Shown here in pieces: positions 1-64,000 of a stretch of 64,000 nucleotides of DNA. A program made the translations under genes and the position numbers. The DNA lies in NCBI RefSeq assembly GCF_019355555.1, contig NZ_CP072141.1, forward strand, positions 3,466,001 to 3,530,000, given 5' to 3'. The DNA is from Rhizobium sp. L51/94. GTDB lineage: Bacteria > Pseudomonadota > Alphaproteobacteria > Rhizobiales > Rhizobiaceae. Positions within the stretch are counted from its first letter, which is position 1; every line of letters starts with the position of its first letter. The notes under the pieces are model-generated. The model did no database searches, was not told the origin of the DNA, and worked only from the letters and a program-made list of their open reading frames with translations.

Positions 1-1324
1 AGCGAGACCCGACAAAGCCGCGTGGCTTGAAGAGCATCACGATCACCATGGCCAGCCCGAACAGCAGCATGCGGTAAAGTTCAGGGGTGAAATCGGGACC
101 GAAGATCGCTTTCAGGAAGTCGAGTTCGCGCAGGATTTCCGTGCCGCCGACCATGACGACGGCAGCGATGGCAATCCCGGTCAGCGATCCCATGCCGCCG
201 AGGACGACGATGGCAAGGATGACGGCCGATTCCAGGAACACGAAGGACTCCGGCGAGACGAAGCCTTGGCGGGCGGCGAAGAACGATCCGGCGAAGCCAC
301 CGAACATCGCGCCTGTTGCAAACGCCGTCAGCTTGGTCGTCACCGTGTTGATACCGAGCGAACGGCAGGCGATTTCGTCTTCGCGCAAGGCTTCCCAGGC
401 ACGGCCGATCGGCATGCGACGCAAGCGGATGGTGACATAGGCGGTCAGCATGCAGAGCGCCAGGATCAGGTAGAACAGGAAGATCTTGTAATAGGCGGAC
501 GAAATCGGCAGGTCGAACATCTTGGCAAAACCGGTCGACGTTGCGTCGAACTTGATGCCGAACAGCGTCGCCTTCGGGATACCGGAGATACCGAACGTGC
601 CCTTGGTAACCTCGGTCCAGTTGATCAGCACCAGGCGGATGATTTCACCGAAGGCAAGCGTGACGATCGCGAGGTAGTCGCCGCGCAAGCGCAGCACCGG
701 AAAGCCGAGGATGACGCCCCACAAGGCAGCGAAGATACCAGACAGCGGCAGCAGCAGCCAGAATGACAGGCCGAAATGTGTCGAGAGAAGCGCGTAGGAA
801 TAGGCGCCAACGGCGTAGAAAGCCACGTAGCCAAGGTCGAGAAGTCCGGCAAGGCCGACAACGATGTTGAGACCCCAGGCTAGCATGACGTAGATAAGGA
901 TCTGGATACCGAAGTTATCGACGTAGAGTAGCGAGCCCTGCGCGCCCACGAGGCCGACGACGATCATCGGATAGAGGATCATCAGAACCAGTGCGGCCTT
1001 GAGAAAGTGCTTTTGAAGAAAGGTCTTTTCCGTCGATATTGCGAGTTCGCCGGCGCGCGCCTTGCTGAGCTTGCGCTCGTCGAGGTGCGGGCGGAGGAAG
1101 ACGATGACGGCAAAGCGGCCAACGGCGGCGATGGCGACGAATATCGCCAGCAAGCCCCAACGCTGGACGATGATCAACTCGTTGTGGATGTTCTGGTCGG
1201 TTTTGAGGCCGATGTAGAGAACGAACATGCCGAACGAGATGAGGGCGGCAAAAAAGGCTTCGATGAGGCCTCTCCGGATCAGGCCCGAGGAGGTCTTGCC
1301 GGTATCGGTGGTCGCATTTGCCAT
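1..1324 (-). CDS. livM: Branched-chain amino acid ABC transporter permease LivM (3' end outside window)
   Basis: The reverse strand from the ATG at 1324 is open to the window edge (441 codons, no stop seen), so the gene is cut at its C-terminus. The product is a hydrophobic polytopic membrane protein of the LivM/BPD_transp_2 permease family, the second inner-membrane subunit of the LIV ABC importer. Visible family features are a long N-terminal extension with membrane segments, a hydrophilic loop at about residues 75-95, and the conserved GLLDLGYVAFYAVGAY-type segment. It starts 4 bases after the stop of livH, so the two are surely co-transcribed. Identity as a LIV-type permease is firm; the exact substrate is inferred from the family. 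Confidence 0.9.
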   Translation of the reverse strand, partial: MANATTDTGKTSSGLIRRGLIEAFFAALISFGMFVLYIGLKTDQNIHNELIIVQRWGLLAIFVAIAAVGRFAVIVFLRPHLDERKLSKARAGELAISTEKTFLQKHFLKAALVLMILYPMIVVGLVGAQGSLLYVDNFGIQILIYVMLAWGLNIVVGLAGLLDLGYVAFYAVGAYSYALLSTHFGLSFWLLLPLSGIFAALWGVILGFPVLRLRGDYLAIVTLAFGEIIRLVLINWTEVTKGTFGISGIPKATLFGIKFDATSTGFAKMFDLPISSAYYKIFLFYLILALCMLTAYVTIRLRRMPIGRAWEALREDEIACRSLGINTVTTKLTAFATGAMFGGFAGSFFAARQGFVSPESFVFLESAVILAIVVLGGMGSLTGIAIAAVVMVGGTEILRELDFLKAIFGPDFTPELYRMLLFGLAMVIVMLFKPRGFVGSR

Positions 1325-1328
1325 GTTA

Positions 1329-2231
1329 TTAAACCTTCTCGACTTCAGGCCGTCCGAGGATACCAGTCGGCTTGAAGATCAGCACGAAGGCCAGGATCGC
1401 AAAGGTTGCGACGTCTTTGTATGCGATGGTGAAATAGGCAGACCATAGCGACTCGATGAGGCCGATGAGCACCCCGCCAAGCACAGCCCCCGGGAGGGAA
1501 CCGATCCCGCCGAGAACCGCCGCGGTGAAAGCCTTGACGCCGGGGGTGAAGCCATCGGTGAACGAGGCCACACCGTAATACATGAGGTACATGGTACCCG
1601 CGACGGCAGCGAGCGCTGCGCCCATGATGAAGGTGATGGAAATCGTCTGATCGACGTTGATGCCAAGCAGCGCGGCCATCTTGCGGTCTTGTTCGGTGGC
1701 GCGCTGGGCACGACCGAGCGCTGTGAACTTGACGATGTACCAGAACACAGCCAGCAGCACTGCTGTGATGATCAGGATGATGATCTGCTTCAGCGATACG
1801 GAGATGCCTGCAATGGTATAGACGTCACGCACAAGCGCGGGGATAGGCTTGTTGCGCGGGCCCTGGGCAACCTGGATGAAGTTCGACAGGGTGATGGACA
1901 TGCCGATCGCGGTGATCAGCGGCGCCAGGCGGAACGATCCGCGCAATGGCCTGTAGGCAACGCGCTCGATGACCCAGTTCCAGAGGCTGACGACCAGCAT
2001 GGCGACGACCATCATTATCAGCAGGATAACGGCGACCGGCAACCCGATGAAGATCGATGTCAGCACCAGATAGACGATGAGAGCAGCAAACCCGCCCAGC
2101 ATGAAGACGTCACCGTGGGCAAAATTGATCATGCCGACAATGCCGTAAACCATCGTATAGCCAATGGCGATGAGGCCATAGATGGACCCAAGAGTCAGCC
2201 CGTTAAGGAGCTGCTGGATAAAGTACTCCAT
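1329..2231 (-). CDS. livH: Branched-chain amino acid ABC transporter permease LivH
   Basis: 300-residue integral membrane permease. Residues 35-47 carry the LivH signature INFAHGDVFMLGG, followed by several hydrophobic segments and the C-terminal GGIGSLPGAVLGG motif typical of BPD_transp_2 permeases. The length is normal for LivH (about 300). It pairs with LivM to form the transmembrane channel for leucine, isoleucine and valine import, with LivG/LivF ATPases and a periplasmic LivJ/K protein expected outside the window. The ATG at 2231 follows a purine-rich GAAAGAGA. livM begins 4 bases downstream. Confidence 0.93.
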   Translation of the reverse strand: MEYFIQQLLNGLTLGSIYGLIAIGYTMVYGIVGMINFAHGDVFMLGGFAALIVYLVLTSIFIGLPVAVILLIMMVVAMLVVSLWNWVIERVAYRPLRGSFRLAPLITAIGMSITLSNFIQVAQGPRNKPIPALVRDVYTIAGISVSLKQIIILIITAVLLAVFWYIVKFTALGRAQRATEQDRKMAALLGINVDQTISITFIMGAALAAVAGTMYLMYYGVASFTDGFTPGVKAFTAAVLGGIGSLPGAVLGGVLIGLIESLWSAYFTIAYKDVATFAILAFVLIFKPTGILGRPEVEKV

Positions 2232-2538
2232 ATATCTCTTTCCCCTGGACGCGAATTTTTTTCGCGTCTCTTATTGGTTAACGTTTGCCTGCAAAAGAGG
2301 CATCCATTCCTCAAAATCCATAGCGCTTTCGGCGCGAATGTGAAGACAAAAATACAGTACGTTGATAAATTCTTTTCAGAAAATGAGGGATTGGCGCATT
2401 TTAATCCACAGGATGGTCAAAAAAAGCACGCTCCGGCTGAAAAATAACCACTGGTGCGCGTAAAAGCATTTTAGGCTGAAAATATTCAAACAGAAACGGG
2501 CCCCGCGAGGCCCGTTCGACAGCAAAGCTCAGTGACAA
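2232..2538. other. Intergenic region upstream of livH and downstream of the dehydrogenase
   Basis: 307 bases without a convincing gene. The part next to livH (2232-2480) is more AT-rich than its surroundings and should hold the livH promoter on the reverse strand. The right end holds a terminator hairpin for the dehydrogenase gene (listed separately). The open frame on the plus strand that runs into this region is antisense to livH and has no recognisable protein features. Confidence 0.5.
2495..2516 (-). terminator. Rho-independent terminator after the 2539-4965 gene
   Basis: Perfect 8-bp stem AACGGGCC/GGCCCGTT with a 6-base loop. Read on the reverse strand it is followed by a T-rich stretch (TTCTGTTTGAATATTTT). 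It lies 22 bases past the stop of the dehydrogenase gene. Confidence 0.7.
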
Positions 2539-4965
2539 TCAGGACCGCATGCGCGAGCCGTCGGCGTCGAACAGCGGCGCAGACTGAAGGCTCGCCGGCA
2601 GCAATTCGCTGAGCAATTCGATCGACCAACCCTCTGTCTCATCCGCGATTTCCTTCGGAACGTAGCCGAGCGCCACCGAGACACCGGAGCCATGGGCAAA
2701 CCCGCCAGATGTCACCCAGCCCTTCACCTCTCCCTGGTAATAGATCGGCTCGTCGCCGATGACGTCAGCATCCCTAGCCGAAAGGATGAAGGTTTTCAGC
2801 CGCATAGAGCCGCCTTCCGCCTTTTCCCTGGCCGCCGCCTGCTTGCCAACGAAATCGGCGCCCTTCGACAGAGCCACGAATCGACCGAGGCCTGCCTCGT
2901 AAGGACCGTAAAGTGGCCGGTATTCGCGCGACCAGCTGCCATAGGATTTTTCGAGACGCAACGCATTGAGGGCGCGAAGTCCAAACAACCCGATGCCGTA
3001 CTCTTTCCCCGCCTCCATGATGAGATCGAAAAGATAGTTCTGGTACTCCGGCTTCATCCACAGCTCATAGCCGAGATCGCCGGTATAGGAGACGCGACCG
3101 ACGATGGCCGGCGCCATGCCGATATCCATTCGCCTGATTTCCATGAACGGGAACGCGGCGTCGGAGATGTCCTGATGAGTAAGCTTTTCCAGCAGCTTTC
3201 TGGCATTGGGTCCGGCAATCGACAGGCCGAGCAGCGACAGGCCGAGCGCTTTGAGTTCGACTGAGCCGTCGTTCGGCAGACGATCCTCGAACCAGCGCAT
3301 GTGGTAGGATTCGGCGACGCCGGAGCCGATGAGCAGAAAATCTCCCTCTCCGAGCTTGGCCAGCGTGAAATCGCCGATCAGCTTGCCGTCGTCCTTCAGC
3401 ATCGGCGCCAGCGTCATGCGGCCGATGGCGGGCATGCGGCAGGTGAGCAGGCCGTCCAGCCAGCCTTCGGCGCCGGCTCCAGTGACCGTATACTTGGCAA
3501 AGCCGGATGTCTCCATCATGCCGACGCTCTCGCGCACCGCCTTGGCTTCGGCGCCGACCACGTCGAAATCGTTCGAACGCCGCCATGAGAACGCATCCTC
3601 CTCGCCTGCAGGCGCAAACCACAGGGCCTGCTCCAGTCCGTAGTAAGCGCCGAACACGCCGCCGGCAGCTTTCAGCTTGTCGTAGATCGGCGTCGTCAGC
3701 AGCGGCCGGCCGGCCGGCAATTCCTCATTCGGATAGCGGATGGAGAAGCGGCGCTGGTAGTTTTCGCGCACCTTGGCATTGGTATAGGCAAGCGTCGCAT
3801 AATCGCCGTAGCGAGAGACATCCATGGCGAAGACGTCAAAACCCGGGTCGCCGTAGATCATCCAGTTGGCAAGCGCCAGACCGACGCCGCCACCCTGGCT
3901 GAAGCCGGCCATGACAGCGCAGGCCGACCAGTAATTGGTCATGCCGCGCACCCGACCGACCAGCGGGTTTCCATCCGGCGAGAAGGTGAAGGGACCGTTG
4001 ATGATCTTCTTGATGCCGGCATTGTTGAAAGCCGGGAAATGCCGGAAGCCGACTTCGAGCTCGGGCGTGATCCGCTCGATGTCCTCGGCAAGCAACTCGT
4101 GGCCGAAATCCCAGGGCGTATTCAGCGGCGACCAAGGCCGACAGGCCTTTTCATAGGTGCCCATCAGCATGCCCTGCCGCTCCTGGCGGAGATAGATCTC
4201 GCCATCGAAATCGACGCAGTGCATCAGTTCCTTGCCGGTCGCGGCATTGAAGTCGGTGACTTCCTTCATGTCCTCGGTGATGAGGTACATGTGCTCCATG
4301 GCAAGAACCGGCAGCTCGATGCCGACCATGCGGCCGACTTCACGAGCCCAGAGGCCACCGCAGTTGACGACATGCTCGGCGATGATCTCGCCCTGGTTCG
4401 TGATCACCCGCCAGCAGCCGTCCTCGCGCTGAACGAGATCCTCGACCTTGGTGTGGAGGTAGATGTCTGCGCCGTTCTTCTTGGCGGACTTGGCATAGGC
4501 ATGCGTCGTGCCGTAGGGGTCGAGATGACCTTCGACAGGATCGTAGAGCGCACCGACGAACTGGTCGGGATCGAGAAGCGGCATCATCTCGTGCGCCTCT
4601 TTCGGCGACAGCAGCGTCGCCTCGAGCCCGTTGTAGCGACCCTTGGCAAGGATGGACTTCAGCCAGTCGAACCGCTGCGGCGTTGCCGCCAGCATCAGGC
4701 CGGAGGTCATGTGCAAGCCGATATCCTGGCCGGAATACTCCTGGATTTCCTTGTAGAGTTCGACCGTGTATTTCTGCAACTTGGCGACATTCGGATCGCC
4801 GTTGATCGTGTGCATGCCGCCAGCCGCATGCCAGGTCGAGCCGGATGTCAGCTCCGAGCGCTCCAGCAGAACCACGTCGGTCCAGCCGAATTTCGTCAGA
4901 TGGTAGAGGACCGAACATCCGACGACACCGCCGCCGATGACGACGACCTTCGTATGGCTTTTCAT
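2539..4965 (-). CDS. FAD-dependent dimethylglycine/sarcosine dehydrogenase-like protein with C-terminal GcvT domain
   Basis: 808 residues. The N-terminal half is a DAO-type FAD domain with dinucleotide motif GGGVVG at residues 11-16 and a GSTWHAAGG motif in which His46 sits where family members attach FAD covalently. The C-terminal half (about 430-800) is a GcvT/aminomethyltransferase-like folate-binding domain (GLFGLRALNALRLEKSYG is visible). This architecture is that of dimethylglycine and sarcosine dehydrogenases/oxidases, which demethylate N-methylglycines and pass the carbon to tetrahydrofolate. The frame is open to 5058, but the ATG at 4965 is chosen because the FAD motif begins at once and GGAG lies 7-8 bases upstream. 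It lies 233 bases downstream of soxG in the same direction, which supports betaine-to-glycine catabolism. Which N-methyl substrate it uses cannot be decided from sequence. Confidence 0.85.
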   Translation of the reverse strand: MKSHTKVVVIGGGVVGCSVLYHLTKFGWTDVVLLERSELTSGSTWHAAGGMHTINGDPNVAKLQKYTVELYKEIQEYSGQDIGLHMTSGLMLAATPQRFDWLKSILAKGRYNGLEATLLSPKEAHEMMPLLDPDQFVGALYDPVEGHLDPYGTTHAYAKSAKKNGADIYLHTKVEDLVQREDGCWRVITNQGEIIAEHVVNCGGLWAREVGRMVGIELPVLAMEHMYLITEDMKEVTDFNAATGKELMHCVDFDGEIYLRQERQGMLMGTYEKACRPWSPLNTPWDFGHELLAEDIERITPELEVGFRHFPAFNNAGIKKIINGPFTFSPDGNPLVGRVRGMTNYWSACAVMAGFSQGGGVGLALANWMIYGDPGFDVFAMDVSRYGDYATLAYTNAKVRENYQRRFSIRYPNEELPAGRPLLTTPIYDKLKAAGGVFGAYYGLEQALWFAPAGEEDAFSWRRSNDFDVVGAEAKAVRESVGMMETSGFAKYTVTGAGAEGWLDGLLTCRMPAIGRMTLAPMLKDDGKLIGDFTLAKLGEGDFLLIGSGVAESYHMRWFEDRLPNDGSVELKALGLSLLGLSIAGPNARKLLEKLTHQDISDAAFPFMEIRRMDIGMAPAIVGRVSYTGDLGYELWMKPEYQNYLFDLIMEAGKEYGIGLFGLRALNALRLEKSYGSWSREYRPLYGPYEAGLGRFVALSKGADFVGKQAAAREKAEGGSMRLKTFILSARDADVIGDEPIYYQGEVKGWVTSGGFAHGSGVSVALGYVPKEIADETEGWSIELLSELLPASLQSAPLFDADGSRMRS

Positions 4966-5198
4966 GGATAATCTCCGGTTGCATGCGCGAGATGGTAGCG
5001 CAATCGAAACAGTCTGGAATGGGTTGGCGTGCGATGCCGGCGAAAGGATGTTCGGCAAGGCAATCCCCGCCGAAAAACTCCCTTCGATCCGTCGAATTGA
5101 GGATCAGCCTAGAGGCAAAATTTCAGGCCACATAGCCCGAACTGCGAAGCCGATACTTCCATTTGCGACATGGAGATTGTCCTCATCGCGCCATGATC

Positions 5199-5753
5199 CT
5201 AGTCTGCGAAACCAGCCGTCAAGTTGAATTCGCGACCCATCTCCAGCACCTCGTCGAAGACCGTTCCCGCGAAGGAGCGCATCACCGCAATCTCGAACGT
5301 ATCGGCCCCGGTACGGGCCACGTTGGCGGTGACATGGCAGCAGAGCATGGTGCCCGACTGGCCCTCGGCAAAGACGTCTCGATGCAGATCGACCGGCACG
5401 CACTTGGCGAGAATAGCACGAACATTCGGTCCGGAGAGACGCAGCAGCGTCCGTCCGTCGCTCTGCTCGAAAAACGACAGCCGTGCCGCGTCGAGCATAG
5501 AGAGATCCCGCGCCAGGCTTTCCGCGCCCAGTGCCTCGGAAATCACCAGCCATTCGCCCGGCCCGACGCTGCGCACCGACACATCCTGCATTGCGCGCAG
5601 CGCCGCCAGCGCCCAGGCCTCATGGCCTGTATTCGCGAGAACAGAAAAAATGGCGGCGTGGCGGATGATCGACAGGTGATCGACGCTTGGCTGCGAATGG
5701 AAGCCGGCGATCCGCTCTTCCAGGATATGGCGGTTGGTGAATGCGACGCGCAT
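5199..5753 (-). CDS. soxG: Sarcosine oxidase gamma subunit
   Basis: 184-residue protein, the last gene of the soxBDAG set, encoding the small gamma subunit of heterotetrameric sarcosine oxidase. It shows the family's GcvT-like fold features, including GRTLLRLSGPNVRAIL in mid-protein and a C-terminal FEIAVMRSFAG segment. The ATG at 5753 is preferred because a strong GAGGAG lies 7 bases upstream. An in-frame ATG at 5771 would overlap the soxA stop by 8 bases and is the alternative. Assignment rests on similarity in length and segments plus gene order. Confidence 0.85.
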   Translation of the reverse strand: MRVAFTNRHILEERIAGFHSQPSVDHLSIIRHAAIFSVLANTGHEAWALAALRAMQDVSVRSVGPGEWLVISEALGAESLARDLSMLDAARLSFFEQSDGRTLLRLSGPNVRAILAKCVPVDLHRDVFAEGQSGTMLCCHVTANVARTGADTFEIAVMRSFAGTVFDEVLEMGREFNLTAGFAD

Positions 5754-5763
5754 GGCCCGCTCC

Positions 5764-8721
5764 TCAAACATGTAGTTTCTGGGCGTCCGGATCGACGAAT
5801 ACCGGACTGCAGACCTCGGCCAGGAACTCGTCGCCGCGCAGCCGATCCCAGACCAGCACCTTTTCACCGATCCGCTCGCGCCCTGACTTGAGCATGGCGA
5901 GCGCGATGGAATGACCGAGCACCGGCGAGAAGCAGGCCGATGACACATGGCCCTGGTCGTTGGCCGTCGACGGTACAGCGCCTTCCTTGAGGATATGCGC
6001 GCCGGCCTTGATTTCCTTGTCGTGATCGACCGGCTTCAGGCCGACAAGCTGCCCACGGTCCGCCGCCGTCAGCCCGAAGCGGGTCGACAGTCGCTTGCCG
6101 ATGAAATCCGCCTTCTGCGTCGACAGCATCCGCCCGAGACCGACGTCGTCGGGCGTGGTGCGACCATCGAGTTCGTTGTGGGTAACGTGCCCCTTCTCGA
6201 TGCGAAGCACATTCAGGGCCTCGACGCCGTAAGCGCAGATGTCGTGCGCCTTGCCCGCTTCCATCACCGCATCCGCCACCGCCTCACCGAAACCTGCCGG
6301 CACAGCCAGTTCGAAGGCGAGTTCGCCGGAGAACGAGATGCGGAACAGCCGCCCCTTCAATCCGCCCTTGAGCGTCACGCTGGCTGCGGCCAGGAACGGG
6401 AATGCCTCGTTGGAGATATCGTCCTCGATTAGTTGCTCCAGCACCAGTCGGGCCTTCGGGCCGGCAACCGACATCTGCGCCCACTGGTCCGACGACGACA
6501 CGAAGCGCACGTCGAGATCGGGCCAGAGAACCTGCGCGCAGAATTCCATATGGCTCATGACTTCGCCCGCATAGGCGGTCGTCGTCGTCACGAAGAAATG
6601 GTTTTCAGCGAGCCGGCTCGTCGTGCCGTCGTCGTAGACGAAACCGTCTTCGCGCAGCATCAGCCCATAGCGCGCCTTGCCGACCGGGAGCTTGAGGAAG
6701 GCGTTACTGTAGATCCGGTTCAGGAACTCGGCGGCATCCTTGCCGAACACCTCGATCTTGCCGAGTGTCGAGACATCGCAGATGCCGACATTGGCGCGGA
6801 CGTTGAGCACTTCGCGGTCGACGCTTTCGCGCCAGGTCTTTTCGTCGCCCCTCGGAAACCACGAGGAGCGGTACCAGGCACCAGCCTCGACAAAGATTGC
6901 GCCGTTCTTCTTCGCCCAGCCGTGCAGTGGCGATTGCCGTACGGGCCGCGCATGTTTTCCACGCGCCGCCCCCGCCATCGCACCGAAGGAGACCGGCGTG
7001 TAGAACGGCCGGAATGTCGTCGTGCCAACCGCCGCCGGGCTGACGCCGCGCATGCCGGCGATGATGCCAACCGCGTTGACGTTGCCGAGCTTGCCCTGAT
7101 CCGTCGCCATGCCGTTGGTGGTGTAGCGCTTGGCATGCTCGACATGGCCGAAACCTTCGCGGAGCGCGAGGCCCATATCCTTGGCATGCACATCATTCTG
7201 GAAGTCGATAAACGCCTTGTCCCGCGCGCCGGGCACGTGCCAGGCGGCTGCGAACGAGGGATCGTACGCGCCCTCGACCTCGGGCACGTCATGGCCCTGA
7301 ACACTGAAACCCAGGCTCTCTATGACGGCGGCAGCCTTCGCCGCACCGTCGGAGAGGCAACCAGCGACGCTGTCGATACCGCCGGCAGATCCGGCCACAA
7401 CTAGCCCGCCTGTATCCTCCGGCGCCATGAACGCCTGCCGTTCGTCCGACCAGACGGGCTTGGCGCCGCGCTGGCAGGCGAGATGGATGATCGGCGACCA
7501 GCCGCCGGACATTGCCAGCGCATCGCAACCGATGAACTCGTCCAGTCCGCCACGATCGGCAAGCAGACCCTCGATCCGGTATTTGCCCTTGGTGGCAACG
7601 ACCGTGCCGCCATGGATAACGCGCACGCCATTCGGCGCGACATCCGATGTCCCCGGGCGGGTGTCAATGATCGCGGCGATCTCGACGCCTGCGGCGATCA
7701 GGTCGTGCGCCGTGCGATAGCCGGAGCCACCATTGGTGAACACAGCAACCTTCTGGCCGATGGCAACACCGTAGCGGTTGAGATAACTGCGCGCGGCCCC
7801 AGCCATCATCACCCCCGGCCGGTCGTTGCCGCCGAAAACCAGCGGCCGCTCCTCGGCCCCGGTAGCGACAATTGCCCGCTTGGCAATGATCCGCCACAGC
7901 CGCTCCACCGGCAGATCCGTCGACGGCATGGCGATGTGCTTCTGCACCTTCTCGACTGCGCCGAAAACATTGTCGTCGTACCAGCCGAAAACCGTCGTGC
8001 GCGGCATCAGCGTGACATTGGGGAAGCCTGCCAGTTCGTCAAGCACGGTCTTGGCAAAAGCATCGGCGCTCATCCCGCCGATGGCGAGCTTTTCCGACAG
8101 CAGCGAGCCGCCGAGACGAAAGCCTTCGTCGGCAAGGATGACCCGCAGTCCGGCGCGCGCCGCAGTACGGGCCGCCATCAGACCAGTCGGTCCCGCGCCG
8201 ACCACCAGCAGGTCGCAATGGGCCCAGGATTTCTCATATCGATCCGGATCGGCCTGCATCACGGCGCGGCCGAGGCCTGCGGCCTTGCGGATGATCGGCT
8301 CGTAGACCTTTTCCCAGAAGGCCGCCGGCCACATGAAGGTCTTGTAGTAGAAACCAGCCCCGAGGAACGGCGACAGCAAGCTGTTGAGCGAGCCGATGTC
8401 GTGCTTCAGCGACGGCCAGCGATTCTGGCTGACCGCATCGAGCCCCTGGTAGAGTTCGGCAACCGTAGCGCGCGTATTGGGCTCGGTGCGGCCACCCTTG
8501 CCAATGGTCACCAGAGCGTTCGGCTCGGCCGATCCCGCCGTGACGATGCCGCGCGGACGATGATATTTGAAACTGCGGCCGACCAGCATCTGGTCGTTGG
8601 CCAGCAGTGCGGAGGCGAGAGTATCGCCACCCAGCCCCTGCAGGCGCTTGCCGTCGAAGGTGAAGCCGAGGGAGGTGCCGCGATCGACAAGACCGCCGAT
8701 GGAAACGCGATAGGCCGTCAT
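5764..8721 (-). CDS. soxA: Sarcosine oxidase alpha subunit
   Basis: 985 residues, the expected size. The N-terminal about 100 residues are the Fer2_4-like domain with the family motif VGRSFKYHRPRGI (47-59). A pyridine-nucleotide/FAD domain follows with GAGPTG at 175-180. The C-terminal part from about 600 is a GcvT-type tetrahydrofolate-binding domain. The alpha subunit binds NAD and shares the interface FMN with SoxB, and the complex oxidises sarcosine to glycine with transfer of the methyl group to tetrahydrofolate. The start overlaps the soxD stop by 4 bases (ATGA), a sign of translational coupling. Confidence 0.96.
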   Translation of the reverse strand: MTAYRVSIGGLVDRGTSLGFTFDGKRLQGLGGDTLASALLANDQMLVGRSFKYHRPRGIVTAGSAEPNALVTIGKGGRTEPNTRATVAELYQGLDAVSQNRWPSLKHDIGSLNSLLSPFLGAGFYYKTFMWPAAFWEKVYEPIIRKAAGLGRAVMQADPDRYEKSWAHCDLLVVGAGPTGLMAARTAARAGLRVILADEGFRLGGSLLSEKLAIGGMSADAFAKTVLDELAGFPNVTLMPRTTVFGWYDDNVFGAVEKVQKHIAMPSTDLPVERLWRIIAKRAIVATGAEERPLVFGGNDRPGVMMAGAARSYLNRYGVAIGQKVAVFTNGGSGYRTAHDLIAAGVEIAAIIDTRPGTSDVAPNGVRVIHGGTVVATKGKYRIEGLLADRGGLDEFIGCDALAMSGGWSPIIHLACQRGAKPVWSDERQAFMAPEDTGGLVVAGSAGGIDSVAGCLSDGAAKAAAVIESLGFSVQGHDVPEVEGAYDPSFAAAWHVPGARDKAFIDFQNDVHAKDMGLALREGFGHVEHAKRYTTNGMATDQGKLGNVNAVGIIAGMRGVSPAAVGTTTFRPFYTPVSFGAMAGAARGKHARPVRQSPLHGWAKKNGAIFVEAGAWYRSSWFPRGDEKTWRESVDREVLNVRANVGICDVSTLGKIEVFGKDAAEFLNRIYSNAFLKLPVGKARYGLMLREDGFVYDDGTTSRLAENHFFVTTTTAYAGEVMSHMEFCAQVLWPDLDVRFVSSSDQWAQMSVAGPKARLVLEQLIEDDISNEAFPFLAAASVTLKGGLKGRLFRISFSGELAFELAVPAGFGEAVADAVMEAGKAHDICAYGVEALNVLRIEKGHVTHNELDGRTTPDDVGLGRMLSTQKADFIGKRLSTRFGLTAADRGQLVGLKPVDHDKEIKAGAHILKEGAVPSTANDQGHVSSACFSPVLGHSIALAMLKSGRERIGEKVLVWDRLRGDEFLAEVCSPVFVDPDAQKLHV

Positions 8722-8996
8722 TCCGCGCCCTCCCGCACAGCGTCGGCGACATCCGTCACAGAGAAGACCTCGTGCGTGACGTTACTGCGCTCGACCACCA
8801 GCCAGCGGCGGCAGCCGGAGGCGTGGTGCCAGTGTTCCCGGTAGCGACCCCGTGGATTGTCGCGGATATAGACGTAGCGGTTCCACGCATCGTCGGATGC
8901 CGTGGGCGACGGGCGCGATACCGAGGCATCGCCGCGGATCGCGAATTCTTCCTTCGGGCGGATGCCGCAATGCGGGCAGTGTATCAAGCTTGCCAT
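8718..8996 (-). CDS. soxD: Sarcosine oxidase delta subunit
   Basis: 92-residue small subunit with a zinc site typical of SoxD: Cys7 and Cys10 in HCPHCG, then His58 and Cys62 in HWHHASGCRRW. The segment RYREHWHHASGCRRW is diagnostic for the family. It lies between soxB (12-base gap) and soxA (4-base overlap) in the canonical B-D-A-G order. The delta subunit stabilises the heterotetramer and is not itself catalytic. Confidence 0.95.
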   Translation of the reverse strand: MASLIHCPHCGIRPKEEFAIRGDASVSRPSPTASDDAWNRYVYIRDNPRGRYREHWHHASGCRRWLVVERSNVTHEVFSVTDVADAVREGAE

Positions 8997-9008
8997 TATC
9001 TCATGCCC

Positions 9009-10259
9009 TCAATGCAGGTTCGGCTGCGGGCCCTTGCCGCCTTCGTCGATCTCGAAACCATGGGCGAAGCGGTCGAGCCGCAAAAACCGGCTGACGTCGT
9101 GGGTCTCGTTCCGGGCAATAAGATGCGCAAAGCAAAAGCCGGAGGCAGGCGTCGCCTTGAACCCACCGTAGCACCAGCCACAGTTCAGATAGAGATTGTC
9201 GATCGGCGTACGGTCGATGATCGGCGAACCGTCCATGCTCATGTCCATGATGCCGCCCCAGGCGCGCAGCACCCGCACGCGCGACAGTCCGGGGATAAGC
9301 GACACCCCCTCCTCCAGCGTATGCTCGACCGTCGCAAGGTTGCCGCGCTGGGCATAGGAACTGTAGCCGTCGATATCCGCGCCGAACACCAGCCCGCCCT
9401 TGTCAGACTGCGAGATATAGAAGTGGCCCGCACCATAGGTGATGACATTGTCGATCACCGGCTTCAGCCCCTCGGTCACGAAAGCCTGCAGCACATGGCT
9501 TTCGATCGGCAGGTCGAGATCGGCCATGCGACCGAGCGTCGAGGTATTGCCAGCAGCAGCCAGTGCCAGCTTGTTGCAGCCGATGAAGCCGCGCGTCGTT
9601 TCGACCCCGGTGACCTGACCGTTTTCCCGCCGGATGCCGGTCACTTCGCATTGCTGGATCAGATCGACCCCGCGCGTATCGGCGCCCCGCGCATAGCCCC
9701 AGGCAACCGCGTCATGGCGGGCCGTTCCGCCGCGCTTCTGCAGCAGACCGCCGAGGATGGGGAAGCGGGCATGGTCGTAGTTCAGGTATGGCATCATCTT
9801 GCGGACCTGCTCGCGGTCGAGCAACTCGGCATCGACGCCGTGCATCCGCATCGCATTGCCGCGCCGCGCATAGGCGTCGCGCTGGCCGTCCGAATGGAAC
9901 AGGTTGACGATGCCGCGCTGGGACACCATGGCATTGTAGTTGAAGTCCTGCTCCAGACCTTCCCACAGCTTCATGGACAGCTCGTAGAACGGCTCGTTGC
10001 CGGGCAGCAGGTAGTTCGAGCGGATGATAGTCGTGTTGCGGCCGACATTGCCGGAGCCTATATAGCTCTTCTCCAGCACGGCGACATTGGTAATGCCATG
10101 CTCCTTTGCGAGATAATAGGCCGTCGCCAGCCCATGCCCGCCCCCGCCGACGATGATCACGTCGTAATGCGGCTTCGGCGCCGGCGTCCGCCAGACCGGC
10201 TTCCAGTCACGGTTGCCGGTAAATGCCTGCTTCAAGATGTTGAGTGCTGAATAACGCAT
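9009..10259 (-). CDS. soxB: Sarcosine oxidase beta subunit
   Basis: 416-residue FAD flavoprotein with GGGGHG at residues 38-43, carrying the catalytic site of heterotetrameric sarcosine oxidase. The N-terminus MRYSALNILKQAF is typical of SoxB. The frame extends upstream to 10370, but the extra 37 residues are Cys-rich and unlike the family, so the ATG at 10259 is chosen, giving the usual length. It is the first gene of the soxBDAG operon, whose promoter should lie in 10260-10584. Confidence 0.95.
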   Translation of the reverse strand: MRYSALNILKQAFTGNRDWKPVWRTPAPKPHYDVIIVGGGGHGLATAYYLAKEHGITNVAVLEKSYIGSGNVGRNTTIIRSNYLLPGNEPFYELSMKLWEGLEQDFNYNAMVSQRGIVNLFHSDGQRDAYARRGNAMRMHGVDAELLDREQVRKMMPYLNYDHARFPILGGLLQKRGGTARHDAVAWGYARGADTRGVDLIQQCEVTGIRRENGQVTGVETTRGFIGCNKLALAAAGNTSTLGRMADLDLPIESHVLQAFVTEGLKPVIDNVITYGAGHFYISQSDKGGLVFGADIDGYSSYAQRGNLATVEHTLEEGVSLIPGLSRVRVLRAWGGIMDMSMDGSPIIDRTPIDNLYLNCGWCYGGFKATPASGFCFAHLIARNETHDVSRFLRLDRFAHGFEIDEGGKGPQPNLH

Positions 10260-10584
10260 GCGATGTCCCAAACTCGATCCCGCCAGACATTCGCACATGC
10301 AGCAAAAACAACAAGCCTCCGAAGGACCTAAAATTCGCTGATAAGGACATGATCTTTTTTCCCTTGGCACATGGAAGAAGTGAGTTGGTCCGGTCTTTTT
10401 CGCGGGGACACCGCAGACCTCACTCTGCTAATCGGAATTCGAAATATATCACCAACGAGATATTGCGTGGGTAACAGCTCCGCACTTGTGGAAAATCAGC
10501 ATTGTGACGCGAATTTCACATTACCGCTTACCATTCCTCTAAGCCTTGAAGTAAACGACAGATCACTGAAATTGGTATCGTGTC
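10260..10584. other. Divergent promoter region between soxB and the deacetylase gene
   Basis: 325 bases without a gene, between two divergently read genes. It becomes AT-richer towards 10440-10580. It must carry the promoter of the sox operon (reverse strand) and that of the deacetylase (plus strand). I could not identify a clear operator or terminator in it. Confidence 0.5.
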
Positions 10585-11316
10585 ATGAATACTGTCGTAC
10601 CCGGCGATAAGGCAAGCAATCGGAGCTTCCCGATACTCATGTATCATCACATCGCCGACGCCCCGCCGCGCGGGGTGGGGTCGCGATATATGTTTGTCAG
10701 CAAGCGGCGTTTTCGAAGCCAGATGCGGGCTCTGAAATTGCTTGGCTATACCGGCTGCTCGATGGCAGAACTCGGCCTCTACATGTCGGGCGAAAAGAAG
10801 GGCAAGGCGGTCGGCATCACTTTCGACGACGGCTACCGCAACGTTCATCACAATGCCCTGCCGGTTCTGGCCGAGTTCGGCTTCACCTCCACCACCTATT
10901 TCGTTAGCCGCCAGGTCGGCGGCTATAACAAGTGGGACGAGGGGAGGATGCCGGTCGACCCTTGCATGACAAAAGAAGAACTCCGGGAATGGATGGCTGG
11001 CGGCCAGGAGGTGGGTGCCCATACCCTCGATCACGCCCGTCTGGGCCTGCTCGGCGAGGCCGAGGCACGCGAGCAGATGGCAGGCAGCAAGGCCGAACTC
11101 GAGGATATCAGCGGCGGCGCGGTGACGGCTTTCAGCTACCCGTTCGGAAGCCATAATGATCTCGTCGTGGCAATCGCCCGAGACAGCGGGTTCCTGACGG
11201 CAACGACCACCATCAAAGGCAAGGCAAACGCCAGCCTTGACCAGATGCGCCTGCCACGCGTCACGGTGCGCCGGAAAGATATCGTTCCTAAATTTCTCTG
11301 GAGCCGGATTCTGTAA
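10585..11316 (+). CDS. Polysaccharide deacetylase family protein (NodB-homology domain)
   Basis: 243 residues with a single carbohydrate esterase family 4 domain. Motif 1 is TFDDGY (catalytic/metal Asp81-Asp82), motif 2 is HTLDHARL (metal His146 and His150), motif 3 is SYPFGSH (184-190), and the PILMYHHI start is typical of this group. Such enzymes remove N- or O-acetyl groups from surface polysaccharides or peptidoglycan. There is no clear signal peptide, so it may act in the cytoplasm on a polymer precursor. Its last 29 bases overlap the convergent glycosyltransferase gene. The target polymer is unknown. Confidence 0.88.
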   Translation: MNTVVPGDKASNRSFPILMYHHIADAPPRGVGSRYMFVSKRRFRSQMRALKLLGYTGCSMAELGLYMSGEKKGKAVGITFDDGYRNVHHNALPVLAEFGFTSTTYFVSRQVGGYNKWDEGRMPVDPCMTKEELREWMAGGQEVGAHTLDHARLGLLGEAEAREQMAGSKAELEDISGGAVTAFSYPFGSHNDLVVAIARDSGFLTATTTIKGKANASLDQMRLPRVTVRRKDIVPKFLWSRIL

Positions 11317-12133
11317 CGAGCCGGATTTCAGGCGCTTCATTCGCCTCGGGCGCTGTGCCAGTCCAATAGGACTGGCCTGCAACCACCTGCTTGACGATAT
11401 TGCGCTCTTTCCTCCAACTCCGGCCGATATCCTCGATGTAATAAGCATCGATCTCGCCGACGATCAGGTTCCGATATTGCGCTGCATAGCGCTCCAGCGG
11501 GCGGTTGACCCCTCGGCAAAATTGCTTTTCCGGATCGAGAGCGAAATCCATCAGTTCGGCAGACCGGTGAGCGAAGGATCCCCTGAGAAAGGATGGCCCC
11601 GTCAGAAATGTCGGCTTCTTCTGGCCGATGGAGCATTTTATGCCAATCAGCCGGAAGTGCTTCAGGGCGTAGCAGAATGACCCATTTTTACGGACATCCC
11701 ATCGCTTGTTGGCGTGATTGAAGCTGATCTGGCCGATCCACGGGTAATCCACAAAGGCGTGCAGGTGATCCGGGCGGACCGGGCGATTGAGAAGCCAGTC
11801 GTCTTCCAGATGGAGAATGACGTCGGTCGAACTGGCCAGCCAGTTGCTAGCGACGGCCTTCGCGAAATTCGGCCGCTCGGGAAGAGAGATCAAGGCATTC
11901 GGGTCATACTGGCGAATGATGGCTATGCATCTCTCTTGATCCGCCTCGCTCCCGAACAGCGGATCGATATTTGCAATGATCCTGCGTATCCTGAAGGCAC
12001 TGAAAAGATTTGCGTGGAAAGACCGAAGTGTCCGCTCCAGCAAATCGGGGCGACGCGTTGCAACAATACAGACGTCGATCCACTTCAATTCTGCCGGCAT
12101 AACAGAAGTATTGTACTCTTCCTGCTGATACAT
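11288..12133 (-). CDS. Glycosyltransferase family 2-like protein
   Basis: 281 residues. The N-terminus (about 18-60) resembles a GT-A fold nucleotide-sugar binding start (WIDVCIVATRRPDLLERTLRSF), and the acidic motif HLEDDW at about 108-113 would serve as the DxD metal site. The rest resembles no family I can name. It overlaps the deacetylase tail to tail by 29 bases and is followed upstream by an unusually AT-rich gap, so the pair may be a small surface-polysaccharide cassette. An internal Met at residue 12 is an alternative start, but no better ribosome site supports it. Acceptor and donor cannot be inferred. Confidence 0.65.
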   Translation of the reverse strand: MYQQEEYNTSVMPAELKWIDVCIVATRRPDLLERTLRSFHANLFSAFRIRRIIANIDPLFGSEADQERCIAIIRQYDPNALISLPERPNFAKAVASNWLASSTDVILHLEDDWLLNRPVRPDHLHAFVDYPWIGQISFNHANKRWDVRKNGSFCYALKHFRLIGIKCSIGQKKPTFLTGPSFLRGSFAHRSAELMDFALDPEKQFCRGVNRPLERYAAQYRNLIVGEIDAYYIEDIGRSWRKERNIVKQVVAGQSYWTGTAPEANEAPEIRLVTESGSREI

Positions 12134-12495
12134 TTTCGCATTTCTCGTAGAGCAAAATAAAATTTTCTTATTCTATCGATCGCATAGATCGAATGGACCT
12201 TCAGAAGTGCGGTGAAAAACTTTTATGTTTTAAAATTTAAAATCATAGAAATCAAATGATACTCTCAAGTTTATTTATATATTCGCGAATTTTTTCTGTC
12301 ATTTTTTTGTAAAAAATCTAAAATTAAGTTTCGCCTCATAAAGTAAAAACAATAAGGTATTTTTCGATAGTGAAGCGAAGCTGATTTTTACTGATATTTT
12401 TGGCAACAGGATCTCACTCGCCCATGGCGAGTTGAGGCTGCCCCTGCCCAAGCACTCCCTTGGCACCGAGACCAAGGATGGCGTAAAAGAGGATC
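12134..12495. other. AT-rich intergenic region
   Basis: 362 bases without a gene. From about 12160 to 12390 the sequence is strikingly AT-rich compared with the flanking high-GC coding DNA, with runs of A and T and no open frame of note. It holds the promoters of the glycosyltransferase (reverse) and the CysQ-like gene (plus). The composition could reflect either a strong promoter region or the edge of acquired DNA. Confidence 0.5.
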
Positions 12496-13290
12496 ATGCT
12501 TGCAGTATTTGAAAAAGCCGCGTTGGAAGCGGGTCAGGCCATTCTGGCCGTCTACCGCTCCGGACATGCGGTGACCCGGAAACTCGACCTGTCGCCCGTA
12601 ACTGTTGCGGATGAGAGGGCGGAGGTGATCATCCTTGCCCATCTTGCGGCGGCTTTTCCGGACATTCCCGTCATCGCGGAAGAGGCAGTGGCCGCTGGCT
12701 ACAGTCCGGCAACCGGCACGACGCCGTTCTTCCTGGTCGATCCGCTCGACGGCACACGTGAATTCATCGAGCATCGCGACGAATTTACCGTCAACATAGC
12801 CTATATCGTTGACGGCAAACCTGTTGCCGGAATCGTCTATGCCCCTGCCCTCGGCGTGGCCTTCACAGGCGAGGATGGCGTGGCTGAAAAGCTGGTGGTG
12901 GATGCCGACTTCAGGATCGCCAGCCGCACGCCGATCACCGCGCGCCAGGCTGGTAAAACGCTGACGGGGCTCGCCAGCCGCTGCAACGGCAACGACCGAA
13001 CCGACGACTTTCTCTCCGACAACGCCGTCAGCGCCTGCACGATGATCGGCTCCTCGCTGAAATTCTGCCTGCTCGCCGAAGGCAAGGCGGACGTTTATCC
13101 GCGTTTCGCAAGGACGATGGAATGGGACACGGCCGCCGGCGATGCCGTGCTTCGCGCAGCAGGCGGAACGACAGTCACCCTCGATGGCAAACCGCTCGGC
13201 TATGGCAAGCGAAACCAGCCGACCGACAGCGACTTCGCCAACCCCGACTTCATCTCATGGGGCGCACGGAATACAGCTTCCGGGGGATAA
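12496..13290 (+). CDS. cysQ: 3'(2'),5'-bisphosphate nucleotidase CysQ-like (inositol monophosphatase family)
   Basis: 264-residue member of the Li+-sensitive Mg2+-dependent phosphatase family. The metal-binding motif VDPLDGTREF is at 81-90, preceded by EE at 62-63, and the second motif WDTAAGD is at 210-216. The REF ending and overall layout match CysQ, which hydrolyses PAP/PAPS-type 3'-phosphoadenosine nucleotides in sulfur metabolism, rather than inositol monophosphatase. The ATG at 12496 follows AGAGGA. No sulfur genes are adjacent, so the role is from family knowledge. Confidence 0.87.
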   Translation: MLAVFEKAALEAGQAILAVYRSGHAVTRKLDLSPVTVADERAEVIILAHLAAAFPDIPVIAEEAVAAGYSPATGTTPFFLVDPLDGTREFIEHRDEFTVNIAYIVDGKPVAGIVYAPALGVAFTGEDGVAEKLVVDADFRIASRTPITARQAGKTLTGLASRCNGNDRTDDFLSDNAVSACTMIGSSLKFCLLAEGKADVYPRFARTMEWDTAAGDAVLRAAGGTTVTLDGKPLGYGKRNQPTDSDFANPDFISWGARNTASGG

Positions 13291-13426
13291 ACCGTCCGGA
13301 AAATCCAGCAAAAACAACGCCGACTAGCGTTTTTCATCCCCGCACCCTCCATCGGCTTTAAACTCCACGGTGAATGACGCCGGCAAGCTGACCTGAAAGC
13401 TCCGGCCCACACCGCGGGAGATGCCC

Positions 13427-14467
13427 ATGTCAGACCAGACCGCCAACCTATCCCTGCCCTATATCCTGCCATCCCAGGCTCAAAAGCACGTCACCCATAA
13501 CGAAGCGTTGCAACGGCTGGATGCCATGGTCCAGCTCGCCATCACTGCGACCCGCTCATCGCCACCGCCCGACCCCATCAGCGAGGGCGACTGCTATCTC
13601 GTCGCGTCGGCGGCGACAGGCATCTGGTCAGGCAAATCCGCACAATTGGCTCTCAGGCAGGACGGAGCCTGGATTTTTCTGCAGCCCCGCACCGGCTGGC
13701 GCGCCTGGTTCAAGGCCGACAACCGCCTTCGCGTCCTCGAAGGCGGCACCTGGAGCGAAATGAGCCTCCCATCCGAGGGCACGATGTCTGCGCTCGGCAT
13801 CAATGCGTCTACCGATGCCACCAACCGCCTCACCGTCAGCGCTGCAGCAACGCTGTTCAACAATGCCGGCAACGGCCACCAGATCAAGGTCAACAAGAAC
13901 TCTTCCGGCGACACTGCCTCACTGCTCTTCCAGACCGGTTGGTCTGGGCGCGCGGAACTGGGACTGGCGGGCAACGACAGTTTCTCCATCAAGGTCAGCC
14001 CGGACGGTGGGACATGGCAGACCGGGCTGTCAGTGTCGCCGCAGGGCATCGTCGACATGCCGCAACAACCGGCCGCGCGTGCATCGCTCGCCGTCGGCGC
14101 GCTGACACCGTCGAGCGGCAGCCAGACCGGCTTTACACAGTTGAGCGCCGCGCGTGGCGGCTTCGCACTCGGCACGAGCCTCGGTAGCAGCCTCGGCAAT
14201 CGCCTCGTGGTGCCGGCCGCAGGTCTTTATCTTCTATCATTGAGCGCAAGCATCCTCACCTCCGCTGGGCATTCCGCCAGCCTTGTCGCCAACGGCAGCA
14301 CCACGCTTGCCACCGCCAGTGCCGTGGCAAGCAGCAACCCGTTTCGCCACAGCGGCGTGGGATTGGCCATCCTTAACGCCGGCGATCTGCTGACCTTGCT
14401 TCATTCCGGCACGGCGCAATACGATTTCGGCGCCGGTAAAACGGAGATAACCATAGTCCGGCTTTGA
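13427..14467 (+). CDS. DUF2793 domain protein with C1q-like C-terminus
   Basis: 346 residues. The N-terminus LPYILPSQAQKHVTHNEAL is characteristic of DUF2793, seen in phage and gene-transfer-agent tail regions and as lone genes in rhizobia. The middle region is Ser/Gly/Thr-rich. The C-terminal about 110 residues (from GFTQLSAARGG to the end) look like a beta-rich C1q/TNF-like or tail-fibre tip domain. The ATG at 13427 has GGGAG at good spacing; an ATG six bases earlier is the alternative. No other phage genes surround it, so it is either a domesticated tail-tip protein or a surface structure component. Function unknown. Confidence 0.75.
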   Translation: MSDQTANLSLPYILPSQAQKHVTHNEALQRLDAMVQLAITATRSSPPPDPISEGDCYLVASAATGIWSGKSAQLALRQDGAWIFLQPRTGWRAWFKADNRLRVLEGGTWSEMSLPSEGTMSALGINASTDATNRLTVSAAATLFNNAGNGHQIKVNKNSSGDTASLLFQTGWSGRAELGLAGNDSFSIKVSPDGGTWQTGLSVSPQGIVDMPQQPAARASLAVGALTPSSGSQTGFTQLSAARGGFALGTSLGSSLGNRLVVPAAGLYLLSLSASILTSAGHSASLVANGSTTLATASAVASSNPFRHSGVGLAILNAGDLLTLLHSGTAQYDFGAGKTEITIVRL

Positions 14468-14611
14468 GAAATTAACGGAGAGGCCGGCAGATCCAAAAAC
14501 TGCCGGTCAATGGCTCGGCCGGCACCGAACGCATCCCCCGACCTCGCCTCCGCACCGAAAAGCGCGCCCAACGATCCACCAGTTTGCGCCAATCTCTGAG
14601 AGATCAGCTGG

Positions 14612-14826
14612 ATGCCATTGAAAAAATACAAAATAATTTCAGCTGTTCACTGCTGCTCAAAAACACAAAATACTGAATTAGCGACTTAAAAGAAATCCCG
14701 CGAATCAGCCAGTTTCTGCGCGAACATAAGGACTTGGCGGCGATCGGCGACGATTGGAAAGCCGCCGCAAATCACTTGCGCGCCACACTCCGTAAAATTG
14801 TTATCAAAGTGTTACTGAGGGCTTAG
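14612..14826 (+). pseudogene. Possible broken small gene (frameshifted)
   Basis: A short frame starts at the ATG 14612 (MPLKKYKI...) and stops at 14687. A second frame, offset by one register, runs from 14677 to a TAG at 14824. It has codon use like real genes and a charged helical product containing FLREHKDLAAIGDDWKAA. The second frame has no ATG or GTG of its own. Joined by a frameshift the two would make roughly 70 residues. It could be a decayed gene or a chance open stretch; I recognise no family. Confidence 0.25.
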
Positions 14827-14837
14827 TCAATTTTTAA
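14823..14837 (+). promoter_or_regulatory. Candidate CtrA-binding site upstream of sciP
   Basis: The sequence TTAG-N7-TTAA differs by one base from the CtrA consensus TTAA-N7-TTAA and lies 53 bases before the sciP start. A GANTC methylation site (GAGTC, 14883-14887) lies between it and the start codon. In Caulobacter, sciP is transcribed from a CtrA-activated promoter, so the position makes sense. Confidence 0.4.
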
Positions 14838-14889
14838 ATGTGGCGAGATACAGTCCTGGAAGTGGTCTTGAGTGTGTGTAGAGAGTCCA

Positions 14890-15165
14890 ATGACCGAAAT
14901 GATACGTCCCCGGGTGAAATACGTCATCGGCCCCGATGGCAGCCCCCTTACGATTGCTGACCTGCCCCCGCCCAATACGCGGCGCTGGGTCATCCGCCGT
15001 AAAGCTGAGGTTGTCGCGGCTGTGCGCGGTGGCCTGTTGAGCCTGGAAGAAGCCTGTGACCGCTATACGCTGACGGTCGAGGAGTTTCTGTCTTGGCAGT
15101 CCTCCATCAGCAGCCATGGTCTTGCCGGCCTGCGCACCACGCGCATCCAGCAATATCGCCACTGA
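14890..15165 (+). CDS. sciP: SciP, small CtrA-inhibitory protein (DUF1153)
   Basis: 91 residues, matching DUF1153 almost throughout: VKYVIGPDGSPLT, the LPPPNTRRWVIRRKAEVV segment and a C-terminal helix-turn-helix-like part (LSLEEACDRYTLTVEEFLSWQ). In Caulobacter this protein binds DNA and CtrA and blocks CtrA-dependent transcription in part of the cell cycle. The ATG at 14890 gives the standard N-terminus; an in-frame ATG at 14872 would add six residues. It lies 1.7 kb upstream of ctrA in the same direction, within the conserved cell-cycle locus. Confidence 0.92.
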   Translation: MTEMIRPRVKYVIGPDGSPLTIADLPPPNTRRWVIRRKAEVVAAVRGGLLSLEEACDRYTLTVEEFLSWQSSISSHGLAGLRTTRIQQYRH

Positions 15166-15190
15166 CGCGATAACCTGATCTTCACAGAAC

Positions 15191-15661
15191 CTATTTTTTC
15201 GGGCCCGATCCATTCCTCAGGAGGAAATGGAGGAGGCCCGAAATTATTGTCGAGCCCGCGTAAAACCAGAGACCGGGCTGCGTGAAAGCGCTCGCCAGAC
15301 CACTGGTCTTGGCAGCCGCGATTACAATTGCCACGAGCATCACATCCATCATCGACCAGCGCGAGAGTTGCGGAACGACCCGCTCGAAAAATGCCCCGCC
15401 TTCGCCCCTGCCATCGCTGGACAGGGCCTCCATCGCCAGGGCCACGAGTTTCACGATCGGCAACCCGATCGACACGACAGCCACGACTACCGAAAGCACA
15501 ACGTTGCCGCTCTGCCAGAGCGATGCGACGATGGCAAGCAACGACGGCGTCTCGCTGAAAAAGTAGAGCCGGTCGAAACGCACCAGCGGCAAGACCAAGC
15601 CGAGGGCCAGGAAAAATGGCGCCGCAATCAGGAGAACGGCCCTGACGCTCCTGATGTCCAT
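15191..15661 (-). CDS. Paraquat-inducible protein A (PqiA) family membrane protein
   Basis: 156-residue membrane protein with four hydrophobic segments (about 8-28, 45-70, 100-120 and 128-148). It shows family features FFLALGLVLPLV near the N-terminus and SRWSMMDVMLVAIVI in the middle. It is a single-module version of PqiA, which in Enterobacteria works with MCE-type proteins at the envelope. The ATG at 15661 is preceded by GGAGG at 8 bases; the frame is open further upstream but without family features. No MCE-domain gene is next to it. Convergent with sciP, with a 25-base gap. Confidence 0.75.
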   Translation of the reverse strand: MDIRSVRAVLLIAAPFFLALGLVLPLVRFDRLYFFSETPSLLAIVASLWQSGNVVLSVVVAVVSIGLPIVKLVALAMEALSSDGRGEGGAFFERVVPQLSRWSMMDVMLVAIVIAAAKTSGLASAFTQPGLWFYAGSTIISGLLHFLLRNGSGPKK

Positions 15662-15840
15662 GACCCGATCCTCCAAGACGATGCTGCGGGTGCAGCGATA
15701 GCCTGAAGCCGGCCCGGGGCGCAACTGTGCCCCGAATGGAGAGCGGTCGGAAAAACGCCAAAAACCGTGCATGGCTGGCCACCAGGCCAGTCATGCACGG
15801 CTCTTCGCGATGACTTTCACAAACCCCAGCGAAGATGCGA

Positions 15841-16197
15841 TCAGGCGCGGGCTCTCGCCCCCCCGTCACGCTCTTCCAGCGCTGCCGCCTTGGCATACTC
15901 GGCCTGCATCTCTTCGAGAGTGCTTTCCAAGGCCTCCTCCTGCGTCCGCAGTTCCCGGATCGAGACCTGCAGGTTGTCCGCACGCTGCCGCGCGGCCTTG
16001 GCAAAAGTCGGATAGGCAAAGTGGTTCGGGTCCGTAATTCCGGACTTTTTCTCTTCCAAGACGATCTGGCTCTCCAGATCCTTGGTCATCCTGTCGAATT
16101 CCGCTGTCATCATTTGCAACTGCTGCAACTGGCGACGTTTTTCGTTTACCTGGAACTCTTTCAGACGGACTAGGCTCTCACGTGACTTCATACGCAT
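15841..16197 (-). CDS. FliJ-like flagellar export chaperone
   Basis: 118-residue, highly charged, mostly coiled-coil protein (heptad pattern from about residue 5 to 110) with the N-terminal MRMKSRESLVRLKEFQVNEKRRQLQQ typical of FliJ. FliJ is a cytoplasmic component of the flagellar type III export apparatus. Its position divergent to ctrA is common in rhizobia. It starts at the ATG 16197, or at 16191 two codons later. The frame continues upstream to 16269 without family features. FliJ proteins are poorly conserved, so the call rests on pattern and context. Confidence 0.7.
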   Translation of the reverse strand: MRMKSRESLVRLKEFQVNEKRRQLQQLQMMTAEFDRMTKDLESQIVLEEKKSGITDPNHFAYPTFAKAARQRADNLQVSIRELRTQEEALESTLEEMQAEYAKAAALEERDGGARARA

Positions 16198-16630
16198 TAC
16201 TCCCGTGATGAGAGACCCCGGATCTCTACACATTACCCGCCCACGTCGATTTGAATCGCAATGGGACAAAAAAATTCCGGCGGCGTTAACAAAAAGCTAC
16301 CTCTGGTAACCTTTCGTTTACGGGCATCGTTAATGATAGGCCCTATCATTTAAGGGTCGGTAAATACCTCGGACGAAATCGAAACAAAGGCATTATCGAT
16401 TCAAAAGAATCAGTTGGCTTATTTTCTTAATGTAGAAGTTAAGAAAATCGGAATGCTGATTTGCGTGGAAAATCAGGGAAGTGAGAAAAATATTTAATAA
16501 AGTCGATACAGCTTGCCAGATGGAATCAGAATTTGTTAACCATTCCGTGGCAGCTTTCAAATCAGGCAGTGGTTGAATCGGTATCGCGTAGGAGGCTTTC
16601 GACCTTTCGGCGGCGGTAAAGGGGAATATT
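16198..16630. promoter_or_regulatory. ctrA/fliJ divergent regulatory region with five GANTC sites
   Basis: 433 bases without a gene between divergent fliJ-like and ctrA. GANTC sites, the target of the CcrM methylase, occur at 16253, 16398, 16407, 16523 and 16575. Four lie within 182 bases, where less than one would be expected. TTAACCAT at 16536-16543 matches a CtrA half-site, and TTAA-N8-TTAA at about 16427-16442 is one base off the CtrA spacing. Methylation-controlled and autoregulated ctrA promoters are known in Caulobacter and Brucella. Promoter start sites were not determined. Confidence 0.6.
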
Positions 16631-17332
16631 ATGCGGGTTCTACTCATTGAAGACGACAGCGCGACAGCGCAGAGCATCGAATTGATGCTCAAATCCGAAA
16701 GCTTCAACGTCTACACGACCGACCTCGGTGAAGAGGGCGTGGATCTTGGCAAGCTGTATGACTATGATATCATTCTACTCGATTTGAACCTTCCAGACAT
16801 GTCTGGCTACGAAGTTCTTCGTACGCTGCGTCTGTCGAAGGTCAAGACACCGATCCTCATCCTTTCCGGCATGGCCGGCATCGAGGACAAGGTTCGCGGT
16901 CTCGGCTTCGGTGCCGACGATTACATGACAAAGCCGTTCCACAAGGACGAACTGGTCGCTCGCATTCATGCGATCGTCCGTCGCTCCAAGGGTCACGCCC
17001 AGTCGGTCATCTCGACGGGCGAACTGATCGTCAACCTCGACGCCAAGACCGTCGAAGTCGGCGGCCAGCGTGTCCACCTGACTGGCAAGGAATACCAGAT
17101 GCTGGAGTTGCTTTCGCTCCGCAAGGGTACGACCCTCACCAAGGAAATGTTCCTGAACCACCTCTATGGCGGCATGGACGAACCGGAACTGAAGATCATC
17201 GACGTCTTCATCTGCAAGCTTCGCAAGAAGCTCGCCAATGCGGCCGGCGGTGCGAACTACATCGAAACAGTCTGGGGCCGCGGCTATGTGCTGCGCGAAC
17301 CGGAAAGCAGCAGCTACGCCGAAAGCGCCTGA
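16631..17332 (+). CDS. ctrA: Cell-cycle response regulator CtrA
   Basis: 233-residue OmpR/PhoB-class response regulator. The receiver domain (1-115) has the acidic pair Asp8-Asp9, phosphoacceptor Asp51 (LLDLNLPDM) and Lys101 (MTKPF). The C-terminal winged helix (about 125-225) has the recognition segment [20 protein letters not shown] that is nearly invariant in CtrA. CtrA is the master transcription factor and replication inhibitor of the alphaproteobacterial cell cycle, phosphorylated through ChpT, whose gene is 0.6 kb downstream. GGAGG lies about 30 bases upstream and GGGGAATATT closer to the ATG. A perfect terminator follows. Confidence 0.98.
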
Positions 17333-17366
17333 GCTACCCGACGGAACCCGACCACTGCCACATATC

Positions 17367-17400
17367 AAAAATCCCGCCTCGGCAACGAAGCGGGATTTTT
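17367..17400. terminator. Bidirectional terminator between ctrA and the response regulator gene
   Basis: Perfect 11-bp stem AAAAATCCCGC/GCGGGATTTTT with a 12-base loop, flanked by A and T runs. It can therefore end transcripts from ctrA (plus) and from the convergent 17450-17812 gene (reverse). Confidence 0.9.
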
Positions 17401-17449
17401 AGTGGCAATCGTTCGGGCGAAGCAGATCGGAAACTTGCGTGCTTGATCC

Positions 17450-17812
17450 TCAGGCTGCGATGGCGCGGTTGCCGAACACGGCCGTCAGGATCTTGCGGTC
17501 GAATGGCTTCAGCAGGAAATCTGTCGCCCCTGCCCGCTTGCCGGCCATCAACTTCTTGAGATCGGCTTCGACGACACAGTAGTAGATTTTCACGTCCTTG
17601 CCCTCTGGCATGGCGCGGATCGCGGCAATAAGCTCGAGCGCGCCGTCCATGCCGGCATCGACGATCATGTAATGCGGAATACCGGATTCGAAACGGCTCA
17701 GCGCTTCGTGCGCGTTCGATGCCTCGCTGACGAGGAAATCGAGTTCGGACAGAATGCGCATGCCGACCTTGCGCACGACGTCGGATGTGTCGGCTATCAT
17801 GAACCGCTGCAT
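17450..17812 (-). CDS. Single-domain response regulator, degenerate, downstream of chpT
   Basis: 120-residue receiver-only protein. Asp8 and Asp52 (YMIVDAGM) match one acidic-pocket residue and the phosphoacceptor, and Lys102 (LLKPFD) is present. The second acidic residue is Thr9, and the usual Thr/Ser switch position reads CVV (79-81), so signalling may be non-standard. The ATG at 17812 has GGAG six bases upstream; a TTG two codons earlier is less likely. It sits 110 bases downstream of chpT in the same direction and may be a phosphorelay partner or sink for ChpT. That is inference from position. Confidence 0.8.
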   Translation of the reverse strand: MQRFMIADTSDVVRKVGMRILSELDFLVSEASNAHEALSRFESGIPHYMIVDAGMDGALELIAAIRAMPEGKDVKIYYCVVEADLKKLMAGKRAGATDFLLKPFDRKILTAVFGNRAIAA

Positions 17813-17922
17813 GGGCAACTCCTTTGCATCGAACCACTGTCCAAGGAACGCGTCTTCGCGAAAGACGATAGTGGCTCGACGCTAAAGAAATCGTTACTTT
17901 TCCCCGTCAGCGCAACGCAGGG

Positions 17923-18570
17923 TTAAGCCGCCCGCATCTCTACGACGTATGTTATCTCTTCGGCCGTTGCGGTGTAGGTGATGTCCATCCCGCTCTCGTC
18001 GGCCAGCAGCACCGTGTAATAGGGCTGCACGGAATGGGCATCGATCGCTTCCTCGATGACACCATTGCAGATCTCGGCGAATTTCGCCGGAACGCGCATC
18101 AGCTTGCCCTTGACGACAAGTGTGAACTTCGCGTCGAATTCTGGATTTTCGAGGGTCACGTCGATCGTGCCGCCGCGCGGGATGGACGCATAGGCGACCA
18201 GGAACAGGTTGAGAAGCAGCTTGACCCGGTTCTTGGCGACAATCGCCCGCGGTCCGTTCCAGACGACGGTTGCCTTCTTCTCGGCCTCGGCGAAATCCTT
18301 GGCGGCGCGCTCGGCTTCGCCCGTATCGATGGAAGCACCGACAGACCCGGATGCACCGAAGGCGATGCGCGCAAACTTCAGCCGTACCGAGGCATTCAGC
18401 GCGCTCGTGCGGATGAGATCCATGGCATCCGCATCAGCGCCGCCCTCGTCCAGCAGTTCCAGTCCGTTGTTGATGGCGCCGACGGGCGAAATGACATCGT
18501 GGCAAACGCGGCTGCACAGGAGCGCGGCCAGATCCGTCCCATTCAAAGTCAGATTCGGATTTCTTGACAT
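17923..18570 (-). CDS. chpT: Histidine phosphotransferase ChpT
   Basis: 215 residues. The N-terminal dimerisation/phosphotransfer part contains SRVCHDVISPVGAINNGLELL, with His24 as the phosphorylated histidine. The rest is a degenerate HATPase-like domain (HPTransfase). ChpT carries phosphate from the kinase CckA to CtrA and to CpdR. AGGAG lies 7 bases before the ATG. Its neighbourhood with ctrA, sciP and eipA supports the call. Confidence 0.93.
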   Translation of the reverse strand: MSRNPNLTLNGTDLAALLCSRVCHDVISPVGAINNGLELLDEGGADADAMDLIRTSALNASVRLKFARIAFGASGSVGASIDTGEAERAAKDFAEAEKKATVVWNGPRAIVAKNRVKLLLNLFLVAYASIPRGGTIDVTLENPEFDAKFTLVVKGKLMRVPAKFAEICNGVIEEAIDAHSVQPYYTVLLADESGMDITYTATAEEITYVVEMRAA

Positions 18571-18682
18571 TCATTGTCTCCTGTATGCCGGGCGAGGTTT
18601 CATGACCTGACATTGGCACGGCAAGTTTGCACGGGGATTACCAGTTTCAGCATCTGTTGCGCCATAAAGACACCATATTTGG

Positions 18683-18697
18683 TAAACCGATTGTTAA
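18683..18697 (+). promoter_or_regulatory. Candidate CtrA-binding site upstream of eipA
   Basis: TAAA-N7-TTAA, one mismatch from TTAA-N7-TTAA, 71 bases before the eipA start in the gap shared with chpT. Given the neighbouring ctrA, a CtrA-controlled envelope gene is plausible, but a single near-match of low information content is weak evidence. Confidence 0.3.
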
Positions 18698-18767
18698 GAG
18701 GATCAACGCAAAATGCGGCCATCGTCGGGCGCATGCTTTGCGCCCACTGAGATGAACGGATGAGCCT

Positions 18768-19361
18768 ATGCGCAATCAAATCCTACGCAGACTATTCGGC
18801 CTCGGAATGGTGGCTGCATTCGCCGCCCTCGTCAGTGTTTCCTTGCCCATGCGCGCGGCGGAAGCAGCGCCCAACAGCGGCCAGTACACCGTTCAGGAGA
18901 TCATCGACGCCGGCCATTCTTTCTTCGGCTCCACCAGCGGCGGCCTTGCCAAGGTTGTCGAGACCGCCTTTGAGCGCTACGGCCTGCCGAACGGCTACAT
19001 CCTCGGACAGGAGGGCTCCGGCGCCTTCATCGCCGGCCTGACCTATGGCGAGGGCCAGCTCAACACCAAGAACGCAGGCGAGCACCCGCTCTACTGGCAG
19101 GGTCCATCGCTCGGCTTCGACTATGGCGGCCAGGGCACCCGCGTCATGATGCTGGTCTACAACCTCGCCAACACCGAAGCGATCTACACCCGCTTCGGAG
19201 GCATCAGCGGCCAGGCATTTGTGATCGCCGGCGTCGGCATGACAGCGCTGAAAAACAACAACATCGTCGTCGTGCCGATCCGCACCGGTATCGGTGCCCG
19301 TCTCGGCCTCAACCTCGGCTATCTCAAGGTCACGCCGCAACCGACCTGGAACCCCTTCTGA
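18768..19361 (+). CDS. eipA: EipA, envelope integrity protein A (DUF1134)
   Basis: 197 residues with a signal peptide: basic MRNQILRRL, a hydrophobic core to about 26, and a probable cleavage after AEA (31-33). The mature domain contains the DUF1134 segments GGLAKVVETAFERYGLPNGYILGQEGSGAF and LYWQGPSLGFDYGGQGTRVMMLVYNL. EipA is a periplasmic beta-sandwich protein shown in Brucella to support cell-envelope integrity, with links to cell division genes. It is divergent from chpT. The name eipA follows the family. Confidence 0.88.
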   Translation: MRNQILRRLFGLGMVAAFAALVSVSLPMRAAEAAPNSGQYTVQEIIDAGHSFFGSTSGGLAKVVETAFERYGLPNGYILGQEGSGAFIAGLTYGEGQLNTKNAGEHPLYWQGPSLGFDYGGQGTRVMMLVYNLANTEAIYTRFGGISGQAFVIAGVGMTALKNNNIVVVPIRTGIGARLGLNLGYLKVTPQPTWNPF

Positions 19362-19477
19362 CCAGGCGACCCCGACCGCGATATTAACCGCGCACGGACA
19401 TGAAGCTTGCCCGATGGCAGGCTTCCTGCTTAATTTCCACCTCCGCTCTATGCCCAAGTACAGGTGATTGCCGCGCC

Positions 19478-20668
19478 GTGATACAATTTGCGCTACTGTT
19501 CGGTTTAGGCTTTCTGACGGCGGTAATCCTCGTGTGCATGGTGGCGCCTGTCATCCATCGCCGCATCGTCCACTTCACGGAAAAGCGCCTGCGCGCCACG
19601 ATGCCCTTGAGCGCCCAGGAAGTGCGTGCCCAGAAAGACATGGCACGGGCGCTCTATGCCGCAGAAAATGCCAAGACCGAGCAGGCCCTCTCCCGACAGC
19701 GTGAAAAGAGCATCGCCCTTCAAATCGCGCAGGAAGTTGTAAAAAAGGAAGCCGGGCGGCTGGCCATGGAAAACGAACAGTTGCATGCCCAGATCAACGA
19801 TATGAGCGTGGAGGCCAGCGACTTGCGGGCACGCCTGCGCCGCGAGGAGAGCAACATCAGCCAGTTGCGGTCGTCCTTGCGCGTTTCCGAGCTGGCCCAT
19901 GCGGAGAAGGAAGCCGATCTCGACAGCCTGCGTAAACGCATCGACAGGATGGCGGTCGACGCCGACAACACGAAGATCGACCTTGCCGCGCGCGAAGCAG
20001 AGATCGAGAACCTGCGTGTCCGCTTCAACGGTCTTCGCACCGAAAGGGATGCGGCGCGCAGTGAGCTCGAGACCTTTACGAGGCGCGCAACCGAAGCCGA
20101 GATGCGCCTCGGCGAGGAGCAGAACAAGGTGACCCGGCTCGAGGAAAAACTGAGCCGCGAAGTCGCATCCAACGCCGACCAGCAAAACCTCATCGCGCGC
20201 CGGGTCGAAGAAGTGACGCGCCTCAAACAAAAACTGAAGATGGCAACGACCGACGCCAAGGAAGCCGCGAAGTCGTCGAGACGTGCGGCAGGACCTGCCA
20301 AAGCGACCGCAGCCGATGGGACGAAAAACGTGAAATCCACAAGTAGCGCACCGGCTGACACTGACACGGTTGCTGATGACGCCGAACCCGCTTTGGGAGC
20401 GGACATCGCGGTGCTCGCCGACGACGCCCGCAATCGCAGCACGGCCCTCTCGGACCGGCTGCTCAAATCCCGCTCGACCGCCCAGGATGGGGCTCTGCGC
20501 GAAGAGATCGCCACCATCGCCGCCAGCATGGTGGCGCTTACGGCGCTTACCGAGGGCAAGCAGTCGCCCATCCATGCCTTGCTCGAGAAAAATGGAGAGA
20601 GCGACAGCGGCGACCGCAGGAGCCTTGCCGATCGCGCCTCCGAACTGCTCGAGAAACCGTCGGTCTAG
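19478..20668 (+). CDS. Membrane-anchored coiled-coil protein of unknown function
   Basis: 396 residues from a GTG at 19478. One transmembrane segment (FALLFGLGFLTAVILVCMVAPVI, about 4-26) is followed by a cytoplasmic stretch and a long coiled coil with heptads (about 60-265). An Ala/Ser/Thr-rich linker and a short C-terminal helical region follow. The hydrophobic segment lies directly at the GTG; the frame is open to an ATG at 19400, which would add 26 residues of no clear character. It follows eipA by about 115 bases. It resembles a structural or scaffold protein of the envelope. I do not recognise a named family. Its stop overlaps that of the convergent methyltransferase by 4 bases. Confidence 0.7.
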   Translation: MIQFALLFGLGFLTAVILVCMVAPVIHRRIVHFTEKRLRATMPLSAQEVRAQKDMARALYAAENAKTEQALSRQREKSIALQIAQEVVKKEAGRLAMENEQLHAQINDMSVEASDLRARLRREESNISQLRSSLRVSELAHAEKEADLDSLRKRIDRMAVDADNTKIDLAAREAEIENLRVRFNGLRTERDAARSELETFTRRATEAEMRLGEEQNKVTRLEEKLSREVASNADQQNLIARRVEEVTRLKQKLKMATTDAKEAAKSSRRAAGPAKATAADGTKNVKSTSSAPADTDTVADDAEPALGADIAVLADDARNRSTALSDRLLKSRSTAQDGALREEIATIAASMVALTALTEGKQSPIHALLEKNGESDSGDRRSLADRASELLEKPSV

Positions 20669-21495
20669 ATCCGCCCGGCAGACGATGCCATGGCAAAAAG
20701 CGCAATGCCGGTGGCCGTCGCCACGTTGAGGCTGTCCAGCCCCGGCGCCTGCGGAATGCGCGCGGTCCGGAAGCGCGAAAGGATGGAGCGAGGCAATCCC
20801 TCCCCTTCCGTGCCCACCACCAAGGCCAGCCGATCCGATGGCGGCACAACGGCAATCGACGTTTCGCCGCGTGGCGAAAGCCCCCAGATGGCGAAGCCAC
20901 GGGCATCGAGCGCGTCGAGAATGGCAAGATCGGAGCCGGCCCGACAATAGGGCAAGGTCAGCACCGAGCCGACCGAGACCCGTACTGCCTTGCGATAAAG
21001 CGGATCGCAACTCGTCTCGTCGAGAAGAATACCGTCGGCACCGAAGGCCGCAGCATTGCGAAACATCGAACCGACATTGTCATGATTGGAAATGCCGCAC
21101 CCGACCAGCAGCAGGGCCGATTTCGGCAGACTGTCGATGAAGGCAAGCGGATCGTCCGTGACTACACGGCGCCCGAGTGCAAGCACGCCACGATGCAAAT
21201 GGAAGCCGACGATGGCATCGAGCACCGGCGCCTCCGCCACATAGACCGGCACATCACGCGGCAGCGCCGCGATGATGTCGGCGAGTCCCGCCGCACGGTT
21301 GCGCAGCAACAGCACCTTTTCAGCGACAAAGCCGCGCTCGGCACGGTGCGCCTCGGCCAGAAGCCGCAGCACCACGGTTCCCTCGGCAATGAAGCGGCTT
21401 TCACGGCCGGTCAGGTCGCGCTCGCGGATATCGCGGAATGCGGCGATGCGCGGATCGTCGGCATCCGCGATGATGGTCAACCGGTCCTCGCTCAT
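20665..21495 (-). CDS. TrmH/SpoU family RNA 2'-O-methyltransferase
   Basis: 276-residue SPOUT methyltransferase. The three motifs are present: NHDNVGSMFRNAAAFGADGILLD (137-159), LVVGTEGEGLP (225-235) and IPQAPGLDSLNVATATGIAL (247-266). The N-terminal about 110 residues form the substrate-binding extension. It methylates a ribose in rRNA or tRNA using S-adenosylmethionine; the site cannot be told from sequence. The ATG at 21495 gives the family N-terminus. The frame is open further upstream only as antisense of the pseudouridine synthase. It is 11 bases downstream of the small membrane protein gene, probably one operon. Confidence 0.88.
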   Translation of the reverse strand: MSEDRLTIIADADDPRIAAFRDIRERDLTGRESRFIAEGTVVLRLLAEAHRAERGFVAEKVLLLRNRAAGLADIIAALPRDVPVYVAEAPVLDAIVGFHLHRGVLALGRRVVTDDPLAFIDSLPKSALLLVGCGISNHDNVGSMFRNAAAFGADGILLDETSCDPLYRKAVRVSVGSVLTLPYCRAGSDLAILDALDARGFAIWGLSPRGETSIAVVPPSDRLALVVGTEGEGLPRSILSRFRTARIPQAPGLDSLNVATATGIALFAMASSAGRI

Positions 21496-21506
21496 CGGGC
21501 TATCCG

Positions 21507-21881
21507 TCAGGGCGTCGGCAGCGAGACCGTCGAGACGATGCGGCCAACGCCATAGTCGAACACGATCGCCTGTCGCTGGCCGGATATGGTCACGCCGTAA
21601 AACAACATCTGGTTGCCGGAGAGACTGACCGACTGCACCGAAAAGCCCGCCGGCAGCGCCACGGAGGACGAAACCGGAGCATCCGAAGGCACGCCGCTCG
21701 TCGCAACACCCTTGGCCGCCGGCCGCATCGCCTTGTAGACAATGGCACCGAACACCGCCATAAGGCTCACCACCATGACGGCACCCGAGACGATCATCAG
21801 CCGTACCATCTTGCGCCGCACATTTTCCATTGCCGGATCGAGAGGCTTTTCGTCCTGGTCGTCTGGCTTGAGACTTGTCAT
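21507..21881 (-). CDS. Small single-pass membrane protein (resembles DUF6476)
   Basis: 124 residues: acidic N-terminus, one transmembrane segment (about 27-50, IVSGAVMVVSLMAVFGAIVY) and a C-terminal periplasmic domain. That domain contains the pattern LPAGFSVQSVSLSGNQMLFYGV and ends with IVFDYGVGRIVSTVSL. The layout resembles DUF6476 proteins as I recall them, which have no known function. Divergent from the pseudouridine synthase (38-base gap), co-directional with the methyltransferase. Confidence 0.7.
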   Translation of the reverse strand: MTSLKPDDQDEKPLDPAMENVRRKMVRLMIVSGAVMVVSLMAVFGAIVYKAMRPAAKGVATSGVPSDAPVSSSVALPAGFSVQSVSLSGNQMLFYGVTISGQRQAIVFDYGVGRIVSTVSLPTP

Positions 21882-21919
21882 GAATACGTCCTGTTCTTGA
21901 TCTCGCCGGAGAGAAGCGT

Positions 21920-22945
21920 TTGAACGACCCCTTTAAAGAAACCGATGCCATTAGCAAAGTGCTGATCGCCGACGAAGCCGCAGAAGGCCGCCTTGATGCC
22001 TGGTTGACCGCGCAACTCGGCGACGACATTTCGCGCAGTCGCGTCAAGGTGCTGATCAAGGAAGGTGCAGTGCTGCGCAACGGCGAGCCGATGACCGATC
22101 CGCAGCGCAAGGTCCGGCCGGGCGAGCGTTTCGAGATCACCATGCCGGAACCGGAAGATCCGACGCCCCAGGGCGAGGACATTCCGCTCGACGTGCTCTA
22201 CGAAGACAGCGACCTCATCGTCATCTCCAAGCCCGCCGGCCTCGTCGTTCATCCCGGCGCCGGCAACTGGACGGGGACGTTGGTCAATGCCCTCATCCAT
22301 CACTGCGGCGACACCCTGTCTGGCATCGGCGGCGTCCGCCGTCCCGGCATCGTCCACCGCCTCGACAAGGACACCACCGGTGTCATGGTTGTCGCCAAGA
22401 ACGACATCGCCCACCGCCACCTGTCGGCGCAGTTTGCCGATCACGGTCGGACGATGCCGCTTGAACGCGCCTACCGCGCCATCGTCTGGGGCCGGCCGCG
22501 CCAGCTCAACGGAACGATCGATGCGCCACTCGGCCGCTCGACCGGCGACCGCACGAAGCGAGCCGTACAAAAGCCCGACCGCGATGATTCGGACGAGGCG
22601 ATCACCCACTACACGGTGCTCGAACGCTTCCACGAGCAGCCGGATGCGACGGCGCTAGCCGCGTTGGTGGATTGCCGCCTCGAAACCGGCCGCACCCACC
22701 AGATCCGCGTTCACATGGCCCATATCGGTCATCCGCTGCTCGGCGATACCGTGTATGGTGCTGGCTTCCGGACCAAGGCGAACCTTTTGGCGGATGAACG
22801 CAAGGACATCGTCAGCCGCTTCCCGCGCCAGGCGCTGCATGCCTACCTGCTGCAGTTCGAACATCCGCGCACCGGCGAAATCCTGCATTTCGAAGCCGCT
22901 CTGCCCGACGATATGCTGGAGCTGGCCGAGGCTCTCCGCAAATAG
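21920..22945 (+). CDS. rluD: RluA-family 23S rRNA pseudouridine synthase (RluD type)
   Basis: 341 residues. An S4-like RNA-binding domain covers about 22-70 and the pseudouridine synthase domain about 90-320, with motif HRLDKDT at 146-152 (catalytic Asp149) and RTHQIRVHMAHIGHPLLGD near 258-276. RluD converts uridines in helix 69 of 23S rRNA. The start is an uncommon TTG at 21920, supported by GGAGAG 7 bases upstream and by alignment of the N-terminus. The specific RluD call versus RluC rests on the S4 domain and overall pattern. Confidence 0.88.
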   Translation: MNDPFKETDAISKVLIADEAAEGRLDAWLTAQLGDDISRSRVKVLIKEGAVLRNGEPMTDPQRKVRPGERFEITMPEPEDPTPQGEDIPLDVLYEDSDLIVISKPAGLVVHPGAGNWTGTLVNALIHHCGDTLSGIGGVRRPGIVHRLDKDTTGVMVVAKNDIAHRHLSAQFADHGRTMPLERAYRAIVWGRPRQLNGTIDAPLGRSTGDRTKRAVQKPDRDDSDEAITHYTVLERFHEQPDATALAALVDCRLETGRTHQIRVHMAHIGHPLLGDTVYGAGFRTKANLLADERKDIVSRFPRQALHAYLLQFEHPRTGEILHFEAALPDDMLELAEALRK

Positions 22946-23101
22946 TGCATGGATCTGGACATCTGAGCGCGAAGAGCTTATAAAGCGCTGATTGTTCAGG
23001 ATCTTCGCCAGCATGCCGGTTATGCGCTGGATAATTTCGATATCGCCAATAATAATTGGCCTCTGGTGCATCTCACCGGTCACACATGCGTGACACAGTT
23101 C

Positions 23102-23130
23102 TTGAATCCCAGTTTCGTCATACTTATTTA
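23102..23130 (+). promoter_or_regulatory. Candidate rpoH promoter
   Basis: TTGAAT, 17 bases, TATTTA resembles a housekeeping sigma promoter 107 bases before the rpoH start. The overlapping CTTGAA-N12-CATACT also resembles a heat-shock sigma promoter, which would permit autoregulation. Both are weak matches found by eye. Confidence 0.35.
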
Positions 23131-23236
23131 TAACTAGACTTAGTGCGGGGTCTGCCAGAACCGCACGTGCTGGCCCGCTTTTCGCCATGTTGAATGGCGT
23201 CTCGAAGGGGCTGGTTTCCAACAAGGAGGGTGCTTC

Positions 23237-24145
23237 ATGGCCCGCAATAACTTGCCATCCATTACCGCCGGCGAGACCGGCCTCAATCGCTATCTTGACG
23301 AGATCCGCAAGTTCCCAATGCTGGAACCGCAGGAAGAGTACATGCTCGCCAAGCGTTATGCCGAGCACGCCGACCGTCAGGCAGCCCATAGACTTGTCAC
23401 AAGCCATCTCCGTCTGGTGGCAAAGATCGCCATGGGCTATCGCGGCTACGGCTTGCCGATCGGCGAAGTCGTGTCCGAAGGCAATGTCGGCCTTATGCAA
23501 GCCGTCAAGAAGTTCGATCCGGAACGTGGCTTCCGTCTGGCCACCTACGCCATGTGGTGGATCAAGGCCTCGATCCAGGAGTACATTCTGCGCTCGTGGT
23601 CGCTGGTGAAGATGGGGACGACCGCCAACCAGAAGCGGCTGTTCTTCAACCTTCGCCGCCTCAAGGGCAAGATCCAGGCGATCGATGAAGGCGACCTCAA
23701 GCCTCATCAGGTGACCGAGATTGCCACGACTCTGAAGGTATCCGAGGAGGAGGTCATCTCGATGAACCGCCGCCTTTCGGGCGACGCATCGCTGAATGCG
23801 CCAATCAAGGCTGCGGAAGGCGAAGGCGGCCAGTGGCAGGATTGGCTGGTGGACAACCACGAGAGCCAGGAAGCGGTTCTAATCGAACAGGACGAACTCG
23901 AGACGCGCCGCAACATGCTGGCCCGTGCAATGAGCGTGCTGAACGACCGCGAACGCCGTATCTTCGAGGCTCGCCGCCTGTCGGAGGATGCCGTGACCTT
24001 GGAAGACCTGTCGTCCGAATTCGATATCAGCCGCGAACGTGTCCGCCAGATCGAAGTGCGTGCCTTTGAAAAGGTCCAGGAGGCTGTCCGCAAGGACGCC
24101 CTCGACCGCGCCAAGGGCCTGCGCGTCGTGGAAGCAACTGCATAA
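23237..24145 (+). CDS. rpoH: RNA polymerase heat-shock sigma factor RpoH
   Basis: 302-residue sigma-70 family factor of the sigma-32 group. Region 2 contains VTSHLRLVAKIAMGYRGYGLPIGEVVSEGNVGLMQAVKKFDPERGFRLATYAMWWIKASIQEYILRSW, written here in motif terms: region 2.1-2.4 at about 54-121. The RpoH-specific box follows (QKRLFFNLRRLK), and region 4.2 has the helix-turn-helix LEDLSSEFDISRERVRQIE near 255-273. It directs transcription of chaperone and protease genes. AAGGAGG lies 9 bases before the ATG. Rhizobia often carry two copies; this looks like the principal RpoH1 type. Confidence 0.97.
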   Translation: MARNNLPSITAGETGLNRYLDEIRKFPMLEPQEEYMLAKRYAEHADRQAAHRLVTSHLRLVAKIAMGYRGYGLPIGEVVSEGNVGLMQAVKKFDPERGFRLATYAMWWIKASIQEYILRSWSLVKMGTTANQKRLFFNLRRLKGKIQAIDEGDLKPHQVTEIATTLKVSEEEVISMNRRLSGDASLNAPIKAAEGEGGQWQDWLVDNHESQEAVLIEQDELETRRNMLARAMSVLNDRERRIFEARRLSEDAVTLEDLSSEFDISRERVRQIEVRAFEKVQEAVRKDALDRAKGLRVVEATA

Positions 24146-24180
24146 GCATCCGGTCCACAGACCGGATGTGTTGAAACTGA

Positions 24181-24210
24181 AAAAGGCGGGCCCGTTCGGA
24201 CCCGCCTTTT
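24181..24210. terminator. Bidirectional terminator between rpoH and the 24235 gene
   Basis: 10-bp stem AAAAGGCGGG/CCCGCCTTTT with a 10-base loop and A/T tails on both sides, between two convergent genes. Confidence 0.9.
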
Positions 24211-24234
24211 CTGTGTCGCTTGGAAATCCGCTCG

Positions 24235-26613
24235 TTACTGGCCGCTGGGACCGGCGATGGCAGCCCATTCGCCAATAACCTTGTTGAAGGCGTCGGTGCC
24301 GGTCGTGCCCTTGTCCATGGTCAAGAGGGCGCGACGGCCGTTGCGGTAGGTGATCGGGATGTCGATCCAGTTGCGGTTGCGCAGCAGGTCCAGGTTGGTC
24401 TTGCGAGCATCCGGGAAGTCGTTCAGCGCCACCATGTGGAAATCGTCGGTGATCTTGGCCGGCACGCCGATCAGCGGATCGCCACGATCCTGCTCGGTCG
24501 CCTTCATCGCCACGCGCTGGACGCTGTCGATGGCACCGCCTTCGAAATTCGGCGGCAGCGAGAATACCAGTTCGATCAGATGGCTCGCCGGTAGCGACGG
24601 GTCGCTGTTGCGCTTGAACGTCACCAGCGCGGTCATGCCACGTTCGGGCACGTTGATGCTGCCCTGGACAGTCGGAGATGGCTTGCCATCGTCGCCCTTG
24701 TCCTCATGGACGCTCCAAGTCACCGTACCCTCGATCGCGGTCGGTGACGTCTGGCCAAGACGTTCTTCGTACAGGAACATCTTCTCACCCGTGCCGACAG
24801 TCGCCGTCTGCGTCGCTGCCGGCGGCGTAGCCGACGGAACCATCGCGGTCGGCTGTGCAGGGGCCGGGGCCGGTGCAGCAGCTGTCGGCGCAGGCGTCGG
24901 AGCCTGTGCCGGCGGCGCGGATGCGGGAGCCGGTACGGATGGATTGGCAACAGCCGCAGCGGGTGGCGGCGTCGCGGCTGCGACATTCTGCTGGGCGATG
25001 GACTTGCCCTCGGCAGCGACCGGTCCACCTGGGACAGGAGGCACGCCTGCATCCACCTCGCTGCCATCCGCCATCAGGCGCTGGGTAAATTTGCTGTTGA
25101 CGGTGTTGCCGTCGTCAACCGGTGGAGTTTCCGGCGTCGTCGGCTTCGTGGCGACAGGCGTGGTTGCTGCCGGTGTTGCGGTCTTGTCTGCGACCGTTGC
25201 ATTTTTCGGTGCGGAACTCACCAGTCCGGCGACCATCTCGTTGAGCGCGGTGCGGTTCATCCAGGCGGCATAACCACCGCCGGCGACAACAGCGACACCA
25301 GCCAGAGTAAGGAGAATACCTGCGACGCCAAAGCGGCGGCGCTTCGGCTCCATGCGGTAGCTCTTGCCCTGAAGCCCGGCGACACTGACCTGCCCCAGAT
25401 CCGACGGTACCGAATCGCTGAAATCGGTCTCGGCGGCGAATTTCTCGTAGCCGGAAAGCTCCTTGATCTCGTTCCAGCCGTCCGACTGCCCGGATTGAGC
25501 GGCAGGTTTGGCCGCATTGCCGTGAACATCGGCAAACAGGTCGACATCGTCAAAATCACCGGCAGGCGTCGGCGGGGCCTGCTTGACAGGAGCAGCCTCT
25601 GCAACGGGAGCGGATTTTACCGGCGGCAGATCGTCGAATGTTGCAGCTTCCCAGGCGACGTGTTCGGCGGCATCCGGCATGCGGGCGGAGGGATGTTCTT
25701 CAGCCGCAAAGCCGACATCCGGCGGATAGTGAACGGGAATAGCCGTTGGTGCCGGCTGTCCGCCCGGAGCCGGCGCTCGCCACTCATTGTGCGCCGTGCC
25801 AGCGTCCTCTGGTTCCGGGGTTGCGGTTTTCGCCCAGACGTCGTCGAAATGGCCGGCATTGTCCGAATGAGCGGGATCGCTATGGGTCTCGGTGATGCCG
25901 TAGCCGGCGTGGTCGGCTGCATCCAGATCCGGCGCCGGCTCGTGGACCTCGCGTGGAACCTCGTCGACGGAAGAGGAGTGATATGCCTCCGGCTCCGGCT
26001 GCCATTCGGCATGCACGGGCTCAACTGCAACCGGCTCGACCTGCTCACGATAGCGCTCGTGCTCGGGCGCTTCGTAAACGGCCTCCAGCGCTTCCAGAGG
26101 CTGCGGTTCCCTGTCCGCCTGCCAGTCATCTTCGGCGCGCCAATTATCGTCGACGGTCGGAGAGGTGTCAGTATGTGCACTCTCTTCAACGTGGTGCACC
26201 TCGGCAGGCGCCACGGGCGCGGGTTCCTCGATATGTGCAGGCTCTTCTTCTGACGCTGCTGCCGGCTCTGGCTGCACCACCTGCTCTGGCTCCGGCTCTG
26301 GAACATGCTGCACCACCGGTTCCGGCTGCTGATACTCCTCGGCCGGCTGGGCGTGGAACTCCTCCGCAGCGGCTTCCTCTGCGATTGCAGGCGGCACTCC
26401 GGCTTCGGCATGCTCGGCCTCGACGTCGCGAATAGCGGCTTCGAGCTTCTCGAGCTGGCGCTGCAGCATCGTCTCCGGCGGTCGCGGCTTCATGCTTTCC
26501 AGCTGGCGCTGTACGGCACCGCGAGCGCGGGCATAAACTTTCACCCGCATTTCGGGTGTATTGTCGGACAAGCCATCTACGGCACGTCGGATGACTGCTA
26601 CAAAATCCGCCAT
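24235..26613 (-). CDS. Large membrane-anchored protein with long acidic Pro/Glu-rich region
   Basis: 792 residues in four parts. Residues 1-70 are helical (MADFVAVIRRAVDGL...), with a conserved look. Residues 75-425 are low-complexity, rich in Glu, Pro, Ala and His. Basic residues (PKRRRF) lead to one transmembrane segment at about 429-451. An Ala/Pro/Thr linker (about 470-625) is followed by a globular C-terminal domain of about 165 residues (FLYEERLGQTSP... to the end), presumably periplasmic. Such proteins are found upstream of rpoH in rhizobia and carry no known function. It reads in the same direction as purA, 60 bases after its stop. Repetitive composition makes homology searches with the middle part unreliable. 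Confidence 0.78.
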   Translation of the reverse strand: MADFVAVIRRAVDGLSDNTPEMRVKVYARARGAVQRQLESMKPRPPETMLQRQLEKLEAAIRDVEAEHAEAGVPPAIAEEAAAEEFHAQPAEEYQQPEPVVQHVPEPEPEQVVQPEPAAASEEEPAHIEEPAPVAPAEVHHVEESAHTDTSPTVDDNWRAEDDWQADREPQPLEALEAVYEAPEHERYREQVEPVAVEPVHAEWQPEPEAYHSSSVDEVPREVHEPAPDLDAADHAGYGITETHSDPAHSDNAGHFDDVWAKTATPEPEDAGTAHNEWRAPAPGGQPAPTAIPVHYPPDVGFAAEEHPSARMPDAAEHVAWEAATFDDLPPVKSAPVAEAAPVKQAPPTPAGDFDDVDLFADVHGNAAKPAAQSGQSDGWNEIKELSGYEKFAAETDFSDSVPSDLGQVSVAGLQGKSYRMEPKRRRFGVAGILLTLAGVAVVAGGGYAAWMNRTALNEMVAGLVSSAPKNATVADKTATPAATTPVATKPTTPETPPVDDGNTVNSKFTQRLMADGSEVDAGVPPVPGGPVAAEGKSIAQQNVAAATPPPAAAVANPSVPAPASAPPAQAPTPAPTAAAPAPAPAQPTAMVPSATPPAATQTATVGTGEKMFLYEERLGQTSPTAIEGTVTWSVHEDKGDDGKPSPTVQGSINVPERGMTALVTFKRNSDPSLPASHLIELVFSLPPNFEGGAIDSVQRVAMKATEQDRGDPLIGVPAKITDDFHMVALNDFPDARKTNLDLLRNRNWIDIPITYRNGRRALLTMDKGTTGTDAFNKVIGEWAAIAGPSGQ

Positions 26614-26673
26614 CAGTACTTTCTCGTGATGTCCAGCAGTAAGGCCGAACAGCGTTTTATCGTTGGCGCGACA

Positions 26674-27972
<1,299 letters not shown>

Positions 27973-28202
27973 TTGTCTCTTCCTGCTTCCTGCGCAAAGA
28001 TGCGCCTTGCCCAAACCCGCGCATCTATAAAGCGTTGCTTTTCGGAAAGCGACCCCGTTGTCGGCGGAGATCGCGCTTTTGCAGGGCAAATCAAGCGGAA
28101 CGACAACAGCCGGCTAGACACTTCGCCCTGTCGTCAGCCACTGAGGGGGTGACGGGGCCGGCGGAACTCGGAAACAGGGCTTGGAGCCTGGCACGGTCCC
28201 GG

Positions 28203-28895
28203 TCACGCAACCTTGCGAAACGGACCAGCCTGCGACGTCTGCAGCCCCAGCGCATGCAGCATTTCGGCAAGCTTCACGGCCGCAGCCACGCCGTCGATCA
28301 CGGGCACGCCGTGTTCGAGGCTAAGCTGCAGGGCAAGATCCGCCATGCCGGCGCAACCGAGGACGATGGCATCGGCATCGTCCTTCACCAATGCGGTTGC
28401 AATCTCGAGCGAGATGGTGCGACAGGCATCGGAGCCTTCACGCTCGAGTTCCAGCACCGGTACTTCTGAAGCCCTCACCCGGGCACATCGGAGACTGAAA
28501 CCGTAGGCACGAACATTGTCCTCGATGACAGGCACCGACACGGACAGGGTCGTGACGACGCTAAATCTCGACGCAACCAGCGTGGCTGCATGAAAGGCCG
28601 CCTCCCCGATGCCGATCACCGGCCGCGCGGTTCGCCTGCGCGCCTCGTAGAGCCCGGTATCGTCGAAGCAGGCGATGATGACGGCGTCGAAATCCTCGAC
28701 ATTGGACCGCTCGATTTCATACAGCAGCCCAGGCAAGGCCGCCTCGCCGTCCTCGGGTCCCTGAATGCTGACGGGGCCGATGACGGGATTGCGGGCAACG
28801 ACTTCCGTCCCCGGGCTTGCAACCGCCCGCGCCGCGATGCCGATCTTGTCCGTCATCGACGCCGTCGTGTTGGGGTTTATCACCAGGATCCGCAT
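28203..28895 (-). CDS. Aspartate/glutamate/hydantoin racemase family protein
   Basis: 230 residues. Two catalytic cysteines characteristic of the family are visible, Cys76 (VIIACFDDTGLY) and Cys181 (IVLGCAGM), with the N-terminal MRILVINPNTTASMT typical of the HyuE/hydantoin racemase group. Family members invert the chiral centre of 5-substituted hydantoins or related compounds by a two-base mechanism. It is the last gene of the ABC transporter operon (4-base gap from the permease), so the transported compound is probably its substrate or a precursor. Substrate not determined. Confidence 0.83.
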   Translation of the reverse strand: MRILVINPNTTASMTDKIGIAARAVASPGTEVVARNPVIGPVSIQGPEDGEAALPGLLYEIERSNVEDFDAVIIACFDDTGLYEARRRTARPVIGIGEAAFHAATLVASRFSVVTTLSVSVPVIEDNVRAYGFSLRCARVRASEVPVLELEREGSDACRTISLEIATALVKDDADAIVLGCAGMADLALQLSLEHGVPVIDGVAAAVKLAEMLHALGLQTSQAGPFRKVA

Positions 28896-28899
28896 GCGC

Positions 28900-29742
28900 T
28901 CAGACCCCCTTGCCGGCATCCGAACCCACGGCAGCGCGCCGCCGGCTGACATACATGCCGATGCCGACGCAGGAGAGGATGATGGTGAAGGAGAACAGCG
29001 TCGTCACCGTGCCGAGCGCATAAAGAACCGGCGTGGTGACATTGGTGGTCATCCCATAGATCTCCAGCGGCAGCGTATTGAACGAGCCCGACGTCATCAG
29101 CGTCCGGGCAAACTCGTCGTAGGAGAGCGAAAAGCCGAACAGCCCGACGCCGATCAGGCTCGGCGCGATCATCGGCAGCACGACGTGGCGAAACGTCTGC
29201 CACGAACTCGCACCGAGGTCGCGCGCAGCTTCCTCATACGATGGAGAAAAACGGTTGAAGACGGCAAACATGATCAGCACGCCGAACGGCAGCGTCCAGG
29301 TCAGGTGGGCGCCGAACGCCGAGGAATACCAGGCCGGCGCAAATCCGAGCTGCTGGAAGACGACGCCGATGCCGAGCGAGATGATAATCGACGGCACCAC
29401 GAGGCTGGCGACCGTTCCGTAGAAGACCAGCGAGGCACCACGGAACTTGCGCCGGAAGGCGAGGCCAGCCAGCAGCGACACCACGACGGTCACGACCATC
29501 ACCATAAGGCCAAGAAAGAAGGACCGCTGGAAAGCCGCACCGAAATCGCCGACCGACTGCTTTTCGAACAGGTTTGCGAACCAGTGGAACGATACGCCGT
29601 TGAGCGGAAATGTCAGGCCGCCGTCCGGTCCCTGGAAGGAGAGGATGAAGATCGCCGAAAACGGCCCGTACAGGAACAGCACGAACAGGATGAAGAAGGC
29701 GGTGAGCACGTAGAACTCGAGAGGGCGTTTGTCGGCGTTCAT
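28900..29742 (-). CDS. ABC transporter permease, PotC-like
   Basis: 280-residue inner-membrane permease with about six hydrophobic segments and the EAA loop EEAARDLGASSWQTFRHVVLPMIAPSLIG that contacts the ATPase. It belongs to the spermidine/putrescine-type (PotC) group. It starts at the ATG 29742, one base after the stop of its partner permease. Family substrates range from polyamines to opines and other small cations or amino acids, so the neighbours are the better guide to substrate. Confidence 0.88.
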   Translation of the reverse strand: MNADKRPLEFYVLTAFFILFVLFLYGPFSAIFILSFQGPDGGLTFPLNGVSFHWFANLFEKQSVGDFGAAFQRSFFLGLMVMVVTVVVSLLAGLAFRRKFRGASLVFYGTVASLVVPSIIISLGIGVVFQQLGFAPAWYSSAFGAHLTWTLPFGVLIMFAVFNRFSPSYEEAARDLGASSWQTFRHVVLPMIAPSLIGVGLFGFSLSYDEFARTLMTSGSFNTLPLEIYGMTTNVTTPVLYALGTVTTLFSFTIILSCVGIGMYVSRRRAAVGSDAGKGV

Positions 29743-29743
29743 C

Positions 29744-30643
29744 TCAAAGCTCCTTGCGGATATCGACGACGCGCAGGATGGCGGCAACCATCAGCAGCAC
29801 GAGGACCAGCAGCACCACGGCGTTGGCGGCAGCGGCCGGATATTGCAGCAGCGACATCTGGTTCTTCATCATCAGCGCCACCGAGGCACTCTGGCCGCCG
29901 GACATCACCTGCACGGTGGAGAAATCGGCCATGACTAGCGTCACCACGAAAATCGAGCCGATGGCGATGCCGGGCTTGGCGAGCGGAATCACCACGTTCC
30001 AGAGGATCTGCCAACCGGTCGCCCCGGCATCGCGGGCCGCCTCGAACAGCGAGCGATCGATGCGCATCAGCGTGTTGAAGATCGGCGTCACCATGAACAG
30101 CGTGTAGAGGTGGACCATGGCGAGCACCACGGCGAAATCGGAATAGAGCAGCCACTCGATCGGCTTTGGAATGATGCCGGCACTGATCAGCGCCGAATTG
30201 ATCAGCCCGTTTCGCCCGAGCACCGGGATCCAGGAGATCATGCGGATGATGTTGGACGTCAGGAACGGTACCGTGCAGATGAGAAACAGCACCATCTGCG
30301 TCGACGGCTTGCGGATGTGGAAGGCGAGGTAATAGGCAACCCAGAACCCGATGAACAGGGTGATCGCCCAGACGATCAGCATGAATTCTATGGTGTGGAG
30401 ATAGGTCTTCCAGGTGACCCACGACTCGAGGCTGTCCGAATAGTTGGTGAGCAACATCGCCGGATAGATGCCGGCAAAATCATAGTCCCAGAAACTGACG
30501 ACAGCGATCATCAGGATCGGCAGGATGAAGAAGAAGCCGAGAATGACAAGCAGCGGCAGCGCCTGGAGATACGAAACGACCCCGAGCGGAACCGTCAAGT
30601 TGCGTCTTTGCGGCTTGTCGAGCTGTGTCGTTGCTGATGCCAT
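29744..30643 (-). CDS. ABC transporter permease, PotB-like
   Basis: 299 residues, with a hydrophobic first segment at about 25-48 (LQALPLLVILGFFFILPILMI) and the EAA loop FEAARDAGATGWQILWNVVIPLAKPGIAIG. It is the second channel subunit. The ATG at 30643 gives a normal N-terminus; the frame is open to 30778, but that stretch is the palindromic repeat element and not part of the gene. The 158 bases between this gene and the binding-protein gene are filled mostly by that repeat. Confidence 0.88.
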   Translation of the reverse strand: MASATTQLDKPQRRNLTVPLGVVSYLQALPLLVILGFFFILPILMIAVVSFWDYDFAGIYPAMLLTNYSDSLESWVTWKTYLHTIEFMLIVWAITLFIGFWVAYYLAFHIRKPSTQMVLFLICTVPFLTSNIIRMISWIPVLGRNGLINSALISAGIIPKPIEWLLYSDFAVVLAMVHLYTLFMVTPIFNTLMRIDRSLFEAARDAGATGWQILWNVVIPLAKPGIAIGSIFVVTLVMADFSTVQVMSGGQSASVALMMKNQMSLLQYPAAAANAVVLLVLVLLMVAAILRVVDIRKEL

Positions 30644-30668
30644 TCTACGGTATCTCCGATTTTTCCTG

Positions 30669-30790
30669 ATCTCCCCCCTTGTGGGGAAGATGTCGGCAGA
30701 GCCGACAGAGGGGGGATGGCCGCAGATCTGGAGTTTGCCGCACCGCCCCCCTTTGTCACTTCGTGACATCTCCCCCACAAGGAGGGAGAT
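30669..30790. repeat. Palindromic intergenic repeat element (RIME-like)
   Basis: A 122-base element bounded by inverted arms ATCTCCCCCCTTGTGGGG (30669-30686) and its complement with one mismatch (30773-30790). It contains two inner hairpins: TGTCGGC-AGA-GCCGACA (30691-30707) and TGTCAC-TTC-GTGACA (30754-30768). This layout matches rhizobial RIME-type mosaic elements as I know them. It lies between the binding-protein gene and the permease genes of one operon, where it could slow RNA decay or reduce downstream expression. Confidence 0.75.
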
Positions 30791-30801
30791 GAAAAGGTGC
30801 C

Positions 30802-32100
30802 TTAGGCAGCGATGAATTCGTTCCAGCGCTTTACCATGTAGCGGTCCTCGTCCATGACCGAGTTCCAGCAGGCGACGTGGCCCATGCGCTCTTCGAACGA
30901 GCCGCCGTCGCGGACTGCTCCGGCCTTCTCCATGACCTTGCCTTCAGGCGACATGATATCGCCCTGTGCCGGCTTGCCCTCGATCCAGTAGCCCCACTCG
31001 TCGGCCGTCATGAAGTTCTTGGCGGTGTCCATGCAGGCAGAGTAATAGCCCTGGCGGTTGAGGTAGCCGCCGACCCAGCCGGACGTGTACCAGTTGATGT
31101 ACTCGTAGGCCGCGTCGAGTTCGGCGCCCTTCAGGTGCTTGGCAAGGCCGAGACCGCCGCCCCACGAACGATAGCCTTCCTTCAGTGGCTGGAACTTGCA
31201 GGCGATGCCCTTGGAGCGGACGGCGGCAACGGCCGGCGACCACATGGACTGGATGACGACTTCGCCCGATGCCATCAGGTTGACGCTCTCGTCGAAGGAC
31301 TTCCAGAAGGCGCGGAACTGGCCGGCCTGCTTGGTCTTGATCAGGAAGTCGATCGTTTTGTCGATCTCCGCCTTGGTCATGTTGCCCTTGTCGGCATATT
31401 TCAGCTGACCGGAGGCTTCCATGATCATGGCAGCGTCCATGATGCCGATCGACGGAATGTTGAGGATCGCCGTCTTGCCCTTGAAGGCAGGGTCGAGGAT
31501 GTCGGCCCAGGAGGTGATGTCGCGACCGACGAGGTCCGGCCGGATGCCTAGCGTGTCGGCGTTGTAGATGGTCGGGACCATCGTCATCCATTCGGTCGGT
31601 GTCTTCGAGAACTTCTTGGAGTCCGGGCCGTCGACGAAGCCGACCGTGTGCGGCGCGGTACCCTGTGCGATGACGCTGTCGGGCTTCAGCTTGCCGGTGA
31701 TGAACAGCGGCACGATCTTGTCGAAGTATTTGAGCTTCTTGGTGTTCATCGGCTGCATCACGCCGGCCGGGTAGACCTTCTTGGCGATCCAGTATTCGAT
31801 GTCGGCGATGTCGTAGGAGTTCGGCTGTGTGACGGCGCGCTGGGCGGCAGCGTCCGAATCCGTTGCCGTCATCTGCAGCGTGATGCCGAGGTCGGCTTTG
31901 CACTTGTCGGCGATGGCATTGAGGTTCGATACGCCGGTGCCGAACTGGCGCAGCGTGATCGGGTTCTGAGCCCATATGGTCGGGAAGCCGGTGACGAGGC
32001 CGGAGCCGACGACGGCGCCGAGCCCGGCAGCGCAGGTCTTCAGGAGATTACGGCGGGAAATACCCTTGGCCGGCTTGGTAGACTTTGTGTCCTTGGTCAT
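30802..32100 (-). CDS. ABC transporter periplasmic binding protein (PotD-like, Tat-exported)
   Basis: 432 residues. A twin-arginine signal SRRNLLK (15-21) is followed by a hydrophobic core and a probable cleavage after WAQ near 45. The mature part is a type 2 extracellular solute-binding fold of the spermidine/putrescine group. It captures the substrate for the permeases encoded downstream. Tat export suggests folding in the cytoplasm before export. The ligand cannot be read from sequence; polyamine-specific aromatic/acidic residues were not verified. Confidence 0.87.
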   Translation of the reverse strand: MTKDTKSTKPAKGISRRNLLKTCAAGLGAVVGSGLVTGFPTIWAQNPITLRQFGTGVSNLNAIADKCKADLGITLQMTATDSDAAAQRAVTQPNSYDIADIEYWIAKKVYPAGVMQPMNTKKLKYFDKIVPLFITGKLKPDSVIAQGTAPHTVGFVDGPDSKKFSKTPTEWMTMVPTIYNADTLGIRPDLVGRDITSWADILDPAFKGKTAILNIPSIGIMDAAMIMEASGQLKYADKGNMTKAEIDKTIDFLIKTKQAGQFRAFWKSFDESVNLMASGEVVIQSMWSPAVAAVRSKGIACKFQPLKEGYRSWGGGLGLAKHLKGAELDAAYEYINWYTSGWVGGYLNRQGYYSACMDTAKNFMTADEWGYWIEGKPAQGDIMSPEGKVMEKAGAVRDGGSFEERMGHVACWNSVMDEDRYMVKRWNEFIAA

Positions 32101-32129
32101 GCTCAGTTCCCCTTCAGGTGGTTGATGGA

Positions 32130-33206
32130 TCAGCCGCGGCCGAGGAGGACTGCGTCCTCCAGGGCCCAGCTCAGTGACAGTGCATCGCCGACCGAAACCG
32201 GCTTGGCGAAATAATCGGTGTCGCGAATGATCGCCGTGAAGTCCTCGCTACCGGCGCCGATGACGGTGATTTTCACGGTGGCGCCGCGATATTCGACGTT
32301 GGAAACGATGCCGTTGAAGCCGAGGCCCTTCTGCGATGGCTCGGCGAGGCGAACCCGGTCTGTGCGGATACCGATATCCACGGGCGCGCCGACTTCCGTC
32401 TGGCCGCGAACGGAAAATGTCTGGCCCTCAGGCGCTTCCAGCGTCACGACCCCGTCCTGGCTGTGGGTCGCGCGACCGGAGAGAACATTGTGATCGCCCA
32501 TGAAACGGGCGACGAAGGCGGTGGCAGGCCGCTCGAAGACCTCGCGCGCAGAGGCTGCCTGCTCGATGCGGCCGTTGTTCATCACCACGATCAGGTCCGA
32601 CAACGCCATCGCCTCTTCCTGGCTATGGGTGACGTGAACGAAGGTGATGCTCAGCGTCTTCTGCAGCTTTTTCAACTCGGCACGCATGCGAATTTTCAGG
32701 AACGGATCGAGCGCCGACAGCGGCTCGTCGAGCAGCAGCGCTTCCGGATCGGTGATCAGAGCGCGAGCCAGCGCCACGCGTTGCTGCTGGCCGCCGGAGA
32801 GTTGTGCCGGACGCCGGGTGGCATAGGGCTCCATCTGCATCAGCGTCAGCATTTCGAGCGCCTTGGCCTGGCGCGCCTGCTTGTCGACGCCCTTCATCTT
32901 CAGGCTGAAGGCGACGTTGTCGATGAGATCGAGATGCGGAAACAGCGCGTAGCTCTGGAACATCATCGCCGTCCCGCGCTCCGCCGGACGGGCGTGGGTG
33001 ATCTGGCTTTCGGAAAGAACGACATCGCCGCCGGAGACACTTTCATGGCCGGCCGCCATGCGAAGCGTCGAAGACTTGCCGCAGCCGGACGGGCCCAGCA
33101 AGCAGCAATAGGTGCCGGCCGGCACTTTCAGATCGATCGCGTCGACGGCAACCGTGCCACCGTAACGCTTGGTCAGCCTGATAAGTTCTAGATCGCCCTT
33201 AGCCAT
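32130..33206 (-). CDS. ABC transporter ATP-binding protein (PotA-like)
   Basis: 358 residues: nucleotide-binding domain with Walker A GPSGCGKSS (38-46), signature LSGGQQQR (136-143) and Walker B LLLDEP (157-162), plus a C-terminal TOBE domain (about 270-350). It is the first gene of the transporter operon, with order ATPase, binding protein, permease, permease, racemase. GAGGGG precedes the ATG. The divergent GntR regulator 260 bases away probably controls it. Confidence 0.9.
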   Translation of the reverse strand: MAKGDLELIRLTKRYGGTVAVDAIDLKVPAGTYCCLLGPSGCGKSSTLRMAAGHESVSGGDVVLSESQITHARPAERGTAMMFQSYALFPHLDLIDNVAFSLKMKGVDKQARQAKALEMLTLMQMEPYATRRPAQLSGGQQQRVALARALITDPEALLLDEPLSALDPFLKIRMRAELKKLQKTLSITFVHVTHSQEEAMALSDLIVVMNNGRIEQAASAREVFERPATAFVARFMGDHNVLSGRATHSQDGVVTLEAPEGQTFSVRGQTEVGAPVDIGIRTDRVRLAEPSQKGLGFNGIVSNVEYRGATVKITVIGAGSEDFTAIIRDTDYFAKPVSVGDALSLSWALEDAVLLGRG

Positions 33207-33383
33207 CGGCCCCTCTTCCGCTTCTTCACAGGAAGAGGGACTGCAAGGCCCATGCCAAATCCTAAATATTGATTAACATACTGAAATCGTTGACTTCGAA
33301 GATAGGTAGCCAACCATAGCATAAAAAATATGCCCATTTATTAGATGCGGCAAATTCAGCAGATGCACACAACGTGAGCAAAT

Positions 33384-33395
33384 ATTGTATACAAA
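33384..33395. promoter_or_regulatory. Candidate GntR/FCD operator
   Basis: The perfect palindrome TTGTATACAA (33385-33394), within ATTGTATACAAA, lies between the ABC operon and its divergent GntR-family regulator. Palindromes with a TNGT/ACNA frame are typical targets of FadR-subfamily repressors. Confidence 0.55.
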
Positions 33396-33467
33396 ACTCA
33401 CGTGGTATTGGACGCAATTATCGGTTATGCTCCGGCCAAGATCAATACTCGGATTCCGGCACGCGCC

Positions 33468-34175
33468 ATGCTTGAAAAATCCATCAGGGCCAGAGCGGCG
33501 GGGCAACCGCCCGTGCAACAGTCGCCGGTTTATCTCGGCATTCGCAGCGCCATTCTCGGCCATAGCGTGGCGCCCGGAATGAAGCTGCCGGAAGACGAGT
33601 TGGCCGAGATCTACTCTGTCAGCCGCACCGTGATACGCGCAGCCCTGCAGGCACTGGCGCTCGACCATCTCGTGACACTCGAAGTCAATCGCGGCGCTTT
33701 CGTCGCCAAGCCGACACGGCTGGAGGCCCGCGAGGTTTTCGAGGCTCGCGCGCTGCTCGAGCCGAAAGTCGCCGCCATGGCTGCCGAAATCGCCAAGCCG
33801 GCCGACATCGTCCTGCTGGAGCGTCACATCGCCGAAGAACATGCGGCGGTCGCCGCCGGGCGGGACGGAGAAGCGGTCCAGCTCTCCGGCCAGTTCCACG
33901 TGGCCATCGCCGAAATTGCCAATCATTCGATCTATATCGACTTCGTCCGCAGGCTTTGCTCTCGCTCGTCGCTGATCGTCGCCCTCTACTGGCGTCGCCG
34001 CGATGCCATCTGCGAGCACCACGCTCACCATTCGCTGGTCAATGCGATCGCCAGCAACAAGCCGAAGGACGCGTCCGAGCTGATGGTCAGCCATCTCGTC
34101 GACCTGTTTTCGGGCCTCGACCTGTCAGAGCGCGAGCCCGGTTCCCGCCGCCTCGCGGAGATCCTCAAGGCTTGA
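33468..34175 (+). CDS. GntR family transcriptional regulator (FCD subfamily)
   Basis: 235 residues from the ATG at 33468. The N-terminal winged helix (about 18-85) has VAPGMKLPEDELAEIYSVSRTVIRAALQAL. The C-terminal FCD effector domain (about 92-225) has likely metal histidines in HVAIAEIANH and HHSLVNAI. A GTG at 33402 would add 22 residues; neither start has a clear ribosome site. It is divergent from the PotABCD-type operon, with a perfect palindrome between, and convergent with the amidohydrolase gene. It probably represses uptake and catabolism genes in the absence of a small acidic or ring-type ligand. Confidence 0.85.
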   Translation: MLEKSIRARAAGQPPVQQSPVYLGIRSAILGHSVAPGMKLPEDELAEIYSVSRTVIRAALQALALDHLVTLEVNRGAFVAKPTRLEAREVFEARALLEPKVAAMAAEIAKPADIVLLERHIAEEHAAVAAGRDGEAVQLSGQFHVAIAEIANHSIYIDFVRRLCSRSSLIVALYWRRRDAICEHHAHHSLVNAIASNKPKDASELMVSHLVDLFSGLDLSEREPGSRRLAEILKA

Positions 34176-34191
34176 AGGACGCTCCTTCGCT

Positions 34192-35490
34192 TCAATGCTC
34201 GTTGGCGACCGGCGCGTAGGCAGCAGGATCGACGAAATCGGGCCGCCCGTTGAGCGACAGCCTTGCGCCTCTCGCCGGCGTCTCGCTGATCACCTTGCCG
34301 CGACGAACAACAAACAAACGCGTTGCGCGCAGACGGATCGCCTCGATCGGATCTTTCGCTTGCAGCACCACCAGATCGCCATTGCAGCCGACGTCGAGAC
34401 CATAACCTTCCAGCCCCATCAGCTTGGCCGGATTTCTGGTGACCGCGTCGAAACAGAACCGCATTGCCTCGCGAGCCGACAGCTGTCCGACATGCAGGCC
34501 CATATGCGCGACATCGAGCATGTCGCCGCTGCCGAGCGAATACCACGGGTCCATGCAGCAATCCTGGCCGAAGGCGATGTTGATGCCGTGCTCGCGCATC
34601 TCCTTCACCCGCGTCATACCGCGCCGCTTCGGGTAGCTGTCGTGTCGTCCCTGCAGCATGATGTTGATCAGCGGGTTGGCAACCACCTGAACCTCAGCCT
34701 CGGCGATCAGCGGCAGTAGCTTCGACACATAGTAATTGTCCATCGAATGCATCGAAGTCAGGTGCGAGCCGGTCGCGCGGCCTTGCAGTCCCAGCCGCTG
34801 CGTTTCACAGGCAAGCGTCTCGATATGCCGCGAAAGCGGATCGTCCGTTTCGTCGCAATGCAGGTCGACGCGCAGGCCCCGCCTCGCGGCAATCTCGCAA
34901 AGCGCCCGCACAGACCGCGCACCGTCTTCCATCGTCCGCTCGAAATGCGGAATACCGCCGACAATGTCGACACCGAGATCCAGCGCCCGCTCGAGATTGT
35001 CGGCAGCTGTCGGCGAACGGTAATATCCATCCTGCGGAAAGGCGACGAGTTGCAGATCGAGATAGGGCGCGACCGCCTTCTTGACGTGCAGCAGCGCCTC
35101 GACAGCCAGAAGCCGGTCGTCGCAGATATCGACATGGGTCCGCACCGCCAGCAGCCCTTGCGATACGGCGAGATCGCAATAGCGCAATGCCCGCTCGACC
35201 ACCGCCTCCTGCGTCAGCAACGGCTTCAGTTCACCCCAGAGCGCAATGCCTTCGAGGAGCGTACCGGACGTGTTCAAGCGCGGCAGGCCAAGCGACAGGG
35301 TGGCATCCATATGAAAATGGCAATCGACGAAAGGGCTCGAGACAAGGTGGCCGCCGGCGTCGATCTCGCGACCGGCGTTAGCAGCGATCTTGTGCTCGAT
35401 TGCAGCGATCCTGCCGCCGGCGATACCGATGTCGATCCCCGTGCGGCCATCGGTAAGCGTTGCGTTTCGGATGAGTAGATCGAACGTCAT
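34192..35490 (-). CDS. Cytosine deaminase-like amidohydrolase with altered active site
   Basis: 432-residue amidohydrolase-superfamily enzyme close to CodA. Metal ligands are His58 and His60 (CHFHMD), His211 (HCDETDD, with Glu214 as the proton shuttle) and Asp310. The segments VANPLINIMLQGR and YPKRRGMTRVKEM match CodA. E. coli CodA reads FGHDDVFDPW at the active-site loop; here it is FGQDCCMDPW. The metal Asp is thus kept, but the preceding His is Gln and Asp314 (E. coli numbering) is Cys. That position governs substrate choice, so another ring such as isocytosine, creatinine or a related compound is likely. It lies convergent to the GntR gene and near the racemase and transporter. Confidence 0.85.
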   Translation of the reverse strand: MTFDLLIRNATLTDGRTGIDIGIAGGRIAAIEHKIAANAGREIDAGGHLVSSPFVDCHFHMDATLSLGLPRLNTSGTLLEGIALWGELKPLLTQEAVVERALRYCDLAVSQGLLAVRTHVDICDDRLLAVEALLHVKKAVAPYLDLQLVAFPQDGYYRSPTAADNLERALDLGVDIVGGIPHFERTMEDGARSVRALCEIAARRGLRVDLHCDETDDPLSRHIETLACETQRLGLQGRATGSHLTSMHSMDNYYVSKLLPLIAEAEVQVVANPLINIMLQGRHDSYPKRRGMTRVKEMREHGINIAFGQDCCMDPWYSLGSGDMLDVAHMGLHVGQLSAREAMRFCFDAVTRNPAKLMGLEGYGLDVGCNGDLVVLQAKDPIEAIRLRATRLFVVRRGKVISETPARGARLSLNGRPDFVDPAAYAPVANEH

Positions 35491-35764
35491 GAACCGGCCC
35501 CTTGCTCGACAGGCGCTGCGCCTGAACGTGACGGATTTTTAGCACGCCGACACCACATGCCAACCGTTGAATGCCCAGAACATCATGGACGGACTGTATT
35601 TTTTCAAACGAAGGCGAAGGCTGGCGAGGTCTCCGGGCTATAGGCGGCGACGGAAACGCTGTGTATAAGCGCAGGCAATCAACTGCTCCTGAAAGCCGGG
35701 GCCGCTCTACCACGCTCCCGGAGCGTCGACCGGGTGCGCCCGGCACCATCACGAAGGACCTGAC

Positions 35765-36769
35765 ATGCGCTACCTGATCACCGGCACCGGTGGCTTCATT
35801 GGCTTCCATCTCGCCAAGCGACTGCTCGACGAAGGCAATTTCGTGGTCGGCTTCGACGGCATGACACCGTATTACGATGTGGCGCTGAAGGAAAAACGGC
35901 ACGCCATCCTCGCGCGCTCGAACGGCTTCAAGCCGGTGATCGCCATGCTGGAAGACAAGGCGGCGCTCGATAGGGCGGCCGAACTGGCGGAGCCTGATGT
36001 CATCGTCCACCTCGCCGCCCAGGCCGGCGTTCGCTACAGCCTCGAAAATCCGAAATCCTACGTCGACTCCAACGTCACCGGGTCGTTCAACATTCTAGAA
36101 CTCGCCCGCGCCATCAAGCCGAAGCATTTGCTGCTCGCCTCGACCTCGTCGGTCTACGGCGCCAACGAGAAGATGCCGTTTGCCGAAAGCGACAAGGCTG
36201 ACGAGCAGATGACGATCTATGCGGCGACGAAGAAAAGCATGGAGCTGATGGCCCACAGCTACGCCCATCTCTTCGACATCCCGACGACGGCGTTCCGCTT
36301 CTTCACGGTCTATGGCCCGTGGGGCCGGCCGGACATGGCGCTGTTCAAGTTCGTCGATGCCATCAGGAACGATCGCCCGATCGATATCTACGGCGAAGGC
36401 CGGATGAGCCGCGACTTCACCTATATCGACGACCTCGTCGAGGGCATCGTCCGCCTGATCGCGGTGCCGCCGGCAGAGGCCAACCGCGTCGTCTCGGATA
36501 CCGTCATCGATTCGCTGTCGAGCACCGCCCCGTTCCGGATCGTCAACATCGGTGGCGGCGCGCCGGTGGAGCTGATGCATTATGTCGAGACGATAGAGGC
36601 CGCGCTCGGCAAGAAGGCCATCCGCAACATGCTGCCGATGCAGCCGGGCGACGTACATCACACCTACGCCGAACCCGGCCTGCTCGTCGCCCTGACCGGC
36701 TACAAGCCGGAACTGGGCGTCGAAGAAGGTGTCAGGCGCTTTGTCGAATGGTATCTCGAAAACTACTGA
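35765..36769 (+). CDS. lpsL: NAD-dependent UDP-glucuronate 4-epimerase-like (LpsL)
   Basis: 334-residue extended SDR epimerase. The NAD motif GTGGFIG is at 7-13, active-site STS at 127-129 and YxxxK at Tyr152/Lys156. The segments [13 protein letters not shown] and [18 protein letters not shown] are typical of UDP-glucuronate 4-epimerases such as Sinorhizobium LpsL, which supply UDP-galacturonate for lipopolysaccharide. No other LPS genes flank it. The 274 bases upstream hold no gene. It ends 3 bases before the convergent flavin reductase stop. Confidence 0.87.
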
Positions 36770-36772
36770 GGA

Positions 36773-37297
36773 TCAGCCGGCCGTGTGATAATTGCGGTCG
36801 AAATAGACGAGACCCTGCCCGCCATCGCGCCGACGGATCGCCTCGACTTCGCACATCAGCACTTCGTGCGTGCCGACCTCGGCGCGCTGGGCGATCCGGC
36901 AATCGAACGACACCAGCGCGTCCTCGAGCGCCGGCGATCCGGTCACCAGTTCGGACCACTCGGCGGCTGCAAAGCGCTCGGCAACCGGCGTCTTGCCGCC
37001 GAAGAGGCGCGACAGATCCTGATGGCTCTCCGACAGGACGTTCACGCAGAGCACGCCATTGGCAGCGACAGCGGGATAGACGGAGGCATTGCGGTTCAGG
37101 CACACCAGAAGCGTCGGCGGACTGTCGGTGACGCTGCACACGGCAGTCGCGGCAAAGCCGGCAAGACCTCCCGGACCGTTGCTGGTGACGATATTGACGG
37201 CTGCCGCCATGCGCGCCATGGCATCGCGGAAGGTGAGCCGCAACGCTTCGGCATCAGCCACGGGTATCTTCTGGTCGGTGGCTGCAGACGTTTTCAT
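36773..37297 (-). CDS. Flavin reductase, RutF-like
   Basis: 174 residues. The sequence closely follows Rut[57 protein letters not shown] and ALVSFDCRI. RutF supplies reduced FMN to the monooxygenase RutA in pyrimidine ring opening. The rest of a rut operon is absent here, so the partner enzyme is unknown; the flavin monooxygenase at 61737 is one candidate. The ATG at 37297 has GGGGA five bases upstream; two in-frame ATGs lie just before. Confidence 0.85.
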
Positions 37298-37497
37298 GTT
37301 CATCCCCATAATTTCAGGCGGCAGGTGCGGTTCCGGGCCGCAAACTAGACGCCGGATCGGTGCGTCTCAAGCAAAAGCATTTCGCCCAACGGCGGGCACG
37401 AGACAATACATTCCCCCGAATCCGCTATCGTCAACCGCATACTTCGAAAAATGTTGCGATGCACAATGTCGATGACGGTTTTGACGCCCTCCGGCGC

Positions 37498-38394
37498 TCA
37501 GCCGGGATTGACGACCATCGGCGCCCGGTTGCGCCGGACCTCCGTGAAAATATGGCCAAACAATGCGACAAGCACGATCGGCCCGCCGATCATCGTCGCG
37601 CTCGATGGCGTCTCGCTGAAGAATATCCACACCCAGAGCGGCGTCAAAGGAACCTCGAGCGCGGTCAGCAGGCTGGCATCGGCAGCGGGAATGAGACGGG
37701 ATCCGAATGTGTAGAGGCTAAGCCCAAGCGCATTCTGGATCAATCCGAAGGCCACGATCAGCCCGGCGTCACTTCCCGAGACGGACCCTGGCGATGCGAA
37801 CCAGAAACACACCAGTGAGCACAGCCAGCCGGATGCAGCCATGGCCGGCAGCATCGGCACATCGCGGTGACGGCGCATGACGACTGCAAGTCCGGATACC
37901 ATCAGGGTCATGATGGCCGCAAGGGCGCGCCCGAACCAGCTTCCACTGCCGGTGCTATCGCCCGTCAGCATTACCAGGACCCCAACCAGCGCCACTCCCG
38001 CCGCAATCATCGTCGCGGCACTGGGGCGCTCGCGGATATACAGGAAGGCGACGCCGGCGGTGATGAAGGGCACCGTGGCGTAAATCACCATCGAGTCGGC
38101 GACGGAGGTGTAATAGATGGAGCCGATGCCGCTGATCATCGCGCCCGTCGAGAAAAACATCGCGGCAAACGACGGCCCGCGCATCGCCCCGATGATGCGC
38201 CACGCGCCACCGCGTTCGATGAACAGGAAAAGCAGGAATACCCCGCCGCCCGAGACGATGCCGCGATAGAAAAGGATGGTCATCAGATCGGCATGGATCG
38301 CCCGCATGAACAGCCCGGCCGAGGACCAGGCCAGCGCAGACAGCGCCACATAGAGAACGCCCAGACGATATTGGCTCTGCTCGGCAAGCGTCAC
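37498..38394 (-). CDS. DMT superfamily transporter (EamA domains)
   Basis: 298 residues with about ten transmembrane segments and two EamA repeats (about 12-140 and 155-285), the architecture of drug/metabolite exporters. The start is a GTG at 38394 with GGGGGA six bases upstream. Substrate unknown. It is divergent from the small secreted-protein candidate at 38587. Confidence 0.87.
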   Translation of the reverse strand: MTLAEQSQYRLGVLYVALSALAWSSAGLFMRAIHADLMTILFYRGIVSGGGVFLLFLFIERGGAWRIIGAMRGPSFAAMFFSTGAMISGIGSIYYTSVADSMVIYATVPFITAGVAFLYIRERPSAATMIAAGVALVGVLVMLTGDSTGSGSWFGRALAAIMTLMVSGLAVVMRRHRDVPMLPAMAASGWLCSLVCFWFASPGSVSGSDAGLIVAFGLIQNALGLSLYTFGSRLIPAADASLLTALEVPLTPLWVWIFFSETPSSATMIGGPIVLVALFGHIFTEVRRNRAPMVVNPG

Positions 38395-38586
38395 GACGAT
38401 CCCCCTGGACTTGAAGGCTGACCATTAGCGAGCTAGGCAACCACCTGCAAGCAGGCGTTGCGCCCTTTGGGATAACGGATCAGATAACGGCGATTGGTGG
38501 CCCAACTGCCACTGGTGGCCGTCGTCCTCCTCCATGTCCACGCAAGCCTTTTCATGGTCTTATCGGCAGCGATTCGGGAGAGTGGT

Positions 38587-39015
38587 ATGAATGCTTTGAT
38601 GGCTGGGCTTTTGGCATGTGGCTGCGTCAGCCTGATCGACGCTCCCCTCTGGCCGCCTGCCAGCGACTACATCAACGCCGCCGTCGATTGCCGCCAGAGC
38701 AGCAATGCGACAGGCTGTGAAAGCGTGCGCAAGAGCTGGACCGGCGATTTCAACGATGCGATCGCCGGCAAATATCAGGCGCAAAGCACTGTCGCCACGT
38801 GCCTCAGCACCGGTTGCGACGGTGCGATCAAGCCCGACCCGATGCTCGGCTGCGCCTGGCGAAAGGTGGCGATCAGGACCGCTCACGGGCAAGCGGATGC
38901 ACGCGACACAGCAGGCCTTAAGCAATATTGCAGCCAGCCCTATCTCGACGCGGCCGGCCAGCACGCGGCTGACGAAGAGGCACTCGCCCTCCAGCAAATG
39001 CTGAGCGCAAAGTAG
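38587..39015 (+). CDS. Small cysteine-rich hypothetical protein, possibly exported
   Basis: 142 residues from the ATG at 38587, which has GGGAGAG upstream. The N-terminus MNALMAGLLACGC is hydrophobic and contains a lipobox-like LLAC (8-11), but the stretch is short for a signal and lacks a basic start. Further cysteines at CRQS, CESV, CLSTGC, CAWR and CSQP could form disulfides, which favours export. No family recognised. The frame is open upstream to 38494, but the added residues do not improve the signal. Confidence 0.6.
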   Translation: MNALMAGLLACGCVSLIDAPLWPPASDYINAAVDCRQSSNATGCESVRKSWTGDFNDAIAGKYQAQSTVATCLSTGCDGAIKPDPMLGCAWRKVAIRTAHGQADARDTAGLKQYCSQPYLDAAGQHAADEEALALQQMLSAK

Positions 39016-39072
39016 ACGTGGCTCGCGCCGGCGCAGGGCCCTTGGGCCGCCGCGCCGGATCGCAGATCTCAT

Positions 39073-39681
39073 TTAGGCATAGGCTGCAAGTAGCGTCCGC
39101 ACCGCGTCGATCTCGTTCGGCCGGATATCGTGACCGCCCGGATGCCATTCGAGCGTCACATCCGCCTTCTGCCGGACGAAGTAATCCGCAAGCGCCTTTG
39201 TCAGGGAGGCCGGTGCAATCGGGTCTCGCTCGCCGGCCGTGATCAGCACCTTCGAGCCCGCCAGGCCGGCATTGTCGCGCGGTTCGAACGGGATCAGCGG
39301 ATGCATCAGCACCGAGGCGTCGAAAAGATTGCCTGCCTCGATCAGGACATTGGCAAGGATATTGGCCCCATTCGAAAAGCCGAGGCCGATGACTGCCGAC
39401 GCCTGGTGCTCATCCGCCAGGCTTTTGACGTAGCCGACCATCTTCGTCGTCGCCCGGGCGAGATCGTCCATGTCGTAGACGCCCTCGCCGGTGCGCCGGA
39501 AAAAACGGGCAGCCCCATGTTCGGCAACGTCGCCGCGCGGCGAGACGATGGTCGCCTCCGGCAGCAGCTGGCTGGCAAAGTCGAAAAACTGGTTCTCATC
39601 GCCGCCTGTGCCGTGAAAGACGAAAAATATCGGCTTTCCCGGCGCACCGGCTCGCAGCCGGTGCACATATGTCGATGTCAT
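39073..39681 (-). CDS. Phospholipase/carboxylesterase family hydrolase (MhqD-like)
   Basis: 202-residue alpha/beta hydrolase. Nucleophile Ser103 is in GLGFSNGAN, with Asp153 (GERDP) and His184 (PGGHD); the oxyanion region is FHGTGGDENQ. AGGAGG precedes the ATG by 5-6 bases. The gene follows the MhqO-like dioxygenase by 14 bases. In Bacillus, MhqD and MhqO belong to the same quinone-stress regulon, so the pair may degrade or detoxify quinone-type electrophiles. Confidence 0.82.
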   Translation of the reverse strand: MTSTYVHRLRAGAPGKPIFFVFHGTGGDENQFFDFASQLLPEATIVSPRGDVAEHGAARFFRRTGEGVYDMDDLARATTKMVGYVKSLADEHQASAVIGLGFSNGANILANVLIEAGNLFDASVLMHPLIPFEPRDNAGLAGSKVLITAGERDPIAPASLTKALADYFVRQKADVTLEWHPGGHDIRPNEIDAVRTLLAAYA

Positions 39682-39695
39682 GATGACCTCCTGCC

Positions 39696-40628
39696 TCAAG
39701 CGTCGAGTGGCTCGAGATGTTCTTCCAGCAGTGGGCGCAGATGCGCATGCTGTGGTGGCAGCTTCAGTGCCTCGCCGAGATGTGCGGTATCCTCGTCGCG
39801 ATCGAAGCCAGGTTCGTTTGTGGCAATCTCGAACAGGACGCCGCTCGGCGTGCGGAAGTAGATCGCCCAGAAGTAGTCGCGATCGATGACTGGCGTGACC
39901 TGATGACCGGTATCCATCAGCAGCTTGCGCACTTCGAGCTGCTTGGCGCGATTTTCGACTGAGAAGGCAACGTGGTGCACGGACCCTGCCCCCGGCAGCG
40001 AACGGGCGATGTTCGGCATGGTTTCGAGATCGATGAAATCGGCGCCATTGCCGCCCGGGATGACCAGCCGCTTTGTGCCCTCATGGGTTTCGGCAACCTG
40101 ATAGCCCATGTATCGCAGCAGTTCGTCCGTCGCACCGTCGTCGCGCAGGCGCATCGACACCGAGTGAAAGCCGCGGATCGCGTGGTCGGCCTCGATGCCT
40201 GCGTGCAGCCAGGGCTGGCGCAGATCGTCCCGGACCTCGACAAGCGCAAGGTCGTCGCCATCAGGACCGGCAAAGTGCAGGCGCTTCTGGCCGAAGGATT
40301 CATCGGCCTTGAGACCGGCGATGCCCTGCGCTGCGAGACGATCCGTCCAGTAACCCAGCGAACCTTCGGGAACCGAGAACACCGTGGTGCCGACCTCGCC
40401 CGTACCGGGACGGCCACGCGCCATCTTCGGGAACGGAAAATAGGTCATTACCGAGCCGGGCGCGCCGACTTCGTCGCCGTAATAGAGATGGTACACATCC
40501 GGTGCATCGAAATTGACAGTCTTCTTGACGCGGCGAAGGCCTAGCGTCTGGGTGAAGAACTTGTTGTTGGTGCGGGCATTCTCTGCCATCGACGTGACGT
40601 GGTGGAGGCCTTTGATCTGGTCAAGCAT
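39696..40628 (-). CDS. Ring-cleaving dioxygenase of the VOC superfamily (MhqO-like)
   Basis: 310 residues with two vicinal-oxygen-chelate halves. The first begins IKGLHHVTSMAENARTNNKFF and the second carries GSVHHVAFSVEN; the C-terminal metal-ligand region is PSGVLFEIATNEPGF. This is the pattern of MhqO/MhqE hydroquinone dioxygenases. First gene of a two-gene operon with the carboxylesterase. The 249 bases upstream hold no gene that I can see. The natural substrate is unknown. Confidence 0.85.
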   Translation of the reverse strand: MLDQIKGLHHVTSMAENARTNNKFFTQTLGLRRVKKTVNFDAPDVYHLYYGDEVGAPGSVMTYFPFPKMARGRPGTGEVGTTVFSVPEGSLGYWTDRLAAQGIAGLKADESFGQKRLHFAGPDGDDLALVEVRDDLRQPWLHAGIEADHAIRGFHSVSMRLRDDGATDELLRYMGYQVAETHEGTKRLVIPGGNGADFIDLETMPNIARSLPGAGSVHHVAFSVENRAKQLEVRKLLMDTGHQVTPVIDRDYFWAIYFRTPSGVLFEIATNEPGFDRDEDTAHLGEALKLPPQHAHLRPLLEEHLEPLDA

Positions 40629-40877
40629 GTCAAACCCCTTTGTTCTGCCCGGTCGTATCGACCGGTTCCATGGGGTGAAGATGGTCGCTGTCAGGCTTTT
40701 GCGATAGACCGCAAGACCCGGACGGATTGTCTCCAGATCGTGAACGATCTATCGATGTCGTTCACGCTATGCGCGATCGGGAACAGTCGGAAGGGTAGTC
40801 GGCGCAATTTGCAGCCTTCGATCAAACGCTTGCAGCCCAGGTGCCGCAGCTTCGGATGATGCAGAGCATGAACCCGC

Positions 40878-41228
40878 CTATTCCTCCTCGACCTCTTTAT
40901 CGCGCTGGCAACAGATTTCGGCGATGGCTTTCACCATCTGGACTGTGTGCGGACATGTGAGCGAATAGCGGACGTTCTTGCCGCAGCGGCGGCTGCGGAC
41001 GATGTTGTTGTCACGAAGGATCGTCAGGTGACGCGAGACGCCAACCGGAGTTTCATTCAGCTCCCGCATCAGATCGCGAACAGAATGCTCGCTTTCGAGC
41101 AACAAAAACAGGATGTGCAGGCGATGGCGGTTTGCCATGATCCCAAGAAAATCGGATTGCGCTGCAGCGGCCCTCTGCACCTCTTCCCCATATATGCCAA
41201 AATCATCGTCCCCCGACGGTACCACCAA
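40878..41228 (-). CDS. ArsR family transcriptional regulator
   Basis: 116 residues with a winged helix-turn-helix at about 28-100. Typical ArsR segments are FLGIMANRHRLHILFLLLE, SVRDLMRELNETPVGVSRHLTILRDNNIV and RRCGKNVRYSL. The start is a TTG at 41228 supported by GGGGAG five bases upstream; a GTG follows directly. Two cysteines near the C-terminus (EICCQRD) could sense metals or oxidants. The targets are unknown; nearby genes are the quinone pair and a second ArsR gene. Confidence 0.82.
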   Translation of the reverse strand: MVVPSGDDDFGIYGEEVQRAAAAQSDFLGIMANRHRLHILFLLLESEHSVRDLMRELNETPVGVSRHLTILRDNNIVRSRRCGKNVRYSLTCPHTVQMVKAIAEICCQRDKEVEEE

Positions 41229-41399
41229 GAAATCTCCCCAAATCCCGCCCCCGGAATTTTAAACTATTGCTGCTGTTCCACTTCTATTTTCTATTGATTA
41301 GAGGAACAAAAGGCAACTTGGCCGTAGAAAAATAAATATCGGGATTTATAGCTATATTTTATATTTCGCATGAAAGTATTTATTCGAAGAATTCGCCAA

Positions 41400-41696
41400 C
41401 TAGAAATTATGCGATATCGCGTCCAGAGCATTCAGGATGACAACCACGTTGATCGATTTCGCGGCGTAAAAGATGTTCTGAGCCTTCCTCTTGGTAGTGA
41501 CGACCCGTCCCCGTCTCAGCTTTGCCAGGTGCATGGAGGTGGCATTTTCGCTTAACCCCACTTGCGTGGCCAGCTGCCCGACCGATCTCTCTTCCTCGAG
41601 AAGAAGTCGCAGGATAGTCAGTCTCGCCGGGTTGGCCATCATCGCCAGGAGCGAGGCTTGATCACGCATCAGTTTTTCCTGCTGCTCGGCACCCAT
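41400..41696 (-). CDS. ArsR family transcriptional regulator (small)
   Basis: 98 residues, little more than the winged helix domain: LLAMMANPARLTILRLLLEEERSVGQLATQVGLSENATSMHLAKL, written here as helix 2 to recognition helix at about 16-60. AGGAG is 6 bases before the ATG. It lacks the metal-site cysteines. It is separated from the other ArsR gene by an AT-rich gap (171 bases), so the two are not clearly one operon. Confidence 0.82.
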   Translation of the reverse strand: MGAEQQEKLMRDQASLLAMMANPARLTILRLLLEEERSVGQLATQVGLSENATSMHLAKLRRGRVVTTKRKAQNIFYAAKSINVVVILNALDAISHNF

Positions 41697-41748
41697 GGTC
41701 TGCTCCTGTGCTTGTTTTTAATTTCCAATATCTTCCAGGATGAAACAG

Positions 41749-41778
41749 AAAAGGCCCAGCTGGGATGCCGGACCTTTT
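41749..41778 (-). terminator. Probable terminator after the porin gene
   Basis: Imperfect inverted repeat AAAAGGCCCAGC/GCCGGACCTTTT (10 of 12 positions) with a 6-base loop. On the reverse strand the T-rich arm is followed by TGTTTCATCC. It lies about 90 bases beyond the porin stop. Confidence 0.5.
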
Positions 41779-41866
41779 CCGTTCGGACCGGAGGTCAACC
41801 GATCAGTCTTTCCCCGCAGGCATTCACCCACGGGATCCTCAACCTGGCAGATGCCAGGTGTCGGGA

Positions 41867-42886
41867 TTAGAAGTTGCGCTGGACGCGGAGAACGCCTGCC
41901 CAAACGCTTTTATCGACGTTGTCATAGTTGACGTAGGTGATTTCCGGCTGGAGCTTGAGGCCCTTGACCGGGAAGAAGGCAAGGTTGGTGGTTGCTTCGA
42001 AGGTCTTGTTGTCAGCATAGGCCAACTGCACGTTCCAGCTCAGCTTTTCGCTGAACTTTGCAGTGCCGCCGCCCCAGACAGCCCAGTCACCCGTGGTGCC
42101 AAAGGGGTCGCCATTGGCGTACTTGTTGGTCGTGTTGCCGTCGGTGTTCCAGGCACCCATCAGGAATGCGCTGACTGTGCCGAAGTCTGCATCGAGGCGT
42201 ACCTTGACTGCGCCTTCTTCGGCGACAGAGTCGTAACCGCCCGCAACCTTGATCCCGAATGCGCCGGCCTTGTAGCCGAGCCCGGCAACGACGTCGGGAG
42301 CATAGTGGTCATAGGCTACGCTGGAATAGGAATCTTCGAGCGAGATCACACCGGTGAAGCCGGTGCCGGAGTCGTAGGAATAGGTGAGCTGGTTCAGCTC
42401 GTAAGGTCCATCTCCGATCACATCATCGTTGATGACGTTGCCGGCATAGCCCATGTATTCGTTATACTGCGAGTCCTGCCGACCGATGAGGAAGCCGCCG
42501 AGCGAAATATAGGCGATCAGCGGAGAGGCATCCGAATTTACGCCTTCCGAATAGTTAAAGCGCAGCGTCGTCGCCGTCTTCAAGGGACCATATTCAGTGT
42601 CCGTTGCGGAGTTGAACGAGAGTTCAGCGCGGGTGTAGTTCTTGGTCCCAAAGGCACCAAAAGGATTGTAGGCATCGTGCCAGTAAGTATCGTTGCGGAT
42701 CATGCCGCCGATCTTGAGGCAAGTTTCGCTGCCTGGAATGTAGAAGTAGCCGGCGCCGTATGCGTCGCAGATGCGGACATATTCCAGCGGTTCCGGTTCG
42801 GCAGCGACGATTGCGTCGGCCGCATGTGCACCAGATACAACAGCGAGCGCTGCAGCGGATCCGAGAAGAAGAGATTTGATATTCAT
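41867..42886 (-). CDS. Outer membrane porin (Omp2b/RopA family)
   Basis: 339 residues with a signal peptide (1-22, cleavage after AHA). The porin_2 start of the mature chain contains EPLEYVRICDAYGAGYFYIPGSETCLKIGG (two cysteines conserved in alphaproteobacterial porins), followed by alternating beta-strand pattern and a C-terminal aromatic residue (LRVQRNF), as required for outer membrane insertion. GGGAG precedes the ATG at 42886. It forms a general diffusion pore. Rhizobia often hold several copies (ropA paralogs), so no exact symbol is given. Confidence 0.92.
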   Translation of the reverse strand: MNIKSLLLGSAAALAVVSGAHAADAIVAAEPEPLEYVRICDAYGAGYFYIPGSETCLKIGGMIRNDTYWHDAYNPFGAFGTKNYTRAELSFNSATDTEYGPLKTATTLRFNYSEGVNSDASPLIAYISLGGFLIGRQDSQYNEYMGYAGNVINDDVIGDGPYELNQLTYSYDSGTGFTGVISLEDSYSSVAYDHYAPDVVAGLGYKAGAFGIKVAGGYDSVAEEGAVKVRLDADFGTVSAFLMGAWNTDGNTTNKYANGDPFGTTGDWAVWGGGTAKFSEKLSWNVQLAYADNKTFEATTNLAFFPVKGLKLQPEITYVNYDNVDKSVWAGVLRVQRNF

Positions 42887-43333
42887 GAAAGCTCCCGATG
42901 TGTTATCTCGGCACAATTCTTCGCTTGCGTAAATCAATACACAATTTTGAAAGCACCAATTTGTTGAGACCCTTACAGATCAAAACCGAAGCAGAAGTCT
43001 TCGATTTACAATTCGAATATCATCGCATCACGATAATATGACAACAAAGATTTTGTATTAGGTACGCACTTGAACAATATAAACTTAGATCTATGTTGCA
43101 GCCATGTAACTTATTATTATAGTAAATATGTTTGTTATTCTAATAAATTCCCGTAATTGTATTTTATCAAGTCAATATATCGAAAACAAACATATCTGCA
43201 TCTCTAATATTTTAATTTTTACTTGAGAATCATCGGTAAGGCCAGCGCTAGTCCGCATCGGGCTAGCGCTGGCCGCCATGGCGTTCGGCACGCCTGGAAT
43301 TTCGGTGGGAGATCTCTGGCGTCGATTGCGGCC
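42887..43333. other. AT-rich intergenic region upstream of the porin
   Basis: 447 bases without a gene. From about 42930 to 43225 the DNA is very AT-rich, consistent with the strong promoter of a porin gene read on the reverse strand. At the right end lies a large perfect inverted repeat (listed separately) downstream of ung. Confidence 0.55.
43240..43274. terminator. Long inverted repeat downstream of ung
   Basis: Perfect 12-bp stem GGCCAGCGCTAG/CTAGCGCTGGCC with an 11-base loop, 60 bases past the ung stop. No T-run follows directly on the reverse strand, although an AT-rich stretch begins about 10 bases on. It may end or stabilise the ung transcript. Confidence 0.45.
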
Positions 43334-44041
43334 CTAAGCCTGGCCGGCGCCTGGATTTTCCGGGAGCGCCCAGTCAATCGGCGTGCGTCCGTGTTGCTCA
43401 AGATAGGCGTTGGCCTTGGAGAAAGGTCTGGATCCGAGAAATCCGTTATGGGCCGAAAGCGGCGACGGATGTGCGGATTTCAGCACCAGATGGCGCGACG
43501 CGCCGACGAATGCGGCTTTCTTCTGCGCATAGGCACCCCATAGAAGGAAGACGACATGCTCGCATTGATCGTTGACGGCCCGGATCACGGCATCGGAAAA
43601 CCTTTCCCAACCCTTGCCCTGATGGGACGCGGCGCGAGACTCCTCGACGGTCAGCACGCTGTTCAGCAAAAGTACGCCCTGCCGGGCCCAGCTTTCGAGA
43701 AACCCGTGGCGTGCCGGTGGAATGCCGAGATCGGCCTGCATCTCCTTGTAGATATTGACCAGCGACGGCGGCGTGCGCACACCCGGCCGGACGCTGAAGC
43801 AAAGGCCGTGCGCCTGCCCGAGGCCGTGATAGGGATCCTGACCGAGGATCACCACCTTGACATCATGCAAGGGCGTCAGGTCGAGCGCGCGGAAATATTC
43901 AGGCCCGCGCGGAAAGATGGTCTTGCCGTTTTGCCTTTCCTCAACCAGGAAGGCCTTGAGCTTTTCCATGTAGGGGCTGGAGAATTCCGCCGACAGCGCA
44001 TTCTTCCAGCTTTCCTCCAGCTTTACTCCCGCCTCCGGCAT
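43334..44041 (-). CDS. ung: Uracil-DNA glycosylase
   Basis: 235 residues with the family 1 UDG motifs: water-activating loop GQDPYHG (67-73, catalytic Asp69), [10 protein letters not shown] (uracil pocket), WGAYAQKK, and the leucine-loop [11 protein letters not shown] (191-201). It removes uracil from DNA to start base excision repair. AAGGAG lies 8 bases before the ATG. Length normal. Confidence 0.97.
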
Positions 44042-44133
44042 TCACTTGGCTCCTTGTTAGGCCTCCACCGTGATGGCGAAATGCTGCCCAAGTCAACAAA
44101 ACGACGTCGGGGATGTCCTTAAAGCCACAGCCT

Positions 44134-46575
44134 TTAGGCTCTGATACGAGCCATCTGCGGATCGTAGAGCGGCTTCAGCGAGACAGTACAGGGCACGCGT
44201 CGCATCGCAACGTCGAGCGTATAGCGTCCCGACATGACGAAATCGGCTGTGACCCCGGCAGCGTTGCGGACGTACCCGTAGCCGATCGGCCGGTCGACCG
44301 TGTATCCGAAGCCACCGCTCGACAGCCACCCGACGCGTTGGCCATCGCGGTAGATGGTTTCCCGTCCGAGCAGCACCGTATCGCGGTCCTCCGGCACGAA
44401 ACAGGCCAGCAGCTTCTTGACGCCGGACTTGCGCTGCTCCTCGATGGCCGCCCGCCCCCTGAAATCAGCGTTCTTCTTTACGGCCCAGCCAAGCCCGGCT
44501 TCGATCGGCGTGTGGTCCGGGCCGATGTCGGCACCCCAGGCCCGATAACCCTTTTCCAGCCGGCAGCTTTCGATCGCCCGGTATCCGGCATTGACCAGAT
44601 GATGCGCGGCACCGGCCGTCATCAGTGCATCGTAGACCGCCCCGGCATTTTCCACCGGCACATGCAGCTCGAAGCCGAGTTCACCTACATAGGTAATGCG
44701 CAGCGCCCGCACAGGTGCCCCGGCGATACCGATGGTGCGCACTTGGCCAAACGGAAAGGCGGCATTCGAGACGTCGGCGCGGGTCACCTGCTGGAGCACG
44801 GCGCGCGATTGCGGCCCCATCAGCGACAGCACGCAGTAGCCCGATGTCACCTCCACCAGTTCGGCCTGCAGACCCTTGGGGATATTGCGGCTGATCCAGT
44901 CGAAGTCGTGAGTGGCAAAGCCGGTACCGGTGGTGATGTAGTATTCGTTGTCTGCCAGGCGAGCGACCGTCAGATCGCATTCGATGCCGCCCCGGTCGTT
45001 GAGCATCTGGGTGTAGATCAGCGATCCGACCGGCCTCGCCACGTCGTTGGAGGCGATCCAAGTGAGCGCCGCTTCGGCATCTCTCCCCTTCAGCACGAAT
45101 TTCGCAAACGACGTCTGGTCGAAGATGACGACGGATTCGCGCACGGCCTTATGTTCGCGGCCAACGGCATGGAACCAGTTCTGCCGACCGTAGGTGTAGA
45201 TATCGCGGGGCTCCTCCCCGGCAAAAAGGTCGGCAAACCAGTTCGGCCGCTCCCAGCCGAGTTTTTCTCCGAAGCAGGCCCCTTGCGCCTTCAGGCGGTC
45301 ATAGAGCGGCGATTTGCGGCAGGGACGTCCGCTCGCATGTTCCTCGAACGGCCAGGCCATGGTGTAGTGCTTGCCGTAAGCCTCCAGCGTCCGGCTGCGC
45401 ACCCAGTCGGTGTCGAAATGCGGCCGGCCGAAGCGACGAATGTCGACAGGCCAGAGGTCGTAGGGAGGCTGTCCCTTCGAGACCCATTCCGCCAGAGCCA
45501 TGCCGGCACCGCCGGCAGATGCAATGCCGAAGGCATTAAAGCCGGCGCCGACGAAAAAGTTACGCAGCTCCGGCGCCTCGCCGAGGATGAAATTGCCGTC
45601 GGGCGTAAAACTTTCCGGCCCGTTCAGCAGTTGCTTGATACCTGCCGTTTCCAGTGCCGGAACGCGGGCGAGTGCCTGCTCCATGATCGGCCCGAAATGA
45701 TCGAAATTGGAATCGAGCAGAGAGAAATGGAAATCCTTAGGTATGCCGTCGACTGCCCAGGCGATCGGGTTGGGCTCGTAGCCGCCCATGACGAGACCGC
45801 CGACCTCCTCTTTGTAATAGGTGAGCCGATCCGGGTCGCGCAATGTCGGCAGGTTCGAGGGCACGCCGAAGGATTCGGTGATGATATATTGATGCTCGAC
45901 CGAGACAAGCGGCACGTTGACGCCGAAGCGGGCCGCGAAATCCCGCGTCCACTGGCCAGCGCAGACGACGACCCGCTCGCACTCGATCCGACCGCGATCG
46001 GTGAGGACGGCGCGGATGCGGCCCTTGTCGATCTCGATGTCGAGCACTTCCGTATCCTCGAAGATCGCAGCGCCGGCCATGCGCGCACCGCGCGCCAGCG
46101 CCTGGGTGATATCGGAGGGATTTGCCTGCCCGTCGGTGGGAAGGTAGGCAGCACCGATGAGGTCGTCGACCTGCATCAGCGGCCAGAGCGACAGCGCCTC
46201 CGATGGCGTCAGCAACTGCATGTCGAGGCCGAACGACTGGGCGGTCGTCGCCTGGCGCTTGACCTCGATCCAGCGCTCCTCGTTGCAGGCAAGGCGCAGA
46301 CCGCCATTCATCTTCCAGCCGGTCGCAAGACCCGTCTCCGCCTCCAGCCGCTTGTAGAGATCGACGGAATAGCCGAGCAGCTGGGTGATGTTGGCGTTGG
46401 AGCGCAACTGGCCGACTAGTCCCGCCGCGTGAAACGTCGTCCCGGACGTCAGCTTCCGGCGCTCGAGAAGAACGGTATCCGTCCAGCCGAGCTTGGCGAG
46501 GTGATAGGCGGTAGAACAACCGATGATGCCGCCGCCGATGACGACTGCTTTTGCTGTCCCGGGCAGTTCCTTCAT
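44134..46575 (-). CDS. FAD-dependent dimethylglycine dehydrogenase-like protein with GcvT domain (second copy)
   Basis: 813 residues with the same architecture as the protein at 2539-4965. FAD motif GGGIIG is at 14-19, SGTTFHAAG with His49 as probable covalent FAD site, and a C-terminal GcvT/folate domain from about 430 (YRAIESCRLEKGYRAWGADI). It is clearly a diverged paralog, not a recent duplicate. The gene before it in the operon is choline-kinase-like (4-base ATGA overlap). Dimethylglycine, sarcosine or another N-methyl compound are possible substrates. Confidence 0.85.
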   Translation of the reverse strand: MKELPGTAKAVVIGGGIIGCSTAYHLAKLGWTDTVLLERRKLTSGTTFHAAGLVGQLRSNANITQLLGYSVDLYKRLEAETGLATGWKMNGGLRLACNEERWIEVKRQATTAQSFGLDMQLLTPSEALSLWPLMQVDDLIGAAYLPTDGQANPSDITQALARGARMAGAAIFEDTEVLDIEIDKGRIRAVLTDRGRIECERVVVCAGQWTRDFAARFGVNVPLVSVEHQYIITESFGVPSNLPTLRDPDRLTYYKEEVGGLVMGGYEPNPIAWAVDGIPKDFHFSLLDSNFDHFGPIMEQALARVPALETAGIKQLLNGPESFTPDGNFILGEAPELRNFFVGAGFNAFGIASAGGAGMALAEWVSKGQPPYDLWPVDIRRFGRPHFDTDWVRSRTLEAYGKHYTMAWPFEEHASGRPCRKSPLYDRLKAQGACFGEKLGWERPNWFADLFAGEEPRDIYTYGRQNWFHAVGREHKAVRESVVIFDQTSFAKFVLKGRDAEAALTWIASNDVARPVGSLIYTQMLNDRGGIECDLTVARLADNEYYITTGTGFATHDFDWISRNIPKGLQAELVEVTSGYCVLSLMGPQSRAVLQQVTRADVSNAAFPFGQVRTIGIAGAPVRALRITYVGELGFELHVPVENAGAVYDALMTAGAAHHLVNAGYRAIESCRLEKGYRAWGADIGPDHTPIEAGLGWAVKKNADFRGRAAIEEQRKSGVKKLLACFVPEDRDTVLLGRETIYRDGQRVGWLSSGGFGYTVDRPIGYGYVRNAAGVTADFVMSGRYTLDVAMRRVPCTVSLKPLYDPQMARIRA

Positions 46576-47459
46576 CGACGTTCCTCGATATCAAACAGCT
46601 GATAGGCGCGCTCGAAACGCGCCATGTTGTCGGCGGTATAGGCGACGTAGTCGAACTCTATCGTGGAATAGGCTTCGGACACCATGCTCCAGAGCGTTTC
46701 GCGCAAAAGCGATGCACATTTCATCGCCTCGTAGCGGCGCTTCAATCCTCTTTCCCCGACGCCGTCGTGGTAGATATCCAGCATGGCGGCCTCCTGATCG
46801 GCGGAAAATCCGGCATTGGAGGCAAGCCCGCCGAGATCGAACAGCGGCGTATTGAAGCCGGCATAGTCCCAGTCGATAAGCCAAAGCCGGTGACCGTCGT
46901 CAAGAAAATTGCTGGCCAGCAGGTCGTTATGGCAGAAGACGATGTCAAACGGTCCCGCCGCCTTCTCCAGCCTCCTCATCTTGTCCAGCAATCCGTGCAT
47001 CAGGGGCTCGTAGCGGCTCCCGATATCCCGGAGCGTCGATGCGTAGTCGGCAATGATATGAAACGACCAGAACATCCCGGCAGCGCCGCGCAGGTGGCCG
47101 CCAACCCTGCGATGAGCATCGCGCACCAGCAGCACGACACGCTCCAGCATATCCGGCCGCCCGAGCACCTCGGCCGACAGCGCCGGCGCGTCGATGTAGT
47201 CGAGTACGAGAATGCCGGGCTCATGATAGACGACATCGGGAGACAAGCCGGCAGCATGGGCAGCCAGGCTGGCCGCCAGCTCGTTGGCACGGACGATATG
47301 ATGAACCGGAATATCGGAGCCGAGACGCACGACACGGCGCCGCGAACCGTCCCTTACATGATAGTTGCGGTTGGTGATGCCGCCGGTCAGGGCAGCGATC
47401 TCGATTGGCCCATGCCAGATATCGAGCGCGCGAATACGATCCTCGGGCTTGTCGATAAT
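46572..47459 (-). CDS. Choline/ethanolamine kinase-like phosphotransferase with non-standard start
   Basis: About 295 residues if read from 47459. It shows the APH/choline-kinase fold: nucleotide-loop region LTGGITNRNYHV near the N-terminus, Brenner catalytic motif CHNDLLASNF and metal motif LIDWDYAGFN. The open frame back to a TGA at 47517 holds no ATG, GTG or TTG before the conserved GGITNRNY segment. The first GTG (47330) would delete that segment. An ATT at 47459 has GGGAGA at normal spacing and is the best start. Overlaps the downstream dehydrogenase by 4 bases. It may phosphorylate choline or a related amino alcohol. Confidence 0.75.
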   Translation of the reverse strand: MIDKPEDRIRALDIWHGPIEIAALTGGITNRNYHVRDGSRRRVVRLGSDIPVHHIVRANELAASLAAHAAGLSPDVVYHEPGILVLDYIDAPALSAEVLGRPDMLERVVLLVRDAHRRVGGHLRGAAGMFWSFHIIADYASTLRDIGSRYEPLMHGLLDKMRRLEKAAGPFDIVFCHNDLLASNFLDDGHRLWLIDWDYAGFNTPLFDLGGLASNAGFSADQEAAMLDIYHDGVGERGLKRRYEAMKCASLLRETLWSMVSEAYSTIEFDYVAYTADNMARFERAYQLFDIEERR

Positions 47460-47576
47460 GCCGGTTCTCCCATTGCAGAAGAGCTGACCCGAAATTTCGT
47501 CACAATTGCCGGACTGTCAAGGATAATGCCGGAAAGTCAAGCATTCTGACCAATTTGGAGCCGCACCGCAGGCGTC

Positions 47577-48482
47577 TCAAGAGGCGCTGGCTCGAGGTGT
47601 AACAACGCGGCACATCTGTTCCAGCGCGATGGACGCCTTGCTGGCGTGCCGTTCCTTGTGGCGCAGCAGGCGAAAACTGCGGGCCGGTAGCTCGAAGGCC
47701 GCCTTCACCAAAAGCCCCTGTTGCAGATAGAGACTGGCCGAGACGCTGGAAATCGCCGCCGCGCAGGCGCCTGCCTGCACAGCCGATAGAACCGCTTCGT
47801 TGGATGGAAAGACCAGCGCGACCTGCATGTCCTGCGGCACGATGCCGAAGCCCCGCATAGCCTCCTCGAAGGCCGAGCGGGTGCCCGACCCTTTCTCGCG
47901 CATCACCCAGAGACTGTCGGCAACGAGGTTGGCTGCTGACAGCGCCCGGCCATCCGCCCACGGGTGGTCCGGCGCCACCACCACCGATAGCGCATCGCTT
48001 GCAACAACGGCGGACGACAGTTCCGGTGCGTCGATCTCCCCCTCCACCAGCCCGAGTTCCGCCTCGCCGGCGATGACTGCATCCGCGACGGTGCGGGTAT
48101 TGCCGATGGTCAGGCTGAGGTCGATGCCGGGATAGGCCTGGTGGAAGCGTATCATGACCGGCGGCAACCAGTAGCTGGCGATGGTCTGGCTGGCATAGAG
48201 ATTGAGTTGGCCGCGCTGCAGCCCGCCGAGCTCCGACAACATCAGTTCGGCCGCGCGTACGCGCGCCAATGTCGCCCGCGCCTCGTTCAGAAACACCCGT
48301 CCCGTCTGCGTCAGCTCGATCCGCCGTCCGACGCGATGAAACAGTTCCACGCCATAGAATGCCTCGAGGTTCTTGATCGAGGCGCTGACGGCTGACGGCG
48401 TCAGCCGTATGGCTTGCGCGGCGCGGGTCAGGTGCTCCCGCTCGGCAACGGCGACGAAGATGGCAAGCTGTTCAAACGTCAT
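47577..48482 (-). CDS. LysR family transcriptional regulator
   Basis: 301 residues from the ATG at 48482. The helix-turn-helix (about 1-60) has FVAVAEREHLTRAAQAIRLTPSAVSASIKNLE, and a periplasmic-binding-like effector domain follows. It is divergent from the YeiH-type gene (104-base gap), the same arrangement as E. coli yeiE/yeiH, so it very likely controls that gene. The frame is open upstream to 48515, but the extra residues are not family-like. Confidence 0.9.
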   Translation of the reverse strand: MTFEQLAIFVAVAEREHLTRAAQAIRLTPSAVSASIKNLEAFYGVELFHRVGRRIELTQTGRVFLNEARATLARVRAAELMLSELGGLQRGQLNLYASQTIASYWLPPVMIRFHQAYPGIDLSLTIGNTRTVADAVIAGEAELGLVEGEIDAPELSSAVVASDALSVVVAPDHPWADGRALSAANLVADSLWVMREKGSGTRSAFEEAMRGFGIVPQDMQVALVFPSNEAVLSAVQAGACAAAISSVSASLYLQQGLLVKAAFELPARSFRLLRHKERHASKASIALEQMCRVVTPRASAS

Positions 48483-48586
48483 AAGCCAACCGTTCGTTTT
48501 AATCGAACGAAACATCCCATAATATTCGATGGAAATCTACAACTCGCTGTAGGACAGTCCGGGCACCAGACCAAAGAAGGTGACCC

Positions 48587-49600
48587 ATGTCTATCGCCTC
48601 GCGCTCACGTCACATCCTGCCAGGATTGGCACTTTGTCTTGCCGTCGCACTGGCTGCAGTGGCGGTCGAAAAGCTTGAGGTTGTGCTGCTTGGCGGCCGA
48701 TGGATCGAAGGTCTCATCCTGGCGATTGGCTTCGGCATCGCCGTTCGAACCGCACTGCCGCACATGCCCTCGATGCGCGCGGGTATCGATTTCAGCGCCA
48801 AGATCCTGCTGGAATTGGCGATCGTGCTGCTGGGTGCATCGATCAGCCTGTCGGCAATCCGGGGCGCTGGGTTACCGTTGATCGGCGCGATTGCCGGGCT
48901 GGTCCTGATGTCGATAGCCATCAGTTACGCCATCGGCAGGCTGCTGGGGCTTCCGGGCAAGCTGGCGACGCTGATCGCCTGCGGCAATGCCATCTGCGGC
49001 AACTCTGCCATTGTCGCCGTTGCGCCGGTCATCGAGGCCGACGCCGAGGAAATCACTGCCGCACTGGCCTTCACCGCCGTGCTCGGCGTTTTCGCGGTGT
49101 TCCTGTTGCCGGTGCTGTTCGTCAGGGCAGGTCTCAGCCCGTCGCAATACGGCGTACTTGCCGGCTTGACGGTTTATGCCGTGCCGCAGGTGCTGGCTGC
49201 AACGGCACCTGCCGGCTTGCTGGCCGTCCAGACGGGCACGCTGGTCAAGCTCGTGCGCGTGCTGATGCTCGGCCCCGTCATCGTCATGATCGGCACGATG
49301 ATGAAGGGCGTGAAGACGGAACTCCCAGCACAGCACCACTCAATCGTGCCGTGGTTCATCGTCGGCTTCGTGCTGATGATGGGCTTGCGTTCATTCGGCC
49401 TCATCCCGGAGGTTGCCTTTGTACCGATGAACCTAGTCTCCAACACGCTGACGCTGGTCGCCATGGCAGCACTGGGATTGTCGGTGGACGTTCGGGTCGT
49501 CGGCCATGCCGGCGGCCGGGTGATCGCGGCAGCGACGCTATCGTTGCTCGTTCTCGGCGGGCTGAGCTGGATCGTCATCACGTTTCTGCAGATCCAGTAG
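48587..49600 (+). CDS. YeiH family putative sulfate exporter (UPF0324)
   Basis: 337 residues with about ten transmembrane segments. Conserved YeiH features are LLELAIVLLGASISLSAI, IACGNAICGNSAIVAVAPVI and LTVYAVPQVLAAT. The family is annotated as putative sulfate or sulfite-type exporter without firm biochemical proof. Controlled, by analogy, by the divergent LysR gene. Confidence 0.88.
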   Translation: MSIASRSRHILPGLALCLAVALAAVAVEKLEVVLLGGRWIEGLILAIGFGIAVRTALPHMPSMRAGIDFSAKILLELAIVLLGASISLSAIRGAGLPLIGAIAGLVLMSIAISYAIGRLLGLPGKLATLIACGNAICGNSAIVAVAPVIEADAEEITAALAFTAVLGVFAVFLLPVLFVRAGLSPSQYGVLAGLTVYAVPQVLAATAPAGLLAVQTGTLVKLVRVLMLGPVIVMIGTMMKGVKTELPAQHHSIVPWFIVGFVLMMGLRSFGLIPEVAFVPMNLVSNTLTLVAMAALGLSVDVRVVGHAGGRVIAAATLSLLVLGGLSWIVITFLQIQ

Positions 49601-49623
49601 AACGCCTGCGGTTTCAGCGCGGT

Positions 49624-51414
49624 CTATGCGCTGTCTGCTGGCATCTTTGACAGCAGCTTGAAGATGTCGGCTGCCGGGCTCGGATAGCCGAGAGCAAAAC
49701 CCTGCAACCCGTCGCAACCGATCTCTCCCAGCACCCGGGCATGCTCCTCGGATTCGACACCCTCGGCAATGACTTCGACATTCAATGTCTTGGCAATCTC
49801 GACGATCGACGCGACAAGGCGCCGCTGTTCTTCCGACACGGTAATGTTGGTGACAAGCTGGCGATCGATCTTCAGCCGCTTCGGCCGCAAGCTGACCAGC
49901 CCGATCAGCGACGCATGCCCCGACCCGAAATCGTCTATCTCGATATCGACGCCCAGTGTCTTCAGACCCGCGATGTTCGAGACGACGATATCTTCGCAAT
50001 CATCGAGGAAAATCGTTTCAACAAGCTCGAAAACGATGGATTCCGGCGGGATGTCGAGCCTGTTCAATTTCTGAATCAGTTGCGGGTCGTTGAGCCGTTT
50101 GGCAGACACATTGACCGCAATGCGCGGCGGCACGATACCTTCCGCCCGCCATCGTCCGTAGTCAGCAAGGGCCTGCTCCAGAACCGCGGCATCGATTTCG
50201 GCTTCCAGACCGTATTCCTGGGCAACCTTGAGGAAGGTCCCCGGAAGCATCAGGCCATGCACCGGATGTTTCCAGCGCGCCAGCGCCTCGAGGCCGAAAA
50301 TACGGCGAGTGCGCGCATCCACCTGCACTTGATAATAGGGAATGATTTCGTGGCGCTGCAATGCCAGCTTGAGGTCGCCGGCCAATTGCCTTTTGCCCAG
50401 CAGATCAGATTGCAGCTTTGCACTGAAAAACTGCACCCTGTTGCGACCTAGTTTCTTCGCCTGGTACAGCGCCAGATCGGATTCCGCCAGAATATTCCCG
50501 GCCTTTGACGTCATGTTCCAGGCGATACCGACCGAGGCATTCGTCTGCACGACGCCGGCTGCGAAAGGGACATCGGCGCGCAGCGCAGAGAGGGCGCCGT
50601 CGGCCAGCGTCTCCAGCGCGCCGGCCTCGGCCACGTTGGTCAGCAGGATCACGAATTCGTCGCCTCCGATGCGGGCAACCATGCTCGCTCCGGAAACGGC
50701 GCCGGAAAGACGCGCGGCGGTGGCCTTCAGCATCGCGTCGCCGGCCGCATGGCCAAGCTTGTCGTTGATCTCCTTGAACCGGTCGAGATCGATATGAATG
50801 ACGGCGATGCTCTCGACCGTCGGATCGCTCAACAGTTCGGCAAGATGGCGGTCGAAATAGCGGCGATTGGGCAAGCCGGTGAGATAATCGTGGTTGGCAG
50901 CGTGCTCGACCAACCCCTTGCTGCGCTCGACCGCGACTGCCCTCGCCTCTGCCACTGACTTTTGCTCCGCTAACTCACGGGTCAGGATGACATCGGCGGT
51001 GACGTCCCACTCGGCGCCGATGATCGATAGAGATCCATCCGGCCCCTCGAAGAAACGCGCGCTCGAGCGGATGTGGCGCGTCTGGCCGTCGGCGAGAATG
51101 ATGCGGAAATGCGAGTTGTATCGGCCTTTGGAGGCCACGGCTGCATCGAATTCGGCGGAGGCCCTATCGCGGTCGTCGGGATGAACTGCATTCAGCCATA
51201 TGTCGCCGGTCACTCTGCCCGACAGGCCTGTCCCGTAGAGCCTGTGCATGGAAAGGTCCCAGACGACGGTGTCATCCCGAAGATCATGCTCCCAGACACC
51301 AATTTGCGATGTCTCCAGCGCCAGCTCCAATCTCCTCACGAGATCCTGGAACTCCTGCTCTGTCCGACCTGCATCGATAGATGGTTTCGCGATCGCCGCT
51401 CCTCCCGACGCCAA
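49624..51414 (-). CDS. PAS-GGDEF-EAL cyclic-di-GMP signalling protein
   Basis: 596 residues: PAS/PAC sensor about 28-150, GGDEF domain about 165-330 with intact GGDEF (250-254), and EAL domain about 345-590 with EAL at 376-378, DDFGSG and EGVE. Both catalytic motifs look intact, so it may make or degrade cyclic di-GMP. No membrane segment is visible; it is probably cytoplasmic. The open frame begins at a TTG (51414) without a clear ribosome site, so the true start is uncertain; an internal GGGAGGAG lies just after it. Convergent with the YeiH gene. Confidence 0.9.
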   Translation of the reverse strand: MASGGAAIAKPSIDAGRTEQEFQDLVRRLELALETSQIGVWEHDLRDDTVVWDLSMHRLYGTGLSGRVTGDIWLNAVHPDDRDRASAEFDAAVASKGRYNSHFRIILADGQTRHIRSSARFFEGPDGSLSIIGAEWDVTADVILTRELAEQKSVAEARAVAVERSKGLVEHAANHDYLTGLPNRRYFDRHLAELLSDPTVESIAVIHIDLDRFKEINDKLGHAAGDAMLKATAARLSGAVSGASMVARIGGDEFVILLTNVAEAGALETLADGALSALRADVPFAAGVVQTNASVGIAWNMTSKAGNILAESDLALYQAKKLGRNRVQFFSAKLQSDLLGKRQLAGDLKLALQRHEIIPYYQVQVDARTRRIFGLEALARWKHPVHGLMLPGTFLKVAQEYGLEAEIDAAVLEQALADYGRWRAEGIVPPRIAVNVSAKRLNDPQLIQKLNRLDIPPESIVFELVETIFLDDCEDIVVSNIAGLKTLGVDIEIDDFGSGHASLIGLVSLRPKRLKIDRQLVTNITVSEEQRRLVASIVEIAKTLNVEVIAEGVESEEHARVLGEIGCDGLQGFALGYPSPAADIFKLLSKMPADSA

Positions 51415-51582
51415 GGCAATGTGACACGCCTTGCCGACCTCAGATCACATAGCTTTTCATTAGCTAATTTTAATAAACACAGGAAGCGCGAGCGTCTATC
51501 TTCGTGATACATCAGACGGGCAAAGCCATGGCATTCCGTGCCTTGAGCCTCAAACGAAGATATATCTTATTCCAGAAACGAC

Positions 51583-51612
51583 AATGGGCGGACCCTTGCG
51601 GATCCGCCCATT
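51583..51612 (-). terminator. Terminator after the RND pump gene
   Basis: 10-bp perfect stem AATGGGCGGA/TCCGCCCATT with a 10-base loop, 40 bases past the pump stop. On the reverse strand the tail is only moderately T-rich (GTCGTTTCTGG). Confidence 0.65.
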
Positions 51613-51651
51613 CTGTCTGTTCGAGGAGGTCAAGCGCCGAACAGGCAACTT

Positions 51652-54600
51652 TTATTCGGCAGCAATCCGGATGATCTCGGCGTTATGCTCTTCATGCTGC
51701 TTCAGCGGACGGTTGCCCGATAGCTTGCGGATCAACACATAGAACACCGGCGTCATGAAGATGCCGAAGAATGTCACCCCGATCATGCCGGAGAATACCG
51801 CCACGCCCATGGCCGCACGCATCTCGGCGCCCGCACCCGTCGAGGTGATCAGCGGCACGACGCCCATGATAAAGGCCATCGAGGTCATCAGGATCGGTCG
51901 CAGTCGCAGACGGCTGGCTTCCATGGCAGCCTGAACGGGCGTCCTGCCGACAAACTCCAGCTCACGGGCAAATTCGACGATCAGGATGGCGTTCTTCGCC
52001 GATAGCCCGACCAGCACCATCAACCCGATCTGGGTGAAGATGTTGTTATCACCGCCCATCAGCCACACACCGGTCAGCGCCGCAAAGACCCCCATAGGCA
52101 CGATCATGACGATCGCCAGCGGCAGGGCGAGGCTTTCGTACTGCGCGGCAAGCACGAGGTACACGAGCAGCAAGGCCAGCGGGAAGATGATCAGTCCGGA
52201 ATTGCCGGCGATGATCTGCTGGTAGGTCAGGTCCGTCCACTCATAGCCGATACCCTTTGGCAGAGTGTCGGCCGCAATCCGCTCTACTGCTGCCTGCGCC
52301 TGGCCGGATGAAAATCCGGGGGCTGCGCCGCCGTTGATGTCGGCAGCCAGGAAGCCGTTGTAGCGCGTCGTCCGCTCAGGTCCGGTGCTGGCCTCGACCT
52401 TTAGTAGCGCCGAAAGCGGGATCATCTGCCCTGTCGACGAGCGCACCTTCAACTGCCCGATATCGCCTGGATGAGCCCGAAACTTCGCATCCGCCTGTAC
52501 ACGGACACTGTAGGTACGGCCGAAAGCGTTGAAGTCGTTGACGTAGAGCGAGCCGAGATAGATCTGAAGCGTATCGAAGACATCCGTCACCGAGACACCC
52601 AGCTGCTCTGCCTTGGCGCGATCGAGGTCGGCGTAAAGCTGCGGTACGTTGATCTGGAAGCTCGAGAACAGACCCGCAAGCTCAGGCGCCTGATAGGCCT
52701 TGGCCAGAAACGCCTTGTTGGCTTCGTCGAGGGCCTGGTAGCCAAGCCCCGCCTTGTCCTCCAGCTGCAGCTTGAAGCCGCCGGTGGTGCCGAGGCCCTG
52801 GACGGGCGGCGGTGGGAACATGGCGATGAACGCTTCCTGGATGCCGCCGAACTTCTTGTTCAGCTGCATGGCGATGGCGCCGCTCGACAGATCGGGTGTC
52901 GTACGCTCCTCGAACGGCTTCAGCTTGACGAAGATGACGCCGGCATTCGACGAGTTGGTGAAGCCGTTGATCGACAGGCCGGGGAAAGCGATCGAATGCT
53001 CGACGCCCGGTTCCTTCATCGCGATCTCGCTCATGCGCTCGATGACATTCTGCGTCCGGTCGAGACTGGCCGCATCCGGCAGCTGGGCAAAACCGATCAG
53101 ATACTGCTTGTCCTGGGCCGGCACAAACCCGCCCGGCACCGCCTGGAACAGGAAGTAGGTGGCACCGATCAGGGCGAGATAGACGACCATGACGACGCTT
53201 TTCATCGACAGGATGCCGCCGACCCCACGGCCATAGCCGTTTGAACCGCGCTGGAAGACCGTGTTGAATCCACGGAAGAACCAGCCAAGGCCCTTGTCCA
53301 TAACCCGCGTCAGCCAGTCCTTCGGGGCATGGTGGTCCCGCAGCAGCAGCGATGCCAGCGCCGGCGACAGCGTCAGCGAGTTGAAGGCCGAGATCACCGT
53401 CGAAATGGCGATCGTCAGCGCGAACTGCCGGTAGAACTGGCCGGACAGGCCGGAGATGAACGCGAGCGGTACGAACACTGCGACGAGCACCAGGGCGATG
53501 GCAACGATCGGGCCCGACACTTCCTTCATGGCCCGGTACGTGGCATCCCTCGGCGACAGGCCGTTCTCGATGTTGCGCTCGACATTTTCGACCACGACGA
53601 TGGCGTCATCGACGACGATACCGATGGCCAGTACCAGCCCGAAGAGGCTGAGTGCGTTGATCGAGAAGCCGAACATGTACATGACGCCGAAGGTACCGAT
53701 GATCGACACCGGCACTGCCACCAGCGGAATGATCGACGCCCGCCATGTCTGCAGGAACAGGATGACGACAACGACAACCAGCGCGATGGCTTCGAGCAAC
53801 GTGTGCACGACCTTGTCGATCGACGTGCGAACGAACTCGGTGGTGTCGTAGACGATCTCGTACTTGACGCCGTCAGGCATCGCCTGCTGCAGCTCGTTCA
53901 TGGTCTTGTGGACCTCGTCCGAGATGGTGATGGCGTTGGAGCCGGGCGCTTGGAACACCGGAATGGCGACAGCCGACTTGCCGTCCAGCAGCGAGCGCAG
54001 CGAATAATCGGATGCACCGAGCTCGACGCGAGCGACATCGCGCAGGCGGGTGATCTCGCCGTTGGTACCGCTCTTGACGATGATATTGCCAAATTCCTCC
54101 GGCGTCTGCAGGCGACCCTGCGCATTGACATTAAGCTGCACGTCGATGCCGGTAAGATTCGGAGAAGCGCCGATGACGCCGGCAGCCGCCTGGACGTTCT
54201 GCGCCCGGATGGCATTGGCGATATCGTCGGCCGCAAGGCCGCGCTCGGCGGTCTTCTGCGGGTCGACCCAGACACGCATGGCATAGTCGCCCGAGCCGAA
54301 GATCTCGACCTGGCCGACGCCCTGGATGCGCGCCAGCCGATCCTTCACGTTAAGGACCGCATAGTTGCGCAAGTAGGTGATATCGTAGCGATTATCCGGC
54401 GACACCAGATGCACGACCATCATCAGGTCCGGCGAACTCTTGACGGTGTTGATGCCGAGATCGCGGACGTTCTGCGGCAACCTTGGCTCGGCCTGCGAAA
54501 CGCGGTTCTGCACCAGCTGTTGCGCCTTGTCCGGGTCGGTGCCGAGCTTGAAGGTGACAGTCAGCGTCATCAGGCCGTTGGATGTGGCCTGGCTGGACAT

Positions 54601-54837
54601 GTAGAGCATGCCCTCGACGCCATTGATCTGCTCTTCGATCGGCGTTGCCACCGTCTCGGATATGACCTTCGGGTTGGCGCCCGGATATTGCGCGGTAACG
54701 ACAATCGACGGCGGCACGACTTCTGGATATTCCGAAATCGGCAGCAGCCCCATGCCGATCAATCCTCCGACGAGGATCAGGACCGACAGCACGCCGGCAA
54801 ACACCGGTCGGTCGACGAAAAAGCGAGACATGTTCAT
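51652..54837 (-). CDS. RND multidrug efflux pump, inner-membrane transporter (AcrB/MexF type)
   Basis: 1061 residues, the HAE1-family length. The N-terminus MSRFFVDRPVFAGVLSVLILVGG, twelve membrane segments in two halves, the proton-relay segment GIVVDDAIVVVENVERN and C-terminal LIVEFARELEF match AcrB-type pumps. It exports toxic compounds with the adaptor encoded upstream and an outer-membrane channel not present here. The ATG at 54837 has GGAGAGG upstream; the frame extends to 54885 without family features. Confidence 0.95.
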   Translation of the reverse strand: MNMSRFFVDRPVFAGVLSVLILVGGLIGMGLLPISEYPEVVPPSIVVTAQYPGANPKVISETVATPIEEQINGVEGMLYMSSQATSNGLMTLTVTFKLGTDPDKAQQLVQNRVSQAEPRLPQNVRDLGINTVKSSPDLMMVVHLVSPDNRYDITYLRNYAVLNVKDRLARIQGVGQVEIFGSGDYAMRVWVDPQKTAERGLAADDIANAIRAQNVQAAAGVIGASPNLTGIDVQLNVNAQGRLQTPEEFGNIIVKSGTNGEITRLRDVARVELGASDYSLRSLLDGKSAVAIPVFQAPGSNAITISDEVHKTMNELQQAMPDGVKYEIVYDTTEFVRTSIDKVVHTLLEAIALVVVVVILFLQTWRASIIPLVAVPVSIIGTFGVMYMFGFSINALSLFGLVLAIGIVVDDAIVVVENVERNIENGLSPRDATYRAMKEVSGPIVAIALVLVAVFVPLAFISGLSGQFYRQFALTIAISTVISAFNSLTLSPALASLLLRDHHAPKDWLTRVMDKGLGWFFRGFNTVFQRGSNGYGRGVGGILSMKSVVMVVYLALIGATYFLFQAVPGGFVPAQDKQYLIGFAQLPDAASLDRTQNVIERMSEIAMKEPGVEHSIAFPGLSINGFTNSSNAGVIFVKLKPFEERTTPDLSSGAIAMQLNKKFGGIQEAFIAMFPPPPVQGLGTTGGFKLQLEDKAGLGYQALDEANKAFLAKAYQAPELAGLFSSFQINVPQLYADLDRAKAEQLGVSVTDVFDTLQIYLGSLYVNDFNAFGRTYSVRVQADAKFRAHPGDIGQLKVRSSTGQMIPLSALLKVEASTGPERTTRYNGFLAADINGGAAPGFSSGQAQAAVERIAADTLPKGIGYEWTDLTYQQIIAGNSGLIIFPLALLLVYLVLAAQYESLALPLAIVMIVPMGVFAALTGVWLMGGDNNIFTQIGLMVLVGLSAKNAILIVEFARELEFVGRTPVQAAMEASRLRLRPILMTSMAFIMGVVPLITSTGAGAEMRAAMGVAVFSGMIGVTFFGIFMTPVFYVLIRKLSGNRPLKQHEEHNAEIIRIAAE

Positions 54838-54930
54838 GATGTGGCCCTCTCCAGGGATAACGGTGGACGCACTGCGCAGGACCACGCGGCAACTCCGCCG
54901 CAGGTCTCATGCCATTTGCAATTTTTAACT

Positions 54931-54953
54931 GACCGGGAGGCCCTCTCCCGGTC
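54931..54953. other. Intercistronic stem-loop between adaptor and pump genes
   Basis: Perfect 9-bp stem GACCGGGAG/CTCCCGGTC with a 5-base loop in the 126-base gap between the two efflux genes. No T-run follows on the transcribed (reverse) strand, so it is more likely an RNA processing or attenuation element than a full terminator. Confidence 0.5.
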
Positions 54954-54963
54954 TTGAAGGCGC

Positions 54964-56166
54964 CTACTTCGAAGCGGCGACCTTCTGCTCGGGCTTCTGT
55001 TCAGGCTGCGGATCGACCAGTGCACCCGGGCGCACCCGCTGCAGTCCGTTGACGACGATACGGTCGCCGACGGCGAGACCGGCTTCGACGATACGCTGGC
55101 CGTTGTTGAGGTCGCCGAGCGTCACCTGCCGATAGACGAGCTTGTTGTCAGCGCCGACGAGGAACACGAACTTCTTGTCCTGGTCGGTGCCCACGGCCCG
55201 GTCGTTGATGACGATCTTGTTCTCCGACTTAGGCTGGCCCATGCGCACCCGCACGAACTGCCCGGGAATAAGGTGGCCGCCCGGATTGGCAAAGACGGCG
55301 CGCACACCGATGGTGCCGCTGGCCGTATCGACCTCGTTGCCGATCAGTTGCAGCTTGCCGGTGATCGGCGTGCCGCTGTCGCGTGTCGTACCGATCTCAA
55401 CCGGGATCTGCTCGACTGGCGGCGCAACGCCGTCATTGGCCGTCAGTTGTGCGAGGGCGCTGGTCACGGCCTGCTCGTCGGCATTGAAGCTTGCATAGAT
55501 CGGATCGACCGAAACCAGCGTCGTCAGCGCCGGCGACGCCGAGCCGGCAGCGACGAGATTGCCGACAGTCACCTCTAGCTTGCCGACACGCCCGGCGATC
55601 GGTGCGCGGACCTGCGTGTAGTCGAGGTTGAGCTGGGCGGTCTGCAGGGCTGCCTGGGCCGCCTGGACATTCGCCTGCGCTTCCGAATAGGCGCTCGCCC
55701 GTGTATCGAGGTCGCTCTGCGAAATCGTCTTGTTGTCGGAAAGGCGACGACCGCGGTCGAGCTCGAGCTTGGCAAGATCGACGCGCGAAGCGGCGGCTTC
55801 GACCTGCGCCTTTGCCTGGGCTACGGCCGCCAGATAGGGCGCCGGATCAATGGTCAGCAACAGGTCGCCGGGCTTGACCAGCGCGCCTTCGCGGAAATTG
55901 ACCGACTGGATGGCACCGGCGACGCGCGGACGGATGGACACCCGTTCGATCGCTTCGAGCCGCCCGGAAAACTCCTCCCAGGCCGTGACGTCCGCAGCCG
56001 CTACCGTGGCGACGGTCACCGGAACAGCAGCAGGGGCCGCCGCCTTTGCAGGCTCACTGGCAACCGCACCGCGCGGCAGGTCGAGATAGAAGGCTGCCCC
56101 GAAAACGGACGCAGCAAGGCTTATGCCGGCGCCCCACAGGGCCCAGCGCTTGTCTTTGGTTGTCAT
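54964..56166 (-). CDS. RND efflux periplasmic adaptor (membrane fusion protein)
   Basis: 400 residues. An N-terminal hydrophobic anchor/signal (about 8-28) is followed by the lipoyl/barrel-sandwich halves (RVSIRPRVAGAIQSVNFREGALVKPGDLL and LDYTQVRAPIAGRVGKLEVTVGNLV), an alpha-hairpin coiled coil between them (about 105-175) and a beta-barrel. It links the inner-membrane pump to the outer channel. GGAGAG precedes the ATG. It is followed by the pump gene and preceded by the hydrolase gene on the same strand. Confidence 0.94.
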   Translation of the reverse strand: MTTKDKRWALWGAGISLAASVFGAAFYLDLPRGAVASEPAKAAAPAAVPVTVATVAAADVTAWEEFSGRLEAIERVSIRPRVAGAIQSVNFREGALVKPGDLLLTIDPAPYLAAVAQAKAQVEAAASRVDLAKLELDRGRRLSDNKTISQSDLDTRASAYSEAQANVQAAQAALQTAQLNLDYTQVRAPIAGRVGKLEVTVGNLVAAGSASPALTTLVSVDPIYASFNADEQAVTSALAQLTANDGVAPPVEQIPVEIGTTRDSGTPITGKLQLIGNEVDTASGTIGVRAVFANPGGHLIPGQFVRVRMGQPKSENKIVINDRAVGTDQDKKFVFLVGADNKLVYRQVTLGDLNNGQRIVEAGLAVGDRIVVNGLQRVRPGALVDPQPEQKPEQKVAASK

Positions 56167-56225
56167 TGCATTCTCTCCTTTTCAGCCCCGGCTTGGGATC
56201 CCGGGCTGCAGATCACTGGCTCTAA

Positions 56226-57035
56226 TCAGCCAGGCCGAACACGAATATCGTCTACGAAGCTCTTGAAACTCTTGCGGATATCACCCTGCCAAGTTTGCTC
56301 GTCGGCCGATTGCCCGCCATAAATTCTTGCCCAGCCCATACCGGCGGACAGGATACGCTGCTGGACTGAAACGCCTGCCTTTTCCAGCAATTTGCCATAT
56401 TCCACGCTCTCGTCGCGCAACGGATCGTCCTCCGCCGTCAGCAGCAAGGTCGGCGCCACGCCCGAAAGCCGCGAGCAGAACCGCGGCGCGGCATAGGGAT
56501 GGCAGACACCACCGAGGAAACCCAGATAGTGGTTCCAGCCCTCGCTCCAGCGTTCGCGCATCCCGCTCTTGTCGGCGCACTGAAACGACTTGCTGCCCAT
56601 GAAAGGGTCCAGCAGCGGCGAGATCAGCACCTGACCGTCGAGCATCCCAGGCATCTGGTCGCGCGCCTTGAGAGCGACGCCAGCCGCAAGGTTTCCGCCA
56701 GACTCTTCGCCGGCAACAAGCAATAACGACTTCTTGCCACCCAACTCGCGCTTGCGCGCAAGATATTCCAGGACGCCATAGGCATATTCGAGCGACTTCG
56801 GAAAACCGTTGTCGGTCGGCCCGCTGCAATCCGCATCGACGACGATGGCACCGGCATCTGCCAGGCATTCCGCAACCGGACGGCCGACATAGACCGCCTT
56901 GTCCAGAAATGCGCCGCCGTGAAGATATAGCACGACCGGCGCAGTCTTGTCGTCAAGCGAGTCACAGAACACACGCGCAGAAACCGGACCTGTGGCCACG
57001 CCTTCCAACACAACTTCCTTAAACGGGGCACGCAT
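56226..57035 (-). CDS. Alpha/beta hydrolase (HSL type) apparently lacking the catalytic histidine
   Basis: 269 residues. The HGG oxyanion motif (LYLHGGAFLDK), nucleophile elbow GEESGGN and the Asp region LLLTAEDDPLRDESV are present. Where family members have a His near the C-terminus (GMxHGF-type), this protein reads GMGWARIYGG, and no His follows. It may be inactive or use another base. It heads the efflux operon (59-base gap to the adaptor) and is divergent from a LysR gene, suggesting processing or sensing of the effluxed compound. Substrate unknown. Confidence 0.8.
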   Translation of the reverse strand: MRAPFKEVVLEGVATGPVSARVFCDSLDDKTAPVVLYLHGGAFLDKAVYVGRPVAECLADAGAIVVDADCSGPTDNGFPKSLEYAYGVLEYLARKRELGGKKSLLLVAGEESGGNLAAGVALKARDQMPGMLDGQVLISPLLDPFMGSKSFQCADKSGMRERWSEGWNHYLGFLGGVCHPYAAPRFCSRLSGVAPTLLLTAEDDPLRDESVEYGKLLEKAGVSVQQRILSAGMGWARIYGGQSADEQTWQGDIRKSFKSFVDDIRVRPG

Positions 57036-57206
57036 CGAGGGGCTCCCAACTGAGTGGATCGACCAAACGAGATCAATTCCGCCTCATCTCTTGGGTGGAA
57101 CATATTGTTATTCCGTTTTACAGATAAGTCCCCTATATTCGATCAGACTATTCACGATCTCGAACAATGAGCAGCTTTCCATAAACCGGCTCAGGATTAT
57201 TACAGG

Positions 57207-58118
57207 ATGGACCAGCTTTCCGCCATGCGCGCTTTCGCTCGTGTTGTCGAAACCGGCAATTTCACGCGCGCAGCCACGACCCTGTCGATGCCGAAGGCGA
57301 CGGTAACGACACTCATCCAGGGGCTCGAACAGCACCTGCACACGAAATTGCTGAACCGCACGACCCGCCGTGTCATGGTTACCACCGACGGCGCTCTTTA
57401 CTACGAGCGCGCGATCCAGATCCTTTCGGAAATCGAGGAGCTCGACGGCAGCGTCAGCAATTCGCAAAGCCTGCCGAGCGGCCGGCTGCGAGTCGAAATG
57501 GCCGGCGCCTTCGCCGACGAGATCGTTATCCCGGCGCTGTGCGACTTCCACCTGCGCTATCCCGATATCCGCATCGACATGGGTGTCGGCGACCGGCTGG
57601 TGGATTATCTCGCCGAGAACGTCGACTGCGCCCTGCGCGCCGGCACCCCCACGGATCAGTCCCTGATTGCCCGGCGCGTCGGCGAAATTCCGATGGTCAC
57701 CTGCGCGTCACCGCGTTACCTCGAAAAATTCGGCACGCTTCAGGCCCCTCAAGACATCGAAACCGGACACTTCGCCGTCAGCTACTTTCGCGCCCAGACG
57801 GGAAAGACGATACCGTTCGAGTTCTCCCGTGCCAACGAGACGTTTGAGATCAGCCCCACCTACATCCTGTCGGTCAATGATAGCAGAAGCTTCGTCAACG
57901 CGGCCCTGAGCGGTCTCGGCATCATCCAGGCTCCTGCCTTCATGATCCGCGAAGCGTTGGCGGATGGGAAGCTTGTGCGAATGCTTCCTGATTGGCACCG
58001 CGACCCCTTGCCCCTGCACATCGTCTATCCGCCGAACCGGCACCTCAGCAACAAGGTCCGCGTCTTCGTCGACTGGCTGGCAAAGCTGCTGGTCACCTCG
58101 CGCATCGGCGATCTCTGA
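57207..58118 (+). CDS. LysR family regulator of the efflux operon
   Basis: 303 residues. The HTH (about 1-60) is MRAFARVVETGNFTRAATTLSMPKATVTTLIQGLE; the effector domain has the PnbR/DsdC-like pattern ENVDCALRAGTPTDQSLIARR. It is divergent from the hydrolase-adaptor-pump operon (171-base gap) and so probably regulates it. AGG lies close to the ATG. Effector unknown. Confidence 0.9.
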   Translation: MDQLSAMRAFARVVETGNFTRAATTLSMPKATVTTLIQGLEQHLHTKLLNRTTRRVMVTTDGALYYERAIQILSEIEELDGSVSNSQSLPSGRLRVEMAGAFADEIVIPALCDFHLRYPDIRIDMGVGDRLVDYLAENVDCALRAGTPTDQSLIARRVGEIPMVTCASPRYLEKFGTLQAPQDIETGHFAVSYFRAQTGKTIPFEFSRANETFEISPTYILSVNDSRSFVNAALSGLGIIQAPAFMIREALADGKLVRMLPDWHRDPLPLHIVYPPNRHLSNKVRVFVDWLAKLLVTSRIGDL

Positions 58119-58136
58119 TGCATGACATCGACAGCC

Positions 58137-58904
58137 TCATCTCCGGCGCATCTGCGTGGGGCTGCTGCCGGTCAGGCGTCGGAACATGGCAATAAATGCA
58201 GACGCGCTGCCATATCCCAGTTCTTGCGCCACCCGGCGCACTGGCATGTCGGCTTCGAGCATCGCCAGCGCCGCAACCAGCTTCAATCGCTGCCGCCAGT
58301 CGTTGAACGACATTCCAAGCTCGTCCTGGCATCGCCTCGAAAGTGTCCGCTCGGTTGTTTTCATCATCCGCGCCCATTCTTCGAGGGACCGGCGATCCCC
58401 TGGCGACTCCTGCAGGGCAGACAGCACAGGTCCGAGCAACGCATCGACCGACAGCGGCAGATAGCTTTCGCAGCGCTCCGCCAGCCGTATCTGATCGACT
58501 AGCACCTGCGCCAGCCGTAGATCCTCCGTCGTTTGTGGCACGCCGACGTCGCGGATCGCAAAGTCCGCCAGTATAGCCTTCAACAGCGGACTGAGGCTGA
58601 GCGTCTGCGGAACGGGCGGCAGGTCGGCACACAACTCACGGGCGACATACACCGTGACGTAGCGAACGTCATGCCTGATCCACGCTTCATGCAGGGTGTA
58701 GGGCGGCAGCCATATGCCGTAATGCGGTGGGGAGAGATAGCGGACACCTTCGATGTCCAGTTCCGCGACGCCGACGAGCGCATAGTTCAGCTCGCCCCAC
58801 TCCTGGCTCTTGGCCGGAAAGACCGTACCTCCAACGTAACTCTCGGTTCGGAAGGAGACCGGGGCTGGCGGCTCTCCGTCAAGGCGTGGGGATCGAAGGG
58901 ACAT
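58137..58904 (-). CDS. AraC family transcriptional regulator
   Basis: 255 residues: N-terminal cupin-like sensor (about 15-100, with SPPHYGIWLPPYTLHEAWIR) and a C-terminal double HTH (about 155-250, SLEEWARMMKTTERTLSRRCQDELGMSFNDWRQ). The layout resembles NimR. It is divergent from a DMT exporter gene, the same pairing as E. coli nimR/nimT, so autoregulated control of that exporter is likely. Confidence 0.9.
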   Translation of the reverse strand: MSLRSPRLDGEPPAPVSFRTESYVGGTVFPAKSQEWGELNYALVGVAELDIEGVRYLSPPHYGIWLPPYTLHEAWIRHDVRYVTVYVARELCADLPPVPQTLSLSPLLKAILADFAIRDVGVPQTTEDLRLAQVLVDQIRLAERCESYLPLSVDALLGPVLSALQESPGDRRSLEEWARMMKTTERTLSRRCQDELGMSFNDWRQRLKLVAALAMLEADMPVRRVAQELGYGSASAFIAMFRRLTGSSPTQMRRR

Positions 58905-59014
58905 GGCGGCATTCCGGGATTGGCTTTCTGGAATTCGCTATATACCACTAATCGGACAACCGCTAAACACATCCCTGCAGCAGACATCTCCATTATCATT
59001 CTGCGGGAATATCC

Positions 59015-59971
59015 ATGGCCGACGGAAAATCCATCGAGACAGCCACGCCGCTGACCCCGGCTTCGGCCTTCGCGCCGTTTGCGACCGTGCTGATCTGGTC
59101 CGGCAACGTCATTGTCACGGAGGCGGCATTCGGCGTCATCGCTCCGGGATCGATCGCGTTTTATCGCTGGCTGATCGCTTTCCTCGTCCTGCTGCCCTTT
59201 GTCGCCAAGGCAGCCTGGCAACAGCGAGCCGTCGCGGCGCGTCACTGGTTGCAACTGGCAGTGCTAGGAGCGCTTGGCATGGTCGTCTACCAGAGCCTTG
59301 CCTATGAGGCGGCGAAGACCACGACCGCCGTCAATATGGGCGTTATGCTGGCACTGATGCCGCTGATGTCGGCGCTGCTTGCAAGCCTGCTTGCCGCGGA
59401 AAGACTATCGTTCAACCGTCTCGCCGGCGGCGCCGTATCGCTCGCCGGCCTCGTCTACCTCACGTCGCACGGCCATCCCGCCACGCTCCTGACCGGTGGA
59501 TTTCACCTCGGCGATGGCCTGATGCTGATCGCGATTGCGGCAAACTCGCTCTACGGCGTCCTGCTGAAGCGCTGGACCATTCCGCTGTCGCTCTGGCTGC
59601 AGCTGTTCTGGCAGATCGCCTTTGCGACCTTGATGCTGGTTCCCGTCTGGCTGATGGGGACGATTTCGCCGATCACGACGGCAAACCTGCCGCTCATCCT
59701 CTACGCCGCCATCCCCACCTCCCTGATTGCGCCACTCTACTGGATGACGGCGATCCGCAGGCTCGGTGCCGCCCGCACCGCCCTCTTCATCAACCTGCTC
59801 CCGGTCGTCGTCGCCATTCTTGCTTGGGCTATTCTCAAGGAGGAGTTGCACGCCTACCACGCCATCGGCGGTGCACTTGCGCTGGCCGGCGTTGGCATCG
59901 GCCTTCGCCAGCGCAAACCCTCTCGCATAATGGCAAAAGCCGTCACCAACCCTGTTCAACACAGGTCGTGA
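59015..59971 (+). CDS. DMT superfamily transporter (EamA domains)
   Basis: 318 residues, about ten transmembrane segments, two EamA repeats (about 15-150 and 160-295). Features such as AYEAAKTTTAVNMGVMLALMPLMSALLA and PIYW-like PLYWMTAIRRLG are usual for the family. It sits opposite the AraC gene at 58137-58904, which probably controls it. Substrate unknown. Confidence 0.88.
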   Translation: MADGKSIETATPLTPASAFAPFATVLIWSGNVIVTEAAFGVIAPGSIAFYRWLIAFLVLLPFVAKAAWQQRAVAARHWLQLAVLGALGMVVYQSLAYEAAKTTTAVNMGVMLALMPLMSALLASLLAAERLSFNRLAGGAVSLAGLVYLTSHGHPATLLTGGFHLGDGLMLIAIAANSLYGVLLKRWTIPLSLWLQLFWQIAFATLMLVPVWLMGTISPITTANLPLILYAAIPTSLIAPLYWMTAIRRLGAARTALFINLLPVVVAILAWAILKEELHAYHAIGGALALAGVGIGLRQRKPSRIMAKAVTNPVQHRS

Positions 59972-60030
59972 TCTTCCACCAAATACAATCTTAAGGCGAT
60001 TTTTCTATCTTACTCATCCACTTCGACTAT

Positions 60031-60142
60031 GACTGATAGAGTCGGTAGCGAAAGCAGCAGGCACCGTGGCCAGCGGTGCATCGAGGAAGACGGGCCTCCT
60101 CGACCCAGGCGAGGGCCTCGTTACTGAAAACGGAGGTGATCT
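60031..60142 (+). ncRNA. Predicted structured leader RNA (four-way junction) before a small reading frame
   Basis: Found by hand-folding. A hairpin GACT-GATAG-AGTC (60031-60043) is followed by a closing helix GGTAGCG/CGTTACT (60044-60050 with 60119-60125, two wobble pairs). Three inner hairpins follow: GCACCG/CGGTGC (60061-60079), TCGAGGA/TCCTCGA (60081-60103) and AGGC/GCCT (60107-60118). The third stacks directly on the closing helix. The Shine-Dalgarno that follows (60132-60136, GGAGG) can instead pair with CCTCC at 60095-60099, which would break the second hairpin. That mutually exclusive pairing is riboswitch-like. I could not assign it to a known class. Confidence 0.45.
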
Positions 60143-60232
60143 ATGTGGTACATACCGCTTAGTTTCACGTTTGTGGTAAGAAAAACCCGCACAGGCTGGT
60201 CAATGACCGTGCGGGTTAACTTTTTATCATAA
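60143..60232 (+). CDS. 29-residue small protein or leader peptide
   Basis: The frame ATG TGG TAC ... TAA encodes 29 residues beginning MWYIPLSFTFVVRKTR. An alternating hydrophobic pattern suggests two beta strands. The ribosome site GGAGGTGATC is a ten-base perfect complement of the 16S rRNA 3' end, with ideal spacing, stronger than any other in the window. The last third of the frame is inside a rho-independent terminator, so translation and termination would compete. I do not recognise the protein. Confidence 0.45.
   Translation: MWYIPLSFTFVVRKTRTGWSMTVRVNFLS
60184..60225 (+). terminator. Rho-independent terminator inside the small frame
   Basis: Stem AACCCGCAC/GTGCGGGTT (9 bp), with inner GGTCA/TGACC pairing, followed on the plus strand by TTTTT at 60221-60225. 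It fits the end of the RNA that begins near 60030, or read-through from the DMT gene. Confidence 0.8.
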
Positions 60233-60266
60233 AAAAATGGTGGGTGGAGTTAGCGCTCCATCCACC
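60231..60266 (-). terminator. Rho-independent terminator for a reverse-strand transcript
   Basis: Stem GGTGGGTGGAG/CTCCATCCACC (10 of 11 pairs) with a 6-base loop. On the reverse strand seven T residues follow at once (60231-60237). No annotated gene on the reverse strand ends here, so a short unannotated transcript is implied. Confidence 0.75.
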
Positions 60267-60318
60267 GCTCCAAGATATGTCGAACCAACCAATTTTGCAA
60301 GTACAGTATCAAGCTCAC
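60250..60318 (-). CDS. Possible 22-residue hydrophobic peptide before the reverse-strand terminator
   Basis: From a GTG at 60318 the reverse strand encodes MSLILYLQNWLVRHILERWMER, stopping inside the terminator stem. The same frame is open up to 60444. GGGATCGG upstream is a poor ribosome site. A short amphipathic or membrane-active peptide is possible, but the coding evidence is thin; it is listed because a terminator with no other gene needs an explanation. Confidence 0.2.
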   Translation of the reverse strand: MSLILYLQNWLVRHILERWMER

Positions 60319-60446
60319 CGAGCCGATCCCAAGACCACCCTCGAATTTAGTTGAACTATAAAATATCTCGTGATCATATGCTTGCGAGACGGCAGGGGAC
60401 CCCGCCTCAAGCCGACCAAACGAAACGGCGCCCCCGCGAGACACCC

Positions 60447-61727
60447 ATGAACGCTGCAGCTTCCGACACGACGTTTACCGGCGAAAACGGCTTTCCGGTC
60501 GAGGAGCTGCGCGGCATGTTTCCGGCACTGCAGAAGGCCGGCGATTTTGTCTTTCTCGACAATGCCGGTGGCGCGCAGGTGCCGCAGGCTGTTGTCGACG
60601 CAGTTGCAAACCACCTCATCGACTTCAACGTCCAGCGCATGGCCAAATACCAGCACAGCCAAGGTGTCGACCGTAATCTCGATGAGGCACGCGTGACCGT
60701 TGGCTTGCTCGTCAACGCCTACCGACCGGAAGAAATCTCCTTCGGCCTAAACGCCACATCTTTCATCCGGCTCGTTAGCCTTGGCATTGCAAGGATGCTG
60801 GAGACACGCAACGAGATCATCGTCACCGACATGGACCATGACGCAAACATCGCCACCTGGATGGCGCTGGAGGCCGATGGCGCTAGGATCGTCTGGTGGC
60901 ACATGCGCGAAGACGGTACGCTGCATACGGATGATCTGAAGCCGCTGCTCTCGGAGCGCACCCGCCTCGTCGCCTGCACCGTCACGGCCCATTCGATCGG
61001 CACCATCGTCGATGTCAAGACGGTCGGGCAGTTGGCTCATGCCGCCGGCGCAGAAGTCTTTCTCGATAGCGTCCACTACGGCCCGCACAGCCTGATCGAT
61101 GTGCAGAACTGGAACTGCGACTATCTCGTCTGCTCCGGCTACAAGAATTTTTCGCCGCACATGGGGTTCCTGTGGGGCCGCTACGATGCGCTGGTGAAGC
61201 TGCCGACGTTCAAGGAAGACTTCATTCCGGATGTCCCGCCCTACAAGATCGAGGTCGGCACCTTCGCCTACGAGAACGTGGCCGGCATGAACGCTGCCGT
61301 CAAATATCTAGAAACCCTCGGCCGCCGCTTCCTGTCCGCCGGAGAACACTCCCGACGCGCTGCCATAGCCGCCGCCATGGGCGCCATCCGCGCCTATGAA
61401 ACGACCCTGTCGCGCGAATTGCTGGCAATCCTCAAGCGTCACGGCGCAGTGATCTACGGCATCTCCGACGAGACCAACATTGCCGGTCGCGTGCCGACAA
61501 TATGCTTCAACATCCCCGGCATCACGCCCCAGCAGATTGCCAGTGAAATGGGCGAAGCCGGCATCGGCCTGCGCGACGGCCACATGTTCGCCCCGCGTCT
61601 GATGAGACGTCTCGGGCTGACCATGGAACAGGGCGCGCTCAGGATTTCCATGGTGCACTACAACACCCTGGCGGAAGCCGCCCGCTTCGACCTAGTCCTC
61701 GGCAACATCATCGCCCGCCATCGGTGA
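60447..61727 (+). CDS. Cysteine desulfurase-like PLP enzyme (aminotransferase class V)
   Basis: 426 residues from the ATG at 60447. Conserved features are [18 protein letters not shown] near 37-54, the PLP-stacking/phosphate region [12 protein letters not shown], Asp207/His210 in [10 protein letters not shown], and the Schiff-base lysine Lys233 in [12 protein letters not shown]. This subgroup is annotated as cysteine-desulfurase-like. The SufS active-site cysteine loop was not seen, so the true reaction (desulfuration, lyase or other) is open. The adjacent monooxygenase (convergent) may share a pathway. Confidence 0.85.
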
Positions 61728-61736
61728 AATGCATTC

Positions 61737-62828
61737 TCACATCCGATACCCCGCCTGCTGCAGGATCGGCAGCACGCGGTCGCAGAAATATGGCAGTTCC
61801 TGCGTGTAGTTGACGAAGGAAAGGGCTATGCCGGCATAGCCTTTTTCGCTGATCTCGATCATTTCAGCGGCGATGCTCTCCGGCGTCCCGATCAGCGGAT
61901 AGCTTCCGGCACCACCTGCAAAGCGCTGGCGATAGCGGTCATAGGCTCCGGCATCATGCGATTGTGAGAACTCCTTCTTGCCTGCCATATGGGCATCGAC
62001 CGCCTCGTGATCGGCCATGGTGACGGCGTAGCGCACGTAATAATCCTGCGCTTCCTGCCGGCTCTCGCGGCAGACGACATGGCAGACGGTGTAGACGCCT
62101 ACATCCCGGCCTTTGGCCTCCGCCCGCTCGCGGATATCGGCAACCGGCTTTCCGGCATCCGCCATCTCCGTGAACGTGGTGAACAGGTAATCGCAATGGG
62201 CTGCGGCGAAATCCCGACCCGGACCGCCGAATGCTGCATTCATGGTCACCGGGCGAGGCATCTGCAGGCTCGCCGGCCGGCTGACTGCATCCTTCAGGCT
62301 GTAGTAGACACCGTTGAAATCGAAGGGCTGATCGGGGCCGTAGGCGCGCTCGACAATATCGAGCCACTCGGCTGCCTGATCATAGCCCTTCTCGACCAGG
62401 GGCGTGCCGAACATGCCGAATTCCTTCGGGTTCCAGCCGCAGACGATGTTGAGGCCTGCCCTGCCGCAGCTGACATGGTCGACCGTCGCCAGCGATTTTG
62501 CGGCGTAGAGCGGATGAACGAGTGGCACGTGGACTGTCATGAACAGGCCGATCTGCTTGGTCGAGGCGGCGAGCGCGGCTGCCCAGGTGAAAGTCTCGAA
62601 CGACCATTCGCGCACCCTGTTGCGGCCACCGAAACCGCGCCAGCGGGCAATCGGCAGCAGGAATTCCAGCCCGGCGCGGTCGGCGATCTTTGCCGCAGCA
62701 AGATTGTCCTCCCAGCTTGCCGTCCACCGCTCCGGCACATCGGTGATCGCCAGCCCACCATCGGCATTGGTCGAAAACACGCCAAGCTTCAGCTTGTTCG
62801 GCCCCTTGAGCGGATGCTGCTTGATCAT
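61737..62828 (-). CDS. LLM class flavin-dependent monooxygenase (bacterial luciferase family)
   Basis: 363 residues in a TIM-barrel luciferase-like fold. Visible are LKLGVFSTNADGGLAI, the RWRGFGGRNRVREWSFETFTWAAALAA segment and GRAGLNIVCGWNPKEFGMFG, which match the RutA/SsuD-type group C enzymes. These need reduced FMN from a separate reductase and cleave C-S, C-N or pyrimidine bonds. It is related to but not clearly RutA. GGGAG is 5-6 bases before the ATG. The RutF-like reductase at 36773 could be its partner, though far away. Confidence 0.86.
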   Translation of the reverse strand: MIKQHPLKGPNKLKLGVFSTNADGGLAITDVPERWTASWEDNLAAAKIADRAGLEFLLPIARWRGFGGRNRVREWSFETFTWAAALAASTKQIGLFMTVHVPLVHPLYAAKSLATVDHVSCGRAGLNIVCGWNPKEFGMFGTPLVEKGYDQAAEWLDIVERAYGPDQPFDFNGVYYSLKDAVSRPASLQMPRPVTMNAAFGGPGRDFAAAHCDYLFTTFTEMADAGKPVADIRERAEAKGRDVGVYTVCHVVCRESRQEAQDYYVRYAVTMADHEAVDAHMAGKKEFSQSHDAGAYDRYRQRFAGGAGSYPLIGTPESIAAEMIEISEKGYAGIALSFVNYTQELPYFCDRVLPILQQAGYRM

Positions 62829-62962
62829 GGTTTCTCCCTCACCTTTCCAGTCAGGCTACGTGCAGGATAAAATATTTCAAGCCTAAAATAGATTTCGCTT
62901 TCGCAGACTTTGCGTTTAGGTTTATCGGTGAACAAACCAATGCCGCCATCCGGGGATCCACC

Positions 62963-63724
62963 ATGACCAGTTTTCGCCAGCGCTGCCTCGACCGCGCTCC
63001 GCTGATCGGCACGTTCTCGGCCATCCCCCACCCTGTCGCCGTCGAAGTCGTGGCAATGGCAGGCGTCGATTTTCTCTGCATCGACTGGGAGCACGCGCAG
63101 ATCAGTCGCGAGCGCATCGAGGATCTCATCCGCGCCGCCGACGTGCATCGCGTGCCTGCAATTGTCCGGGTGCCCGGCCATGCGCCGGAATCCATCGCCG
63201 CCGTTCTCGATGCTGGAGCAGCCGGCGTGCTGGTGCCGCGCATCTCCAATGCCGCAGAGGCCACGGCCGCAGTGATGGCAACGCGGTACCCGCCGGTCGG
63301 CGAGCGAGGCGTCGGCCCAGGTCGAGCCGCAGCCTACGGCTATCGCATCCCGGACTACCTCGCGACAGCCAATGAATCCCTCGTTCTCGCCATCCAGGTC
63401 GAGACGGCTGAAGGCCTTGCCAACATCGCGGAGATCGCGGCCGTCGAGGGTGTCGATGTCATTTTCATCGGCCCCGGCGACCTGTCGGTGTCGATCGATG
63501 CACTCGGGCCAGATGGCAAGGACAGGCTCGACAAGGCCATTCATGCCATCACGGAAACGGCGCTTGCAGCCGGCCGGACTGTCGGCATTTTCCGTCCTTC
63601 GACATTCGATATCGCGACCTGGTCGGCGGCCGGCATCAGTTTCTTCCTGCTGGCCAGCGACACAATGTTTCTTGGAGCCGCCATGGCGGAAAACGCTGCA
63701 AAAGCGCGCAATTCTTGCGCTTAG
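62963..63724 (+). CDS. HpcH/HpaI family aldolase
   Basis: 253 residues in a TIM barrel of class II pyruvate aldolases. Visible are GVDFLCIDWEHAQIS (catalytic His44), PAIVRVPGHAPESIAAVLDAGAAGVLVPRI, and metal-ligand segments IQVETAEGLANI and IFIGPGDLSVSI. The family cleaves 4-hydroxy-2-oxo acids into pyruvate and an aldehyde. Divergent from the monooxygenase (134-base gap). Natural substrate unknown. GGGGAT precedes the ATG. Confidence 0.88.
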   Translation: MTSFRQRCLDRAPLIGTFSAIPHPVAVEVVAMAGVDFLCIDWEHAQISRERIEDLIRAADVHRVPAIVRVPGHAPESIAAVLDAGAAGVLVPRISNAAEATAAVMATRYPPVGERGVGPGRAAAYGYRIPDYLATANESLVLAIQVETAEGLANIAEIAAVEGVDVIFIGPGDLSVSIDALGPDGKDRLDKAIHAITETALAAGRTVGIFRPSTFDIATWSAAGISFFLLASDTMFLGAAMAENAAKARNSCA

Positions 63725-63876
63725 CAACAACCGATATTTAAGTTAGCAACATCAACGACTTGAAGCCAATTTTCAAACGTCAGAAATATGCTTTTTCCAG
63801 AGACTTTTTAAGCTTCAAATTTTTTTCTTGAAATGCCCTTCGTTTTGGATAACCATTCGAAATCAAGGGGTGATCC

Positions 63877-64000
63877 ATGCGTCTTCCGAAACTATCGGCG
63901 ACGTTCCGACATCTGAATTTCAAGGAAAAGACCGTGCCTTTACGAGCATCACCCGCAGCCGACAACGACCATTACGCTTTCGACGGCATCCGCGCCCAGA
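63877..64000 (+). CDS. Start of an unidentified gene (cut by window end)
   Basis: An ATG at 63877 preceded by AAGGGGTGATCC opens a frame to the window end (41 codons). The protein begins MRLPKLSATFRHLNFKEKTV and continues with a hydrophilic stretch including HYAFDGIRAQ. The strong ribosome site and codon use support a real gene. Too little is present to assign a family. Confidence 0.6.
   Translation, partial: MRLPKLSATFRHLNFKEKTVPLRASPAADNDHYAFDGIRAQ

Follow-up and report, generated by a model that had tools for sequence, protein, structure and literature searches.

A compact module recurrent in Hyphomicrobiales combines a structured leader RNA, a short peptide frame and a predicted antisense RNA gene

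The window analysed here, a stretch of 64,000 nucleotides from Rhizobium sp. L51/94, carries one copy of a compact module, about 270 bp long, which is found repeatedly among Hyphomicrobiales. Its plus strand has the following order: a four-way-junction leader is followed by a hairpin that sequesters the Shine-Dalgarno (SD) sequence and the AUG, and then by the conserved frame of a 28-29 aa peptide; on the minus strand there is a predicted antisense RNA gene, with promoter, stem-loops and terminator, which overlaps the 3' half of the ORF. Lone chromosomal copies of the module adjoin unrelated genes, and the copy in the window lies between the gene of an EamA transporter and an aminotransferase-V gene.

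The leader (60044-60125, plus strand) consists of four helices, namely P1 (60044-60050/60119-60125), P2 (60061-60066/60074-60079), P3 (60082-60086/60098-60102) and P4 (60108-60110/60115-60117), with coordinates carried over from alignment A1, and it rests on the fold of the window, on covariation and on the comparison of G-U with A-C cells. An earlier reading of the sequence alone, called below the sequence-only reading, had drawn this junction by hand, and it is in fact present in the sequence and identical to the minimum free energy fold. The stability of the window's leader taken alone is unremarkable (z -0.97, 29 of 200 shuffles being equally good); the stretch 60020-60232 as a whole has an exceptionally stable fold (z -4.24). 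A lack of covariation, which had been named as speaking against the proposal, did not arise, for the leader covaries strongly among relatives: over 59 distinct sequences, standard pairs fill 91.7% of the pair cells and two-sided changes are seen in 18 of the 21 pairs, and the covariation score is 0.525, whereas shuffles average 0.196, none of 500 being as high, and slid structures give at most 0.096. The pair counts come from an alignment fitted to the hand-drawn P1-P4 structure, which was also used in the covariance model, and they lean towards this structure, so that the slid controls and the two-sided changes serve as the safeguard. Moreover, wobble cells in the leader are G-U in 92 cases versus A-C in 30, which points to the plus strand as the RNA. 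When RNAalifold was run on the leader, it favoured a pairing of the 3' strand of P1 with the SD, which may represent a closed state of the leader, and a conditional refolding is possible. As a side observation, the P2 loop (60067-60074) carries CCAGC, the complement of a GCTGG that lies in the hairpin loop within the ORF (60195-60200); both motifs are nearly invariant in the alignments, and a long-range contact between the two loops is possible.

The distribution of the module was followed with R1, a covariance model of the leader, and by DNA search, the latter giving matches, some of them short, in 13 of 61 genomes. R1 matched 30 of 148 genomes of the genus and 16 of 297 sampled from the order, and among 289 genomes sampled from the class it matched the window's own genome alone; these large scans used stricter filters, under which weak matches are lost. 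Genomes in the order sample have up to six matches each, for example one with a tandem array of three copies at 381 bp spacing and another with two copies 328 bp apart, and the window's genome has three copies of the module. A genome of the same species matches the region of the window copy without any difference over 2401 bp, and the congener G169 matches it at 95% identity. A pattern scan of genome contigs, made with a wrong spacing, gave 15 stretches, of which three (L096, L100 and L105) have a strong R1 match and one (L106, 22.4 bits) a weak one. From the R1 matches and L018 a set of copies was assembled by hand and deduplicated from 99 to 98; it excludes repeat views of one copy, L061:2487 (18.8 bits), L138:3033 (E 0.034), L106, a partial match in L081 and those rows of the genus scan for which no locus was fetched. 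The copies are related, and counts over this set overstate independence. In a tree of 96 copies, which leaves aside the weak copies L045 and L046 of the set, the 31 copies of gene transfer agents (GTAs) and six chromosomal copies form one supported branch (96/93), and the window copy groups with the copy of a congener, with an extra copy of G169 and with a Pararhizobium plasmid copy (95/92). Some related copies have a locus in common, such as L004 and L010 with a GntR/FCD neighbour.

Downstream of the leader, the SD GGAGGTGATC (60132-60141, plus strand) matches the complement of the anti-SD exactly over 10 nt, just as had been remarked before, and the ORF begins with ATG at 60143 and runs over 60143-60232 on the same strand, encoding the 29 aa MWYIPLSFTFVVRKTRTGWSMTVRVNFLS. 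This 29-codon frame, likewise marked in the sequence-only reading, is conserved among relatives, where the ORF has 26-30 codons in 85 of the 98 copies and exactly 29 in 61. A hairpin at 60130-60174 (plus strand), seen in the fold of the window copy and in 71 SD regions, pairs the SD and the start codon with codons 3-12. For these 71 regions, which are those with GGAG out of 74 distinct ones, the SD/AUG region has 13.9 nt paired with codons 3-12 versus 10.2 when the downstream codons are shuffled (mean z -1.94); the consensus fold given by RNAalifold for the region is weak. A regulated small-protein gene, one of the two suggestions made from the sequence at first, agrees well with the frame, the SD/AUG hairpin and the structured leader, all of which are conserved. 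As for the peptide itself, the alignment holds 82 distinct proteins with the majority pattern MW..P..ITL..RKTRT.W..TVRV.F, and one group instead resembles MSRRRWKLEVSLTKNAERWVITLRITF. Over 895 related and non-independent pairs dN/dS is 0.57, a moderate value because the codons carry RNA structure too. The 30-aa peptide of a relative is modelled as a beta-hairpin with strands at 5-14 and 19-27 (mean pLDDT 79.5, pTM 0.32). No match was found in Pfam and NCBIfam for five peptides or in PHROGs for three. On the plus strand, a loose promoter motif fits 49 of the 98 copies.

The other suggestion, that a riboswitch or stress-sensing leader controls translation here, now seems highly improbable. It is true that a multi-branch leader with conserved loops stands immediately 5' of a strong SD. 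However, the downstream gene is not conserved: the module stands alone, and the scan of 20 neighbouring proteins gave no related downstream gene set, since the neighbours vary by lineage, which argues that the leader is not that of a metabolic gene. The switch that had been proposed, an alternative pairing of the SD with CCTCC at 60095-60099, is not conserved either, as CCTCC is found there in 7 of the 98 leaders, and in its place the SD/AUG region pairs with codons 3-12. That no known riboswitch class would fit had been anticipated, and indeed no Rfam family reaches its gathering score anywhere in the window; under permissive settings five matches turn up below threshold, and four of these are minus-strand matches within 60174-60302. 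The presence of an antisense gene also speaks against such a leader, and a riboswitch was rejected in view of the context, the non-conserved switch helix and the absence of an Rfam match. Hence the junction, the SD and the frame of the sequence-only reading stand, its CCTCC switch falls, and its terminator, as described below, passes to the other strand.

On the minus strand, a putative sigma70-type promoter lies at 60272-60300, with TTGCAA (60300-60295) and TATCTT (60277-60272) separated by 17 nt. The pattern TTGnnn-N16/17-TAnnnT occurs 3' of the ORF on the minus strand in 82 of the 98 copies, on the plus strand in 0 of 98 and in 3.2% of shuffles. The predicted antisense RNA of about 89 nt (60178-60266, minus strand), its ends placed by the promoter and the terminator, would fold from 60266 to 60178 into three stems, one at its 5' end, a small one and a GC-rich one belonging to the terminator, with z -5.57 and 0 of 200 shuffles equally stable. 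Its 5' stem is the hairpin 3' of the ORF (60239-60266), which is also part of the sense 3' region and whose wobble cells are strand-ambiguous (G-U on plus 101, on minus 65). The terminator (60178-60217, minus strand) is a hairpin within the ORF, with a stem at 60217-60184 and a T-rich tail, and its strand is indicated by tails and wobble cells. Among the 94 of 98 copies whose ORF stem lies above the score cut, 36 have at least 6 T in the 9 nt after the stem on the minus side, and none has them on the plus side; another scan, asking for at least 5 T in 8, gave 59 of 98 on the minus side and 3 of 98 on the plus side; and the wobble cells of the stem are G-U in 34 cases if the minus strand is the RNA and in 3 if the plus strand is. 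This bias assigns the embedded terminator to the predicted antisense gene. The hairpin that the sequence-only reading had found in the frame is real, then, and it is explained by a predicted minus-strand gene which that reading missed; the assignment to the sense strand is what gives way, and a sense-strand terminator in the ORF as a general feature was rejected on the same bias. Two observations on the window copy itself count against the minus-strand assignment. The tails on the two sides of the stem, TTTCTTACC and AACTTTTTA, have 5 T in 9 each, and the hairpin here may thus act bidirectionally; and a generic promoter and terminator scan, with loops of 3-8 allowed, listed neither the antisense promoter, which fell below threshold, nor the ORF-stem terminator of this copy.

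With a minus-strand promoter and fold as strong as these, one may ask whether the module acts chiefly through its minus-strand RNA, as an sRNA working in trans, with the plus-strand RNA as sponge or antisense decoy and the peptide in a secondary role. In its hairpin-plus-terminator layout the minus strand weakly resembles the rhizobial sRNA RcsR1 (RF02552), but it scores 19.4 bits, where membership would take a gathering score of 60, and so it is not a member. We think such a role of the minus-strand RNA improbable, as the ORF, the SD and the SD/AUG hairpin are conserved across diverged families and the leader covaries beyond the antisense region.

The ORF and the antisense gene tend to be lost together. 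The antisense promoter motif is absent from 7 of the 13 copies whose ORF is outside 26-30 codons versus 9 of the 85 with an intact ORF (Fisher p 0.0008), and eight of these nine have a near-miss promoter in the usual position, L056 being the one without. For example, the third copy of the window's genome (G000:C1:1305691-1305802, L069/L083) retains the leader and the flanks, and when it is compared with the intact G169 copy, the ORF and the antisense gene, promoter included, are missing as one gap of about 170 bp; plasmid pMl1 of S. medicae has an ORF shortened to 11 codons and has lost the antisense promoter. Such linked loss is what one would see with a toxin whose retention depends on its antitoxin; the general decay of a dead locus would look alike.

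The GTA clusters are one site of the module. A pattern scan of viral contigs gave 27 stretches, of which 26 have an R1 match and 25 are GTA clusters; no R1 match was found in the stretch L117. In all, gp14 (NlpC/P60) and gp15 (GTA_TIM) flank 31 of the 98 copies, and all 31 are opposite to the operon. In the genus, gp15 is found in 36 of 148 genomes, in some as weak fragments, and 30 loci were read. The module is present in nine of them, where 294-381 bp separate gp14 from gp15, and three of the nine are from the window's species and G169; twenty are without it, with nineteen gaps of -2 to 58 bp and one of -148; and one locus (L179:3360-3427) has a gap of 679 bp with a partial leader match of 24 bits, perhaps a decayed copy. 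In the order, gp15 is found in 139 of 199 genomes, and among 30 loci read the module is in the gap solely in the window's genome, 28 gaps being of -9 to 67 bp and one holding an unrelated insert of 329 bp. Since the gaps are mostly empty in both genus and order, the module is an insertion in the GTA and not a standard GTA part. The unrelated insert, of about 329 bp and with repeats like TTCGCCGGAATGACGG, lies between gp14 and gp15 in a different family (L164:1180-1520), so that this junction accepts other inserts too. Moreover, the terminator tails are weaker in GTA copies, at least 6 T being found in 5 of 31 versus 31 of 63 elsewhere among these related copies, as if read-through into gp15 were kept. 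In a separate observation, gp15 has one or two in-frame TAG codons in many of the genus loci (L182, L185-L192, L198, L199, L201 and L205), which suggests GTA decay in part of the genus, or another cause.

That the module is multi-copy and dispersed, and that some 300-380 bp fill GTA junctions which are empty in congeners, could bring to mind a small non-autonomous transposable repeat. We give this hardly any credence, because copies within one genome are diverged, no target duplication is evident at the GTA junctions inspected, and the peptide frame and RNA structures are maintained. The extra copy of G169 was compared with G000 and G110, and with 431 bp versus 32 bp it is not a clean insertion; the case was set aside.

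Outside the chromosome, the module is carried by Rhizobium phages with genomes of 115-122 kb, for which there are 10 records with one phage entered twice, and by four plasmids of 115-119 kb including pLM21S1. Five of these 14 records were searched whole and have one copy each, and in the five the copy occupies a stretch without annotated gene amid short genes. The phages matched include B1VFA and V1VFA-S, which have been described as possible phage-plasmids with parA, parB and repC (PMC12509600). Three diverged queries against plasmid records of Sinorhizobium and others gave 21, 19 and 21 records, of which 14, 15 and 15 are typed as conjugative; the matches of the first query cover at most 28% of it. 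Five plasmid records fetched from these matches stand outside the 98-copy set. Four of the five are typed MOBP/MPF_T and one, from Roseibium, non-mobilizable; in four of the five the 29-aa ORF is intact and the antisense promoter is present, and the fifth has neither.

Putting these signatures together, we lean towards the reading that the module is a new RNA-controlled, type I toxin-antitoxin-like family with a putative toxin, and it may be an addiction unit whose silencing RNA gene lies on the opposite strand. According to such a scheme, the minus-strand promoter would yield an abundant and constitutive antisense RNA of about 89 nt, which, by pairing with the peptide mRNA over its 3' half, would cause RNase III cleavage or a block of translation, and the SD/AUG hairpin would keep the mRNA closed and its translation low. 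The mRNA would become open to ribosomes once the leader refolds or is processed, or once the antisense RNA is lost, and the peptide, once made, would harm the cell and thereby penalise the loss of the replicon or locus. Several lines of evidence count for this toxin-antitoxin reading: the covariation and strand bias of the leader; the ORF, conserved in length and pattern in 85 of the 98 copies, together with the SD/AUG hairpin; the minus-strand promoter, terminator tails, strand bias of the ORF stem and antisense fold; the linked loss of ORF and antisense gene; and the carriage on phages, plasmids and conjugative plasmids and the tandem copies, which resemble known type I loci. As expected of a type I system, the ORF is shorter than about 60 aa, namely 26-30 aa in 85 of the 98 copies, and has an SD of its own, and an overlapping antisense RNA gene is found at the level of sequence signatures, that is promoter, terminator, strand bias and fold. 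Against it count a peptide modelled as a beta-hairpin and not as the usual hydrophobic helix, the copy L056 with its intact ORF and no antisense promoter at the usual place along with the eight near-miss copies, a dN/dS that is just moderately low, a plus-strand promoter for which a loose motif fits no more than 49 of the 98 copies, and the generic scan without this copy's antisense promoter and ORF-stem terminator.

Among the closest known systems are the type I pairs txpA/RatA, bsrG/SR4 and fst/RNAII, in which the antisense RNA lies over the 3' part of the toxin gene, and such systems are carried on mobile elements, as is the module. In yonT/SR6, according to PMC5848175, the antisense RNA SR6 of 100 nt overlaps the 3' end of the toxin gene, and the module resembles it in a very short ORF and in a predicted cis-encoded overlapping antisense RNA of similar size. 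Folding of the toxin mRNA is described as a control in type I systems in PMC6733600. Unlike these systems, the module has a covarying four-way junction as leader and an antisense terminator encoded within the codons of the toxin. Type I toxins are usually small and hydrophobic, as stated in PMC6563280, whereas the peptide of the module is modelled as a beta-hairpin and its toxicity is putative. With neither a hydrophobic helical form nor a sequence match to a known type I toxin family, the peptide is left outside these families, and this keeps in play the main rival of the toxin-antitoxin reading.

This rival takes the module as a moron-type accessory gene with a non-toxin early or entry function (e.g. 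anti-defence or superinfection control), which would be silenced by the antisense RNA after establishment and made on entry into a cell without that RNA. Phage morons are autonomous units between structural genes. The module is likewise an autonomous unit in phage gaps and on conjugative plasmids, and within the GTA operons it sits between gp14 and gp15 on the opposite strand in 31 of 31 cases, its transcriptional independence there being deduced from sequence; the predicted non-hydrophobic beta-hairpin of the peptide would also suit such a function. Unlike morons, however, the module is kept on plasmids and as lone chromosomal copies as well, with an antisense RNA gene of its own; for the lone copies and the tandem arrays an entry function is harder to see, and the joint loss of the ORF and the antisense gene is what a toxin would be expected to show. 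The presence in GTAs, phages and plasmids fits either account. On the whole we consider a moron-type gene unlikely, and continue with the toxin-antitoxin reading.

If that reading is true, the module represents an undescribed antisense-paired peptide family of Hyphomicrobiales that is unusual in two respects: the leader of the toxin is a covarying four-way junction, and the terminator of the antitoxin is encoded within the toxin codons. Among the matches listed, no description of the module was found in the open-access literature on type I toxin-antitoxin systems in Sinorhizobium, Rhizobium, Alphaproteobacteria, Rhizobiales and Agrobacterium, or in that on GTAs with toxin-antitoxin or small RNA, and the accessible parts of PMC5082802 and PMC5521070 hold no description of it. 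More speculatively, the module could represent a novel toxin-antitoxin class that is under RNA control and has a beta-hairpin as its toxin, with a GTA-embedded antisense copy that addicts cells to their own GTA, a selfish account of GTA maintenance, and with sister copies that stabilise rhizobial phage-plasmids and conjugative plasmids; this we hold to be doubtful. On the toxin-antitoxin reading, the location between gp14 and gp15 would make the question why cells keep GTAs directly testable in the lineages concerned, namely by asking whether the GTA locus is addictive, and on the plasmids and phage-plasmids of symbiotic bacteria the module is a candidate stability determinant to be sought.

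A minor observation concerns the surroundings of two of the mobile copies. In phage B1VFA (L108:1679-4170) as well as in plasmid pLM21S1 (L109:1156-3640), a pair of genes annotated as NadM/Nudix-type and as nicotinamide/nicotinate phosphoribosyltransferase lies a few kb upstream of the module.
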